A stretch of 64,000 nucleotides of DNA from Owenia fusiformis (lineage: Eukaryota > Annelida > Polychaeta > Sabellida > Oweniidae). The stretch covers positions 22,212,455 through 22,276,454 of the forward strand of contig CAIIXF020000002.1 of assembly GCA_903813345.2 (NCBI GenBank), given 5' to 3'. The notes under the pieces are model-generated. The model did no database searches, was not told where the DNA came from, and saw nothing but the letters and a program-made list of their open reading frames with translations. Positions 1 through 64,000 of this stretch are shown in pieces. A program made the translations under genes and the position numbers. Each line of letters starts with the position of its first letter. Positions within the stretch are counted from its first letter, which is position 1.

Positions 1-26
1 GGTGAGAAGGCTGCAGATTTGATACG
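1..26. other. flank of minisatellite
   Basis: A short unique stretch before the tandem array. No feature is recognised in it. The next (C-terminal) exons of the Rab escort protein gene must lie to the left of this point. Confidence 0.3.
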
Positions 27-920
27 AGGAAAAACAACAGTATGAACTCTTTTAACAATACAATGATGACACACAACCATTATAGAAATCAACCTTGAAG
101 GTCAATTCCTTGAAATGTGTAAAATAAGGGATTCATATAGGAAAAACAACAGTATGAACTCTTTTAACAATACAATGATGACGCAACCATTATAGAAATC
201 AACCTTGAAGGTCAATTCCTTGAAATGTGTAAAATAAGGGATTCATATAGGAAAAACAACAGTATGAACTCTTTTAACAATACAATGATGACACAACCAT
301 TATAGAAATCAACCTTGAAGGTCAATTCCTCAAAATGTTTAAAATGAGGAATTCATATAGGAAAAACAACAGTATGAACTCTTTTAACAATACAATGATG
401 ACACACAACCATTATAGAAATCAACCTTGAAGGTCAATTCCTCAAAATGTTTAAAATGAGGGATTCATATAGGAAAAACAACAGTATGAACTCTTTTAAC
501 AATACAATGATGACACACAACCATTATAGAAATCAACCTTGAAGGTCAATTCCTCAAAATGTTTAAAATGAGGAATTCATATAGGAAAAACAACAGTATG
601 AACTCTTTTAACAATACAATGATGACACACAACCATTATAGAAATCAACCTTGAAGGTCAATTCCTCGAAATGTTTAAAATGAGGGATTCATATAGGAAA
701 AACAACAGTATGAACTCTTTTAACAATACAATGACGACACACAACCATTATAGAAATCAACCTTGAAGGTCAATTCCTTGAAATGTGTAAAATAAGGAAT
801 TCATATTAGAAAAACAACAGTATGAACTCTTTTAACAATACAATGACGACACACAACCATTATAGAAATCAACCTTGAAGGTCAATTCCTTGAAATGTGT
901 AAAATGAGGGATTCATATTT
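27..920. repeat. 112-bp minisatellite, 8 copies
   Basis: Eight head-to-tail copies of a unit of about 112 bp (110-112 bp). Units start at about 27, 139, 249, 359, 471, 583, 695 and 807. Each begins AGGAAAAACAACAGTATGAA and ends near GATTCATAT. Copies differ by a few substitutions (TTGAAATGTGTAAAAT or TCAAAATGTTTAAAAT) and by a 2-bp CA indel in ACACACAACC. The array lies in an intron of the Rab escort protein gene and has no coding potential. Confidence 0.95.
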
Positions 921-1084
921 CAGATCCATTTTGCAAATGGAATTCAGAAATCTGTTTTTCTTTAACTATGATGTCAAGTAAACAACAATAGATTTATGAA
1001 TATTCATAGCTAATTATTCTTTAAAAATGCAACCCAGATTCATAACTTCACAAATCTAAAATAGAAGAAATTACAAGAACATAC

Positions 1085-1171
1085 CTTGGTTTCCTGTGAA
1101 GATTAGATCCACTGCATATGCAAGGTCTTCTGAAGCACTTTTACTCGATCTTGATGTCATATGTACAACAT
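1085..1171 (-). CDS. CHM: CHM exon 13 (last in window)
   Basis: Encodes [20 protein letters not shown] followed by VDLIFTGNQ. It corresponds to the LVHLTCSSSKTA.EDL block of REP. The exon ends in a donor (AACCAAG|GTATGT), so at least one more exon lies to the left of the window. Confidence 0.9.
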
Positions 1172-4100
1172 CTACAAAGATAAACACACAGGGCAATGTT
1201 TAAAAACATAAGTCAAAGATAAACGGCATATATGTGCGATGTACATGAAGAGCCAGAGTTGAACATGTGACAAGACTGATGGTCTTGCATGTGAATTTTG
1301 ATTTTCTAACAGATGAATTTTTAAATAATTCACATTCCATTGCATAAAAAGTAAAGTAATCGTAAATAATTATGGTTTCAATATGATAATGAAAATAAAT
1401 TAACATTATACATGTAGATAAAAAAAATAAAAAATTCACTGTACTTACGCAATCCTTCAGGACAAGCCATAGAAGTGGGAGACAGCTCTAGTACTGTGAT
1501 GGGGTGGGGGTGCTGCTCACTTGGGGGCAGATGTAGCAGGGAGATCTAAACAAAGGAAGGAACATTTAACTTACCATAACTTCAAAAGTAAAATATGTAG
1601 TGTAAAAGTCCAGATTTTTTGCTGACAAAAAATTACACTATTTTGTCAATCTGAAATGTTTCAAAGGCATTAAATTTCACTGTTTGAGGAAATATCCAAT
1701 TGAATTCAATGTTAAATCAAATTTTCACTGTGCCTTTAAGTTCATGGTCTAGCCTCTTCAGCGAAAATAGTGAAAATTAGGACACCTTGAAAATTTGGGC
1801 TTTTACAGTTGTATTTAATCTATGCTGTCCATCACTCTTTATAGCCATAATAACTAGGTATTACATGCAAAATGTCACCAACTGGCACTGCCATTTGTTA
1901 GTGACAGGGAATGCTTAATGCTGACCACCAAACACATCCACAAAAAATTTGGAGACTATAAAAATTTGTTACAACTTCTGGAGGTGACATAAAAATTATA
2001 AAAGTGTTCATATGCAAGTCGAATCTGAAAAATAAGATTTGGTCCAATACTCCCCAACTGTTTACAAAATGAATGAAGAGGGGATATGGTTATTTCTGTA
2101 GGAAAATTCAACAAATCTAGAAGATTTATTTTTTCAGGAGAAAATTTACTATTGAATTGCTAAATGAATAGGCACACAGTATACTTTATCATAAGTTTAT
2201 TCATTTTACAGTGTTTTTCAGGTGTGTTTACAATGTAACTATCCATTCCATTCCTGTTGAGATTTCATGGTCAAAACAAATAATATCCCTGTTACCTATA
2301 AGCCATATTTTTGGTCACCCTGTAGGTCAAGGGTGCAGGTCTTAGAATTCATAGCTATATGTATAGGTAATATCCTATGAAATTGAGTGAAATCATTTTT
2401 ATCCACAAGTTAATATCAATTTCTGGATGAGTGAAAGTAGAAAATGAGCGCAGATATTGATATCAAAAATATTAATCTCATACTGTAGTTTATCTGTACA
2501 ACTAAACCAAGCATTTCAAAACAACATTCAGTTCTATTTCGTCATTTCAACTTTTTACATTTATCATGATCACATGATGTCATGAAATCACCATGCAACA
2601 AAATGCGTCACATTGGAGGGAATTTTAAAATCCATGGAAAAAAGTGAGATCAGTGCAATATGGATGGAATATTCAAGCATTCCACAGATATCACATTTTA
2701 CGAGCATTTCCAAAATATCATAAATACAGTATATGTTTTCAAACAGAATTCACCTCATCTATAAGTAAAGGGACAATGCAGGATATTTATATATAAGTGT
2801 TACAATGTCAGATGACATTAAATATTTGAATTGTATCAAAATTCAACATTTCTGTTCATTAGGTGTCTATATTATGTAAAATTGTGTTTAGCAGAAGACA
2901 AACATCATCCCCATTTGATTCGGCTAAATCACTCCTATGAGTGAACATTTGGCAACAGATTGTTACACCATTAAATCAAACAAATGTGCACAAATGTTTT
3001 GCTCTCTCGAATGATGATGTAAAACCTTGCAGCAATCGATGGGAAACATTTTAACTGAGGAGGGCTCAGTTGACCAAGGGTTGGTATAACATTGGTTGAG
3101 TTGACTTGGGGTTGAGTTAGCCATAGTCATATAGTCATATCGATATGTCGTTTCCATTTACACTTGATGATGTTCCACATACCCTGTCGCATACCTTTAG
3201 ACCTATACGCATAAATCCATGGATTCACTGCACTGCTTGATGCGTAAAGGGTAACAGTTGCATGCTTCAAAGATATGAACCATGCTGGCTCAAACTTCAG
3301 ATTAATGCTAAACAAAACAGTATTGACATTGAAAAGGAATGCATGGTTTTAGTTATATTTCAACTGATTGATTTGACTTGGGGTTGACTTAACCGTAGTC
3401 ATATTGTCATATCAATATGTTGTTTCCATTTACACTTGATGATGTTCCACATACCCTGTCGGATACCTTTAGACCTATACGCATAAATCCATGGATTCAC
3501 TGCACTGCTTGATGCGTAAAGGGTAACACTTGCATTCTTCAAAGATGTGAACCATGCTGGCTCCTCTTCTAAATTAATGCTATACAAAATAACCCAGGGT
3601 AACCAAAAGAGCACAAAAACAACCATAACTAGAAATATTGTCTTTGTGATCCGATTTCCCTTGCGATATGCCACAGCCATGTTGTTGTTAAAGACTGCCA
3701 ATTCTGCTGTGATTCTTTTCTGGTGTTTCAAAGCTACCAAGGACACTATGACATGCAATGATGAAGTTGATACAAAATTAAGTGCAACAAAAACTTTCAG
3801 GGAGTTTTCGTGTGTTTCATTGAGAACCTCATCAATTTGGCACAAATCTTGTGGCTCAAACATCAGAACATTTGGATTGAAGATAAGGACAGAGGTGGAA
3901 AACACAATAAGCCACATGAAGCAAATGAACACATTAGCCCTTGTGCGAGTCATCATTGTATGGTATTTCATTGGGCGCATTACAGCGATATAGCGATCAA
4001 CTGCAATACCAAACAAACTTGACAGGCTGCCACCTGCAGAGGTCGTCAGGCTGAATAGTTTGAATGCACATAGCCATTTATTCTGCACATGGCTGCCGTA

Positions 4101-7100
4101 TATCAACGGGATGATGTAGTTTTCTATGATTGCCAAAGGACTTGCAAGGAATCCCATCCAGAGGTCTGATATGCTGAGGCTTACAATGAACATGTTTGTC
4201 ACAGTGTGTAGACTTCTCTGATGCCATACCGCAAGTAGAACAACAATGTTACTCAAACATATAACCAGCGCAATAAAGAATTCTAAAACTGTCTGTATGA
4301 TCATCTCAGTTACTCCTAACTTGGGTCGTACTCCTTTCAAATTCAGTGACGCATTTGTAAAAGATGAATTATTAAAAGTCGCAGTTTCATCTGGATTAGC
4401 AGTAGCCATTGCTGGAGTCATTTTGACCTCTGTCAATATAGTGTTATCCAAATACTTTTCTGAAATATTCATAAATTCTCCAGATGGGGCAAAATTTCTC
4501 GGTGAACTGTCTAGCATTGTCAAGTTCTTAGCTTCTTTCATTAAAACAATATCTTTGCTCATTATGAGCCAGAGCATAATCATTCTGATCCACATTTCTT
4601 TTAATTTGTTTTACAGGCTATATGGTGTTTAACTCAAACAAACAGAACGTACTGTTTAACTAATTTGTTCTCTGGTTTATGGAAGAGCTCCAATATTCTT
4701 CATCTATTGTAATTCTGTTTCTCAGCGTCATAAGTGATCAGATTTCAAACAAAAATCAAATATCAAAGAAACAGGAACTTCTTTGAGCAGTAAATCCCAC
4801 CAAACAAAATGTTTTCTCAAATTATTAATTGATACCTAAGGATACATATTATTGTTGAAAATTTCCTAAGACAAAGTGAACAATTAGTTAAAGCAGCAAC
4901 AACAGTAGAGGACAGTATAGACTTTCAGTACCTTTTATGGGCAATCATACCATCCTTTAGATAAATATCATATGACATCAATTTTGTTAAAACATATGGA
5001 AATCAACACATATATCTCTGCCACTCAAAATCAAGTTTGAAGTTAGAAATTGTAAAAGTCACACTACCCTACCACGTGACCACGTTTAAAAGGGAAACAG
5101 GATACAGCTTAGTTGCAAATGGAGGGCGTGGGTTTAATTCCATATTTCTGAACGTAAAATACATTTTACATTTATTTCTAGTGTTCTACCAGACATAGAA
5201 TTGATTCATCAAGCAATGTGTAGAATATTGTTGTCAAAAAACCACTATAGGCAGAAATAGATAATAGTGGGCGCAGTGAAGCAAAACACGAATGCAATAC
5301 ACGATACATTTCAGTAAATCTATCAACGTACAGGGAGCATGTAAGTTTCCCTTCGAAAATGTTACATTGATAAGTCGTGTTATAGGTGGATACGTTTTCT
5401 AGTATGTTAGTCAACTGTATTTTTGTGAATTTGAACAAAACATTTTGAATGATCGGTTTTTGGGGACGGTAGTGAATTAGACCATTCAAGGGGTTCTATA
5501 GAAAGATTCTTAACATGTAGTTCAGGCAATTTTAATTCTTCTGAGTAGCAGATAGTCATTAATACTGATAGCGGATAGTCATTTATCATTAAGATGTTAA
5601 TATTTAATTTCGTTATTTTATTTCAATTTGATACCTTAGTAAAACGTATAATCTAGCGTTCTTGTTAATTTAATGACTAAAATGCATACGACCTGAAAGC
5701 CTGTGTCTAAATCTACAAAATAATGTTTACTTTATTTGGATTAAATAACAATTGATGACACCTCAAAGCATCAACAGGCGGCCTTTTTAGCATTACTTTC
5801 AGTGTTTGCAACGTAAATGTACATGAGGTAGGGACATAGTATGTCTGTATAATCAGCTTACTTTCTCGCTCCCTGTACTATTGAAACATTTACATTCCTT
5901 GTACCCTGTATTGATCAACTTTTGCAACTGTGTACCGTGTACTATGACATATCAAATATTTTAAAATTTTAAACGATATTATTTACATTCTTTCTTCAAC
6001 TATCATATAACTTGGAACATGGACTTCACTATTGCACCACTGAAGTGTAGCGAATAGCAATATTGACTCACTCCGAGCACCAAACGTATTAAGCTTTTGA
6101 CTAAGCAGTCGATATACTCAAAAGCGACGTGGTTGAAAGCCAAAAGATTCGCGCATGCGCGATCGAGGTAGGGTAGTGTGAAAGTGGACATTTTAATTTT
6201 AAGATTCACTGCAGATATGTAGAAACAAGATACTCAGTGATATAAATTTCACACTTTGAAAAGCAAAATGGTCGCCATGTTATTTACCCAGCATGCCAAA
6301 AACCTAATCAGATGTTGACATTAATCTGTTCTTGCATCTTCAAAACTTTGAAGTTGAACAGGCTAGGTTTTCCTAGAATTTAGATGACAAGATTCATATG
6401 GGACCTGTTTGCCCGCCCCCCATCTCACATCCCCGATGCCCATCAGCTCAGGATGATGACAAAATAGCAATAATAAAAAGGTTAGACAGAACTGCAGTTA
6501 CAGCATAACTATGTCAATGTCTGGCATGACCATGTACAATATGTATGGTCATGGTTAGCAGTCTATTGAAACATGTCAACGGTCACTTTTGGATTTTGTA
6601 GGTTGCTCAACTAACTAATGAAAATCGAAAATACAAACCAAAAAATATACTCCAAATATTTTGAGCTTGGGTGTTCTTCTTGACATGTACATATTCAAAC
6701 AGAATGTTGCAATTGGATGGAATGTTCAATGCAAAAGGAACTAAATCCAATATTGGTTTTGCCAGGAAATTGTTCGGTCAGGAGAAAATGTTCCACTGTA
6801 TCGGCTTTATGGCTATCATTTTCATCAGAGAAGAAAATTTAAGTAATTTGTTTATGAATATCTTGCAAAAAGAAGGTTGTACAGGGGTAATGGTTGTAGA
6901 TGAACCATTGATGAATTGTTTTGAATATTCGCTATATTTTAACATTAACACCTAGGATCGATGAAAATGACTCAACTCAGTGGTCACTGTTCCCTCTTTC
7001 AGTGCCATGGTACTTAACAGGAAATGACAAAACAGGAAGTGACAAAACATGCTACATTTTTGGACATTTTTTGAACCAAGATAACAGAGTTCTGTTTTGA

Positions 7101-10100
7101 CCTACAAACAATTTAACTAGTTCCACATATCATTTACATGACCAGGATCACAATGTTTATGATCAGAATGACCCTACACATGATGAAATAACTTTTAGCC
7201 CTCTGAAAATGTGACTGGAAAATAGCTAGAAGTAGGAGCTTAGGAAAGGTCACTGAACAGAATCTTTTGAATTTTTCAGAAAATGTGCCCAATATAATGC
7301 TGATGCCCAATAACTGATACAATCTTTGGATTTTTAGAAAATTGTCTGTCAAAAATGGCAGTCATAAAAAGGAAAGTAGATCACTTTTCAAATCAGTTCT
7401 TTTTTCAGTTTTTTCTTTTTCCAAAAATGATATCAATCTTTCAAAGATTGTATCATTTAGAGCACATTTCTGAAAAATTCAAAAGATTCTGTCTAAAAAT
7501 GCAGCATATTTTGTCACTTCTTGTTTTGACCTTTCATGTTAAGTACCCTGGCACCTCAATAATAAAAAAGGAATTTGGATTTTATTCTAAAGGACTGAAT
7601 CTGATATTGATTAAATCCCTATTCCTTCCTGAACATCAATAATCTGCTTTTTATTACTTCTTGATTAAGTCTCATCGCAAAATGGAAAATCACTGTGCCA
7701 ATTTTGAATTATCTTACCTGATCTCCAGCAGATGGCAGGATAGAGCTGTCTGTTATTAGGATACCCCTTGAGATCTGACTGAAAAAGAAAAGTTTAATAT
7801 GTGATAAACCAATCAGTCAATTTCATTACGACGATAAAGTATTAACATAAATATAACAATTGTATAATAAAACAAGCCATAGGCATGCAATATTTCACCA
7901 CCTTACATTTGTTACAGACACTGTAATTTGTTAAAGATGCCGTGTTACAGTGGCCAAACCCTGAACATCATCCTGTGGATACTTTTACATTCATAATACA
8001 CTATTGGACCATTTTAAAAATAGACTGGGAGACATGGAGGTCTGAGGTCTTCTGCGCTATTGTTGACAATTGGACATATAGATGGATGGACAGATGAATG
8101 GACACACAGACAGATGGATGATTGAGTGAATATAACAGCTCACCATATAAGCTATAAATGGCCATAGGCATCAAAATAGATTTGAATGAAAATACAATAT
8201 GTCTTGTGTAAACTCATGATAATGATAACTAGCCAGTACATGTATTTATAAAATAAACACATTTTTCTTGCAATACTCTTGCAATATTCCTTTAATAAAC
8301 ATGAAAATGAGAGCATTCGTAAAGTATTTGTTGAATGACTCATGCATTTTAGTTGGTGGGATAGACTTTAAGAGTAGGTTTTGAAAAATATTTTTTGCTA
8401 TCTGTTTTCTATGTCATGCCTTCTTTCAAAAAGTAGAACTTGAGTTAACCGTTCTTATATTATTTCAAGACACTCTCTTCCAGAAAGACTGTGTTCAATC
8501 TCTATGAGGACAATGTCATTAAAAACAAACACCATTTTTTCTCAAAATTTCAACTTTATTCTGCAATATTGCTGTACTGTGGCAAAGGCCTGTGGGCAAA
8601 TGTTCAAGAAAAGGAAAAAAGGAAACATCATTTATTCATTTGATTGTGTGATATTCCAGTGTCTATAGCCTATACACAGCATAGAGTTGGCCAATTAAAC
8701 TATTTTAGAAATCACAAAAAATATTTTTTTCTTCTTTTCACAACCTTTATTTTACTAAACAGGACGTTTTTCAACTATATAAAAACTGAACTGAAGCTCT
8801 ACAAAACAATTAAATAAAAACAATATTACATCATATTAATAACAGCAATATTTTAGAAATGTTATTATGTATGAATTATGCAAAATCGTAACTTCTACAC
8901 TTGATCAGACATCTCAATTTTTTAGAAATTGAATTAAGATTTAATTAACACCCCAGTCACATTTGTCGCACGGAGGCCGCGTCACAGATCAATTAAATCA
9001 GTGAATTTCTGCGACGAGCGTAGAAAAACTACGCTCGCCTTGCGGCCTCCGTACGGCGTATCCAGTTTTTTACAGGCCGCAGAGTCGCTGTAGAAATTAT
9101 AACTCGGAGTTTTAATATTTGTTCATTTCTGAGGTCCCCATAGAAATCAACTGGCTCAACAAGATTAAATCATTATTTGTCAATGTTTCACGATCACTTT
9201 TCATTTGATATTACATCCTAGCACTATGAATAACATTTAAAAATTGTCCTGATGTAAATAAAATGAAAAAAGAATCATTTATCAACAGAAATTTAGAATT
9301 CACCGTGCGGCTGCCGTGGGAAATGTGACTGCAAAAGTATGAGAGCGCAGAAATTCTACGGCGAGCGTAGAAGGGGACTGGCCGCAGAAATGATAGGCCG
9401 CACGGCGGCCGCAGGAAATGTGACTGGGGTGTAAGAGTAAGGAAACGCGAGCTCATAACTAACTGAAAACTCTGACATATAAAAACATGATTTGTTTATG
9501 CCATTATAAAAGGTCCGAAGTACTACTTTGGATCTCATTCTCTGGGCTTTCATTTATCCCTAATTACCTAATGTATCTAAGTTCTATGTCCTCTGGCATT
9601 ACTACTGAGCGACCAGCTAGATTAGGGTCAACACTTGGATATACAGTAGCAATGTCATTACTTTGATCCCTATCAACATCCATTACTTCTTCAATGTTTC
9701 TAAGTTCTGTTATGTTCCCTGGCTCTTCTATTGAGCGACCAGCTAGATTAGGGTCAACACTTGGATATACAGTAACAATGTCATTACTTTGATCCCTATC
9801 AACATCCATTACTTCTTCAATGTTTTTAAGTTCTGTTATGTTGCCTGGCTCTTCTATTGAGCGACCAGCTTGCTTAGGGTCAACACTTGCACCTACAGTA
9901 GCAATTTCATTGCTTTGATCCCTAACGACATCTGTTTCAATTTGACGTCCAAATAATCTGTAGATGATATTTCTCCCCTCTTTGTTCCTTAACATGTACA
10001 CCCATGGGTTCACCAATGAATTCAGTAGTGCAAAAAGTACTGAGATATTTACAGCAGCATATGATGATCCGCCTTTCACGTCTACTTTTACGAATAAAGC

Positions 10101-13100
10101 AACAATAAATACTTGAAGCCAACTGAACCAGAATAAGACAGTCATGTTGCAGACTGTCTTTGTCAGATATTTATCTCTTGATGTGTTCACAATTTCACTA
10201 GGTTCAACAATCCGATTCAATCTGCGAATGTAAGAACATGTTCCTATGAACACAATAACATCAATGATAAGACATATACCGATTTGGGATATCGTTAATT
10301 GAAATATTTCTTTATCAAAGACGTAAGCCATATGACAAGGGATACCTGGCTGCCAAATGTATCCCCCTAAGGTCATGGGAAGTATTGTCGCTAATATCTG
10401 GTACAACCAAAGAATCGCCAGAGCTCCTAACATTGTTCGCTTCGTCACATGAGCATTATAAAAATCGGTAAAGGCAAGTTTAACATATCGCTCTAACATC
10501 AGTAGAGTCAGATGTAACATTGAGAGCTGGCATGAAAATTGGAGAATAAGGTACTTTATAAAACACATCTGATTATTTAAGTCATCAGTTGTCGGTATCA
10601 AAGTCGGTAAGTAGGAACTAACACAATCCAAAGGGATTCCACATCCAGTGATAAAGTCAACAATCGCTAGACTCACTATCGCCAAACTTGTTAAAGTCCG
10701 CTGATGTTTATACTTAAAGTTAATGTAGAAAACTAAGCCATTACTCAATACTGTACACACTGTTATTATACACTCAAGTATAAATAAAACTATTGCAATC
10801 TCTGTTGATAGAAATTTATTTGGTTGACGGATAATATCAGTCATATTTGTTTTGACTTCAATGCTGAAAGTGCTTGTCTCAGCCAATGATTTAGTTATGC
10901 CGTCAGAAGTCTGCTTAAGAAGTTTCTCCATGAATAAAACCATGTGCTTTCAATAGCCTATGATAAAACTAGAAAACACCAACTTTGAAATTCAGCTGCT
11001 ATCTTGAAAATTCTTTCTTGAGCGGAGCTACTGTCAAAATTTGTTCACTTGTATTTGATTTATCAAAGATTCTGTTTTTACTGAAAATGGCAGCCATTTT
11101 GAAATTCAGTGGCAAATTGAACAGTTCTTCTTGAGCAATTCCTTTGTCCCAGCCGTCCCAGCGGATGGACGGCTTCTGTGTTTCAATATCTTCCATTTTC
11201 CAACTTCCATTTTCCAATGAATTTAACACTTTTCTTATCTTCTACTTCTTTTAATTCTTAATTAGTGTCTGAGTAATCCACATTTGCTCAGCATAACAGT
11301 TTTACACATTTTGATAATTAGAGCATGCTGCCAACAGATGTTCTACAATGACTGAATCTGTGTATTGTCTTACCTATTTATTGAGCAGTGACAATCAGGA
11401 GTGTCAGTAATAACATGTGACTAAGAGACTGCTCAAATGACGTATTAGTAAAACTATAATAGATCAAAACTCGAATCCTCATGCTTAATTAGTAACACGT
11501 TCAAGAAAGATAATGTTGCATAATTGTAGGAAAGCATGAGTTGCTGCTAGCTGTAATGGAGACCTTAAGATACACATTTGACCTTTACATGTAACTGTAA
11601 TTTGGGGTTCACATACAGGTTTCAACCATTCCAATTTTGAATTAAAAACATAATACAGCACATTTGCCTTTTTAGTCATTTTTCTATGGATCGACTGTAA
11701 AGTCAAGTAAAAGCCAACCTAAAAATGGCGACTTCACGTCTTGAATGAGAATGTGAAATAAATGGTAAATACCATATTCTCTCCAATAAATGCACAGTGC
11801 ATTTTCCAAATTCTCATGAAGGAGATATCTCAAATGACAAAATGCCAGGGATTTGTAAAAATATGTGGGCGATAATAGTGTGTTTCATGATTTTCCTCTT
11901 TAAAACTGGGCTCACTCTAGCTAAATAACATATTAACGCTGTTTTCCTTATTCATTTATCGATTTGCTGAATGTGTTTAATTCCGTGGGTACATTGCTGC
12001 CCTGTCAACCCTCACGCATTAGGCGTGATCGTCACGCATTTGTTGGAAAAATAGAAATGTGAAATGCTGACATGGTAAAATACCGAACGGCGAAAAAAAG
12101 CGAAGGCATTCCGTTCGGCCGTTGACAGCCCTGACATTGACAAATATGCATCAATATTGATGATAAATATCCACTCCAAGCAGGTGTCATTTTGGAAATT
12201 GGTGCCGATACCCGAGTCAAAATATAAAGGCTTCTTGTATCTGAATGGTCTTTATAGTTGATGAAAATACATTTTATATCCATATAATATTGTTTAACGT
12301 TTATAAAGGATTGAATATTTATTGTCGGAAAAGGCAGAAGAAATATTATAGATCGGAACTCCCATGATGCACTGCGGGCACTGCGAGTATTAGTAATGGC
12401 GACGGGTCAGAATTGACGTTCATTATAGCTTTTATCTCATCACTTTAAGGTTATCATGAACATAGTTATAGTTCTTCAGATTCCGGAGACACGTCTGTAA
12501 CAGCATTTAATGCATGCAAACGGCTCTATCGATATAGTGGTAAGTGAATAATATAATATCACCCTATTATCGCCCACACAAATAAATTATATTTTTTCTA
12601 GACTTTTGTTTTTCAAGTTCAAGTTTCTTGGAAAAGTCATCTGTAGGTTTATTGGAGTGTGTGTATCTATTAGAGATTTTTTCATTTTCATTTGAGTTAC
12701 ATATCTCACACAGACACCATAGGGCATATACGTGTGGTAGGGATTTACTCGAGTCTCTAGCCAATACTTGGCTAGAGGGGATTTCATCCACCCGTGTAGC
12801 TCAGCGGTAGCGCAGGTACCTCTTACGCAATAGGTCCCGGATTCGATCCCCGGTTCAGGCAAGACTAAATTTGCTTGTTTGCGTGAAGTACTTCAGGGTG
12901 TTTGACTGAGTGGTTCGCAACTCGTACAAAAAGGCTGTGGTGTGTACTTATATGTCTATGTATAAGTGCACATAAAAGAACACAGGGCTCCTCCAAGGAG
13001 GGGTTTCTGGGTCTATCTTCCATGTTAATTACGTAAATTACGACCGTATATATACGGGACATACCCAAGAGGTATTGCTCACCTTCATTGGTGGTAAACA

Positions 13101-16100
13101 AAATACAATACAATCTGGAATACTGTGAACTCCATTTGAAAAAAGCTGGCCGTGGTGTCATAAATTTATTGAATATTTTAAAAATCGCCAGATATATAAA
13201 TCATTAATCAAAACGGACCCCGCTCGGCTCCTTGATGAGATATGACATGATTTCATCAGGATTTCGTCTAAAATTAAAACAAAATGGCGATGTTCGAAAA
13301 CTGGACAAAATGTCATTAACGTCTGACATTAGTAACTGGCTGTAAATTCTAAGTTAGTGATCCAGAAGATGTGAACTAATACACTGATCACTTTATGTGT
13401 GTTTTGGAATTTTTGGTGAGGTAATAAGACCAAAACTCGCAATTCAAATTGTGATGTGGAAAAATGGCAGACATATGATTTCAAATTTTATGATTACGAC
13501 ATGACCAGTTGTTCATGCAGGAATATATCTTTACTGGAAGGCCACGATACAGTGGCCTTAGAAGAAGGTAAGTAGGGATAATGTAATTTGATATCCTAAG
13601 GTAGAAACAGCTCCCCATATTAATCTGATTAATTAATACAGCTTTGAGCTGGTATCTTTATTCTGGCTAAAACCACAAACACTTCAAGCCAGCACAGTGA
13701 CTTCAATACATTTAATTGATATTGAATATTTTTTGAAATGACAGTTATTGGTTTTGATTAATATATCCATGTAATGTCATTGCTATTTTAGCTAAGGGTT
13801 AGAATCCTACTTATTAGTGACCTTAAGATTTCACCAATTAGTAACCTGTACCTGTGCACTAAACATATTGTGTGCCCAACAAATTATGTGACTTTTTTAG
13901 CTTGTTTCACAGACAATGCAGTTGGCAGGGTGAACAAAGCAAACCATGATGGTCATGAATTATCCCATTTCGTTATGCCATAGTTGATTTTGAATATTTT
14001 ATCATCACTATGTGGTATTTATGCCACATTCATTCTACAGGGCTCTCTACATAGGGTCCATCAATTTCTACATGTACACACTTCCTCATCCTCTTAACTC
14101 AAGATTGTGAGACAAGGCTGAATCCATTCTCTGACATGGTAGCAAGATGCAGTTGCACAGCTTGTATTATTTCATCAATTTAATTAAACCTGCGTCCCTT
14201 CTCTATAGAAATAATTAGTAGAATATAAATGAATAAGTCACATGTGGGCAGATTTGGACAAAATGGTGCATTGGCCAAGAGCTAAATGTTGAGGCCCAGG
14301 GATATTGTATTCTTAACATTTTGAGATCTGTGGGCAGGCGCATTGTCCAAATGGAGTAGGGTGTTCCCTTCTCTCACCAACCCCTCCTTCCACAATGCTT
14401 TCTCAAATTATGCTTTTATTATATATATAATAATTCTTAATAATGCTGGAAAAGATCTGAAGTGCATCATTGATGAGCTTAGTCTTTGCCAGCTAATAAA
14501 TCAACCGACCAGAATCACCAAAAACTCTAGATCCTGCATTGACCTTGTTTTAACAGATTCTATAAATAACCTTGTTCTTGAACCTATTGGAAACTCTGAC
14601 CACTGTACAATACTCACAACTATAGCTCAAACATTTTCTCGTGAATCCAAAACGGAAAAAGTGATCTGGAAGTATGATAATTGTGATAACAACTTAATGA
14701 ATGAAGAAATAAACAGATTCCCATGGGATGAGATCTTTTTAAACAATAGGAACATTAATACTTTGACCGAAACATTTTCGAATAGTCTTTTTGATATATT
14801 TCAAAAAAACATTCCTCATAAAATAATAAAAATGATAAAGTCAGAAAAGAACTGCAAAACAAGAACACAAATGTGTACAATATGTCCCCACCAATGGGTG
14901 ATCCCATGAATTGGTTATCCTGAAAATGAGTAGACAAGACTTTACTGACACAATTTGAGGACGGAAAGTCCAAAATGGCCGCCTTAAAATTTACCCAGAA
15001 TCCCCAAAAATTAGCTTGTTCTAGATTTTCATACTAAGAACCACCCCTGAAAATTTGAAATTGATCCGTCAAACAGTTAAACAAGAATTTACAGACAAGA
15101 TTTTAGGATGGAAAATCCAAAATGGCTGCCTTGACATTTACCCAGAATGTCAAAAAACTAATCAGTTCTAGATTTTCATACTAAGAATCATCCCTGAAAA
15201 TTTGAAATTGATCTACCAAACGGTTCACCTGAAAACGCGTAGACAAGACTTTACAGACAAGATTTTAGGACAGAAAATCCAAAATGGCTGCCTTGACATT
15301 TACCCAGAATGCCAAAAAACTAATCAGATCTAGGTTTTCATACTAAGAATCATCCCTGAAAATTTGAAATTGATCTAACAAACGGTTCACCTGGAAATGC
15401 GTAGACAAGACTTTACAGACAAGATTTTAGAACGGAAAATCCAAAATGGCTGCCTTGACATTTACCCAGAACGCCAAAAAACTAATCAGATCTAGATTTT
15501 CATACTAAGAATCATCCCTGAAAATTTGAAATTGATCTACCAAACGGTTCACCTGGAAATGCGTAGACAAGACTTTACAGACAAGATTTTAGGACGGAAA
15601 ATCCAAAATGGCTGCCTTGACATTTACCCAGAACGCCAAAAAACTAATCAGATCTAGATATTCATACTAAGATTCATCCCTGAAAATTTGAAATTGATCT
15701 ACCAAACGGTTCACCTGAAAACGTGTAGACAAGACTTTACAGACAAGATTTTAGGACGGAAAAAACCAAAATGGCCGACAATAAAAAAGTGATTACGAGT
15801 TTTTGCTGATTTCCTTTTACAAAATTATCACATATAACTACTGTTAACAATAACATAGGCTTTTTCAACAAAGTACACCTGGAATTATTTATAAAGCTAC
15901 TAAATAGTTAAAGTATGAAAACTCAAAAACACCATTCAATATGATACAAAGTATTATCGCGCGCTAACTTTTCTTCAGACATTCAAAATGGCTGACATGA
16001 CTGGGCTAACAGGTCCAAAACCTAATCAGATGTAGAATAAAGTGAGCTGGACAAGATGTTAAAGTTTTAAAAGCAACTGTGAAGCCGTTTTTCTTAAAGT

Positions 16101-19100
16101 TTGCAGACAAGGATTTTAGCATTTGACCTCAAAATGGCCGACAGGAAGTAGCTATCGAGTTAATTTTTTTTCATCCACATCTGTATGCACTCACAAGTTA
16201 TTCCTGAAAATTTGAAGGTGATACCTGTAGCGGTTTTGGAGAAAACTGCCGGACGTACGGACGGACGGACAGACAGACAACCAGACAGACAGACAGACGG
16301 ACGGACGCGCCTAGGACGACAATATGGCCCCACACTATGTGGTGGGGACATAAAAAGTCAAGATTATTTTCTAAGCTCAAATTATCAAAAAATGTTATTA
16401 TGTATGACCAACTTTATAAAGATCAGTGCGCAGTTGTGCAAGAAACCATTGTAAATGAAAAAAAAAGAACGGTATTATAACAGCCTTTTTGAAACTCTTG
16501 ATGAATCAGGAAATAAACCTTCAGTATACTGGATCACAATTTCAAAGGTCATTGGCAACAAATTTACAAGTAGCATTCCTTCTCTAACCTGTACAGTTTC
16601 TGGGAAAACTGTCACAAAATCAGTCGAAAAGGCTGATATGTTTTTAAAACTATTTGCTTCTAAATTTCATATTGATAATCCAGAATCTTTTACTCTACCA
16701 AACTTTCAAATGCGTTGCAACATCACAAGTGAAGCTTTATCTACAAATGACAATGAAATATTTGAAATTCTAAAAAATCTGGACACATCCAAAGCATGTG
16801 GCCCAGACAAAATCACAAACAAGATGCTTCAAATGTGCTCAAAATCCTTATCAAAACCTTTGTCTAAACTATTTAACCAAATACTACTTGATCAAACATT
16901 TCCTACAATTTGGAAAAACGGATAGGTATGCCCGATCTTTAAAAAATCTGATAAATCTGACCCCGCGAATTACAGTATAGGCCGATAACTCTCCTAAATA
17001 CTCTCTCTAAAGTTCTGAAGAAAATTATATACAAGAATATGATATTTCATATGACAAATAACCATTTACTATACAACTTTCAATCTGGATTTTTAAAGGG
17101 ACACAGCACGAAGACCAAATTGTTGCAATTACAGAATTTATCCATAAGCGGCTCGAAACAGGTAATAATGTTAAAGGGATCTTCCTAGATATAGCAGCTG
17201 CATTTGACACTGTTGCCCACAACCTACTTCTTTATAAACTTGAAAAGTATAACTTTGATCAACCCACTGTAAATCTCATCAAATCCTATCTCTCAGACAG
17301 AAAATTTTTTTGTTAACGTCAATGGCAATTTAGCCGAACCCTCTGAAGATCACTTTGTAAATGCGGTGGTTCCTCAAGGTTCTTTTTCTCATTTATATCA
17401 ATGATTTTCCAGACTTAGTTCAATCACTGTGTTGTATTTATGCGGATGATACATCCATTTTTCGCGAATTTGATCCTGCAAATCCAAATCACTCACTGGC
17501 TATTCTTCAAAATGATCTGAATCTGATTTCCAAGTGGTCTGATACATGAAAGTTATTTTTTAAAGCCTCAAAAAGTGCGGATTTGACATTTATTAAATCC
17601 CGACCTTGTACCCTTATTTCTTGGAAAAGATGAAATTCCAAAAGGTTCGATCTCATAAGCATCTTGGTGTTATTTTTGACCACAAATTAACTTTTAATGA
17701 CCATGCTAGACATGTGTCAAATAAGCATCCAAATATGGTAAATGGCTTAAAGGCAATCTCTAAAAAAGTAACCTCAAGACATCTTGAAAAAATTTACAAT
17801 GCTTTCATTTTACCTATTTTAGACCATGAGAAAGAAATCGCCTTAAATAGACTTAGAGTTGATTTATTTCTAAATGCTCACTTCTTTGCTCACAATTTTA
17901 ATTCAGTCTTATCCCCAGCTTGTTCATGTGGAAATAAAATGGAAGACAGCAAACATTTCCTTCTCAATTGTACCCTATACAACCCCCAACGGAACAAACT
18001 TTTCGCAGAGCTTGCAAAATTCAATGTGTTTGATTATTTCAAGCAAATGAATATGAGAAACAAAGTTAAATTACTTCTGTTTGGAAATTCTAATAAAATG
18101 AATTTCAAAACAAATGAATCTCTGGCACACACAATTTCAGATTTTATAGAATCATCAAACAGAGGTTGATCAGACTTTGTAAACATCCTTTTCATGTCCT
18201 ACTGTCACCTTCACCATCATCATTTCATTCTTCATACTCATTCATTTTATCACATTTTTAATTCTTTTTTACATTTATTTTCCAATCAAGTTATTGCCTG
18301 TATGTATTTTATCTATTTGTGAATATGTCTGTAATATCTCAGGGCGATTGACATTATTACATTTTGTTAATTGTAATATATGACTCATGCAATAAATACT
18401 ATTAAAAAAAATACCACGGCTTTTATTTATTAATCTGAATGTTCTGAATGTTCTTGTTGCCGTGATTGGGTTTAACTTCTGTGCTATGCTTTCATTCGTT
18501 GCAAGTTCTCACTATCAGTTATTAATAAAATGTGCATGGAATTTCATGCGCTGCCATAGGCCACCATTAAATTTTTTGCATGAAGAGCTGAATAGGCACG
18601 GATGAAATTTCTACATAAAGGACTATGAACAATTTAAAATTTACTCAAAGGATAAGGCAAACTGCACTTATTTGAAACAATATAACATAAAACAACTATA
18701 ACATGTGACAGGCCTATGACGTGATTGAAATCACACCACCTAATAGGCACAAACTTTAAAACAAGGTATTTACATGAGAAAATGTCTTCACCTGGTTGCA
18801 ATGAGCTAATAATGAGAGAAGTGTGTTAAACAAATAATCTGTTCTTATGGTGACATATATTCATTGCCATGGAAACTAAAACTGCCAAAAGAATGTTAAC
18901 CCTGTATGTTAATTTCTTATATATGATGATTCATCAAGTTTATTAGGTAGAGTTTTTATAAAGTATAAAATAAAGATTCCCAAAATTGATATATACAATA
19001 CCACACTTACATACGAGGGTTGATCATAAAGTTCTCATAATATCTCTCCAATTTCTTTATTTTTCAATATTTTCCTATGAAATTTTCACAGAATGTGCAG

Positions 19101-22100
19101 CATGGACTGTTTTATTAATCCAGCAAAAATATTTAGAATAACAGAAACATTAAGTAAGAAAAGGTTGCCATAGTAACTTGAAGTCAAGGCACCCGGGGCA
19201 AATAAAAAAACTAGCTAGAATAGCCCCCATTAAACATGTTAAAATACATAATAAGTTGTCAAATAAGCTATCAAACACATTAAATTGTCAAATAATATGT
19301 GATCTTGACTGTTGTGAACTATTATAATGGTCATGTGAATTGTGTGATCTTATAATGCATGATTGTTACGCTTCATTAGAAGTGCCCAGGGTAAGCATAT
19401 TTGAAATTTAACTTTGGAAAAATAATTACTGTGACCTAGCATATAACATCTCAAAATCATTCATAAAGATGAAAGGTAAACATATAATTCAAATATTTCA
19501 ACATAAAAGAATGCTTAGAGGGGCATACCACTTTATTAATGGGAAATGGTTCACCTGCCTTTATATTTAACATGACCTGTGAACATCTTTAAATTCCAAA
19601 TATGCCAGTTGTTTACATCCTGGTTGTATCTTCTCTATTTTGATTGGTTAAAATGTTGTTAAACGACCTTGTAAATGATAATATATATCCTCTGCATATC
19701 ACAATAATTCAAGTTTTTACTCTTTAAAAATTAATAAGACCATTGCATTTAATGTGTGCCATGCAATTCACCAAGTAATCACTGTTTACTAAATACTTTG
19801 GGGTCTATTATTAGCCGCGCTATCCACATTTTTCCACAAATAGGCCCAACTGTTACACTTTCATAAAAAAGTTGGACGTGCATTTATTGGAGTATGTGCA
19901 GACGCAGATGTACACATTTCAAGCTTTAGAATAAAATGGTTTACCATATATGATCATAATAGAATCAAAGAAGAGCAAAGCAACAAATTAATAACACTTA
20001 TCTGGTGACACATACATTCATATTATCTGAGAACAGGACTGAATTAGGAGAGAATAAATTAATTTGGATATAAAGCAGTATCACAGGAAATGATTGGGTC
20101 TTAAACTGCATGCTAAATTGCACTAACAATAACACTGTATGCAGACTGTGCTATATGAAAACAAGCGGTACAGCTATCATGTGCGCACTGTGCAGATAAT
20201 AACGGTCATTTTTGGATCTGAATTTGCAAAGGGTGAATAAGGGATATTTTGCTGTATATCAGTGAAGTAGGAATAAAACCATTAATATAAAATGTTCCAC
20301 ATATCCATGTACAAGTGAGACTCAAGAACTAATACTCTACATTATGTATCATCATACTGATTAAAATATGATAACCAAAATTTGAAATGGCAAAATGTCC
20401 AAAAATATGGCTGTTAAATGGATTTGTATATATACTAATGATACTAGATGTTCTAGCTAACCTATATGATGTATTAACTCTTGATCCTTCTTCAACTGTT
20501 ACTGACTTAACATCCAGAAAAATTTCATCTTGCGGTGGTATTGATTTTAAAGCATGGATGATTTTTCCAATTATTTATCGCATGTTTATAGTACTAGTAT
20601 TAAATTGTGCATTTCATTGGATATGTTCTTCTTTCGAATTTTGGGTTATTGGATGGTTTATGTTTCCATATTTTTTAAGCATTGGAACAATCCACTATTT
20701 TATCATGATATGCCATGAGGTAATATATAAAGTTAATAGTCTTTTATACATTCAATTGTTCATTGCACTATTTACAAGCACATTTAAAGTATTGATACTT
20801 GGGTATATATTATATCAGATTCGTAGACGTTATTATGTTAATAAAAAATTATATGAAAAGTTGATCAAAAGATATAAAGTTACATATGCCATGTACATTG
20901 TGGCATACATTTGGCTTATCACTGTGACAGGACTGTCCCTTCTTACTATTGACTATCCTAAAGCAGTCATGGAGCATTTGGACAAATTTGAGCTGTACTT
21001 TGTAAAGAAAGGAGCAATTAATAATGGTAATAAAATGAGTAACAACGTTAGTATGGCTGAAGACTGGACCAATGGGGCTTATATAATACCCAGGAAAGAC
21101 ATTTTGCATATATCTGGTTTGGAAGTCGTAAAATCAGAAGATAACTTCATCGATGTAACAATCACTTGTCATAACGTGACAATATATGATATTCCGAAAG
21201 AATTCAACAAACTTTGTGATGACTGCAATGATGAAATTAACATTCACTATCAATTGATAGTTGCAGACACAAAGGCATTTTACAAGAAACCTGTTATACA
21301 TTACTACATTACAATTAGAAGTTTAAATGGACCAAACCTTCAATGGAGATACCTGGATATGTTAGATACATATTATGATATATATGTCCTTTTACAAAAC
21401 AAAGACCCTGCCCTGGACATTCATACAAAACAAGATGCTGTTTTCTACAGGCCACCATCAGACCAGATCAAATTAATAGAAAGTTATGCTACATGTACTA
21501 GAAAATTTTTTGGTTGGTTGAATTCTGTTGAAGAATCTGATACTCAATAGAGGTTTCAGAAATCTGTATCTATTACCAACTGTTATGGGACTAAGCCAAA
21601 GTTTTAGGGTTATGACTGCTTTTTCAAGTCTGCGTTTACACCATTTTGAATATATTACTTTATTATACATATATAAAATTAAACATGACGATTTTGTGAA
21701 GTCATATAAATAAGTGCAGAGTGACCATAAAAATGTCATGCTGAAAGTCATGATTAAAATGGCACAATCTAGAGTGACTATTTAGGGTGAACATAAAACC
21801 TACATTGCTTATTGAACACTCTATAAAATTTAGTAAAACATATTATAATATTACATCATAAAAATGTATAACTGTATATTTACTTCATAAAAATTTAAAA
21901 TACAGAGTGACACAAAAAACTGGGCACAAAATAATACAAAATAATTTGAAGAAAATAAAGGTTATCAACTTTAATTTTCTGGTAGATTAGTCTGCTTGGA
22001 TGGATGTCTAAAAGCAAAAATTGACTGTGATAGATTGATGTTTCCATATATGTTGTTAAGGCTTCCTGTAAGCTGTATATATCGGGTGTCCCAAAAAAAA

Positions 22101-25100
22101 CGTCCCGCTTTTTGAGCTCTTATAACTCTGCAAGATATTAACCAATTCATTTGAAATTTATCAGGGAGTAAGAGAACGATATTATCTATAAGCTATAAAA
22201 ATATTAAATTAATCGGATGTACATTATGTGAGTATCGCCAAATACAAGATAGCATAGCAAGAAATGTAATATCAGAGGATAACTCAATTATTTCACCTTA
22301 TAATGTAGATTGATGAGCATCGCCAAATACAAAAGTTAAACAGCATAAGATAAAAAGTTGGTACAGCAAAAGATCGACAACCCACTTATCTAATAACTTG
22401 TGCTCAATGTGGCCTCCATCTTCCTTCACAACTAAACGAAGTCGTTTCTTCAATACATAGATACTGCTCTTGATTTCATTCTGTGATATCTCCTGCCATG
22501 ACGCACTTATTCTCTCTTTTAATGTTTGTTCTGTAAAATTATCCCTCATACCACTGTTAACTTTTTGATTTAGAGGATCCCAAACAGAGTAATCCATTGG
22601 ATTACAGTCTGGACTTTGTGGAGGCCATTCAACCTTTTTGATAAATGCTGTGGTGGATATCTCCAGATACGCATGAGTTACCCCACTTGTGTGGGAAGGG
22701 GCCCCATCTTGAAACACATAGTCATTTCTAGGGTAAATCCTCCTACAATCAGGTAGCAGATTTTCATCTAATAACTTAATATAGCTTTCGCTGTTGACTT
22801 TGGCTTTGTCAGTATTAATGAAATAAATGTCCGTCTTCCCCTTCCAGGATACTCCTGCAGAAACCATTATCTTTTTGGATAACGTGAAGTTTCATGGTAA
22901 AGACGTGATGGTTGAATTTGACGTTTACGCTTTCCATACACCCGATCATTTTGACGATTTTTGGGCACTTCAAGAGAAAAGTCCTTCTCATCAGTGAAAA
23001 TGATCTTCTTGACATCTGCGGATGAATAACGATCATATAAATTGCTGTACCAACTTTTTATCTTATGCTGTTAAACTTATGTATTTGGCGATGCTCATCA
23101 ATCTACATTATAAGGTGAATTAAGTGAGTTGTCCTCCGATATTACATTTCTTGCTATGCTATCTTGTATTTGGTAATACTCACATAATGTACATCCGATT
23201 AATTTAATATTTTTATAGCTTATAGATAATATCCTTATCTTACTCCCTGATAAATTTCAAATGAATTGGTTAATATCTTGCAGAGTTATAAGAGCTCAAA
23301 AAGTGGGACGTTTTTTTTGGGACACCCGATATAAGGTCATTTGTTTAGAAAGGTTAATATGGATGATGTATTTAAAATCACCATCTCAAGGTCTGAAATC
23401 TCCATTATCTCAAATGTGGGATACAGTTGTGCAGTATAACCTCATAGCCTATGTTAAGAACATGCTTTTTAATGCAGAAATTCCTTCAAAACAAGAATTT
23501 AGAACTGTAGTCTAAGGACGTGTCAAGAGTTTTCACAATTATTGTACTGTTTTATCATCATTAGTGTGTAAAATCTAAACGCGGTGACAGGATGTCTATC
23601 CTAAAACTGAATGTATGGTGGGTGATTGCAAAAGAAAACCCCAATGTATTATACCTTTGTAAAATGATGGTCAAATGATTAACCTCGACATATTTTAACA
23701 GTAGACGCCGTGAGGGTGACACATATTTATCAGAAATCTGTATTTTTTGTGATCTTAACGAAAGAGAGCGTTAAGCATTTCTTGATTACTTGTCCAGCTT
23801 TTACCGAAGTTGAAAAACCCTTACTCAATTTAGCTAGGGGTAATCTGAATGTAATGAATGGCGATTTTATTCTTAATTAAAGTGGTTCTAGGAACTGTAT
23901 ACAATGATGATAAGGAGACTATGTTGCTTTTAGGTAGGCATGTGTACGAGTTACACAGGCAAAGACAATTTCTTGTGGATAAAAGTTAGTTATCATCTTT
24001 ACCTTACATCAAGTAAAACAAATATGTTTTATAATCTTACTTAATTTTCTCTACATGTTAATATGAATGTAACTCTCTTTCATTGAAGAGAAATTATACA
24101 TACATTATCTTAGGCCAATGTTTTGTGTAACTTAATACATGTATTTGCATATTATTCTCATGTATGTAAAATATTGACAAGTTATTAGGAGGCCCTTCAA
24201 GGGGCCTTCTATCATTTTTGTAGTTATTCTTTATTTATTTATTTATTATTCTTTTTAGCATTTTTTTCTCCAACTTCCAGCTAGCTTTGACTTATCTCAT
24301 ATATAGTCCTATTAGGGACCTGGGCTGGACTTGTCGGGAAATTAGTTCATATCTAGGTCAAGGTCAAATGTCAAAATCTAGGTCAAATCTAAGTTTTTTC
24401 AAGTTTCTCAAATCCTGACATTACACTTCAATATTTTTGCATACAGATAGATATTCTATTAGTCTTAGCCTTTTGCCGTCTAGAGAAATTTTGCCTAGAT
24501 TTTGAGATATTGAAGGTCAAAAAAAGGTCAAAAAATGTATTTTTTCAACTTGCTTCAAATTGACCAATCTACAAGTTCTCAGGATTCCAAATCTGACCTT
24601 ACTTTTGATCTTTGACCTTCAGTTGACCTTCAGTGACCTCCGAAAGGTCAAAAAAGTTGATTTTTCAAATCGATTTTCTGGATTCAAATTTAGGTATATT
24701 TATTCACAAAAGCCCTTCTGAGGTCTAAAAAAGGTCCTCTAAAGGTTCTACACATATTAGCAATTGACTATTTATTAAAATTTTGCTCCAGTTTTGAGAT
24801 ATTAGAACTCAAAAACTGAAAAAGGTCAAATTTCGAAATTTTTCAAGGTCAAATTTCAACTTGCTCTAAATTGACCAAACTTTTTTTAAAAAGCATTTAC
24901 AAGATCTCAGGAACTCAAATCTGACCTTAGTTTTGACCTTCAGTGACCTTCGAAAGGTCAAAAAAGTTGATTTTTCAAATTGATTTTCTGGATTCTTTAG
25001 GTTTATTCAATCAGAAAAGATATACTGAGGTCTAAAAAAGTAAAATTGTCAAGGTCAAAGGTCAAGGTCATCAAACAAGATCACAAACTGTGTTTTCTAA

Positions 25101-28100
25101 CTTTCTCAAAGTTTGTGACTACAAATCAATATTTTTGAATTAAAGTCAGGATATATATTTCTCTAAAGGTTTTACACATATTAACAATTGATTATCTACT
25201 AAAATTCTGCACCAGTTTTGAGATATTGGACCTCAAAAACTGAAAAAGGTCTAATGTTGAAATTTTTCAAGGTCAAATTTCACATTGCTTCAAATTGACC
25301 AAACTTTTTTTTTTAAAATCATCTACAAGATGCCTGGAGTTCATATATGACCTTGTATTTAAGATTTGACCTTTGGCTGACCTTTAAATGTTCAAAAAAG
25401 CCTACAGGGCCTCCGTAAGATTGCTTGCAATCTTAAACCTCTAGTTATTTGATAAATATATTGAAATATTATATTTATGGCTGCTTATGTTATTTGGTTT
25501 CGATAAAAAGTTAAACTTAAAGGCAACAGTGAGCTCCAAATCTTTTCAATAGGGTTTTAATTTTAATTTTACATGTTCTCATCAAAATATCTTGAAATTC
25601 CATCCCTTCAGACATATTTTGTGTCAATTTAAGAGGACAATTTGATATTTTAACATTGGCAGGTGTAATTCATGTTTATATATCAAAATATATCGAAATT
25701 CCATCCCTTCAGATATATTTTGTATCAGTTTAAGAGGACAATTTGATATTTTAACATTGGCAGGTGTAATTCATGTTTAGATATGAGAAAACAACAACTT
25801 TGCTGAGTAGCAAATCTTGACGAACAAAACATATTTTATTTAATCCCTAGTCATTTTGGACATTAGAGTCATCACATTTTTTATGAAAAATGGCAGACAT
25901 TTTGAAATGAGTGGCCATATTGAAAATGCCTTAATTGAGCAGAAGTCCTTTGCCCATAAGAGACATTTTGGACTGCAATTTCATGAATGGCATTTGCGAT
26001 ATCATAAATTACATTTTTATGAAAAATGGCAGCCATATTGAAAATTTCTTCTTAAGTAGGACTCCTTTGTAGCTTAGGCATCAGTATAAAAAATATGAAC
26101 CAAATATGTCAACTGGTATTTCAGTTATCAAAGATTACATTTTTACAAAAATGTTGGCCATTTCTAAATTTAGACCATCTTGGAAATTCCTTCTTTAGCA
26201 GGACTCATATAAATTTGGACCAAATCTGTCAACTGGTATTATTAAGGTCAAATCTCAAATCTATAGTCAGATTTGAACTTTTGAGAACTCGTAGATAATC
26301 TTATCATCAATCGTCAACCACTGCACTGATTGCCACCATCACAAAAGAATGGAGATCATAACAATATGTCACCACTTTTTGGTGGTGACATAATAATATA
26401 TGACCCAAAATAAGAACCAAAAGAGCAAATAAATTAGAAGTGTAAGAGACATTTACCTCAAGCTATACGAGTCAGGTAGAAAACTTTGGGGTGTGTAGCT
26501 CTGTTCCATCACCAGCCAATCGCAATTCAGCCTTGTACCTTCTGTGTTTATGATTCCTGTACAGTGGCTACAATTTGAATCAAGAATGACAGACTGAGCT
26601 GCCATACGGAGGCAGTAAATTCCGCCGAATACAGCACACATTCTGAAATAACCATATAAGGGACCATATCAATACAAGGCATACCATATAGGGGAACATA
26701 TTAATATAATAAAAGGCATTAACATCCAAAATATTCACCACCTGCCATTTATTACAGATGCCAAACACCAACCACTGAATGCCAAACACTATTTGCCAAA
26801 CAACATCCACAAAAAAGTTGGAGACTATAACAATATGTCACCATTTCTGGTGGTGACATAAAATGATGATAAAAGTACATGTCAGGTTGACTCCTCTGTA
26901 AAACATTCTAGAATATGAAGACTTTGATTATGAAGATCTGCGTAATATTATGATTATTTTTAGTCTTCTGAGGAAAATATGTTTCCTGAGTCTGGTCTGT
27001 TGCCTGTATAGAAAGAGTATCACATGAAGTTTATTCCAAGTTTAAAAAGGTAAAGCACGCATCATTCATACTGAGAAGGTATAAATGATATAGAAGCAGT
27101 GATCTCTCCAGTATTAAAGCCTTAGTGGGCACAGCACCCACGTGAGATTTTAAAAAATGGGCTTGCAACCACCTGAGATTTCATTTACACCCACTTGAAA
27201 ATGGCCAAAAAATTCAAAATGGCCACCTTAACATTTACCCAGACTGCCTAAAAACTAATCAGTTCTAAACTTTCCATAGAAACATCTCTAAGATTTTAGG
27301 ATGAATCCATGAAACCTGTAAACCCCACCCTCAAGAGACACGTTTTAAGGTATTACTTCACAGTGTATCAGCTTTTTTTCTACAATTCAGATTTTCCTGA
27401 AAAAAATCCTGGTAAAAGATATACTGATGTATTACAAAATATGTGAAAATTAGAAAGATTGACCGTTTAGTTATTTCTAAAACATTTTTTTAATTTAACA
27501 TTGCTCTCAATGGGAAATTCTTTTTTATTATTTAAAACAAGCCTTCAAAGACACGATTTTAGGCCGAAAAATCCAAAATGGCCACCTTAACATTTACCAA
27601 GAATGCCAAAAAACTAATCAGTTCTAAACTTTTACAGGTAGAAACATCCCTGAGAATTTCAAATGAATCCCTCAAATGGTTTGGCTGGAAACCTGTAGAC
27701 AAGCCTTGACAGACAAGATTTTAGGACGGAAAATCCAAAATGGCCGTCTTAACATTTATCCAGAATGTCGAAAAACTAATCAGTTCTAAACTTTCATAGG
27801 TAGAAACATCCCTGAGAATTTCAAATGAATCCCTCAAATGGTTCGGCTGGAAACCTGTAGACAAGCCTTGACAGACAAGATTTTAGGACGGAAAATCCAA
27901 AATGGCCGCCTTAACATTTACCCAGAATGCGGAAAAACTAATCAATTCTAAACTTTCATAGGTAGAAACATCCCTGAGAATTTCAAATGAATCCCTCAAA
28001 CGGTTTGGCTGGGAACCTACAGACAAGCCGTGACAGCCAAGATTTTAGGACGGAAAATCCAAAATGGCCGCCTTAACATTTACCCAGAATGCCAAAAAAC

Positions 28101-31100
28101 TAATCAGTTCTAAACTTTCATAGGCAGAAACATCCCTGAGAATTTCAAATGAATCCCTCAAACGGTTTGGCTGGAAACCTGTAGACAAGCCTTGACAGAC
28201 AAGATTTTAGGACGAAAAATCCAAAATGGCCAACATTTACCCAGAATGCTGAAAAACTAATCAGTTCTAAAGTTTCATAGGTAGAAACATCCCTGAGAAT
28301 TTCAAATGAATCCCTCAAACGGTTTGGCTGGAAACCTGTAGACAAGATTATTCGGGACACCCGCCCACCCAACCGCCCGGCAAACTGATTACAATATAGC
28401 ACCTTAGGGTGGGATAAAAATCATGTAAAATGGCATATTTTGACCAATTTTGGACTAAATTGTGAAAATAAGAATTTTGCACCCACCCCAAAAAATTCTG
28501 GGGAAAACACTGCATCATGTATTGACTTAATTAATTTTTAGTTCAGCAACATTAGATATGGTAGCTTTTCTTTCCATCTTCACTCATTAATCTATATAAA
28601 AGGTCTTATCCACTCACCTACAGAAACACTGCGGTATTTCACCACTTCCATATAAGGGCCACAGGAAAGCTGTGTTACCATAGCGACCAAGAGATTGCAG
28701 GAATTTTTGAGTTTTGGAAAGTCCCTAAGGAAATATAAAATAACTGTTAGAGAAGAGCCACATATTTGTCTTCAAGATCTGGTGATATTATAATATTATA
28801 ATCTCATAGTATTTCGTTCAGAGCAATCAAGACTCAATCCTTTTTCATGCAGATGTCAAAATCCCAAGGGTTTTTAAGGTTATTAAGGTTGCTCGTTGAC
28901 ACAATATCCTGTCATATGAAAGTAAAATCAAGTTAAAAAATATGAGTAACGAAAATTGAATAGAGATATAACAATTCAAAGGAATTATTGTTATATTCCA
29001 AATCTCATAATATTAGAAATCCAAAGGATAAAAAAAATTAAAGATCAGCGCCGAGGTAGACAGAAATGCACTGCTATAGAGAATGATAGCCTTATTCGAA
29101 CTCAATAAATTAATTTATAAGGCAGGCTGAGCTTATAGCTCTATTATCAAAGAAACATTTCTAACTAATTTTTCTGTTTATGTATGTCTAATTAATCTTG
29201 TTGAATTTAGGAACGTCATATAAAATATGCAACCACAGAGACATCTTTATAATACTGCAAAATCCTAAATCGATTATGTCTAGAATATTCAATGTCTATT
29301 TTCTCCTGCCTGTCTGAGTGGCCATCTAAAAATCTCTTAAATAATAGACATCTTTTTGCTTTTCCTCCATTTTACCATGTACAAAGCAAAAATAATAGAC
29401 TAAAATTTAAGAGTGAAATGAGAAGAGAAAAATGCCAGGAATCAAACATACCTCTTTAAGTGGAGTCTGTTTAGTTGCCATGGAGATTGCATTCAGAATG
29501 TAATGTTGGAGATTAGGTGATAACTTCTTTATACTTAAAAACTCAGCAAAGGTCTTGCCTTCGTGACCTGTAGAAATGAATAAATTGTTTATCAGAAGTA
29601 CTCATATTATATAATGTTAATGTGGGATGATATGCATCCTGTTTACATTACAAAATATGCAATCAAATGTTTATTATATACAAGGGGAGACCAATAAGTA
29701 ATAGACGCTTTTTTACACAGACACTTACATGGGTGTAGCGCTATTTTTCCAAATAGTACGTCACCACCACAGGCACAAGAGTTGAGTGAATCTGGGGGTT
29801 CTCCCACAGGAAAATTTTGAAATTTGGTTGTATTTGGAGCGAATTTGCAAACATCTAGTACGCCTGTGCGTACCCAGCGTACCGGGCGCTACGCCTATGA
29901 CTTATCTTAAAAATGTTTATGATAGATGAACTTTTGCTACAATATGAATGCTGGCACATTCACTCTCAATATTTACCTTCATATTCTGAAGGGTGTTTTT
30001 CATATTCCATGCAGAAAGTTAAGAACTTCATCATCATTCGTTTCTCGATCATGCTGATTTCTTTGTTGGCAAACACGTCAGCCCTCGAGCAGGGAGTCTG
30101 TAATAAAGAGAATAATAATAAAGTAATATAAGGACAATAAGATCGAAAAGTATGGCTTTCCACATTGTATCGTACAAATCTTGCCTATAGGGGTTCAAAA
30201 ATTCCAGTTGGGCTCACAATTGACAACTTTGGCCAAAAATCACTTGAAAAGTGCTCAGAATGGTGGAAAACTGCATGATTTTGAAAGTATTCCTGGCTCA
30301 TTCACTCCAACCCCAAACCTCTCCTGGCAACAGGCCTGTAAACACACTGTATTGCCATTGTTTATTTCAAAAACTCAGTTTTATTTACACTGCTTCTGCA
30401 ACATATAACATCATTCTGACATCATCAAATATGACACCATTATTCTAACCTATACACCTTAGTTTCTTCAGTAAAGGGTCAGGATTTATCGAAAATGTCT
30501 ATTTGAGTAAAAAAATGCATACCATCTTTATGTTTCCATCCATGTGTGTTAATACCCTGGTGACAGTCTTGAACTCGCAGTACTTGGCAATGTCGGATGA
30601 GATAAGTAGTTCTACCATAGCCCCTCGGGAGAACAGAATCTGCAAATGTAATATTGACATTTCTATTGATTGAGTTATTAAGTAAGAGCTTCATGAGATT
30701 TCAATTTTCTGGGTCAGTAAAGTGGGAATAAAATGTATATATGTAGAGCTTTCTCAATATGTATATAATGAGTTCCATGCATGTTGACACATTTTTCATA
30801 ATGGGTTCACATAAGGCCACCTTACAAAAATGAACACGGTTAACATGCAAAGTGTTATTATGCACCATTTGTTACAGATGCCGTCCACTGAACACCAAAC
30901 ACCAGTCACTGAATGCCAAACACCGAACACCATCCACAAAAAAGTTGAGGCCTGTAACAATTTAAGTGTCAGCCAACATTTCTCAAAATAACACGCATAC
31001 CCACCTTTGGAGCCAAATCAAGGTTAAATTTGCGCCATTGTTTTTTGAATCCCTCAACTGTCCATACAACTTTCCCTTTCTCCTTGCTACATTGTTCACT

Positions 31101-34100
31101 TGATTCTTGGATCTCTTTAACTTTACTTTTAGTTTGTTCCACGTTTGCATCTTTATCACCTTTAACTGCATCATCTGATATTTTATCATTCACATCTTGC
31201 TTTACAGAATCATTTGTGTCTTTATTTTGATCTTCTGTGGAGTCCATTGAGAGTTTATCAGTGTTGGTTTCTTCATTACATGGTGCATCATATGTTGGGA
31301 CTGTTTGATCTGAATCATTTGGTTTAGTGTCATTTTTACCAGAGTCTTCATCAGTATTTTCACAACTGGGTTGCGCATCTGGATAATTATTTTCTTTTTG
31401 ATCATCTGGTTTTGGAATGGATGTTTCTGGATCAAAAGCAGGTTTTTCACTAAAAGAAAAGAATTCAAACTTGAAAGTAGGTGTATGTACATGAGTATAG
31501 TTGTACCTTTCTGTTATTATTAAAGCTTAAAAAATACATGTGGAATAGTGAATTAAATGCCTTTAAAATCAAAAATGATGCATCGCTGAGGAATTTATTC
31601 AATTTAGAACTTGTCGCACTGCTTATGCCTAGGTCACATTTGCTCAGAATCATTCCCGACGCCGACCAATTCCAGTATTTTGTTAAAAATTGTTTTCAAC
31701 TTGCTTCAAATCATATACAAGTTCTCAGGAGTTCACTTCAATTTTGAACAAAATACTCAATCGACCAGGCGCCAACCAATGAATTGCACCAAATGTGAGC
31801 TAGGCATCACTTGGCACAAAATTCTCGCTGATGTAGTTACCTTATAAAATATTTCTGATTAACGTTACTTATAGTGTTACTGTTTATTTGGGCATCAACT
31901 ACTGTCTCGCCATCTTTTAATAATGATGAAAGCTCAACCTCTTTCGGCTTCAATTTACTCTCTGATGTTGTCCCCTAAAATAAACATGTGACAACATCAT
32001 AGATTAACATGACAAGATGTCATCATTACAATTCATAGGTGTAAAAATACACTTAGATGTGGAATAGACCTATTTAAACTTTCATACATCAGATAATTGT
32101 ATATGATCAATAGTCAGCTATCATGGAAAGATTTTGTTCAAGAAACAATATTAGCATTCAGAGAAAACTCTGAATACAAGATAGTGTAGCACATATCTAA
32201 TCAAAACTTACAGAATGCTTAACTGCCCACTTCTGTAGTCCTTCAAAGTTGAATGTAGCCCAGTCACCACTGTAATAATCATTCCTGAAATAAACAGTCT
32301 TAATATTATGCAACAATGATGGTAGGGCTCTAATAATTAAGGCCTGTCCCTGGTTCACACCAGAATAGCCTGACAATCATTTGTGACAACAGTATCTTTT
32401 TCTTTTTTTATTCAGTTTATTTTATAACAAATTATCATATCAAAATACAAATACAAATAGCGGCTGTACTTAACAGTATTAATAGCCACGTTTAATACTT
32501 TAAGGTACATGTGATTTGGTCACAGATTTTAAAATAATATACAGGTGGTGGAAAGAGTGACTAGACATTTACACATCTTTCAAAGAATTGTGCGCTTAGC
32601 TTTAAAATACAAGAATTGACTCTGTCTGGTAGGCTTTGATCACCATTTACATAAAGGGAAAGTTTATCTTGTTGAGATCTATAAACTTGATAATTGAAAT
32701 TTCTTATGCTCCTTAATTCATCTTCAAATTCAGCCAAAAATCTAGATCTACGTAAACAGCTAAAAACAACATGCAGGGTTGTCTCATTTTTAAATCCACA
32801 TTGACACATTGGAGATTCCACATTTGTGAAATTGTATGAATGTAAATGAGATTTGAATACTAAGTCACATCTTACTTTATTGAAGATAATCTCTTGTTTT
32901 CTATTTAGGCCAAGATATGAAGTACAGATCATTTTGGTATTTATTAGACCCTTCTTAATTTCTGATTTTAAAATATTTAGATTATTTGAACTTCTAACTT
33001 TAGGTGTCAATGAGTTCCACTCAGTCATTGCAGTAAAAATACATGTTCTATTATAAATAGCTGGCCGCTTGATTGGAATACTGTTGTCAAATCTATATTG
33101 ATTTGCCCTATTATGATTTCTTTTAAATGGAAGGAAGAAGTTTGATACATAATCAGGCAAAATACTTCTATTGACTCTATACATATAAGGCGTTCCCTAT
33201 ATCCCTCCGAACTTTATTCGATGGGACAATAATTAGTATTCAAGATATCAAAATTGACATTTTTTAAAAAATGGCAGCCATTTTAAAGATCTTGAAAATT
33301 TATTTTTTGGCAGTTGTCTTAAATCACAATATATATAACCACATAATCCCTCAACTGGTATTTGAGTTATCAAAGATTATATTTTCCAAAATATGGCAGA
33401 TATTTTGAATTGAGTACTGACCATACTGAAAATTCCTACAAACAAATGAATAATTGAACGAATGGATGAACTCACAGATGAAGTTCATTCAGTGGGATAA
33501 AAATATCAATGCTAGTACGATCACCTTATTGGCATAATCAAGGGATTATATATTCACACTACTATACCTAACACCTAGAAATGCATAAGATACTTTGTTT
33601 GTCTAATTGAATTGTTTAATATATTTTTGAAAGTGCCTTACTAGCATCTAATTTTCAACCCATAAACCATTCATAAGGAACAGACAAATAAAAACAAATA
33701 CATAATCATTACTAATAAGCCAAATGGGTTGCTCATGAACACCAAATGCAAGGTATAGTAGTGTGATATTATACTTTATTTAAGTGTCTCTCTGCCAAAT
33801 CACAACATGCTGTTGTGTAGTTTGCTTCATTCAAAACTAACATAGTGTAGTTGTTTTCTTATAGTTTCTCAAACAATCTCATCTGAATAGATACTCTATA
33901 TGAGTAATAATGTATGTACATACATAACAGAAGTGAAGGGTTTGTGCAGTTGGAATCACAAAGTTATAATTTGGATTGTTTTTTTTCTAAAATAAGCAGT
34001 TGATAGACCATAATAGTATTCTAAACATCTCTGATAATCATTTGTTCATTTGTACAAAGTGTTAATCATCTGGGGTTGCTCATCTCAAGGTTTGAGTAAA

Positions 34101-37100
34101 CGATACACTCAGCAAAAACCTTACATATTACACAAAATAGACTTTAACAATATGTCACCACTTCTGGTGGTGACATAACAATTACAGTTTTGTATCTGAA
34201 ATATGAATAGGTATTTTTCCACATACAGTAATATTGCACATTGATCCTTAGTCCTTTGCTTATTTTGACCGCATACAGAATATAAAGTGACTCAGGCAGT
34301 GCATAAAAGGCCAGGTACTAGAAAAGATGAAGGGTGCTTTAGTGATTGAAAGAGCACGCAAATACCTGTCAATGTGGAGGACAGTTTTCCCGATCCTGGA
34401 CAAAGCTGCAGCTAGGATACATTCTGACATACCTGTAAGTAGAAACATTGCCATAGAAACTAATAAAAACAAAAAACATTGGGGTGGATTGTATGTTTTA
34501 TTAGACCTCCTACTACATATACTGTACTATAGATGTAATTCATACTTAGAAAAGTTCATTTATCATTCATTCAGAATTGGTTAACATTGTGGCAATGATA
34601 CATCACACTGATATTTTAAGGTTCAGGAAAGTATCATTACATTGTCTACTTTTAGTAAACCTGGAAACAGGTCAATGGTAGCTCCTGTGTTGTCTGGAAA
34701 CTTTGAAAAAAAATTTGGAAAAACAGAAAGTGTGAAATATCAGAATTTCCTGGAGTTCCCATTGACCTCTTACCAGATATACTAAAAGAAGACAATGTAA
34801 CGATACTTACCAGAAAAAAGCAAGGAAATTAACAAATGCCTTCATACTTTATAGTGTACCAGAAAATAACATGTGCAGGTATAGCAATTTTTTACCAAAA
34901 TGTTACTTTCCAGCTGAACATTAACAATTTGTCATGCTGTTTTTTTAACTAACTAAATTATGACGTATAATATGTAGTTAGTTTAATTGATTTTTGTGTG
35001 TAATAGACTGTTGTGATTACTATGTCATTTTATGACATCAGAGGGTCAATAAAAGCTAAAGATACATATACATGTATATATAAAGGGTGAGAGGCTACAA
35101 TTTTTTGCTAAAAAAAGTAAACAAAGTTCAGTCTCTTATCATAAGATTGCATTTGGTTTCAAAATCATCATAAAAACATCATGTAAACTTGACATGACTT
35201 ATTGAAATGCCCATTTAATTTTTTTAAACTTTTTGTGCACAGACACTCTTTATTAGTTGTCCTTATTCAGCTTATTCGCCTTGATTTAAATGTACAAAGA
35301 TCTTCTTTTTTCAGTTACATTTCAAGGTTATTGTGTCCTGTGAGGCCTAAACATTACTTTATGATAAAGTGTATTTGAGCCAGGCCACAGGAAAAGGGGT
35401 CTTATCACAGATTTTTTCAATATTTTAATTTTTTTTTTTAATTTTTAAATGAGCCATGGCTTGTGTTGTAACAATTTCTCCTTGCATATATAGACCAAAA
35501 AGTAGGATTTGAATTTAGCATATTTTTCTTTTAATCTTGGGCACATTTTTGGCTCTGTAGCACAATTTTAATTTTTGTGATAAGACCGGTTTTCCTATGG
35601 CCAGGCTCATTTATCTTTACGTTGAAATGACAATGTTATAAATTTGCTTCTCAATCAGAAAAAAAGTTGGTGTCACTGAATTCATTTTTACATAAGGTTG
35701 ATCATGCCACTAATTTATGGCAATTGGGTAAATTATTTTGATTTTCCATTGCGGTAACACAAACCATTTAAAAGTTCCATATAATGTGAATTAGGGATCC
35801 CACGATTGCTCGATGCACCGATATAATCGCTAGAAATCACCTCCGATTCGATTAATCGATATGGATCCTCTATTTTCGATATTATCGATAATCGTTTTTC
35901 AATTCCAACTCACCCGTTAAGTAAGTAAAAGAGCTCAATTAAACCAAAATTGACACAGCAAAACTCCGCGAAAAATTAAAATTTAAAAATATTTTGAAGA
36001 GCTAAACATGACACGCCACATATTTTTGTGATTCAAACCGACAGTGAACTTTTTAGCAATAAATGGATTTTCAATAATTTTGCGAACATTTGTGATTTTA
36101 GATGCCCTATGTGCATTTTCACACCAAATATTATACCATAAATTATCTTAATACGTAATAAATGCGATAGGGCCCTAGACGTATCTTTATTTTAATGTTT
36201 TAAGATGTTTATAGTATCTTTTCAATTTGCAATATATTTAGCGAACGACAATCAAACATGACGTTCAAATATTTAATGAACCGCGAAACCTCGGCGAGGT
36301 TTAAAACTTTAAATCCCGTAAATTTGCTGATATTCGTAATATGGAGAACACCATCGCAATAAACACAACCCAGAAGGTAATTCTGAGGTGGAGGTCTTTT
36401 AAAAAACCAACAATCAATAACAACACAACTTTCTATGCTCAGAAGAGTAACTTTGAATTTTTTTTAACGGGGGCCGGGGGACTCGAACCCCCCCCCCCCC
36501 CATGCACTGCATGCAGCCATGTAAACACAGACATTTACATAAATGTGTATCGAATCGTTTGTATCGAATCGTTTTCATAATATCGAGATACGTATCGAAT
36601 CGAAGCAAAATGTATCGTGGGATCCCTAATGTGAATACTTGCTTTTTATTCAATTTGATTGCCTTAAATAATATTCAAACTGTGACTCACAAGTGTGGGT
36701 AGAAATAAAGAATAAAAGAAAAGAAAGTTTAAAGTTGCAAGTGTTCTTGATAAAGATCAGACATAAATTACGTCATAGTTTACTGATATCGAAAAAAGTC
36801 TTTAGTGTATAATCTGGTGAATAAAGTAGGTGTATAATATTGCCATAGTTAAAGGGGCAACAAGGACTGTAGAGAGAAGATTGGAAAATTATATTTTTTC
36901 TGAGCTATCAGGTCAATATTTGGCTTAACACCTTCTTTGACATACCTATTTTCTTGAAATGTATGTAAACTATCAGTTTCAACATTAAGAAGTGTAAATT
37001 CAGTTCAAAGCTTCTATAAAGGCAGTTCAAAGCTTCTATAAAGGCAGTCCCACTTATAATATAGATTTTTAATATCCACCACGTTTCAAGAGGAATATCA

Positions 37101-39401
37101 GCTGAAATAATGTTCATCCAGTAGGTTTCTTTGTAGATAATGAAAATATATGTTAGTCTTGATGAAATATCCAAACTTAAATATATTTTGACACTGGTCG
37201 ATGATAGTTGAATAGCAGCAATATTTGTTTATACTAATCATCAATTTTTTTGTAAAAAAGTAATTGACAATGTCTTTTTAATTTGTCAGTTTACCCATAT
37301 ACAATTCAAGAATAAACAAATACATTAATTTTTGAGTCATAGTTATTTGCATTTAGAAATTATTTTAATTCAAAAGTCAAGTGTCCTTTGTTGTTTGAGA
37401 AAACACACATGAATGACGTCATATTTTGACAATTTTAAGTTCCCTTTTTATGTAGGAAACATTTGGCAATATGAAGTAAGTGGTTGAATTCAATATCTCA
37501 GTTTTAGGCCTCATGAGTCTGTGGGATTTGAATATTCAGCCTTGGTCTATAGGCAAGGTATAGGTTCTGGGTCAGTATAAAGATGGCAGCACCAACAGAA
37601 TCTAGTATTATCTTTTTCTCAAGAGAATATAAAAATAATTTCTTTTCTATCGACCTTAGCCTATGAGGCAAGGCATGGCTAGACATGAGGCATGTGAGCC
37701 AGCTGCTTTTGAGAGTCTTATGAAAGAAGTGGCTCAAGAACTTATAGCTCAATTAATACAGCATCAAACTTTGAATCTATAGGTCCTGGGTTCAATTCCC
37801 ACAGTGGGCATTGAATCTAGCACTCTTCCTTTCAAAATGTTTATATATCAGACAAATTTTATGTGCAATAAACCTGTGGCCTCTTGAAATGTATGGAGTT
37901 TCAGCCATGTTAATTTTAGGAAAATCAAATGTCAGGAGTACTAAATACAACGAGACAAACGTGTATTTCATGTCCCCCACCAATGGGTGATCCTAATGAT
38001 TTTTCATACTGAATGACCAACACTAATCAGTTGAGATTTCAAGACAGCCAAGATTTTAGGACCAAAAAAATAAAAAATAGCCTCCTTAACATTGCCCAGA
38101 ATGACCAAAAGCAAATTAGTTTGAGATTTTCATATAAAGAATCATCCCTGAAAATTTAAAATCGATCCTTGAAACAGTTCACCTGGAAACACATAGAAAA
38201 GATTTTACAAACAAGATTTACCCAGAATTCGCAAAAACTAATCAGTTTGAGATTTCCATCCAAAGAATTGTCCCTGAAATTGATATGGATCCTTAAAACG
38301 GTTTACCTGAAAAGGCACAGGCAAGACCTTACAGACAAGATTTTAGGATGGAAAATCCTAAATGGTCACCTTAACATTTACCGAGAATGTCCAAAAACTA
38401 CATTGTAATCAGCTTGAGATTTTAATATAAAGAATCACCCTGAAAATTGATCAGTGAAATGGTTTGCCTGAAAGCTCATCTAAGACTTTACAGCCAAGAT
38501 AAGTATGGAAAATGTTAAATGGCTATCTTAAAATTTACCCAGAATGCAAAAAAACTAATCAGCTCGAGATTTTTATACAAAGAAGCATCTGTTTGTTTGA
38601 ATTGCTTATTACATTGGAAGAATTGTTATTGTCACAGAAGAAAAAAAGGTACTATAAGGAAACTGTCGATGTAAAGTGCTCACCATAAATAAATGACACC
38701 TGAATTTTCTATCACCATTTCCAGGCCATTGTGATTTGAGACTTCATACTTTCCAATAATGTCTAGATATACATCCCTTAAGTTTTGTATATTTTACATT
38801 TTATATACTCTCATCCACTGATGTATAGCCTCTTGAAAATTCTCTTTTAACATGGGAAATCCTCACTTCAGCAAATGCAGGTGTCATTTATTTATGGTGA
38901 GCACTGTAGTTTAGATTTTTATCTTCATTCATCCTGGATGCACACCCAAGATTAATAGTATTTGGATGTTATTGTGAATTTGATTTGCTTAAAAATCACA
39001 GTTGTATACCCTAGAGGCACCGTCACGGGCACCATTGGGTCCTTTATACTGCATGGGCTTTCAAGAGAGGGATGTTATTAGAATGTAACTTATCCCCAAC
39101 ATATTGGGGAGTAGTGAAGTATACAAAACAGTATAGTGAATTTAGAAATCCCATAGTTGGTTAAGAATAACAGATTGTAATAAATAGCCTAAGCTTTGAA
39201 TATTTTTACAAAATTACACATCTATTATCGCCCACCTTCCAAAATCTGCAATTTTATCCATCATAATGTATGTATTACAGGGTAATCATGCAAAAACGAC
39301 GTATCGAGACATGTATCTACCTTCAGCCATAACAAATAAATTGTATAAATACCTGAACCTAGCACAATCACATCGTAATCTGTAGGTAGATCGTCCCCCA
39401 T
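1085..39401 (-). CDS. CHM: Rab escort protein (Rab geranylgeranyltransferase component A), 13 of its exons
   Basis: Rab escort proteins bind new Rab GTPases in the cytosol and present them to Rab geranylgeranyltransferase. They share the GDI fold. I joined 13 minus-strand exons: 39401-39353, 34432-34366, 32284-32212, 31974-31841, 31449-31005, 30639-30523, 30097-29977, 29567-29452, 28724-28618, 26642-26457, 7778-7718, 1545-1449 and 1171-1085. All junctions are GT/AG and the phases agree, giving about 553 residues without a stop. Family landmarks are [18 protein letters not shown] at the N-terminus, [67 protein letters not shown] and [10 protein letters not shown]. Exon 5 encodes an acidic low-complexity insert between conserved blocks. 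The vertebrate protein is about 650 residues, so the C-terminus is missing off the left edge. Identity rests on recalled family motifs and looks firm. Confidence 0.95.
1449..1545 (-). CDS. CHM: CHM exon 12
   Basis: Encodes [20 protein letters not shown] and 12 more residues ending ACPEGL, then one base. It is rich in His and Pro at first. Acceptor GTTTAG|ATCTCC, donor ATTGC|GTAAGT. Confidence 0.9.
1546..3096. other. intron sequence, no gene seen
   Basis: AT-rich intronic DNA. The only structure noticed is a degenerate repeat copy near 1890-1991 (CATTTGTTAGTGACA, then CATCCACAAAAAATTTGGAG, ending in GGAGGTGACATA). It matches copies near 26740-26860 and 30860-30960. Confidence 0.5.
3110..3330 (-). 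pseudogene. duplicated 3' fragment of the neighbouring GPCR gene
   Basis: A 62-codon open stretch (stop at 3127) copies the last exon part of the GPCR whose stop is at 3399. It keeps the TM7 motif [20 protein letters not shown] and the tail HIDMTI, with about ten substitutions. The 3' flanks also match (TTGACTTGGGGTTGA...), giving a tandem period of about 272 bp. No TM1-TM6 sequence precedes it, so it is a partial duplicate and not a working receptor. It could only matter as an alternative 3' end, which is unsupported here. Confidence 0.85.
3399..4595 (-). CDS. rhodopsin-class (class A) G-protein-coupled receptor, single exon
   Basis: A 398-residue plasma-membrane receptor; the ligand is unknown. 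The N-terminus has Asn-glycosylation sites (NLT, NIS, NNS, NAS). Class A landmarks are all present: Asn116 in TM1, Asp144 in TM2, Cys176 and Cys252 for the extracellular disulfide, DRY at 200-202, Trp228 in TM4, FWLPW at 330-334 in TM6 and NPWIY at 367-371 in TM7. The tail is short ([12 protein letters not shown]). The true start among several early Met codons is uncertain. The gene is intronless and lies inside an intron of the Rab escort protein gene on the same strand. A duplicated fragment of its 3' end follows 68 bp downstream. The motifs fit amine/adenosine/melatonin-like receptors in general, but no subfamily is claimed. Confidence 0.9.
   Translation of the reverse strand: MWIRMIMLWLIMSKDIVLMKEAKNLTMLDSSPRNFAPSGEFMNISEKYLDNTILTEVKMTPAMATANPDETATFNNSSFTNASLNLKGVRPKLGVTEMIIQTVLEFFIALVICLSNIVVLLAVWHQRSLHTVTNMFIVSLSISDLWMGFLASPLAIIENYIIPLIYGSHVQNKWLCAFKLFSLTTSAGGSLSSLFGIAVDRYIAVMRPMKYHTMMTRTRANVFICFMWLIVFSTSVLIFNPNVLMFEPQDLCQIDEVLNETHENSLKVFVALNFVSTSSLHVIVSLVALKHQKRITAELAVFNNNMAVAYRKGNRITKTIFLVMVVFVLFWLPWVILYSINLEEEPAWFTSLKNASVTLYASSSAVNPWIYAYRSKGIRQGMWNIIKCKWKQHIDMTI
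4633..6990. other. intron sequence, no gene seen
   Basis: AT-rich intronic DNA between the GPCR and a fold-back repeat. The short open frames here (the longest about 100 codons) resemble no family and have no good splice context. A short AAAATGGTCGCC patch near 6265 resembles the AAAATGGCC-type repeats elsewhere in the window. Confidence 0.45.
6998..7557. repeat. imperfect fold-back (inverted repeat) element
   Basis: The two halves are imperfect reverse complements. CAGTGCCATGGTACTTAACA near 6999 pairs with TGTTAAGTACCCTGGCAC near 7538. GACAAAACATGCTACATTTT near 7040 pairs with AAAATGCAGCATATTTTGTC near 7496. CAGAATCTTTTGAATTTTTC near 7258 pairs with GAAAAATTCAAAAGATTCTG near 7470. This is the form of a non-autonomous fold-back transposon. 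The open frames inside it are by-products. Confidence 0.7.
7718..7778 (-). CDS. CHM: CHM exon 11
   Basis: A 61-nt exon encoding [20 protein letters not shown] plus Q. It matches the QISRAVLITD block of REP. Acceptor TTTTTCAG|TCAG, donor GATCAG|GTAAGA. It follows a very long intron containing other genes. Confidence 0.93.
7779..8940. other. intron sequence, no gene seen
   Basis: AT-rich intronic DNA with a GATGGATGGACAGATGAATG-like simple patch at about 8080-8125. No coding region or known element is recognised. Confidence 0.45.
8949..9431. mobile_element. PIF/Harbinger-type MITE
   Basis: A 483-bp non-autonomous element. Its ends are inverted repeats, CACCCCAGTCACATTT and AAATGTGACTGGGGTG, flanked on both sides by TAA (8946-8948 and 9432-9434). 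A 3-bp TWA-type duplication is the hallmark of PIF/Harbinger elements. The subterminal parts are unusually GC-rich for this window and partly self-complementary (GGAGGCCGCG / GCGGCCTCCG, ACGGCGGCCGC). No transposase is present. Confidence 0.82.
9564..10943 (-). CDS. class A G-protein-coupled receptor with a repeated C-tail, single exon
   Basis: A 459-residue seven-helix receptor; the ligand is unknown. Landmarks are Asn68 (TM1), Asp96 (TM2), the Cys127/Cys203 disulfide pair, ERY at 151-153 in place of DRY, Trp179 (TM4) and NPWVY at 312-316 (TM7). TM6 has FWFSW at 271-275 and lacks the usual proline. The C-tail is odd. After residue 340 it carries three copies of a 42-residue (126-bp) unit starting at DQSN 342, 384 and 426, containing VDPxxAGRS and EEPGNITEL and rich in acidic residues and Ser/Thr. 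The third copy diverges at the end ([13 protein letters not shown]). The start at 10943 gives a plausible extracellular N-terminus with NMT. It is intronless, inside the 18.7-kb intron of the Rab escort protein gene and on the same strand. It is not closely related to the other two GPCRs here. Confidence 0.9.
   Translation of the reverse strand: MVLFMEKLLKQTSDGITKSLAETSTFSIEVKTNMTDIIRQPNKFLSTEIAIVLFILECIITVCTVLSNGLVFYINFKYKHQRTLTSLAIVSLAIVDFITGCGIPLDCVSSYLPTLIPTTDDLNNQMCFIKYLILQFSCQLSMLHLTLLMLERYVKLAFTDFYNAHVTKRTMLGALAILWLYQILATILPMTLGGYIWQPGIPCHMAYVFDKEIFQLTISQIGICLIIDVIVFIGTCSYIRRLNRIVEPSEIVNTSRDKYLTKTVCNMTVLFWFSWLQVFIVALFVKVDVKGGSSYAAVNISVLFALLNSLVNPWVYMLRNKEGRNIIYRLFGRQIETDVVRDQSNEIATVGASVDPKQAGRSIEEPGNITELKNIEEVMDVDRDQSNDIVTVYPSVDPNLAGRSIEEPGNITELRNIEEVMDVDRDQSNDIATVYPSVDPNLAGRSVVMPEDIELRYIR
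10944..11863. other. intron sequence, no gene seen
   Basis: Upstream flank of the GPCR gene. It contains AAAATGGC-type patches (near 11085 and 11725) like the dispersed repeats elsewhere. No coding region is recognised. Confidence 0.4.
11864..12578. mobile_element. non-autonomous DNA transposon with 15-bp TIRs
   Basis: The ends are perfect inverted repeats TGTGGGCGATAATAG and CTATTATCGCCCACA. A single further copy of this terminus (CTATTATCGCCCACC) lies near 39221. The interior is about 700 bp, with a region of internal complementarity (AACGGC/GCCGTT) near 12085-12130. It contains no transposase. The target duplication is not clear, so the superfamily is left open. Confidence 0.72.
12791..13115 (+). 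mobile_element. tRNA-derived SINE
   Basis: The head carries RNA polymerase III promoter boxes. The A box lies within TGTAGCTCAGCGGTAGCGCA (12795-12814) and the B box-like GGATTCGATCCC is at 12839-12850, spaced as in a tRNA. The acceptor stem cannot form (CCCGTGT against TTCAGGC), so this is not a working tRNA. About 250 bp of unrelated body follows, ending in an ACAAAATACAATACAAT tail. It is oriented on the plus strand. Confidence 0.75.
13120..14340. other. intron sequence, no gene seen
   Basis: AT-rich intronic DNA before a LINE. No coding region is recognised. Confidence 0.4.
14343..14880 (+). pseudogene. LINE (non-LTR retrotransposon), endonuclease end, 5' half of an interrupted copy
   Basis: An open stretch resembles the C-terminal part of an apurinic-type endonuclease domain and the linker before reverse transcriptase. 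It contains [20 protein letters not shown], then SCIDLVLTD and the SDHC motif. It stops where another element is inserted at 14881. The reverse-transcriptase half resumes at 16353. The upstream part of ORF2 and all of ORF1 are missing. Confidence 0.85.
14881..16352. mobile_element. element of 162-bp units inserted in the LINE
   Basis: The left end is TATGTCCCCACCAATGGGTG and the right end is a hairpin, TATGGCCCCACAC...GTGGTGGGGACATA (16323-16352). Between them about six copies of a 162-bp unit run head to tail. CCAAAATGG lies near 14969, 15117, 15279, 15441, 15603 and 15765. Each unit also has AATTTGAAATTGATC and AGACAAGATTTTAG. A (GGAC/AGAC)n microsatellite at 16250-16307 precedes the hairpin. 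Inserted into a LINE, the element is the younger of the two. No protein is encoded. Confidence 0.8.
16250..16307. repeat. tetranucleotide microsatellite (GGAC/AGAC)n
   Basis: Alternating GGAC and AGAC tetranucleotides just before the terminal hairpin of the surrounding element. A CCGT tetranucleotide run sits inside another element at 52540-52592. Confidence 0.9.
16353..18410 (+). pseudogene. LINE reverse transcriptase and C-terminal region, degenerate 3' half
   Basis: This is the continuation of the LINE begun at 14343. At 16455-16925 there is the start of the reverse transcriptase ([20 protein letters not shown]). At 17395-17549 there is the catalytic box in LIYINDF...[11 protein letters not shown]. 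At 17606-18169 comes [14 protein letters not shown], and then a C-terminal Cys/His region with CSCG and HFLLNC. Several frameshifts and stops separate these parts, so it is dead. The 3' end has AATAAA and a short A-run near 18400. It lies on the plus strand, antisense to the host gene. Confidence 0.9.
18411..20386. other. intron sequence with a lone transposon end
   Basis: Mostly featureless AT-rich DNA. At 19015-19055 GAGGGTTGATCATAAAGTTC followed by TCATAATATCTCTCC matches the terminal repeat of the MITE at 63079-63249, so this is one end of a related element. Upstream of the next gene there is a TATA-like TAATATAAAATG at 20283-20294. Confidence 0.5.
20387..21550 (+). CDS. unrecognised five-helix membrane protein, single exon
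   Basis: A 387-residue open frame. I do not recognise the family. Five hydrophobic segments are visible at about residues 8-30, 56-80, 84-108, 118-145 and 165-188. They are followed by a basic loop ([11 protein letters not shown]) between the fourth and fifth, and then a soluble C-terminal region of about 190 residues. That region has two close cysteines (LCDDC) and NxS/T sites (NNVS, HNVT). The last part ([14 protein letters not shown]) is weakly amphipathic. There is no homology to the class A receptors nearby. The gene is intronless, lies in the 18.7-kb CHM intron on the opposite strand, and is AT-rich like its surroundings. The long frame and its hydrophobic layout make it a likely real gene, perhaps lineage-specific. 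A possible AATAAA lies near 21953. Confidence 0.7.
   Translation: MAKCPKIWLLNGFVYILMILDVLANLYDVLTLDPSSTVTDLTSRKISSCGGIDFKAWMIFPIIYRMFIVLVLNCAFHWICSSFEFWVIGWFMFPYFLSIGTIHYFIMICHEVIYKVNSLLYIQLFIALFTSTFKVLILGYILYQIRRRYYVNKKLYEKLIKRYKVTYAMYIVAYIWLITVTGLSLLTIDYPKAVMEHLDKFELYFVKKGAINNGNKMSNNVSMAEDWTNGAYIIPRKDILHISGLEVVKSEDNFIDVTITCHNVTIYDIPKEFNKLCDDCNDEINIHYQLIVADTKAFYKKPVIHYYITIRSLNGPNLQWRYLDMLDTYYDIYVLLQNKDPALDIHTKQDAVFYRPPSDQIKLIESYATCTRKFFGWLNSVEESDTQ
21551..22081. other. 3' flank of membrane-protein gene
   Basis: AT-rich DNA with no recognised coding region. It probably contains the 3' UTR of the gene ending at 21550. Confidence 0.4.
22082..23329 (-). mobile_element. Tc1/mariner-type transposon with 287-bp TIRs
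   Basis: A 1248-bp element flanked by TA on both sides (22080-22081 and 23330-23331). Its ends are TCGGGTGTCCC and GGGACACCCGA. The inverted repeats are very long, 22082-22368 and 23043-23329 (287 bp each), and differ by only scattered changes. The internal 0.7 kb carries the C-terminal part of a transposase. The TA duplication and the DDD-type transposase place it in the IS630/Tc1/mariner superfamily. Confidence 0.92.
22298..23040 (-). pseudogene. truncated, frameshifted Tc1/mariner-type transposase
   Basis: Minus-strand remains of a DDE/DDD transposase. The first catalytic Asp is in [11 protein letters not shown] (near 23010), the second in [11 protein letters not shown] (near 22710) and the third in [12 protein letters not shown] (near 22610). 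The second and third are separated by 32 residues. A frameshift near 22865 separates the first motif from the other two. The N-terminal helix-turn-helix DNA-binding part is absent, since the long terminal repeat begins straight upstream. The copy cannot move itself. Confidence 0.88.
23332..24180 (+). pseudogene. decayed LINE 3' remnant
   Basis: Around 23715-23990 a frame-broken stretch reads [11 protein letters not shown] followed by [10 protein letters not shown] and further residues. This is the C-x-x-C...H-x-x-x-x-C pattern found at the end of LINE ORF2 proteins (compare the copies ending at 18169 and 32561). The rest of this interval shows nothing recognisable. Confidence 0.5.
24185..25445. 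repeat. AGGTCA-rich interspersed repeat
   Basis: Starts with GGAGGCCCTTCAAGGGGCC and ends near AGGGCCTCCGTAAG, which are weakly inverted. Inside, about 400-bp related blocks repeat (for example ATTAGAACTCAAAAACTGAA near 24802 and ATTGGACCTCAAAAACTGAA near 25226). They are full of AGGTCA/TGACCT motifs, including AGGTCAAAGGTCAAGGTCA near 25056. A reverse-oriented copy of part of it lies near 63590-63690. No protein is encoded. Confidence 0.65.
25581..25782. repeat. 101-bp tandem duplication
   Basis: Two head-to-tail copies, starting ATCAAAATAT at 25581 and 25682. They share AAATTCCATCCCTTCAGA and GGACAATTTGATATTTTAAC with few differences, so the duplication is fairly recent. Confidence 0.9.
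25850..26364. repeat. degenerate AAAATGGC-type repeat region
   Basis: Several TTTATGAAAAATGGCAG patches (about 25880, 26017 and a weaker one near 26150) alternate with TCATTTTGG-like and ATCATAAATTACA-like segments. It appears to be a decayed tandem element and leads into the palindrome at 26365. Confidence 0.5.
26365..26392. repeat. palindromic transposon terminus
   Basis: A near-perfect hairpin, TATGTCACCAC at the left and GTGGTGACATA at the right with a short T-rich loop. The same palindrome occurs at 26834, 34151 and 55945. Confidence 0.85.
26457..26642 (-). CDS. CHM: CHM exon 10
   Basis: Encodes [20 protein letters not shown] and 42 more residues. The start corresponds to the R.CAVFGG.Y.L motif that continues from exon 9. 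It is followed upstream in the genome (lower coordinates) by the 18.7-kb intron. Confidence 0.94.
26740..26860. repeat. repeat copy ending in palindromic terminus
   Basis: Contains CATTTATTACAGATGCCAAA, ATCCACAAAAAAGTTGGAGA and the hairpin TATGTCACCA...TGGTGACATA (26834-26860). Related copies are at 1890-1991 and 30860-30960. Confidence 0.75.
27180..28355. repeat. 162-bp tandem array (AAAATGGCC family)
   Basis: Head-to-tail units of 162 bp. CCAAAATGG lies near 27573, 27735, 27897, 28059 and 28221, with an older degenerate copy near 27212. Units share CTAATCAGTTCTAAACTTTC, AACATCCCTGAGAATTTC and AGACAAGATTTTAGGACGG. It is the same family as the element at 14881-16352. It lies in the intron between CHM exons 9 and 10. 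Confidence 0.9.
28618..28724 (-). CDS. CHM: CHM exon 9
   Basis: Encodes 35 residues including [20 protein letters not shown] and QCFC, then two bases of Arg. This is the most diagnostic REP/GDI block, with the G.YG.TPFL.P.YG.GE.PQ signature. Donor TGTAG|GTGAGT. Confidence 0.95.
29452..29567 (-). CDS. CHM: CHM exon 8
   Basis: Encodes [20 protein letters not shown] and a further 19 residues (to LKE), a helical region of the GDI-like fold. Acceptor TTCTACAG|GTCACG, donor AAAGAG|GTATGT. Confidence 0.92.
29977..30097 (-). CDS. CHM: CHM exon 7
   Basis: Encodes [20 protein letters not shown] followed by [13 protein letters not shown]. This is the PCSRADVF...EKR.LMKFL block typical of REP. Acceptor ATTACAG|ACTCCC, donor GAAG|GTAAAT. 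Confidence 0.94.
30523..30639 (-). CDS. CHM: CHM exon 6
   Basis: Encodes 39 residues, starting [20 protein letters not shown], in phase 0 at both ends. This is the LLYSRG...L...SNVSRYxEFK block found in Rab escort proteins and GDIs. Donor AAGATG|GTATGC. Confidence 0.93.
30860..30965. repeat. interspersed repeat fragment
   Basis: Contains CATTTGTTACAGATGCCGTC, then internal near-repeats (CTGAACACCAAACACC, CTGAATGCCAAACACC) and CATCCACAAAAAAGTTG. It matches the copies at 1890-1991 and 26740-26860 and sits just downstream of CHM exon 5. Confidence 0.7.
31005..31449 (-). CDS. CHM: CHM exon 5, acidic insert
   Basis: A 445-nt exon encoding a long Asp/Glu/Asn/Lys-rich low-complexity stretch. It ends in the conserved [11 protein letters not shown], which begins the next folded block. 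Donor CAAAG|GTGGGT. The insert is probably disordered (inference from composition). Confidence 0.88.
31841..31974 (-). CDS. CHM: CHM exon 4
   Basis: Acceptor TTATTTTAG|GGGAC, donor ATAAG|GTAACT. It encodes 44 residues, charged and poorly conserved, matching the variable region before the acidic insert. Phase agrees on both sides. Confidence 0.82.
32212..32284 (-). CDS. CHM: CHM exon 3
   Basis: Acceptor TATTTCAG|GAATG, donor CATTCT|GTAAGT. It encodes [18 protein letters not shown] and a short tail, the NxYYGG-like REP motif after the first helix. It ends in phase 0. Confidence 0.92.
32390..33185 (-). pseudogene. 5'-truncated LINE copy (C-terminal ORF2 region)
   Basis: A 207-codon minus-strand frame (33184-32561) encodes the end of a LINE ORF2. 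It contains [33 protein letters not shown] and a Cys/His cluster with CQCG and HVVFSC. It belongs to the same broad family as the copy ending at 18169. Reverse transcriptase is missing, as expected from 5' truncation. The 5' break at 33185 coincides exactly with the terminus of another repeat. It lies in the CHM intron between exons 2 and 3. Confidence 0.85.
33186..33430 (-). repeat. fragment of the GGAGGGATATAGGGAACGCC-end element
   Basis: GGCGTTCCCTATATCCCTCC followed by ATTCGATGGGA is the reverse complement of the left end of the element at 52503. It is followed by AAAATGGCAGCC-type sequence, as in that element. It is an incomplete, inverted copy. Confidence 0.75.
33431..34150. other. intron sequence, no gene seen
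   Basis: AT-rich intronic DNA with no recognised feature before the palindrome at 34151. Confidence 0.4.
34151..34177. repeat. palindromic transposon terminus
   Basis: Hairpin TATGTCACCAC...GTGGTGACATA with a short CTTCTG-type loop, as at 26365, 26834 and 55945. It lies in CHM intron 2. Confidence 0.85.
34366..34432 (-). CDS. CHM: CHM exon 2
   Basis: Acceptor TTACAG|GTATGTC, donor GACAG|GTATTTG. It encodes [20 protein letters not shown] followed by ID and two bases of an Arg codon. This is the conserved Gly-rich helix region of the GDI/REP fold. Confidence 0.92.
34433..35783. other. CHM intron 1, no gene seen
   Basis: AT-rich intronic DNA. A pair of inverted segments lies near 34620-34690 and 34760-34815 (AGTATCATTACATTGTCT... 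against ...AGACAATGTAACGATACT), suggesting a decayed fold-back repeat. No coding region is seen. Confidence 0.45.
35792..36628. mobile_element. hAT-type MITE
   Basis: An 837-bp element with perfect 15-bp terminal inverted repeats TAGGGATCCCACGAT and ATCGTGGGATCCCTA. It is flanked by a perfect 8-bp target duplication ATGTGAAT (35784-35791 and 36629-36636). Subterminal DNA is rich in ATCGAT and TATCGAATCG motifs. An 8-bp duplication fits the hAT superfamily. No transposase is present. It contains a C-run at about 36489-36500. Confidence 0.92.
36637..37735. other. CHM intron 1, no gene seen
   Basis: AT-rich intronic DNA. GGCAGTTCAAAGCTTCTATAAA is almost exactly doubled near 37000-37045, a 23-bp tandem duplication. 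Confidence 0.45.
37740..37812 (+). repeat. tRNA-like SINE head remnant
   Basis: An A-box-like TATAGCTCAATTAATACAGC and a B-box-like GGGTTCAATTCCC are spaced as in a tRNA, with a TGGG/CCCA T-stem around a 7-base loop. The acceptor stem does not pair, so it is a tRNA-derived repeat remnant or a dead tRNA. Confidence 0.5.
37970..38600. repeat. decayed copy of the 162-bp-unit element
   Basis: Starts with ATGTCCCCCACCAATGGGTG, matching the left end of the element at 14881. It continues with degenerate units containing AAGATTTTAGGA, ACATTTACCGAGAATG and AAAACTAATCAG. The right-hand hairpin is missing. Confidence 0.75.
38640..39352. other. start of CHM intron 1
   Basis: An inverted pair flanks 38680-38910 (GTGCTCACCATAAATAAATG against CATTTATTTATGGTGAGCAC), a fold-back repeat of about 230 bp. 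A lone CTATTATCGCCCACC terminus at 39221 matches the element at 11864-12578. No coding sequence is seen. Confidence 0.55.
39353..39401 (-). CDS. CHM: CHM exon 1 (start codon)
   Basis: The ATG lies at 39401-39399 and the exon encodes [16 protein letters not shown] plus the first base of a Gly codon, then a donor CAG|GTATTT. It forms the first beta strand of the dinucleotide-fold-like GDI domain. The start matches the usual REP start, with an acidic stretch and then a DVIVIG-type strand. Confidence 0.9.
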
Positions 39402-39629
39402 TTTTGATTTTTCGCCAATGAGTAATGGTGACGTCATTCAAAACATTGGCATGTGCTTGGGGACCGTTCATTATTGCAGTACATCTTTTCGGATTTTAGA
39501 CCATCATTTTAGATACATTTCGATATTTTTACCATTTAAAATTAATCTTCAAACAGTGTTTTGAAATAATTGCTACTTCAATATTAGTTTAGTGCCACAA
39601 ACGCTGTGTTTTTAATTTATGATTCTTGA

Positions 39630-39668
39630 ACAAGTTGATTGGGTCACGTGAGTACACGGAAGTCGGGG
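39630..39668. promoter_or_regulatory. probable bidirectional promoter motifs
   Basis: Between the divergent CHM start (39401) and the plus-strand first exon lie an inverted CCAAT box (GATTGG at 39636-39641), GTCACGTGAG (39643-39652) and CGGAAGT (39657-39663). The second fits the E-box/CLEAR-type site bound by MiT/TFE and USF factors. The third fits an ETS site. Their spacing just upstream of a spliced 5' exon is typical of a TATA-less housekeeping promoter. Use by both genes is inferred. Confidence 0.55.
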
Positions 39669-39679
39669 TTTCCAACAAA

Positions 39680-39800
39680 TTTTCAAACTTTTATCTTTAC
39701 TTGTATTTTTATCATTTGATGGTCCATCTAGATGATTTTAAGGATTTAGTTTCTGCTGATATAACTGAAAGAGCACGCTGAATTCCATCAGTGACAATTT
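39680..39800 (+). other. likely 5' UTR exon of the plus-strand gene
   Basis: A non-coding stretch ends in a strong donor ACAATTT|GTAAGTACAT at 39800/39801. It lies downstream of the CCAAT/CACGTG/ETS cluster. The next plus-strand acceptor with an ATG follows at 41872. The 5' boundary is a guess. Confidence 0.4.
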
Positions 39801-41871
39801 GTAAGTACATAAGGAAACTTTTCTTCACTTTCCTTACTCAAGCATAAAATGACACTTTCACTCCCCTCCCTTCCAAATGGCCCTACATTTATACTATAGA
39901 GCCTATTGACCGTAGAATAAAATAGCTCCATTTGGGCACAGAGCCAGATCCAGGCCCTATTGGTAGTAGGCTCAAAGGATAAATGGGAAGATAAGACACA
40001 AGCCAAAAATGCTACATCAAAAAAATGACCACCCAAAAATATGACCCTCGTACTGACCTTTATTTTTTCGATATGTCAGACATTGATTGATCAATATTTA
40101 CCCTGTAATCTCTCTTTATATATTAGTTTGAATGGTTGCATGATATCAATTATTGACGCTGTAAATCGAATTTTCCTGGGACATTTCTTTCAAATTTTCA
40201 GAGCGTAAAGATAATGGAGTGTTTCAGTAATTTCCAGCAATGTCCGATGTTGTTCATGTCTCAAATTATGTCAAATCGCTACAAACAGCCAATGAAAGTA
40301 AAGATCATGAAGCCTAACAAACCGTTGTGATCGTTTCTACAGGATTTTAAAGATACATTATGGGATTTCTCGGTAATCTCTGATGTAACATCATCCGGAG
40401 TGGCGTCATATTCTCAGAAAAGACATTTGACTTCGGGAATAAACATTTGAACAACGGAGATAGCCTAAGCACTCCATTAAATATATGCTCGCTTATTTTA
40501 CGCTTTTATCAACAGACACTTCTTGAAAATTTGTCCCACTTGAAGCGATGTATTGCGGGAGATATTTATGTTTTCATCTATCGCGTATTAGTCTATTGGT
40601 TCCATAGGTCACAAAAGTTACAGCAATCTCAAATTGTAGAGGTGTTTTCCTTACTTTTAGAGTGAGTAAATTCATCTGTTATTTCAAAATTTCTCTAATC
40701 TGGGGGAGAGATTTGTGTTTCCTTACAAGGGAGTAGGAGCTGTATCTGTGACAGGTTCAATTTCTAATCATGGGCTTTAAAAGTTGAAAACCCATGATCT
40801 AATAAAGTAAGAAATAAAAAGTATTAGTTTTTGAGAAAAAATATAAGGCTGACTCAGAGTCCCTCCTATATTTTACCACTGCCATATCCGCTGTGATGTC
40901 TTGATATTACAAAATTCAAAATTAAACAGCTGTCTTTTTTTCATGTCTAAATTTGAATCACAAGATTCCAAATATTTCAAAATAGACAAGAAGTGATTAA
41001 TACATTAGTTTAAATCTTTTGGATTGCTATTTTGAATTCACAGTTCATTTTTTCAAGTCTGAATAATGAACATGTTATTTAGGGGAGGCGTCAAAAGTTT
41101 GATGTCGGATAGAAAAACTAAATAAATCTACTTAGGGGGAGAGGGGGTTCAAACTCATTTCAGTTTGCTATCCGACAAATTTCAACATTTCAAATTTTTG
41201 GCAATTTCAACTCAGAATGCCTTGGAATGGTTTAAAAAGAAAATTTTCCCTGCTGCTTTCTTCATCAAGATCATTCCAATAGATTCTATTCTATCAATAG
41301 TTGTTAAAAGCCACAAATTACGATAGGAATTAACAAAAACTAGATCGTATTTAGCAATAATTTTTTTCAAATTCTCAAACCGGAAGTCAGCGATCAACTT
41401 TCATGGTATTTAGTTTTTGGGGGAGGGGGGTCAGAGTCAAAACTAGATTTATTTAGTTTCAGATCCGACATCGAACTTTTGATGCCTCCCCTTAATCACA
41501 ATATTTTGATTTTGAATTCGTCCATAATGAGGAAATATCTGCATAAAAGTTTTAAAAATATTACCTATTTCATCAATGTTTTGGTCAAAATGATTACAAG
41601 AAAGGGTATTAAAAAGATTTCAAATCATATGGATCTCCCTTATAAGGAAATACTTAAGCATAATTTCTATTAGCCTAGATGAAAATTTTGAAACTCTTCC
41701 TATATTTTATAAAGATGTTGAATCAAGGTCATTTCTCACAATGGTTGTTTTGAAACTGCACAAAAAAGCGAATAGCTAGATGGTCTTGAATTTAGCTACC
41801 AAGGCTATACATTTGCACCACTCTGTCACCGTAGTTAGTTCTGCTTATACCCAGTGTCTTATAATTTATAG
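39801..41871. other. first intron of the plus-strand gene
   Basis: AT-rich DNA. An inverted pair is visible: GGGAGGCGTCAAAAGTTTGA near 41083 against TCGAACTTTTGATGCCTCCC near 41471, with AAACTAAATAAATCTA near 41117 against TAGATTTATTTAGTTTC near 41446. This is a fold-back element of about 410 bp at 41080-41490. No gene is seen. Confidence 0.5.
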
Positions 41872-44800
41872 ATGATGGCCACTGGAAGTCCACCAGACGA
41901 AACTATCGATTGGCAGGAAGCGGGCTTAAATATACAAGGAGATCAGGTAGCCTGCTTGTAAAATATTTTACTATGAATGTTATATGTATTCCATTGTAGA
42001 TTTCTTTAAAAATCATAATGCTTTTTAGCTTTTATCTTAAATGCTTTTAAGCTATTATCTTAAAGCTTTTTAGCTTTTATCCTACAGGTTTCGTATTTAT
42101 AATATGCATAACTAGGGTTACCAATTCTAAATCATATGTTAAAGTAATACTTTTTTATTATTTTATTTTGAGAGTAAAGGGGTGTACTTTTTTTGTACAT
42201 TGAGCATTTTCTGCCAGTACACCACCTTTGGGTATAGATGATTACTATAAGTCCTTTGAACAGAATTATGGTAAACATACACAGTGTATTGTATTGGGTA
42301 ATTCTTCCCCCCCCACCATAAAATAAAAGAAAGTTGACAGAAAATTGAAGCTGAACCTGATTCTGGATTTAACAAACAGTGGCGGATCCAGGAACCAACA
42401 GGGCCCCTTAAAACCGAAAAGTGGGCCCAAATTTTGAAAATTTGAGGCCCATTTTCTTCAAAATTTGGCCTAAAATTAAAAAAATAAGGCCTTAGAAGGC
42501 CTAATAATGACCAAAAGGCCCACTTTTTGGGGCCTGAAGGCCTTTTTTGGCCTAAAATTTTTTTGGGCCCAACTTTTTGTTTTCTTGGCCAACCTTAGGG
42601 GGGGGGGGCCCGGGCCGGGCCGGATCCGCCATAGACAAATGTAGTTCAATAACAAAACATTTGTAAATAGGATTGTTACAGATAGATAACCAGAATGTCA
42701 ATTAGAGTTTGAATCGGACCTTGAATATGTTGTATTTAATTGATAGAGGTATTTCAGGACACAGGTAAATCGAAAATGTTAACTTATATAAATTGTTTCA
42801 AGATTAACTATCACTGAACTGAGTTCACTATGATAAATTGAATTGTAAATGAGGAATGGAGAAGTTCAAAGAAGTGGAATATTGTACATGTACCTTATTA
42901 AGAAATGTAGATCGAAGAATACATATACTACAGGGCTCGGCACAAACCTTTTCTATACCCCAAACAACAGAAGGACGTGAGGGGTGAGGGGTTCGCTTAA
43001 AAGTTAAAATCTTTTGGTGTTTTCTTCATATTTTTCATTCACTATATTGGGGTTCATGCAAATTTATCAGAGTTTTAAATCTAATTTATCATAAATGTTT
43101 GTTTTACATGTCACATGTTTAAGTACACAGATGTTGACCTCCAAATATCTGTACCCGTACCTTGATAACTTACATATGTATATATGCACAAACATGTATA
43201 TATATACTCACATATGCAACTTAGCCATTGAGCACATCTTTAATTATATGACAATTATAGACAATAGATAGCATAGTTAAAGTACATTCTTAGCACTCTC
43301 ATATTCAACTTAAAGTGGTATGATATAAAAAAGATTGAAACCTGTAAAGTGGAACACCTCCCAAGTGGAACACATTTTAGAAGTACCAAAGGTGTTCCAC
43401 TTTGACAGGTTTTACTGCATTTGTCAAACTTCAATAGCTATAATTGCTAAGGAAGTAAAATTATGTACGAGAGAGTTTTTCTTCTTTCTATGGTAGCACC
43501 CAGAAAATTCTCTTATTTTAAAGAAACAGTTTCTAATTTTATGGAAACACGCAAACAAGGAATTGATGTTAGTTTTTGATTTATTTCTAATTTCCATATC
43601 ATATTTACACCTGTAAAGGGCATTGCTTTGTTCAAGACACAGATTGGAGGCCTAGGACATGTTAAATAAATGTCCTTAGGTATATCGATGAATAAGAAAC
43701 ATGACATCCATGAGATGAGTTTATACTTTGCCTGTAATCTTAAAATTGTCATTTGTTGGATTTACACTAGAGCCCTAAGATGTCTTGGCTAAAACGTTTT
43801 AGCGTCCTTTCTTTTGTCATATCCCTTGTTACCAATATCATCCCAAAATTATTGAGAAGAACTTATTTGCCTGGCGATCTATCATAATCCGAATATATGC
43901 ATAAAATCTTTCTGCTCTCTTTCATGCTTTTAACAATGCTACATCTTTAAGACATATTTTTCTTTCATTGAAAGCCCATGATATCTCTAAGATGTTTTAG
44001 AAAAACAGGTGTAAACTAGTGTTGTCGCGATGTGCTATAATCGTACATCGATGCATCAGCAATTTTCAGTAGTAAACATCGATGCACATCACGATGTACA
44101 TCGAGAAAAAGTTTGAGAAAAGTGCATTGAAATACCGAACGCTAATGCACTATAATACCGAACAGAACAAATTAATAAGAGTATGCTGGTACATCCGGGA
44201 ACTTCAAGTAACGGTGAAATGAAAGTAAAGAAACTTTTTTTAGATTAATGGTTCATTTCGACTAGCTAAAGCGAAACAATGTCAGAAAACATTGGAAAAT
44301 GAAATAAGACATGAAAGAAGGTAAGCAATTTGCGTCAAAATAAGATAAGAAAGGGCGATTTTTAGCAAATTAATTTTTTTAAAAACATCGATGTGTTGTT
44401 TCAGACATCAATGCATCGCCAGAATCAGCTTTGGCGATGTATATCGCGATGTATCGATTAATCGCGACAACACTAGTGTAAACTCAATCATATGTCGTAA
44501 GATGTCTTGAAAATGGTGGTGTAAACTCAACATAATTTTTCTAAAATGTTTTAGCCAAGACGTCTTTGAATGTCGTGTGAAGAGTAAATAAGTCTATTGT
44601 TCTGGAGTTGGACCTGAGAGAACATGTATGTATCCTTCCTTGATACCCACATTGCCCTTTGTCTTAAAATTTCCAAAGAGGGCTTGTCTGCCGCTTATGT
44701 GGGAATGACATCCCCAGTCTTGCGTAAGTTGAATCACCCGATGCAATGTATTTGGAATGAAGAAATACCAGAGCTATTATGTACTTTATTTTATTATTGA

Positions 44801-46785
44801 AATAGTGTGTCCTTTGTTCAATCTTTGCATTGGTGTTAAAAAGATAATCTTTTTTGAAATGCATTAAGAAATATTTGATGATTAAGAAATTTCAATTTTT
44901 TTTGAAAAATGGCGGGAAATTTGAATATTTGAGAAATGAAATGCTCATAACTATTTTTTCAAAAATTTTTTTTGGTCCAAAAATCTCTAAAATCACTTTT
45001 TAAGTCCTGACAAATAGTAAATGAATGATAAAAAAATATTTTCCAAACTTTAGACGGGGACTTTAAGATTCATCATTTGTTTTAATCTTGTAACTGTGTC
45101 CTTATATCTTGACTCAAATAATTTACCTCAAAAAGTTCACCTTTTGTCATCATTTGAATAAGAACAGGTACTTTCAAAATACTATACAATAATTAATCAT
45201 CAAATTTTATTCAACTGTTTACCAAAAGGATTTGAAAAAAGGATATTGTGACAAGGATCTATTACAATTGTCATCATTTTGGATATATAAATAGAATAAG
45301 GATAATGGATTACACTGAAGTAAATGATAAACAATATGGTATTACACTTATACAGGTTGAGCTTGCAGAAAATCAGGTACAAACAATTCCAATTTTTTTT
45401 CTAATTTTTTAGAAAATAAGTCACATATTTTGAAAATGTGTTGAGGTAGGGTCCTAATCCATGGCTTTTCAGTCGAATTGATAATTTTATTATCCCAGGG
45501 ACCTCAATTAGAGGAAACATATTATTTTGATGAGCAAGTTGAATTTATGGAAAGAATATAGTCATGGTCCAAGATTTAAAATCATTTGTCATACTGTTCG
45601 AGGATTGGCTCCCAGGATCGAAACTTGACATTTCCAACAATGAAAACATCAAAATGTCATTATTTTCTGAAATTTTAACCGACTATTTATTCAAACTAAA
45701 CAGTCCAAAAGATTCAAACCAATATCTCGATCATTTCTTGTGTGTTTTGGAATTTTTCATTTGGAAATAAGACCAAAATTCATGATTCAAATGTTCAAGT
45801 GAACAACTGGCAAGTGGCAGCTGTTTGAATTCGAATTTTGAATCATGATATCTCCATATATGGGACAGAATAGTGATGTTGCACCCTGGGAGCCAATCCT
45901 CCTTGATACCTGTTCTTTTTGACAGATTTTGCTCAAAATTAATCTAATAGTAATGGTTTTGTACTTGTTGGGGCATGTTGGTATTTGAAGCATATACCAT
46001 TGTGGGATTAATCTTGGAATTTATCCGAATATTGGTGAATTCATACAATTTTTAGGATAAATTTTATCCATATCTCAATCCACCTACTTAGGTGCATTAA
46101 TCTTCAGATAAATTTTGTAAAAATAAATCTTGGGGATAACCCCAAAATCCTAAGATCCTACAAATTCACCATATATTAATCTGGATCAATAATCCAAAAA
46201 GATAAAATTTATCTGGATAAATTCTTGGATCGTACAAATTCACGGCCCCAGGAAAGTGACATAAATGGTAGGCAATACATGCTTAAATGTTTAAAGGCCC
46301 ACTTTGTGTTACAATATTTTCAAATTTTTGGGCAAAACAAACACTTACATTTGAATTTCATAGTATGTCCAATGGTTTGACACCAAAAACAGCTCAAACA
46401 GACGACATTAAAGCTTAAAATAAATTATCAAAAAATATTTTTGATTTGTCAAGCTTCATATATCAAGTAGTTTGTATTACATGATACATTCATTTTTATA
46501 GAAGTATAGTGGGCCTTTAAATGTTATTTATATTACATGTGTATGTACATGTATGTAGTGTTCATCTTCATATACATACAAGTATTCCCAGCTTATGATA
46601 TGTTGTAAAGTATTTATATTTTTTTGAAATTTATATTTGCAGTCTCTACCAAACATGGCTGGTATCAAATCCTCGGAGCGATCGCCTCTTCTTGGGGCTC
46701 CGGCATCCAATCAGAATGCAGACTATAATGGTAACCCTGCTTCAGAAGATAATGATGACACTCTCATTGACTTCATGCAAATAAA
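41872..46785 (+). CDS. N-terminal exons of a protein with an acidic dileucine motif, possibly a lysosomal membrane protein
   Basis: Two plus-strand exons join in phase 0. Exon 41872-41946 starts at its first bases with ATG and encodes MMATGSPPDETIDWQEAGLN plus five residues. Exon 46643-46785 encodes SLPNMAGIKSSERSPLLGAP plus 27 residues and two bases of a further codon. Acceptors (TTTATAG|ATG, TTTGCAG|TCT) and donors (GATCAG|GTAGCC, ATAAA|GTAAGT) are good. ERSPLL fits the ExxxLL sorting signal found at the N-terminus of lysosomal transporters such as MFSD8 and sialin. No membrane segment is reached, and the later exons were not found. The CLEAR-like site upstream agrees with a lysosomal role. 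The gene's identity is open. Confidence 0.6.
42377..42634. mobile_element. short TIR element (MITE)
   Basis: About 258 bp with ends CAGTGGCGGATCC and GGATCCGCCATAG. Inside are many AGGCC and GGGCCC patches and a G-run. The ends resemble hAT-type termini. A clear target duplication was not found. Confidence 0.6.
43320..43420. repeat. short TIR element, degenerate
   Basis: GAAACCTGTAAAGTGGAACACC at the left and GGTGTTCCACTTTGACAGGTTT at the right are inverted. It is related to the element at 46864-47042. Confidence 0.65.
44017..44475. mobile_element. hAT-type MITE
   Basis: A 459-bp element with perfect 15-bp ends TAGTGTTGTCGCGAT and ATCGCGACAACACTA. It is flanked by a perfect 8-bp duplication GTGTAAAC (44009-44016 and 44476-44483). 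Subterminal CATCGATGCA motifs resemble those of the elements at 35792 and 54523. No transposase is present. Confidence 0.92.
44484..46642. other. intron sequence, no gene seen
   Basis: The 3' part of the intron between the two exons of the plus-strand gene. There are no convincing coding blocks. A short inverted pair AATTTATCCGAATATTGG / TAATCTGGATAAATT is weak. Confidence 0.35.
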
Positions 46786-46863
46786 GTAAGTATGGACACC
46801 TTTGAGAGAATATCATTACATAGAGTGTATGCTTAAAATGGAAAATATGAGTATTTTCCAAAA

Positions 46864-47042
46864 TACAGTGAAACCTGTAAAGTTGAACACATATAAAAGT
46901 AGAACACCTCTGTTAGAAGAACATTTTTCAGAATCCCAAGACCAATCGACTTCATGTTTAATGAACCTGTTAAACTGCAACGCCTCCCTTTGGAACTTTA
47001 AAGCGGTACTAAAGGTGTTCCACTGGAACAGGTTTACTGTAG
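46864..47042. mobile_element. short TIR element (MITE)
   Basis: About 180 bp. Ends are TACAGTGAAACCTGT and ACAGGTTTACTGTA. It lies directly after the second coding exon of the plus-strand gene. The TA-bounded CAGTxAAACCTGT ends resemble widespread Tc1/mariner-type MITEs (recalled, not checked). Confidence 0.65.
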
Positions 47043-49860
47043 TAGAATCTGGAGCCATCAATTCAAGATTGCTGAAACAAAGGTTTTCCATTATCTTGAC
47101 GTTATCACAACTCATCTTGGTAATTAAATGGGAAAATGGATATGACTAAATAAGGAGTGGGATTCAATGATTCAGGGGCATACTATGTAATGTGGGAATA
47201 TATAGTCAAAACAGTAATATTTGTGAGTACTTTGAATTTAAAAAATAAGCAATCAAATGACCATATTGAAACAGTTTATGTAAAAATAGAAACATTTATA
47301 TTTATCCTAACTTTAGTACATTGTTACGCGGTAAACACGATACAAAAATATGTCATATTCCGCAACGAATATGGCATATTCACTTGCGGTGTATGACAGA
47401 TTCACCTGCGGTATATGGCATACACACTAACCAATGAGAATGTGAGACGGAAGTACGCAATTGTCAATTGCATCGATTGAACGAACAAGTAAAACTTAAT
47501 AAATTATTATAATGATTACTGAATCAACATGTAGGGATTCATATAATTATAGTAGTACATGTACACTGCTTATAGACCAGTGGATATGAAGGGAGAGACA
47601 GTTTTCTGATCCTTGTTTAACGTCCATCTACTACTACCCTGATGTAGTTTTTTAAAGTCAGTCAGGAAATATTTAAGAGGGATGTTTTCCCTGAACCTTT
47701 ATAAGATGAGTACTACTATAGCTACATGTACTATCATATTTAGCTTTTTGTCACTACTATTCAAAAAATAAAGATATACTAAACAAAGATTTTGATATAC
47801 AGTAGTTCATCCGTAGTGTTTACAGACATAGATAGATGGCAAGTCTGTAATTTAGATTATTTAGAATGATAAATTGAAAATAAATATAGATGGGAGGTGT
47901 GCTCAAGAAATTCTGTATTGGGTGTTTACTTTTGGCTTGCAACCGAAGATACCTCAAGAAAAGCCGGAGATTGCCGAAGATTTTCTTTACAAACGAAGTT
48001 GGCCGAGGGTACCACGAATGTGAAGAGGACGTCTCTAATTGGTCAAAAAGAGAGGCTCGGCATTCTCCGTCAGATTGAATTGGCAAATTTCGGTTGTATT
48101 GCTTACCTTCGGTTGTATGGCTCAACTTCGATTGAATGGAAAACATGCTGTCCCATTCTGTATTGGCATGAGACTTCATCAATGATGGGATCTTAGGCCA
48201 ATACATTTTACTTAGGAGATAATCCCTAGGGAAAATTCTAACTTGCTCTAAAACCATTAATTCAATCCAGACACGTTTATTTCATGAATGAAATACAATC
48301 AGAATACAATCTACGTATTTAACCTTTAGCATGCTGCCGGCGAGTGTATCCGCCCATACTTTTGTATCCCGAGTGACTGCTGGCGGATCTATCTAATGAC
48401 ACTTTTGGTAGAAGGTGGCCATTTTGAAAAATTGCTGCCATTTTTGCTATATACTTTGTTTGTAAAAATGCCAGCCAGTTTTCAGAGTGGAATGACCGGG
48501 TAAAGTCTCTAGCCTGGTAAACTAAACAAAAGGCAAGATGTACAGTCAATGTATCGGTATTGACTAGAAATAACCTGTCACCTTGTATTGGTACCAGATT
48601 GATCATTTCAGTAGCAATACAGAAAATATTGGTACGGAGGGGACAACCTCAGGAGCAATACAGATTGAACCAATCAGAGGGCTTCATTTTACAGATCATA
48701 CGATAAAACCCTTTGCAGACTGAGTCTGCAAAACACTTTCTGTAAATAACATGACGGTTCAGTGTGGTCATTTTTTGAATCTGAATTTTTAATCAATGAG
48801 ATAAATAATTTTACCATTGATATCAACAAACAACCTCTGAATTAGTGGTAGAGCACCTGACATGTAATCGGGAGGTTGTGGGTTCGATTCCCACCAGGGT
48901 GGAGTGGCTTTTTCACATCAGCCCGCATCATAGGATTTGATCCTATGTTTTCAGATTAACCAACAAAAAACCTCTCAATTAGTAAATTCATGCTATTTAT
49001 ATGTATTATTTATATGTTTGAGGGAGGTTGCGTCACTATTTGCCAAGAAGATCACTTTAACTTTAACACACTTGTTTCTATTCCTATCTGATCAATTGGT
49101 TTTCCCTCAAAGTAAGTACCATCATATTGCTATCATTGATTTCATTTTGGATTGTTCAATTACTGAGTCGATTTATATAGTCTTGTGATAGATTCTATTT
49201 ATAGATTGTAGGTGTGGCATTTAAATGATGAGTATTTTTTGTCATTTTCATTATTTTAATTACCAACAAATAATTAAAAATATTTACAAATTATAATAGA
49301 AAACAATTACATTATTCAAAATTAAGATTGTTATATATTGAAATAACATTTCCCTGATTTATTATTTTATTTTTTTAATTGAAAATAAAGAGACACTGTT
49401 AGAATAGCCCTGATTAACCATGTTAAATACATATATGTACAAGATATCTTTAAGTCAGTTTTTAGGCCTGTTAATCTTCCAAAGCCTAGATCTTACTTGA
49501 TTAATAATTAAAAAGATTATGAGCAGGTATGCAGTGATGATAATAAAAGAAAATGTGTGTCTGCCACTGAATATATTACAGACAAGGTGATGACAATACA
49601 ATTACCACAGTACAAAGCATTTATACATTTCTCTTGATTAATTGGAAAATCTGAAAGATTGAATATTTAAACTATTACTGGATTGTTTGTGATGAACTGA
49701 TCGATTACCGTTTACCTTGTATTCCTCGATAACGAATATCAATTCAACTATTATTCTATGGCTTCTCTGAGACGTTGATAGATTTTTTCTAATTTAGTAA
49801 TTAACATGCCAAGATGTGTTTACTCTATTACAACATTTTAGGAGATGTAGGTTTTAGTAA
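47043..49860. other. intergenic or intronic, mostly featureless
   Basis: Contains a fragment at about 48385-48480 (ACACTTTTGGTAGAAGGTGG) copied from the 3' end of the element at 52503-53648, and a tRNA-like patch at 48838. No convincing exon was found. The plus-strand gene started at 41872 may continue across it. Confidence 0.4.
48838..48905 (+). tRNA. tRNA-like sequence, anticodon TGT, probably not functional
   Basis: The D-arm-like TTAGTGGTAGAGCACC is followed by an anticodon arm CCTGA-CATGTAA-TCGGG, which reads TGT (Thr), and a T arm GTGGG-TTCGATT-CCCAC. The D, anticodon and T arms fold well. The base before the anticodon is A where tRNAs have T, and the acceptor stem pairs only in part (CAACCTC against AGGGTGG). 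It is more likely a tRNA pseudogene or SINE head than a working tRNA-Thr. Confidence 0.5.
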
Positions 49861-50877
49861 TTGATTTTAAGAACATCCAGGATGTTTAATATGAGTGACA
49901 TAGAAAACATCACGTTTGAAGACAACACAGAAATAGGGCCTAAAGTCTATATAACTGGAGCAGCTATAATAGGAATATTGGCCGTTGCATCAAATATCTT
50001 AACAATTGTTGCTATTATTAAATTTGATTATTTAAAGACAGTTAACAACAAACTGTTGTTTTATCTCTCATGGAGTGATTTTTTCATAGGACTTTTTACT
50101 CCAGTGTATTATTTCCGTGTTTACTGGATGAAACATTGGAACTTTGATGGAGGCCCCTTCGAGAAATATTCATGTTTAGTGATTGTTGCTGTCGCAAATT
50201 ACCCAGTCAGTATCTCTACAGTAATTTATTTGTGCATTTCTTGCGAGCGTTATATCGCGATCACAAAACCTTTCAGCTACACAGCGATATTTACAGATTT
50301 TAACATTAAAATCTTGATGGTTTGTGTGCTCTCATATTCTGCTGTTGGATTCATCTCGTGCAGTTATATGAACGAATGGAAACCTGGAATATGCAGCTTT
50401 GACGCATCAACTTACAACTCTCTGGCTTATAATATCACGGTAGTTGCTCATGGATTAATCTTGTTAACGATTATCACACTTTTATATTGCAAGATTTTCT
50501 ATATTGCATGGAAAAGCAAAAGGGCTGTTGATCACCAGCAGGCACTCCATAATCTCCCACAAGACAACATTGTGAAGCGAGTTAAAAGAGCGGATTATAA
50601 GATTCTAAAGATGGTAGCAACTGTATATGGGATGTTGCTTCTTTTCTTTGCACCATTTTTCCTGTGTGGTATCATTTCAATGTTTGTGGGACCATCTGAA
50701 GGATTAAATGTGGTATGGACAATATTTGGTTTGGTGTATATCTCAAATTCATTCATGAACGCATTGGTATATGGTTGGAAAAGTAAAGAGTTTAGAAGAG
50801 CTTACTTGACTTTGTTGTGTGGTAGCAACAGAGTTGGACCATTCGAGACAAGCCATGCATCTAATTCCACATTTTGA
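49861..50877 (+). CDS. class A G-protein-coupled receptor, single exon
   Basis: A 338-residue seven-helix receptor; the ligand is unknown. Landmarks are Asn45 (TM1), Asp73 (TM2), the Cys105/Cys178 pair, ERY at 129-131 with the following IAITKPF, APFF at 264-267 in TM6, and NALVY at 300-304 in place of NPxxY, followed by GWKSKEFRRAY as helix 8. The N-terminus has NMS and NIT sites; Met11 is an alternative start. The start of the long frame follows a short AT-rich leader. The last 26 codons, the stop and 24 bases of 3' flank form the first unit of a 102-bp tandem array that runs on to about 51715. The receptor may lie inside a long intron of the plus-strand gene begun at 41872. Confidence 0.9.
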   Translation: MILRTSRMFNMSDIENITFEDNTEIGPKVYITGAAIIGILAVASNILTIVAIIKFDYLKTVNNKLLFYLSWSDFFIGLFTPVYYFRVYWMKHWNFDGGPFEKYSCLVIVAVANYPVSISTVIYLCISCERYIAITKPFSYTAIFTDFNIKILMVCVLSYSAVGFISCSYMNEWKPGICSFDASTYNSLAYNITVVAHGLILLTIITLLYCKIFYIAWKSKRAVDHQQALHNLPQDNIVKRVKRADYKILKMVATVYGMLLLFFAPFFLCGIISMFVGPSEGLNVVWTIFGLVYISNSFMNALVYGWKSKEFRRAYLTLLCGSNRVGPFETSHASNSTF

Positions 50878-51715
50878 AACAAGAAAAATGTTGATACAAG
50901 AGCTTACTTGACTCTGTTGTGTGGTAGCAACAGAGTTGGAACATTTTAGACAAGCCATGCATCTAATTCTACATTTTGAAACAAGAAAAGTGTTGATACA
51001 AAAGCCTACTTGACTCTGTTGTGTGGTAGCAACAGAGTTGGAACATTCGAGACAAGCCATGCATCTAATTCTACATTTTGAAACAAGAAAAGTGTTGATA
51101 CAAGAGCCTACTTGACTCTGTTGTGTGGTAGCAACAGAGTTGGAACATTCGAGACAAGCCATGCATCTAATTCCACATTTTGAAATAAGAAAAATGTTGA
51201 TACAAGAGCTTACTTGACTTTGTTGTGTGGTAGCAACAGAGTTGGAACATTTAAGACAAGCCATGCATCTAATTCTACATTTTGAAACAAGAAAAGTGTT
51301 GATACAAGAGCCTACTTGACTCTGTTGTGTGGTAACAACAGAGTTGGACCATTCGAGACAAGCCATGCATCTTATTCTTCATTTTGAAACTAGAAAAGTG
51401 TTGATACAAGAGCTTACTTAACTTTGTTGTGTGGTAGCAACAGAGTTGGAACATTCGAGATAAGCCATGTATCTAATTCCACATTTTGAGACAAGAAAAG
51501 TGTTGATACAAGAGCTTACTTGACTCTGTTGTATGGTAGCAACAGAGTTGGACCATTCGAGATAAGCCATGTATCTAATTCTACATTTTGAAACAAGAAA
51601 AGTGTTGATACAAGAGCTTACTTGACTCTGTTGTATGGTAGCAACAGAGTTGGAACATTCGAGACAGGCCATGCATCTAATTCTTCATTTTGAAACGAGA
51701 AATGTATTCTTGGAT
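50798..51715. repeat. 102-bp tandem array overlapping the GPCR 3' end, about 9 copies
   Basis: Unit starts lie at about 50798, 50900, 51002 and onward every 102 bp. Each contains GCTTACTTGACTCTGTTGTG, GGTAGCAACAGAGTTGGA and AAGTGTTGATACAAGAG. The unit length is a multiple of three, and copy 1 supplies the receptor's last residues (from RAYLTLLCGSNRVG to NSTF) and its stop. All later copies keep an in-frame stop at the same place. The reverse strand stays open through most of the array only because of the periodicity. Confidence 0.95.
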
Positions 51716-52495
51716 CTGTTATTTTGTATTATAAGACACTCATCCACTTTTCTTCAACATGATATTAATTATGAATTCTGCAAGTGAAAACATCAATTTT
51801 TCATGAATGCTGATGGTGATCATATATTGGCAATGGTGATCATACTTTGGAAATGGTAATCATGCTTAGGCCATAAGAAGTAGATTCTTTGTTTTGCGTC
51901 CTCGCAAAATCCAAATCATGCAAGGATACAAGGAAAACAAACACAAACTCAAGAAAAAACACAAACTTGTTTGCTGAGAAATGTATACATTTCAAGGGCA
52001 TAAAAGGGCATGACATACCAATTTCTATGTATCTATACATTCTATACAGTATATTTCAAGGGTAAAAATAAGAAAATACACAATGTATGCCAAAGTAATC
52101 AAAAACACTGTCCATTTTGACGCACATCAAATTTTCCACCATTTTGTCTGATTCTGATTGAACGAAATGCGATGGTACTTCCAGACTTTGTGATTGCTAT
52201 TTGGATGTGTTTGCTTTTTCTGATTTACTCAAAATCGTGCAAGCAAGGGGACGCAAAACAAAGAATCTACTTCTTATGGCCTTATTGGCAATTGTGTTTG
52301 CTTATTTTAAATTCATTACTCCAAGAAAAAAGTTTATTTATTATTTATTAAATCAATAAATGATGTTTTTATGTGAATATCATTGAATTATGTGAGACTC
52401 ATTAAATTCAAGTTACAATTAAAACGAGCTATTTTTCTTAGAAATACCAAGAAATCCTCAGAATTTTTAATTCACATGGAAAATTAAGGTATTCT
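51716..52495. other. inverted-repeat DNA, no gene seen
   Basis: TTAGGCCATAAGAAGTAGAT near 51868 followed by TCTTTGTTTTGCG is inverted near 52258 (CGCAAAACAAAGA, then ATCTACTTCTTATGGCC). An element of about 420 bp (51868-52285) is thus bounded by about 34-bp inverted repeats. There is no coding region. Confidence 0.65.
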
Positions 52496-52502
52496 TGTTA
52501 TT

Positions 52503-53648
52503 ATCCCATCGAACGAAGTTCGGAGGGATATAGGGAACGCCTCCGTCCGTCCGTCCGTCCGTCCGTACGTACGTCCGTCCGTCCGTCCGTCCGGGCAATA
52601 ACTCAAATACCGTCGGCCCGATTTTGTTCATATTTTGTACACATATACCCTATGGGGGTAGAAGTTCTGCTCGAAAGCCGATTTTCAAAATGGCCGCTCA
52701 TTTCAAAATGGCGGCCATTTTAGTGCCTAATTTACAGTAATTTAGGTGCAATATGTAAAACTGTAATAGCAATATGTTTTAGATGTAAAAAAATTATATA
52801 GGACATTAATAAAGCTAGAAATGTAGATATTAAAGAAGCACATGGCAGCCATCTTGAAAAATGGCGTTCTTTACTCGTTATTTTACGATTTTTGCTGTAA
52901 CTCGAAAAGTAGTGGAGCGATTTTGTTCATATTTGGTATGTGAATACTATAAACATTACACACTGTCTAAAGACACTTTTAGTAGAAGGTGGCCATTTTG
53001 AAAAATGGCCGCCATGGCCGCCATTTTTCAAAATGGCTGCCATTTTAACGTATTTTACTTTAACTCGAAAAGTAGTGGAGCGATTTTGTTCATATTTGGT
53101 ATGTGAATACTATAAGCATGACACACTGTCCTATGACACTTTTGGTAGAAGGCGGCCATTTTGAAAAAAAAATTGAAAAAAGGCCGCCATTTTAACGTAT
53201 TTTACTATAACTCGAAAAGTAGTGAAGCGATTTTGTTCATATTTGGTATGTGAATACTGTAAGCAAGGCACACTGTCTAATGACACTTTTGGTAGAAGGC
53301 GGTCATTTTTCAAAATGGCCGCCATTTTAACATATTTTACTATAACTCGAAAAGTAGTGGAACGATTTTGTTTATATTTGGTATGTGAATACTATAAGCA
53401 CGGCACACTGTCTAATGGCACTTTTGGTAGAAGGTGGCCATTTTGAAAAATGGCCGCCATTTTAACGTACTTTACTATAACTTGAAAAGTAGTGGAGCGA
53501 TTTTGCTCATATTTGGTATGTGAATACTATAAGCATGGCACATGGTCTAATGACACTTTTGGTAGAAGGCGGCCATTTTGAAAAATGGCTGCCATTTTTG
53601 CTATATCCTTTGTTTGTAAAAATGCCATCCATGGCTGTTCGATGGGAT
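52503..53648. mobile_element. TIR element with internal tandem AAAATGGCC units
   Basis: Ends are ATCCCATCGAAC and GTTCGATGGGAT. The left end runs on through CGGAGGGATATAGGGAACGCC into a CCGT tetranucleotide run (52540-52592). The interior holds about five units of 130-160 bp with ACTCGAAAAGTAGTGGAGCG, CATATTTGGTATGTGAATAC and GACACTTTTGGTAGAAGG. Related ends occur at 33186 and an internal fragment at 48385. No protein is encoded. Confidence 0.75.
52540..52592. repeat. CCGT tetranucleotide microsatellite
   Basis: A run of CCGT units with a short ACGT interruption, inside the left end of the surrounding element. Confidence 0.95.
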
Positions 53649-54038
53649 TCGCTACGCTTTGGCGTTGCCGTTGTTCTGGTTTCTAGTACAATTAACTTGC
53701 CCATTTTTGTGAACTTATCTGCCTTTCCCATCTTGTAAATATGCAGTATTGTCTTACAAACTTGAAGTATGACTTAATATAAATCATAGTATGTATATCT
53801 ATTGAATCAGTAATTATCATATTCATTATATATAAAAATGTAATTGAAGAAGACAACATGCTTTTATTATCTTAATAACACTGAAAAGGGTCATATTAAA
53901 AAACAATAAGGGGAATAACCTATGGTTGCACTGTGGGGCTTATTTTTTTATCAATTGATAGTCTTTGACGTATACCTCTCTAAATTGGGATTCCCATTTT
54001 GTAGTTTTGATATCATTCTGATGTTGGAGGTAATGTTT
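53649..54038. other. intergenic, no gene seen
   Basis: Spacer between the repeat element and the 3' end of the minus-strand cysteine-repeat gene. Confidence 0.4.
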
Positions 54039-54044
54039 TTTATT
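54039..54044 (-). terminator. polyadenylation signal AATAAA
   Basis: AATAAA on the minus strand, beginning 8 bases after the stop codon at 54052 of the cysteine-repeat/ITIH gene. It is unusually close to the stop, so a more distal signal may be used instead. Confidence 0.4.
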
Positions 54045-54051
54045 CACAAAC

Positions 54052-54260
54052 CTATGGATCTTTGTTAATCCTACCAGATTCATTTTCATTTACAACCTTA
54101 AATATGTCCAGTTTCTTTATGAAAATAGGCTGAGATTCTCTTGTTACATGCCAGCATTTGTGGCTTATTCTCTCTACTTCGATTTCCAGATCAAGCCATT
54201 TCACTATACCAGTTGTAGCATGTCTTGCCCTCTTCAGTGAAGCATGCCTACCTATAGAAC
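54052..54260 (-). CDS. last exon of the cysteine-repeat/ITIH gene
   Basis: Acceptor TATTGCAG|GTTCTATAGG; stop TAG at 54054-54052. It encodes SIGRHASLKRARHATTGIVK and about 49 further residues, including ISHKCWHVTRESQP. The single Cys-Trp pair matches the C-terminal CWxx of ITIH proteins. The phase (1 then 2) closes the Gly codon shared with the exon before. Confidence 0.85.
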
Positions 54261-57200
54261 CTGCAATAGATATCAGATAACATTTACACAACAGTTTTGC
54301 TTCATAAAATTCTTACATGATATTTTTATTGCTCTTTTAAAAAGTGCTATATTGTAATCTTGTGTTTATGAGTGAGCATATATCTGTGGGGATCGACACA
54401 AAATATAACTTGTTATTAAAATTCCGGGAAGACCGCTTACCTGTTCACCTTGAAATTTTGAGTGATACAAGAGCAGGCTTGTGCCAAGATCTCATAAAGT
54501 TTTGGGTATAATCACTAGGCATTAGGGGTCCCGCGATTTATCGATATATCGATGCATCGGCTCGTTTGGTGACGATACGAGCGTATCGATTCAAAGACTC
54601 AAATATCGATACACCAAAATATAATTAACATACCTGAAATCCATCATATTTTGCCGAAATCTACTGAATATTTGGCTTTTTTCAGAAATTGTTTTTATAT
54701 CTTTTGTTTGGTTTCTCACTGGACATGACACGCCCAAAATGTTGTATAAATGCGAACAGAATGCTTAGCGGATTGACAGTCTAAATGCGAACAAATAACT
54801 TGTGTCTTCTATGTCTCCGCATATCAACATACTTTGTTTTATAATTCTATATACTTTTGGACAATTTTAGTATGAATAAATATAATCTTTGAACTTTTAA
54901 TTGGATAGAACGCGTTCAATTTATTGATAGCTCTAATGAAAAAAAACGAACACTATTTACGTTCGGAGTATTAATGTTGACCGGAGGTTAGAAATTGAAA
55001 CTTTTTGAAAGTTTTGAACACACTTGATAGAATTATGGCCATGTAAGCATCAAACATGGGTAGTTGTGTTATCCTTATATCCCTAATAGAAAATTTACTG
55101 TGTAGTACATTTGAACATTCCTCAGTAAAGGGAAAGCACAGCCGGACTTCAAAAAAATTGCAAAATACAATGCACAGACTAGATTAGGGACTACTATAGC
55201 AGGTAGGCTTGATACTATAGACTATAGTTTTTATACTTCATCTGAATCAAATGTCACAACAAGTGATAGAATTTAAACTCGACCTCAGCTACGTCAGTGT
55301 TGCACCCCTCCCCCCCCGGTTCAACTACACTATTATGTATCGTATCGTTGCTCGTATCGTGACCTGAGTATCGAGAAACGTATCGTATCGTTTCATAATG
55401 TATCGTGGGACCCCTACTAGGCATCCATTTTAAATTTCTTAATAAAAGTATGACATTTATCACTGTCATTCTTGTTATCACTATGAATTTTACTCAAATT
55501 AATGAAGACCTTACCCATGATTCCCCCTGCATCATCATCTAATGCTGATGTCTCTGAAATCCCAAAGTTTAAGTATGATCCTTTGTGCTTCTTCCTTTCT
55601 GCCCTCATCACAGCAATAACAAGATGGTCATCATTCATCATGATATTTATGTGATTACCACTGATATGTACATAGCCTATGCTCAACATAATATAGGCCT
55701 CATCCCACTTGTATTTGTTCTCCTTTCCCCTGTCTTTAATCAGCACATGGTCAGTGTTGATGTATATTAGGGATGAGCCTTGCCTCAGAAGGAAGTCACC
55801 AACAAACATTGCTATATTTTTATTTCCACCTTGTGTTGTGGAGGCTTCTATGAATGTTGACTGGATTTCTATAAGTAGAATTAGCAATTTGTGAACATGA
55901 TTTGGCATTAGGTTGAAGACATTATTGCAAATCCTAAATAACAATATGTCACCACTTCTTGGTGGTGACATAATGATCTTTATTCTCTAATTGACAACTG
56001 TTAAATTGCTTATACCAAGAAACACATCTTTGAGCTCCAAACTAAAATTACCAGTTTTTAAAACATGACTTGTACTTCTCAAAGGTCATATGGAATTATT
56101 GTTGAAGTAAAAGACATGGAACCATTTTGGATCGGTGATACATACCTAGATTTTGTTGCTTTAAGAAGAGGTATGTTTCCCCTGGTTCTCCCCAAAAGTT
56201 ATAACAGAACTTGTATCCATTGGCAACACCCTTTATTGTCTGCCTCACATGCGGGTCCCCACAGACCATTATTCCAGTAGATTCATGTGGCTTGCAGAAT
56301 GGCTTTCCTTTTTCATTACAGTCATTATTAGACACACATTCGTGACACTTCATGATACCTTGGTGTAGCATACAAAGTGGAAGGTCCGGATTGGTACAGT
56401 GTGTGTTGTTACCGCATTGTTGACATTTATGCATGTTTGAGGAATCTGGGACACACATTGAAAGTTCTGGCACTACACAGTCAGCATTTGTTAAACACTC
56501 TTGACACTGGTTGGTTTCAGTGTTACATTTAGGTTTGTCATTTGTTGTACAGTCACTGTCTTCTAGACACTCGTTACAAAAGCCAACGTTTTCTTTTTTT
56601 ACACATATGACACCATTTGAACTTGTAGTACAGTCATCATTTGTCCCACATCCTTGACATATTTGTATATCATCAGTTCCACTTAGACATATAGGGAGAT
56701 TTGGATCTGTACAGTCATCATTTGTTGCACATCCCTGACATATTTGTATATCATCAGTTCCACTTAGACATACAGGGAGAGTTGGATCTGTACAGTCATC
56801 ATTTGTTCCACATCCCTGACATATTTGTATATCATCAGTTCCACTTAGACATACAGGGAGAGTTGGGTCTGTACAGTCATCATTTGTTCCACACCTTTGA
56901 CATATTTGTATATCATCAGTTCCACTTAGACATACAGGGAGAGTTGGATCTGTACAGTCATCATTCGTTCCACATCCCTGACATATTTGTATATCATCAG
57001 TTCCACTTAGACATACAGGGAGAGTTGGATCTGTACAGTCATCATTCGTCCCACATCCTTGACATATTTGTATATCATCAGTTCCACTTAGACATACAGG
57101 GAGAGTTGGATCTGTACAGTCATCATTCGTTGCACATCCCTGACATATTTGTATATCATCAGTTCCATTTAGACATACAGGGAGAGTTGGGTCTGTACAG

Positions 57201-60200
57201 TCATCATTTGTTCCACATCCCTGACATATTTGTATGTCGTCAGTTCCACTTAGACATACAGGGAGAGTTGGATCTGTACAGTCATCATTCGTTCCACATC
57301 CCTGACATATTTGTATATCATCAGTTCCACTTAGACACACAGGGAGATTTGGATCTGTACAGTCCTCGCTTGTTGCACATCCTTGACATATTTGTATGTC
57401 GTCAGTTCCACTTAGACATACAGGGAGAGTTGGATCTGTACAGTCATCATTTGTTCCACATCCCTGGCATATTTGTATATCATCAGTTCCACTTAGACAT
57501 ACAGGGAGAGTCGGGTCTGTACAGTCATCATTTGTTCCACATCCCTGACATATTTGTATATCATCAGTTCCGCCTAGACATACAGGAAGAGTTGGGTCTG
57601 TACAGTCATCATTTGTTGCACATCCCTGACATTTATGTATATCATCAGTTCCACTTAGACATACTGGGAGAGTTTGATCTGTACAGTCATCATTCGTTCC
57701 ACATCCCTGACATATTTGTATATCATCAGTTCCACTTAGACATACAGGGAGAGTTGGGTCTGTACAGTCATCATTCGTTCCACATCCCTGACATATTTGT
57801 ATATCATCAGTTCCACTTAGACATACAAGAAGAGTTGGATCTGTACAGTCATCATTTGTTCCACATCCCTGACATATTTGTATATCATCAGTTCCACTTA
57901 GACATACAGGGAGAGTTGGGTCTGTACAGTCATCATTTGTTCCACACCCTTGACATATTTGTATATCATCAGTTCCACTTAGACATACAGGGAAAGTCGG
58001 GTCTGTACAGTCATCATTTGTTCCACATCCTTGACATATTTGTATATCATCAGTTCCACTTAGACATACTGGGAGAGTTTGATCTGTACAGTCATCATTC
58101 GTTCCACATCCCTGACATATTTGTATATCATCAGTTCCACTTAGACATACAGGAAGATTTGGATCTGTACAGTCATCATTTGTTCCACATCCCTGACATA
58201 TTTGTATATCATCAGTTCCACTTAAACAAACAGGGAGAGTTGGATCTGTACAGTCATCATTTGTTGCACATCCTTGACATATTTGTATATCGTCAGCTCC
58301 ACTTAGACATACAGGGAGAGTTGGATCTGTACAGTCATCATTTGTTGCACATCCCTGACATATTTGTATATCATCAGTTCCACTTAGACAAACAGGGAGA
58401 GTTGGATCTGTACAGTCATCATTCGTTCCACATCCTTGACATATTTGTATATCATCAGTTCCACTTAGACATATAGGGAGATTTGGATCTGTACAGTCAT
58501 CATTTGTTGCACATCCCTGACATATTTGTATATCATCAGTTCCACTTAGACATACAGGAAGATTTGGATCTGTACAGTCATCATTTGTTCCACATCCCTG
58601 ACATATTTGTATATCATCAGTTCCACTTAGACATACAGGGAGAGTTGGATCTGTACAGTCATCATTTGTTCCACATCCCTGGCATATTTGTATATCGTCA
58701 GCTCCACTTAGACATACAGGGAGAGTTGGATCTGTACAGTCATCATTTGTTGCACATCCCTGACATATTCTTCTTTCTTTATCGGGTCTTGCTGTACAGA
58801 CTGAAAAATTTTCAGATCCACAATCATCCCCTGTCCTGCATTGTTGACATTTTGTACCCATACAGAATGGAAACTCTGCATTAAGGCAGTGATCATCTAA
58901 TGCACATTCCATACATAACTTCACCCCATCTAAATTCATTGCACATATTGGAGAACCAGTGCTACAGTCATCATTACCAGTACATTCATGGCATCTCAGA
59001 ATATTTTGTGATTGTTCACAGAATGGTTTATCAGTGGTACAATCTGCATCTGATTCACATCCTTGACAGACTTTGACACTGTTTTGATTTTGTATACACA
59101 TGTTGATTTCCTCATCCGTACAGTCAGTATCATTCACACAGCCTTGACACTGTAGTAGACCATTTGCATTGAGAATACATTGAGGGAAGTCATTATTTGT
59201 GCATTGAGAATCATCTAAACATTCTTGGCACATGTTGATTGATCCAGATAAAAGACATCTTGATAATACAGGGTCTGTGCAATCATCATTTGCCAAGCAT
59301 TGCTGACATACTTGTATTTCATCAGGATTATTTGTACATATTGGGAGATTTTCATCTGTGCAGTTTTCATTGACTGAGCAACCTTGGCATTTTGAGATCT
59401 CATTAGTCTCAATACAAAATGGAAGATCAGAATCCAAGCATGATTCATCAGTTGTACAATATTGACATCGTTTTACTCCTTGTGAATTTGTAAAACAAAA
59501 TGGAGCAGCTGGGTCACAATCCTCATTTCGACTACATTCATGGCATGTAAGAATATTGGCTGAGTTTAGTTCACAATATGGAAAGTCTGTTGCACAGTCT
59601 TCATTTGTTTTACATTGTTGACATACTTTAATATCTTTGTCATTCGGCAGACAAAGGTCAATGTTATCTTCAGTACAGTCAGTATCATTTTCACAACCTT
59701 GACATTGAAGCAGTCCATCTGAATTCTGTGTACATTTTGGTAGCTCATTATTTGTGCATTGAGAATCATCTAAACATTCTTGGCACATGTTGATTGATCC
59801 AGATAAAATACATCTTGATAATACAGGGTCTGTGCAATCATCATTTGCCAAGCATTGCTGACATACTTGTATTCCATCTGAATTATTGCTACATATTGGG
59901 AGATTTTCGTCAGTGCAGTTTTCATTGACTGAGCATTCTTGACATTTTGAAATCTCATTAGTCTCTATACAAAACTGAAAATCTGACTCTGCACACGACT
60001 CGTCACTTGTGCAAGATTGACATCGTTTTACTCCTTTTGTATTTTCAGAGCAAAATGGTATACTAGGATCGCAGTACTCATTCCTACTGCATTCATGGCA
60101 CATTTGAATATTAGCAGTGTTTAGTTCACAAAATGGGAAGTCTGTTGTACAGTCTTCATTTGTTTTACATTGTTGGCATACTTTAATGTCTTTGTCATTT

Positions 60201-62811
60201 AGCAGACATATGTCAATGCCATCCTCTGTGCAGTCAGTTGCATTCTCACAACCTTGACATTGAAGAAGTCCATCTGAATTCTGTGTACATTTTGGTAGCT
60301 CATTATCTGTGCATTGAGAATCATCTAAACATTCTTGGCACATGTTGATTGATCCGGATAAAATACATCTTGATAATATAGGATCATCACAGTCATCATT
60401 TGCCAAGCATTGCTGACATACTTGTATCCCATCAGGGTTGTCCGTACATATTGGGAGATTTTCATCTGTACAATCCTCATCAATAGAACATCCCTGACAA
60501 TGTGATGTCCCATTAGTCGAAACACACATAGGATAATTTGGGTTTTCACACTGGTCATCGGTTATACATTCCTGACATGATTTGACTCCATTAGTTTCTA
60601 AACATCTTGGTGAATCATCGGGACAATCTTGAGTTATCACACATTGGTGACACATCATAATGTTTTCACTGTTTACAGCACAGAGTGGTAAATGGTTCGG
60701 ACATCCTTCGTTATCTTTACATTGTTGGCATAACTTTATATCATCTGTATTTGCCAAACACAAAGGAAATGAGGAGTTTCCGCAGTTTGAATTTGTATCG
60801 CATCCTTGACACATTTTTATGTTGTCACTGTTAGGTAAGCACATATTTAAGTCAGGGTCATCACAGTTTCTGTTGCGGTTACATTGTTGACAGAGCCCAA
60901 TTCCTCCAGTGGAAACACACATCGACAATATCGGATCAGTACACTGGCGATTTCTGTCACATTGCTGACACATTTTGATTCCATCTCGATTTGCAATGCA
61001 TCTAGACAAAATATCATCAGTACAATTGGCATGTGAGATACATTGTTGACATTTTAGATCACCATTTGAATCAGTGCATATATTCAGATCAGAGTCAGTA
61101 TTGCAGTTATCATCAGAAGCACATTCATGACACCTCTTTGTATTTTGATAGGTCACACATTGTGGGAGCGCCTGGTCATTACAGTCTGAATTAGTTGCAC
61201 ATTCCTGACATTGGGATTTACCATTAAGTTCTGTACAAATTAACTGTGCTTCATTAACACAGTCAGTGCTCTTTAGACATTCATGACACACACTTAAACC
61301 TTGTGAGTTGGGGTTACAGAATGGAGCATCAGTACTACATTCCTCATCAAAGTCACATTGGTGACACATGTTAATTCCACTTGGATCTGGCTTACAAATT
61401 TTAAAGTCATCAAGCGGGCAGTCAACTGGTTCTGTACATTGTTGACATATCTTACGATCATCAGCATTTGGGTAGCAAAATGGCAGCTCAACTGGGCAAT
61501 CCTCGTTCTCTCGACATTCTTGACATTTTGACAGTTCTGGATTATTTATATCAGGAAAACAATGTTGTAGCCCAGGATCTGTACAATGAGCATCAGTTAC
61601 ACATTCTGTACACTTCTTTTCATTTGCTATGGTATCAGCAACACAGTAGGGGAAATTTCCGTTGTTGCAGTGGCTATTTTTTTTACACTCATGACATTTT
61701 TTGAGATCTGTTAATGTGAAACAGTAATTAAGACCATTTCCTGTTTGAACACAGTCGATATTCTCTCTACAGGGCTGACAGAGGTTGAGTCCATTAGTTT
61801 CAAAACAGTACTTCAGGGTTTCATTCAGACAATCTGAATCCGACAGGCATTCATGACATCTCTTCACTCCAGCTTCATTTCTTCTACAATGTGAATGTAC
61901 TCCTACACAGTCTGTGTTTGTTTGGCATTCGTGACACTGTAGAATATTGCTGAAGTCTTCCTCACATGTACTAGAACCACTACAATCATCACTTGTGATA
62001 CACTGATGACAGTGCATGGTTTCACCTATGTGAGCATGACATATTGGAAATGCCAGGCTGCATTCAGTATTGTTAGAGCATTCATGACAGGATTTTATTC
62101 CATTAGCATCCTCAGCACAGATAGATAGATCAGTCTCTGTACAGTCATCATTTGTGCCACACTTATGACACGTTCTCACATCAGCACTGTTTGCAGAACA
62201 GAACGGTGTCTCTGTTGGACAGTCCATCCCAAAAGAACACTGATGACATATTTTCACACTACTGCCCTCTATTGTATCACAAAATGGAAAATCTATATTT
62301 GTGCAGTCCTCATCAACAAGGCACTGGTAGCATGTATTGAGTGTATCTGCATTACCCATGACACATATAGGACGATCAGCATTACAATCTGCATTAGTAG
62401 CACATTGCTGACATTTGAGTGCTTTGGTATTATCTTCAGCACAGACGTTCTGACCAGGTAGTGTACAGTCTATGTTCGATATACATTCATGACAGTCGTT
62501 CACCCCAAGTGAGTTTTCTGTACAAAATCTCCTAACCTCATCTGTACAGTCGTCATGTTTCACACATTTCCTGCAGACTTTTTCACCATTTATGTTCGTG
62601 TCACATGCTAGGAAGCCCAAATCTATACAGTCCTGGTCTGTCTCACATTGTTGACACGTCTTTCTATTGTTGGACAAGACACATGCTGGGAGATCAGATG
62701 TACACTCTGCGTCAGTTATACACTCATGACATGTACATTCCTCAACTGTACAGTGGGGGATACTGGATGGACAGTCTGTGCTATTGAAACAACCTCCAGT
62801 ACTTGTAAGAG
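54052..62811 (-). CDS. giant cysteine-repeat protein with ITIH-type C-terminal region
   Basis: Probably secreted. Three exons join in frame (62811-56146, 55868-55515, 54260-54052), giving about 2,409 residues. The first encodes about 80 repeats of 27 residues with the pattern C-x2-C-x5-C-x7-C-x9. The last 26 (about 58770-56657) are nearly identical. A CGDPHVRQTIKG block with CYNFWGEPGE follows, and then YLNFGISETSALDDDAGGIM and HKCWHV. These match the region after the vWA domain of inter-alpha-trypsin inhibitor heavy chains (GDPHF, CFNIDGQPGD, LGFYI...GLLGQF). The VIT and vWA domains are absent. There is no in-frame ATG before the stop upstream of 62890. A strong acceptor TGCTTGCTTTTCAG|CTC at 62812 implies an upstream exon with the start and any signal peptide. 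Function is unknown; extracellular-matrix or coelomic/mucus roles are guesses. Confidence 0.85.
54523..55416. mobile_element. hAT-type MITE in an intron
   Basis: An 894-bp element with ends TAGGGGTCCCGCGAT and ATCGTGGGACCCCTA (one mismatch). It is flanked by a perfect 8-bp duplication CTAGGCAT (54515-54522 and 55417-55424). The ends are closely related to those of the element at 35792. It lies in the last intron of the cysteine-repeat/ITIH gene, about 100 bp from the splice donor. No transposase is present. Confidence 0.93.
55515..55868 (-). CDS. ITIH-type exon of the cysteine-repeat gene
   Basis: Acceptor CTTATAG|AAATCC, donor ATCATGG|GTAAGG. It encodes 118 residues from EIQSTFIEASTTQGGNK to DDDAGGIMG. 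It holds the beta-rich ITIH C-terminal core, including a YLNFGIS...GIMG block like LGFYI...GLLGQ in vertebrate heavy chains. Confidence 0.88.
55945..55972. repeat. palindromic transposon terminus
   Basis: Hairpin TATGTCACCAC...GTGGTGACATA, the fourth full copy in the window. It lies in the 277-bp intron between the large repeat exon and the ITIH exon. Confidence 0.85.
56657..58770. repeat. 81-bp coding minisatellite, 26 near-identical units
   Basis: Twenty-six consecutive 81-bp units coding (minus strand) for the 27-residue repeat, with variation at only a few positions (Gly/Ala after the second Cys, Pro-Thr/Pro-Asn/Gln-Thr, Val/Ile, Ser-Gly-Thr/Ser-Gly-Ala). Adjacent units are far more alike than those in the N-terminal half, so the array was recently expanded or homogenised. 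Because the unit is a multiple of three, the plus strand also has a long open frame, which is an artefact. Confidence 0.95.
58950..60510. repeat. higher-order repeat of about 558 bp, nearly three copies
   Basis: Blocks of about seven 27-residue repeats are themselves repeated. GGCACATGTTGATTGATCC occurs near 60340, 59782 and 59229 (558 and 553 bp apart), and the flanking coding blocks (TDENLPIC, LANDDCTDP, LDDSQCT, CEND/CENA) recur in the same order. This second level of duplication is separate from the 81-bp array. Confidence 0.88.
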
Positions 62812-64000
62812 CTGAAAAGCAAGCAATGGATACGATGAACAACAAAATGTTATTGAAGACAAGATATAAGAGAAAGAAAAATATATGAAATTAAATGATT
62901 TTCAATTTGAAAAGAAGAAAGAGTTTTTGGGCTACAATGTCATTATGAACCCAAGGCACTCTTATGAATTAACATTCATTGATTGGTTTATTCAGACACA
63001 CCTTTATGTTATTATGACTCAATTAATTTGCTTTAACAATTATTTCTGTTATATTAAATTATGCGGACTCATTAATATGAGGGCGATCATAAGTTCTCGT
63101 AATATTTCTCTAAACTGTTACAATGGTTAGTTAGTACTAATGATAAGAGATGTTTACATGCATCATTAGATGTGATATTTCAATAGAAAGATATTAAAAA
63201 ATTGATTTAAAATTAGAAAGATATTATGAGAACTTAATGATCACCCCTCTTATATTTTAGTTCTGTACAATTTGATTAATTGTAAGGCTGCAGTTATTGT
63301 TTTGTAAACGGACAATGTTTGAGTATTTTAATGTACAACTATCATGAAATGTTTACAAGGATGTTCAGTAAAGATCTTTGTTCTGTTGATTCTTATCGTG
63401 GTTTCTCTCATAATATGACATAGGAGGTATTAAAGTGGAAGTTAGAACATCCTAAAAGTACGAGTAAGAGTCAACTGACAAGAAAAACCAACAAATTCGA
63501 ATATATATATTTACTCAAGACATATTTTATGGATTGTTACTTTAATACTGATAAACCATTTAGACTAATTGATTAGTATTGAAATTGAAATTTGACCTTG
63601 AAAAATTTCAAAATTTGACCTTTTTTCAGTTTTTGTACTCTAATATCTCAAAACTGGTGCAACAGTTTAAGAGATAGTCAATTATTGATTAAAATTGATA
63701 TACAGAGATGGATTTTGCTATGTTCACTGCACGTAGCAACAGTAGAACAATTTATGACAAAGATTCATGCTGACACAATTTTGTGTTTTGACACATTTAG
63801 TTGTTCAGAAACCGTTATTACAGGAAATCATGCATTGTTTGTTTTGTTTTCAATATATTACTGTCTAATTATCCTACTGGATGAAGTCAGATAGAGGATA
63901 TAGAGATGCAGTCTATTGGTTTTTCTAGGCAATAACTCAAAATACTAGTTGTCAAAATTAGTTCAAATTTTATGGTGCTGATGCCTTCTTGGACTCTATA
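62812..64000. other. upstream intron of the cysteine-repeat gene, repeats
   Basis: The intron upstream of the large exon. No start-bearing exon with a signal peptide was recognised, so it may lie beyond the window. It holds a MITE at 63079-63249 and a reverse-oriented piece of the AGGTCA-rich repeat near 63590-63690. Confidence 0.45.
63079..63249. mobile_element. short TIR element (MITE)
   Basis: About 170 bp with inverted ends GAGGGCGATCATAAGTTCTC and GAGAACTTAATGATCACCCC-TC. A related single end is at 19015-19055. The ends look like mariner-type termini (GAGGGxxGATCA...AAGTTCTC), but there is no transposase. Confidence 0.75.

What the first reader, a model, noticed from the sequence alone, without database searches (positions are those of the whole stretch)
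54052..62811. About 80 cysteine repeats fused to an ITIH-type C-terminus without VIT or vWA
The sequence directly shows about 80 four-cysteine repeats of 27 residues, spliced in frame to a region matching the part of inter-alpha-trypsin-inhibitor heavy chains that follows the vWA domain. Known heavy chains have VIT, vWA and this C-terminal region. A protein with only the last, behind a large cysteine-repeat array, would be a new architecture. The repeat pattern C-x2-C-x5-C-x7-C-x9 is not one I can assign to a named animal domain. The role is unknown; a structural extracellular or mucus protein is inferred.
Basis: partly seen in the sequence, partly recalled or inferred. Interest (0 to 1): 0.85.

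Follow-up and report, generated by a model that had tools for sequence, protein, structure and literature searches.

The report
Giant cysteine-repeat protein with self-cleaving tail
An invertebrate gene joins 81 tandem cysteine-rich units to the removable tail of blood inter-alpha-inhibitor proteins, a tail that in mammals is cut off while the protein is fixed to a sugar chain, and the same animal carries dozens of sister genes with this tail.

Summary
Three exons (54052-54260, 55515-55868, 56146-62811, minus strand) join in phase 1; 11 of 11 paralog exons examined use the same junction. The array has 81 four-cysteine units under purifying selection (dN/dS 0.13-0.30). Three more exons beyond the window give a predicted secreted protein of 2631 residues. 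No VIT or vWA was found.

The reading changes. (1) The gene is no one-off: 48 places match the GDPH exon of this module; 43 were read and carry GDPH, 37 of them (this gene included) as CGDPH. Paralog exons hold one or part of one cysteine unit, at most two starts; a repeat search found a long array only here. (2) The array ends exactly at GDPH, the Asp-Pro bond cut in VWD domains; in heavy chains this tail is removed when the chain is esterified to chondroitin sulfate. (3) Related tails follow other payloads.

Best reading: an acidic, disulfide-rich matrix or mucus protein with an ITIH-type self-cleaving pro-domain. Esterification of the freed Asp to a glycosaminoglycan is the bold, untested part. 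The unit has no match over cut-off in Pfam or NCBIfam and none in the PDB.

The parts
56146..62811 (-). exon 4: cap, 81 cysteine units, CGDPH and the start of the ITIH-type tail (GYKFCYNFWGEPG)
   Evidence: open frame of 2264 codons, AG-GT borders, phase 1 at both ends
62732..62791 (-). N-terminal cap of the array, C-x5-C-x6-C-x4-C, shared with paralogs
   Evidence: translation; cap plus one full unit in 21 of 36 paralog CGDPH exons by a loose cysteine pattern; coordinates worked out
56264..62731 (-). array of 81 four-cysteine units (22-29 aa, mode 27)
   Evidence: with the cap net charge -287, pI 4.05, 328 Cys in 2178 aa
58850..60499 (-). higher-order repeat of about 7 units in three copies (units 29-35, 36-42, 43-49)
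   Evidence: dN/dS 0.13, 0.30, 0.17 between copies; two unit pairs of unequal length left out of each of the last two
56660..58765 (-). 26 near-identical 81-bp units (mean 93% amino-acid identity, net charge about -5 each)
56249..56263 (-). CGDPH: predicted Asp-Pro cleavage site closing the array
   Evidence: CGDPH in 24 of 31 paralog stretches L020-L050, [RK]GDPH in 6, none found in L047
55515..55868 (-). exon 5: ITI_HC_C core
   Evidence: Pfam PF06668, 20.1 bits, E 5.2e-4, cut-off 27; same junction in 11 of 11 paralog exons examined
54052..54260 (-). exon 6: last exon with W...KCW, stop codon
   Evidence: in-frame join; similar frames by eye downstream of paralogs in L007 and L018; none with CW seen in L016, L017, L019

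Best explanation
The gene encodes a secreted precursor of about 2630 residues: signal peptide, 8-Cys exon, a domain of about 155 aa, a cap, 81 acidic four-cysteine units, then GDPH and an ITIH-type pro-domain. Most likely the pro-domain folds like a VWD domain and cuts its own Asp-Pro bond in the secretory pathway, leaving the array with a C-terminal Asp. By analogy with inter-alpha-inhibitor heavy chains, this Asp can be handed to a glycosaminoglycan (chondroitin-type) as an ester, so that the array becomes a long acidic side-arm of a matrix or mucus proteoglycan. Shown here by sequence: architecture, selection on the units, homology of the tail, conservation of GDPH. Inferred: disulfides, cleavage. 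Inferred with less confidence: transfer to a sugar chain and the tissue role.
For: Six-exon model, all five introns GT-AG and phase 1. Same split-codon junction in 11 of 11 paralog exons examined. Tail homologous to the canonical heavy chain of the same genome, whose exon reads DPHFVVKVSG...ICFDIMGEPG and whose vWA exon matches Pfam (protein 1). ITI_HC_C in 10 of 11 members. GDPH in 43 of 44 read loci of the GDPH exon, L047 being the exception (part of this is by selection, since the loci were found with queries that contain CGDPH). Purifying selection on units. Confident model of a four-unit stretch, pLDDT 94.4. Literature: GDPH is cut autocatalytically in VWD domains, and ITIH3/5/6 carry GDPH in a predicted VWD-like sandwich (PMC10880436, sections 8 and 11 and passages). 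Heavy-chain pro-domains are removed when the chains are attached to chondroitin sulfate (PMC7170535, passages), through an ester of the C-terminal Asp (PMC4661386, passages). ITIH4 lacks the site, which prevents the bond with bikunin (PMC2268946, passages). The genome has matches to the chondroitin glycosyltransferase family CHGN and to Link modules.
Against: No transcript or protein evidence. The window gene's own ITI_HC_C score is below Pfam's cut-off. The tail exon alone gave no usable structure model (pLDDT 39.8). Sequence similarity to VWD is confined to the GDPH neighbourhood and weak (2 of 11 members, best E 0.058), and a profile of the tails finds no VWD or other credible chain in the PDB (best E 0.26). 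CGDPH has a Cys just before the cut, absent from the canonical heavy chain read here, which could tie the pieces together and prevent release. No bikunin-like acceptor was looked for.
Confidence: 0.5

Rival explanations
1. Cut but not released: GDPH is cleaved as in VWD domains, while a disulfide from the Cys of CGDPH keeps the pro-domain on the array. The cut only stabilises or relaxes a permanent C-terminal domain; no sugar transfer.
For: CGDPH in 24 of 31 stretches L020-L050 and in the 12 GDPH exons of L004-L014, where the script looked for CGDPH. PMC10880436 reports that in FCGBP a disulfide holds the first strand after cleavage (passages).
Against: The Cys sits in the place of the next unit's first Cys (a C 7-11 residues before it in 35 of 36 paralog exons) and may pair inside the array. 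The other two tail Cys (FCY, KCW) can pair with each other. The pairing was not determined.
Confidence: 0.3
2. No cleavage: the tail is just a structural or oligomerisation domain of a giant disulfide-rich matrix protein.
For: No direct evidence of cutting; the window tail diverges from the family (31-36% identity).
Against: GDPH is kept in 43 of 44 read loci although most other columns vary (the loci were found with CGDPH-bearing queries).
Confidence: 0.15
3. Gene-model artefact: the array exon and the ITI_HC_C exons belong to separate genes.
For: No RNA-seq available; only sequence joins.
Against: In-frame phase-1 joins; GDPH plus the start of the module lie in the array's own open frame; same junction in 11 of 11 paralog exons examined.
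Confidence: 0.03
4. Secreted defence or toxin-like family: fast-diverging clustered Cys proteins with a pro-domain; the window gene is an outlier expansion.
For: Clusters on C2, C4, C8, C9, C12 and an N-terminal domain without significant sequence similarity between the window gene and seven paralog domains.
Against: No match over cut-off to any toxin or antimicrobial family in Pfam; purifying selection on units.
Confidence: 0.08

Closest known systems
[quoted passage not shown] VIT, vWA and ITI_HC_C matches in this genome at C3:5.709-5.763 Mb)
   Same: C-terminal module with DPH, ICFDI/FCYNF-GEPG and ITI_HC_C; aligns from DPH to the end of the core
   Different: heavy chains carry VIT and vWA before it; here an 8-Cys exon, a domain of about 155 aa and 81 cysteine units
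VWD domains with GDPH (FCGBP, MUC2, MUC5AC)
   Same: GDPH at the start of the module, Asp-Pro cleavage motif; weak profile similarity around GDPH
   Different: no Pfam VWD match over cut-off; C8 and TIL domains were not seen in the scans of the tail
CGDPH family of the same genome (37 loci read, window gene included; some may be assembly copies of one another)
   Same: CGDPH, ITI_HC_C, exon junctions; cap plus full unit in 21 of 36 paralog exons; exon-2 cysteine pattern in 3 of 11 long loci
   Different: at most two unit starts instead of 81; exon-3 domain not significantly similar
vWA plus Ser/Thr linker plus GDPH tail genes (L057-L059) and a Cys plus poly-Thr gene (L060)
   Same: homologous C-terminal module (L059 against A2: hhalign 99%, exons joined by eye)
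   Different: different payload; shows that the module is not tied to VIT

Membership tests
ITIH heavy chain | VIT domain | tested here: not met
   no VIT match on contig C2; nearest VIT match to any of 48 GDPH places is 2.0 Mb away. Absence from such a search is not proof.
ITIH heavy chain | vWA domain | tested here: not met
   exons 2-3 match no Pfam family; no vWA listed near the gene (only 150 of 685 candidates scored for PF00092, and not all matches listed)
ITIH heavy chain | ITI_HC_C region | tested here: met
   sub-threshold for this gene (E 5e-4), 10 of 11 family members at E up to 1, best 7e-8; profile match to canonical chain
ITIH heavy chain | conserved Asp-Pro-His cleavage site | tested here: met
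   CGDPH at 56263-56249
ITIH heavy chain | C-terminal Asp esterified to chondroitin sulfate or hyaluronan | not testable with these tools
   needs protein chemistry
VWD domain | GDPH between the first two strands | tested here: inconclusive
   motif present; the strands could not be modelled (exon 5 alone)
VWD domain | Pfam VWD match | tested here: inconclusive
   2 of 11 members, best E 0.058; hhalign score 31.3 against at most 23.8 in 30 column-shuffled controls, 36 columns aligned
Known cysteine-repeat domains (Pfam, NCBIfam, PDB) | sequence or fold match of the 27-residue unit | tested here: not met
   no match over cut-off (best sub-threshold Kazal_3, E 0.018, for the young units); Foldseek best E 5.2 in PDB and 0.031 in BFVD

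The most novel reading that the evidence does not exclude
The GDPH plus ITI_HC_C module is a portable, self-cleaving conjugation tail. In this animal it has been detached from VIT/vWA and spread to dozens of secreted proteins with different payloads (cysteine units, an 81-unit acidic array, mucin-like linkers). Each would be cut at Asp-Pro and the freed Asp esterified to a glycosaminoglycan, making a whole class of protein-on-sugar conjugates beyond inter-alpha-inhibitor.
Probability: 0.27. Interest if true: 0.88.

Novelty: new variant of a known kind. Interest (0 to 1): 0.63.

Why it matters
Covalent transfer of proteins onto glycosaminoglycans is known to me essentially from inter-alpha-inhibitor heavy chains (recalled), and I know of no settled mechanism for what their pro-domain does in it (recalled). 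A genome in which the same module caps dozens of secreted proteins without VIT makes the question testable: does the tail alone suffice? The array is also a large disulfide-type repeat with a confident model and no solved relative found, of possible interest for mucus or tube materials.

Tried and rejected
Repeat as a known domain: rejected after Pfam, NCBIfam and PDB sequence scans and PDB fold searches. Relatives of the unit elsewhere: a scan of genome contigs gave 14 pattern stretches, none confirmed, and phages gave none; these find close relatives only. Similar bacterial Cys repeats are recalled, not shown. BFVD gave weak hits, best E 0.031, the top two from pithoviruses, not pursued.

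Homology of the exon-3 domain with seven paralog domains: not significant (hmmsearch E 6.6; 13 of 999 shuffles scored higher than the real sequence, 986 not; best blastp E 0.65). My notebook entry calls this 'worse than shuffles', which is wrong: it ranks 14th of 1000. Tree of the module (13 rows): only one of ten inner branches well supported, the place of the window gene unresolved, and one row (L012) was left untrimmed by mistake. Structure of exon 5 alone: failed, pLDDT 39.8. Tail profile against PDB sequences: four matches at E 0.26 or worse, no credible one.

Naming the species: 12 large contigs and 498 Mb recalled Owenia fusiformis to me, but the six papers listed for it were unrelated genomes, so the species is left open. 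Papers: searches for ITI_HC_C with mollusc and for ITI with Owenia returned none. ITIH with VIT/invertebrate and ITIH with annelid/expansion/cysteine-rich returned 41 and 116, of which I saw the top 12 and 10 as listings; none of these titles or abstract starts describes this architecture. Two papers hold both 'inter-alpha-trypsin inhibitor' and 'GDPH'. One search returned none; some searches served for the heavy-chain and GDPH background. PMC5322623 was seen in passages.

The upstream stretches L002 and L003 were only checked by a script for GDPH or cysteine-dense frames (none with GDPH, one short unremarkable frame).

Full report
WHAT IS THERE. The window lies at C2:22212455-22276454 of an unnamed 498-Mb animal genome. 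On the minus strand a frame stays open for 2264 codons (56096-62890). Its coding part begins after a splice acceptor at 62811 and carries 81 units starting C-x2-C-x4-6-C. Of the 80 units bounded on both sides, 44 fit C-x2-C-x5-C-x7-C-x9 exactly, and lengths run from 22 to 29 (47 of 80 are 27). Twenty mononucleotide shuffles of the window gave no open stretch above 150 codons. The array looks layered: 50 older, divergent units, inside which a block of about seven units occurs three times, then 26 almost identical 81-bp units, then five more divergent ones. Copies differ mainly at silent sites: dN/dS 0.13, 0.30 and 0.17 between the three blocks (two unit pairs of unequal length left out of each of the last two comparisons) and a pN/pS of 0.17 among the 26 young units. 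So the array is very likely translated and its amino acids are kept.

THE WHOLE GENE. Three further exons lie upstream, beyond the window's edge: a signal-peptide exon (C2:22280124-22280190, recognised by eye), an exon with eight cysteines (22279561-22279695) and an exon of about 155 residues (22278665-22279129). All five introns are GT-AG and phase 1, and the predicted protein has 2631 residues. The cap plus array is 2178 residues with 328 cysteines, pI 4.05 and net charge -287. Upstream on the other strand there is an exon of an amino-acid transporter (Aa_trans, E 2.7e-6), which leaves little room for more 5' exons; that is inference.

IS IT AN ITIH TAIL? For this gene alone the Pfam score is weak (20.1 bits, E 5e-4 for the exon-5 frame; 19.0 and 19.4 bits for spliced tails; cut-off 27). 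Two comparisons make it firm. First, an alignment of the window tail with ten paralogs (A2): 10 of 11 members match ITI_HC_C at E up to 1, best 7e-8. Second, the canonical heavy chain of the same genome, with a vWA exon (E 9e-12) and VIT matches next to it on C3, aligns with A2 from DPH to the end of the ITI_HC_C core (hhalign probability 98%, E 1e-14; its exons were joined by eye).

NO VIT, NO vWA FOUND. No VIT match lies on contig C2, exons 2 and 3 match no Pfam family, and no vWA match is listed near the gene (with only the best candidates scored). Of 48 places with a GDPH-exon match collected, none lies within 2 Mb of a VIT match, and 37 lie on contigs with none. C2:5253209 was dropped from that list because no GDPH was found there (L047); places with a core-exon match only were not counted. 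Against a strictly vWA-free family: three places at more distant GDPH exons do have vWA, namely L059 (E 4.9e-19), the neighbourhood of L044 (vWA at C11:27073996) and, weakly (E 0.15), L057.

A LARGE FAMILY. I read 31 further GDPH-exon stretches (L020-L050): 24 carry CGDPH, six [RK]GDPH, one none. The 11 longer loci L004-L014 hold 12 CGDPH exons (that script looked for CGDPH). With the window gene this makes 37 CGDPH loci; five of the 48 places were not read. The conservation of GDPH is partly by selection, since the queries contained it, and some loci (for example those on C476 and C4) are so alike that they may be assembly copies. A recount of the 36 paralog CGDPH exons (loose cysteine patterns, frame of the GDPH exon only) gives: cap plus one full unit in 21, at least the last three spacings of a unit in 31, the last spacing in 35, and never more than two unit starts. 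The genome search with five window units found 25 matches, all in this gene. The simplest history is tandem expansion of one ancestral unit. The exon junction inside the tail is identical in 11 of 11 paralog exons examined, and the next donor in 10 of 10 that could be read. The eight-Cys exon 2 has look-alikes in L007, L012 and L013, 3 of 11 loci scanned. The exon-3 domain shows no significant sequence similarity to seven paralog domains (E 6.6; 13 of 999 shuffles scored higher).

THE UNIT. AlphaFold2 with 22 window segments gives pLDDT 94.4 and pTM 0.79 for four units: a short helical turn and a hairpin per unit. Disulfide pairing was not determined. Foldseek finds nothing credible in the PDB (best E 5.2) and only weak matches among viral models (best E 0.031); VIA-align gives no Z of 2 or more for the 12 chains compared. 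Sequence scans of Pfam and NCBIfam give no match over cut-off (best sub-threshold Kazal_3, E 0.018) and the PDB none.

HOW IT MAY WORK. The array ends exactly where the tail's GDPH begins (56263-56249). In VWD domains GDPH is cut autocatalytically between Asp and Pro; mutating Asp or His blocks or inhibits it, and the authors note that ITIH3, ITIH5 and ITIH6 carry GDPH in a predicted domain with VWD topology (PMC10880436, sections 8 and 11 and passages read). In heavy chains the C-terminal pro-domain is removed when the chain is attached to chondroitin sulfate (PMC7170535, passages), by an ester of the C-terminal Asp to N-acetylgalactosamine (PMC4661386, passages). ITIH4 lacks the site, which prevents the bond with bikunin (PMC2268946, passages). 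A bacterial system also couples Asp-Pro cutting to a new covalent bond, there with lysine (PMC7078468, abstract and outline). So the likely sequence here is: secretion, folding of the units, Asp-Pro cleavage, then either transfer of the array to a glycosaminoglycan (as in heavy chains) or retention of the tail by a disulfide (as in FCGBP). The second is a serious rival because a Cys stands directly before GDPH in this family and not in the canonical heavy chain read here (L015). The genome has matches to the chondroitin glycosyltransferase family and to Link modules, so acceptors and binders are possible, but no acceptor was identified or looked for. My own tests of VWD likeness are suggestive only: hhalign score 31.3 against at most 23.8 in 30 shuffled controls, 36 columns; 2 of 11 members at best E 0.058; nothing credible among PDB sequences.

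PORTABILITY. The module follows a vWA domain and a Ser/Thr-rich linker in L059 (hhalign 99% to A2, exons joined by eye), and GDPH exons follow Ser/Thr-rich linkers in L057, L058 and L060 (their core parts were seen as open frames by eye only). This is the base for the boldest reading, a movable conjugation tail.

LIMITS.

Noticed in passing
window 49861-51702: Open rhodopsin-type GPCR frame (PF00001) whose last coding stretch overlaps the first copy of a 102-bp tandem repeat (8.9 copies, 50796-51702): the 3' end of the gene seems to have been tandemly multiplied.
   Followed up: no
window 15081-15775 and 27537-28346: Two separate 162-bp tandem arrays with closely similar consensus units, a dispersed satellite.
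   Followed up: no
window 63582-63683: A piece of about 102 bp upstream of exon 4 has 109 further listed matches across the genome (a lower bound), often spaced about 440 bp apart.
   Followed up: no
G000 C11:27.061-27.076 Mb (L059, L044): Genes with vWA, Thr-rich linker (L059), GDPH and ITI_HC_C-like tail but no VIT match: another detached heavy-chain architecture.
   Followed up: partly
G000 C1:55.42-55.49 Mb: VWD matches inside single open frames of 8849 and 7135 codons: giant intron-poor VWD genes.
   Followed up: no
L011 (C2:9081600-9091500), between GDPH and ITI_HC_C exons: A minisatellite open in two frames for about 300 codons (GQLFESMSQY repeats) sits in the intron.
   Followed up: no
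G000 C3:24.897-24.969 Mb: Cluster of Link (Xlink) module matches, possible hyaluronan or chondroitin binders.
   Followed up: no
L001:389-1015: Fragment with zf-RVT match (E 4e-7) in the intron between exons 3 and 4, opposite strand: a retroelement piece.
   Followed up: no
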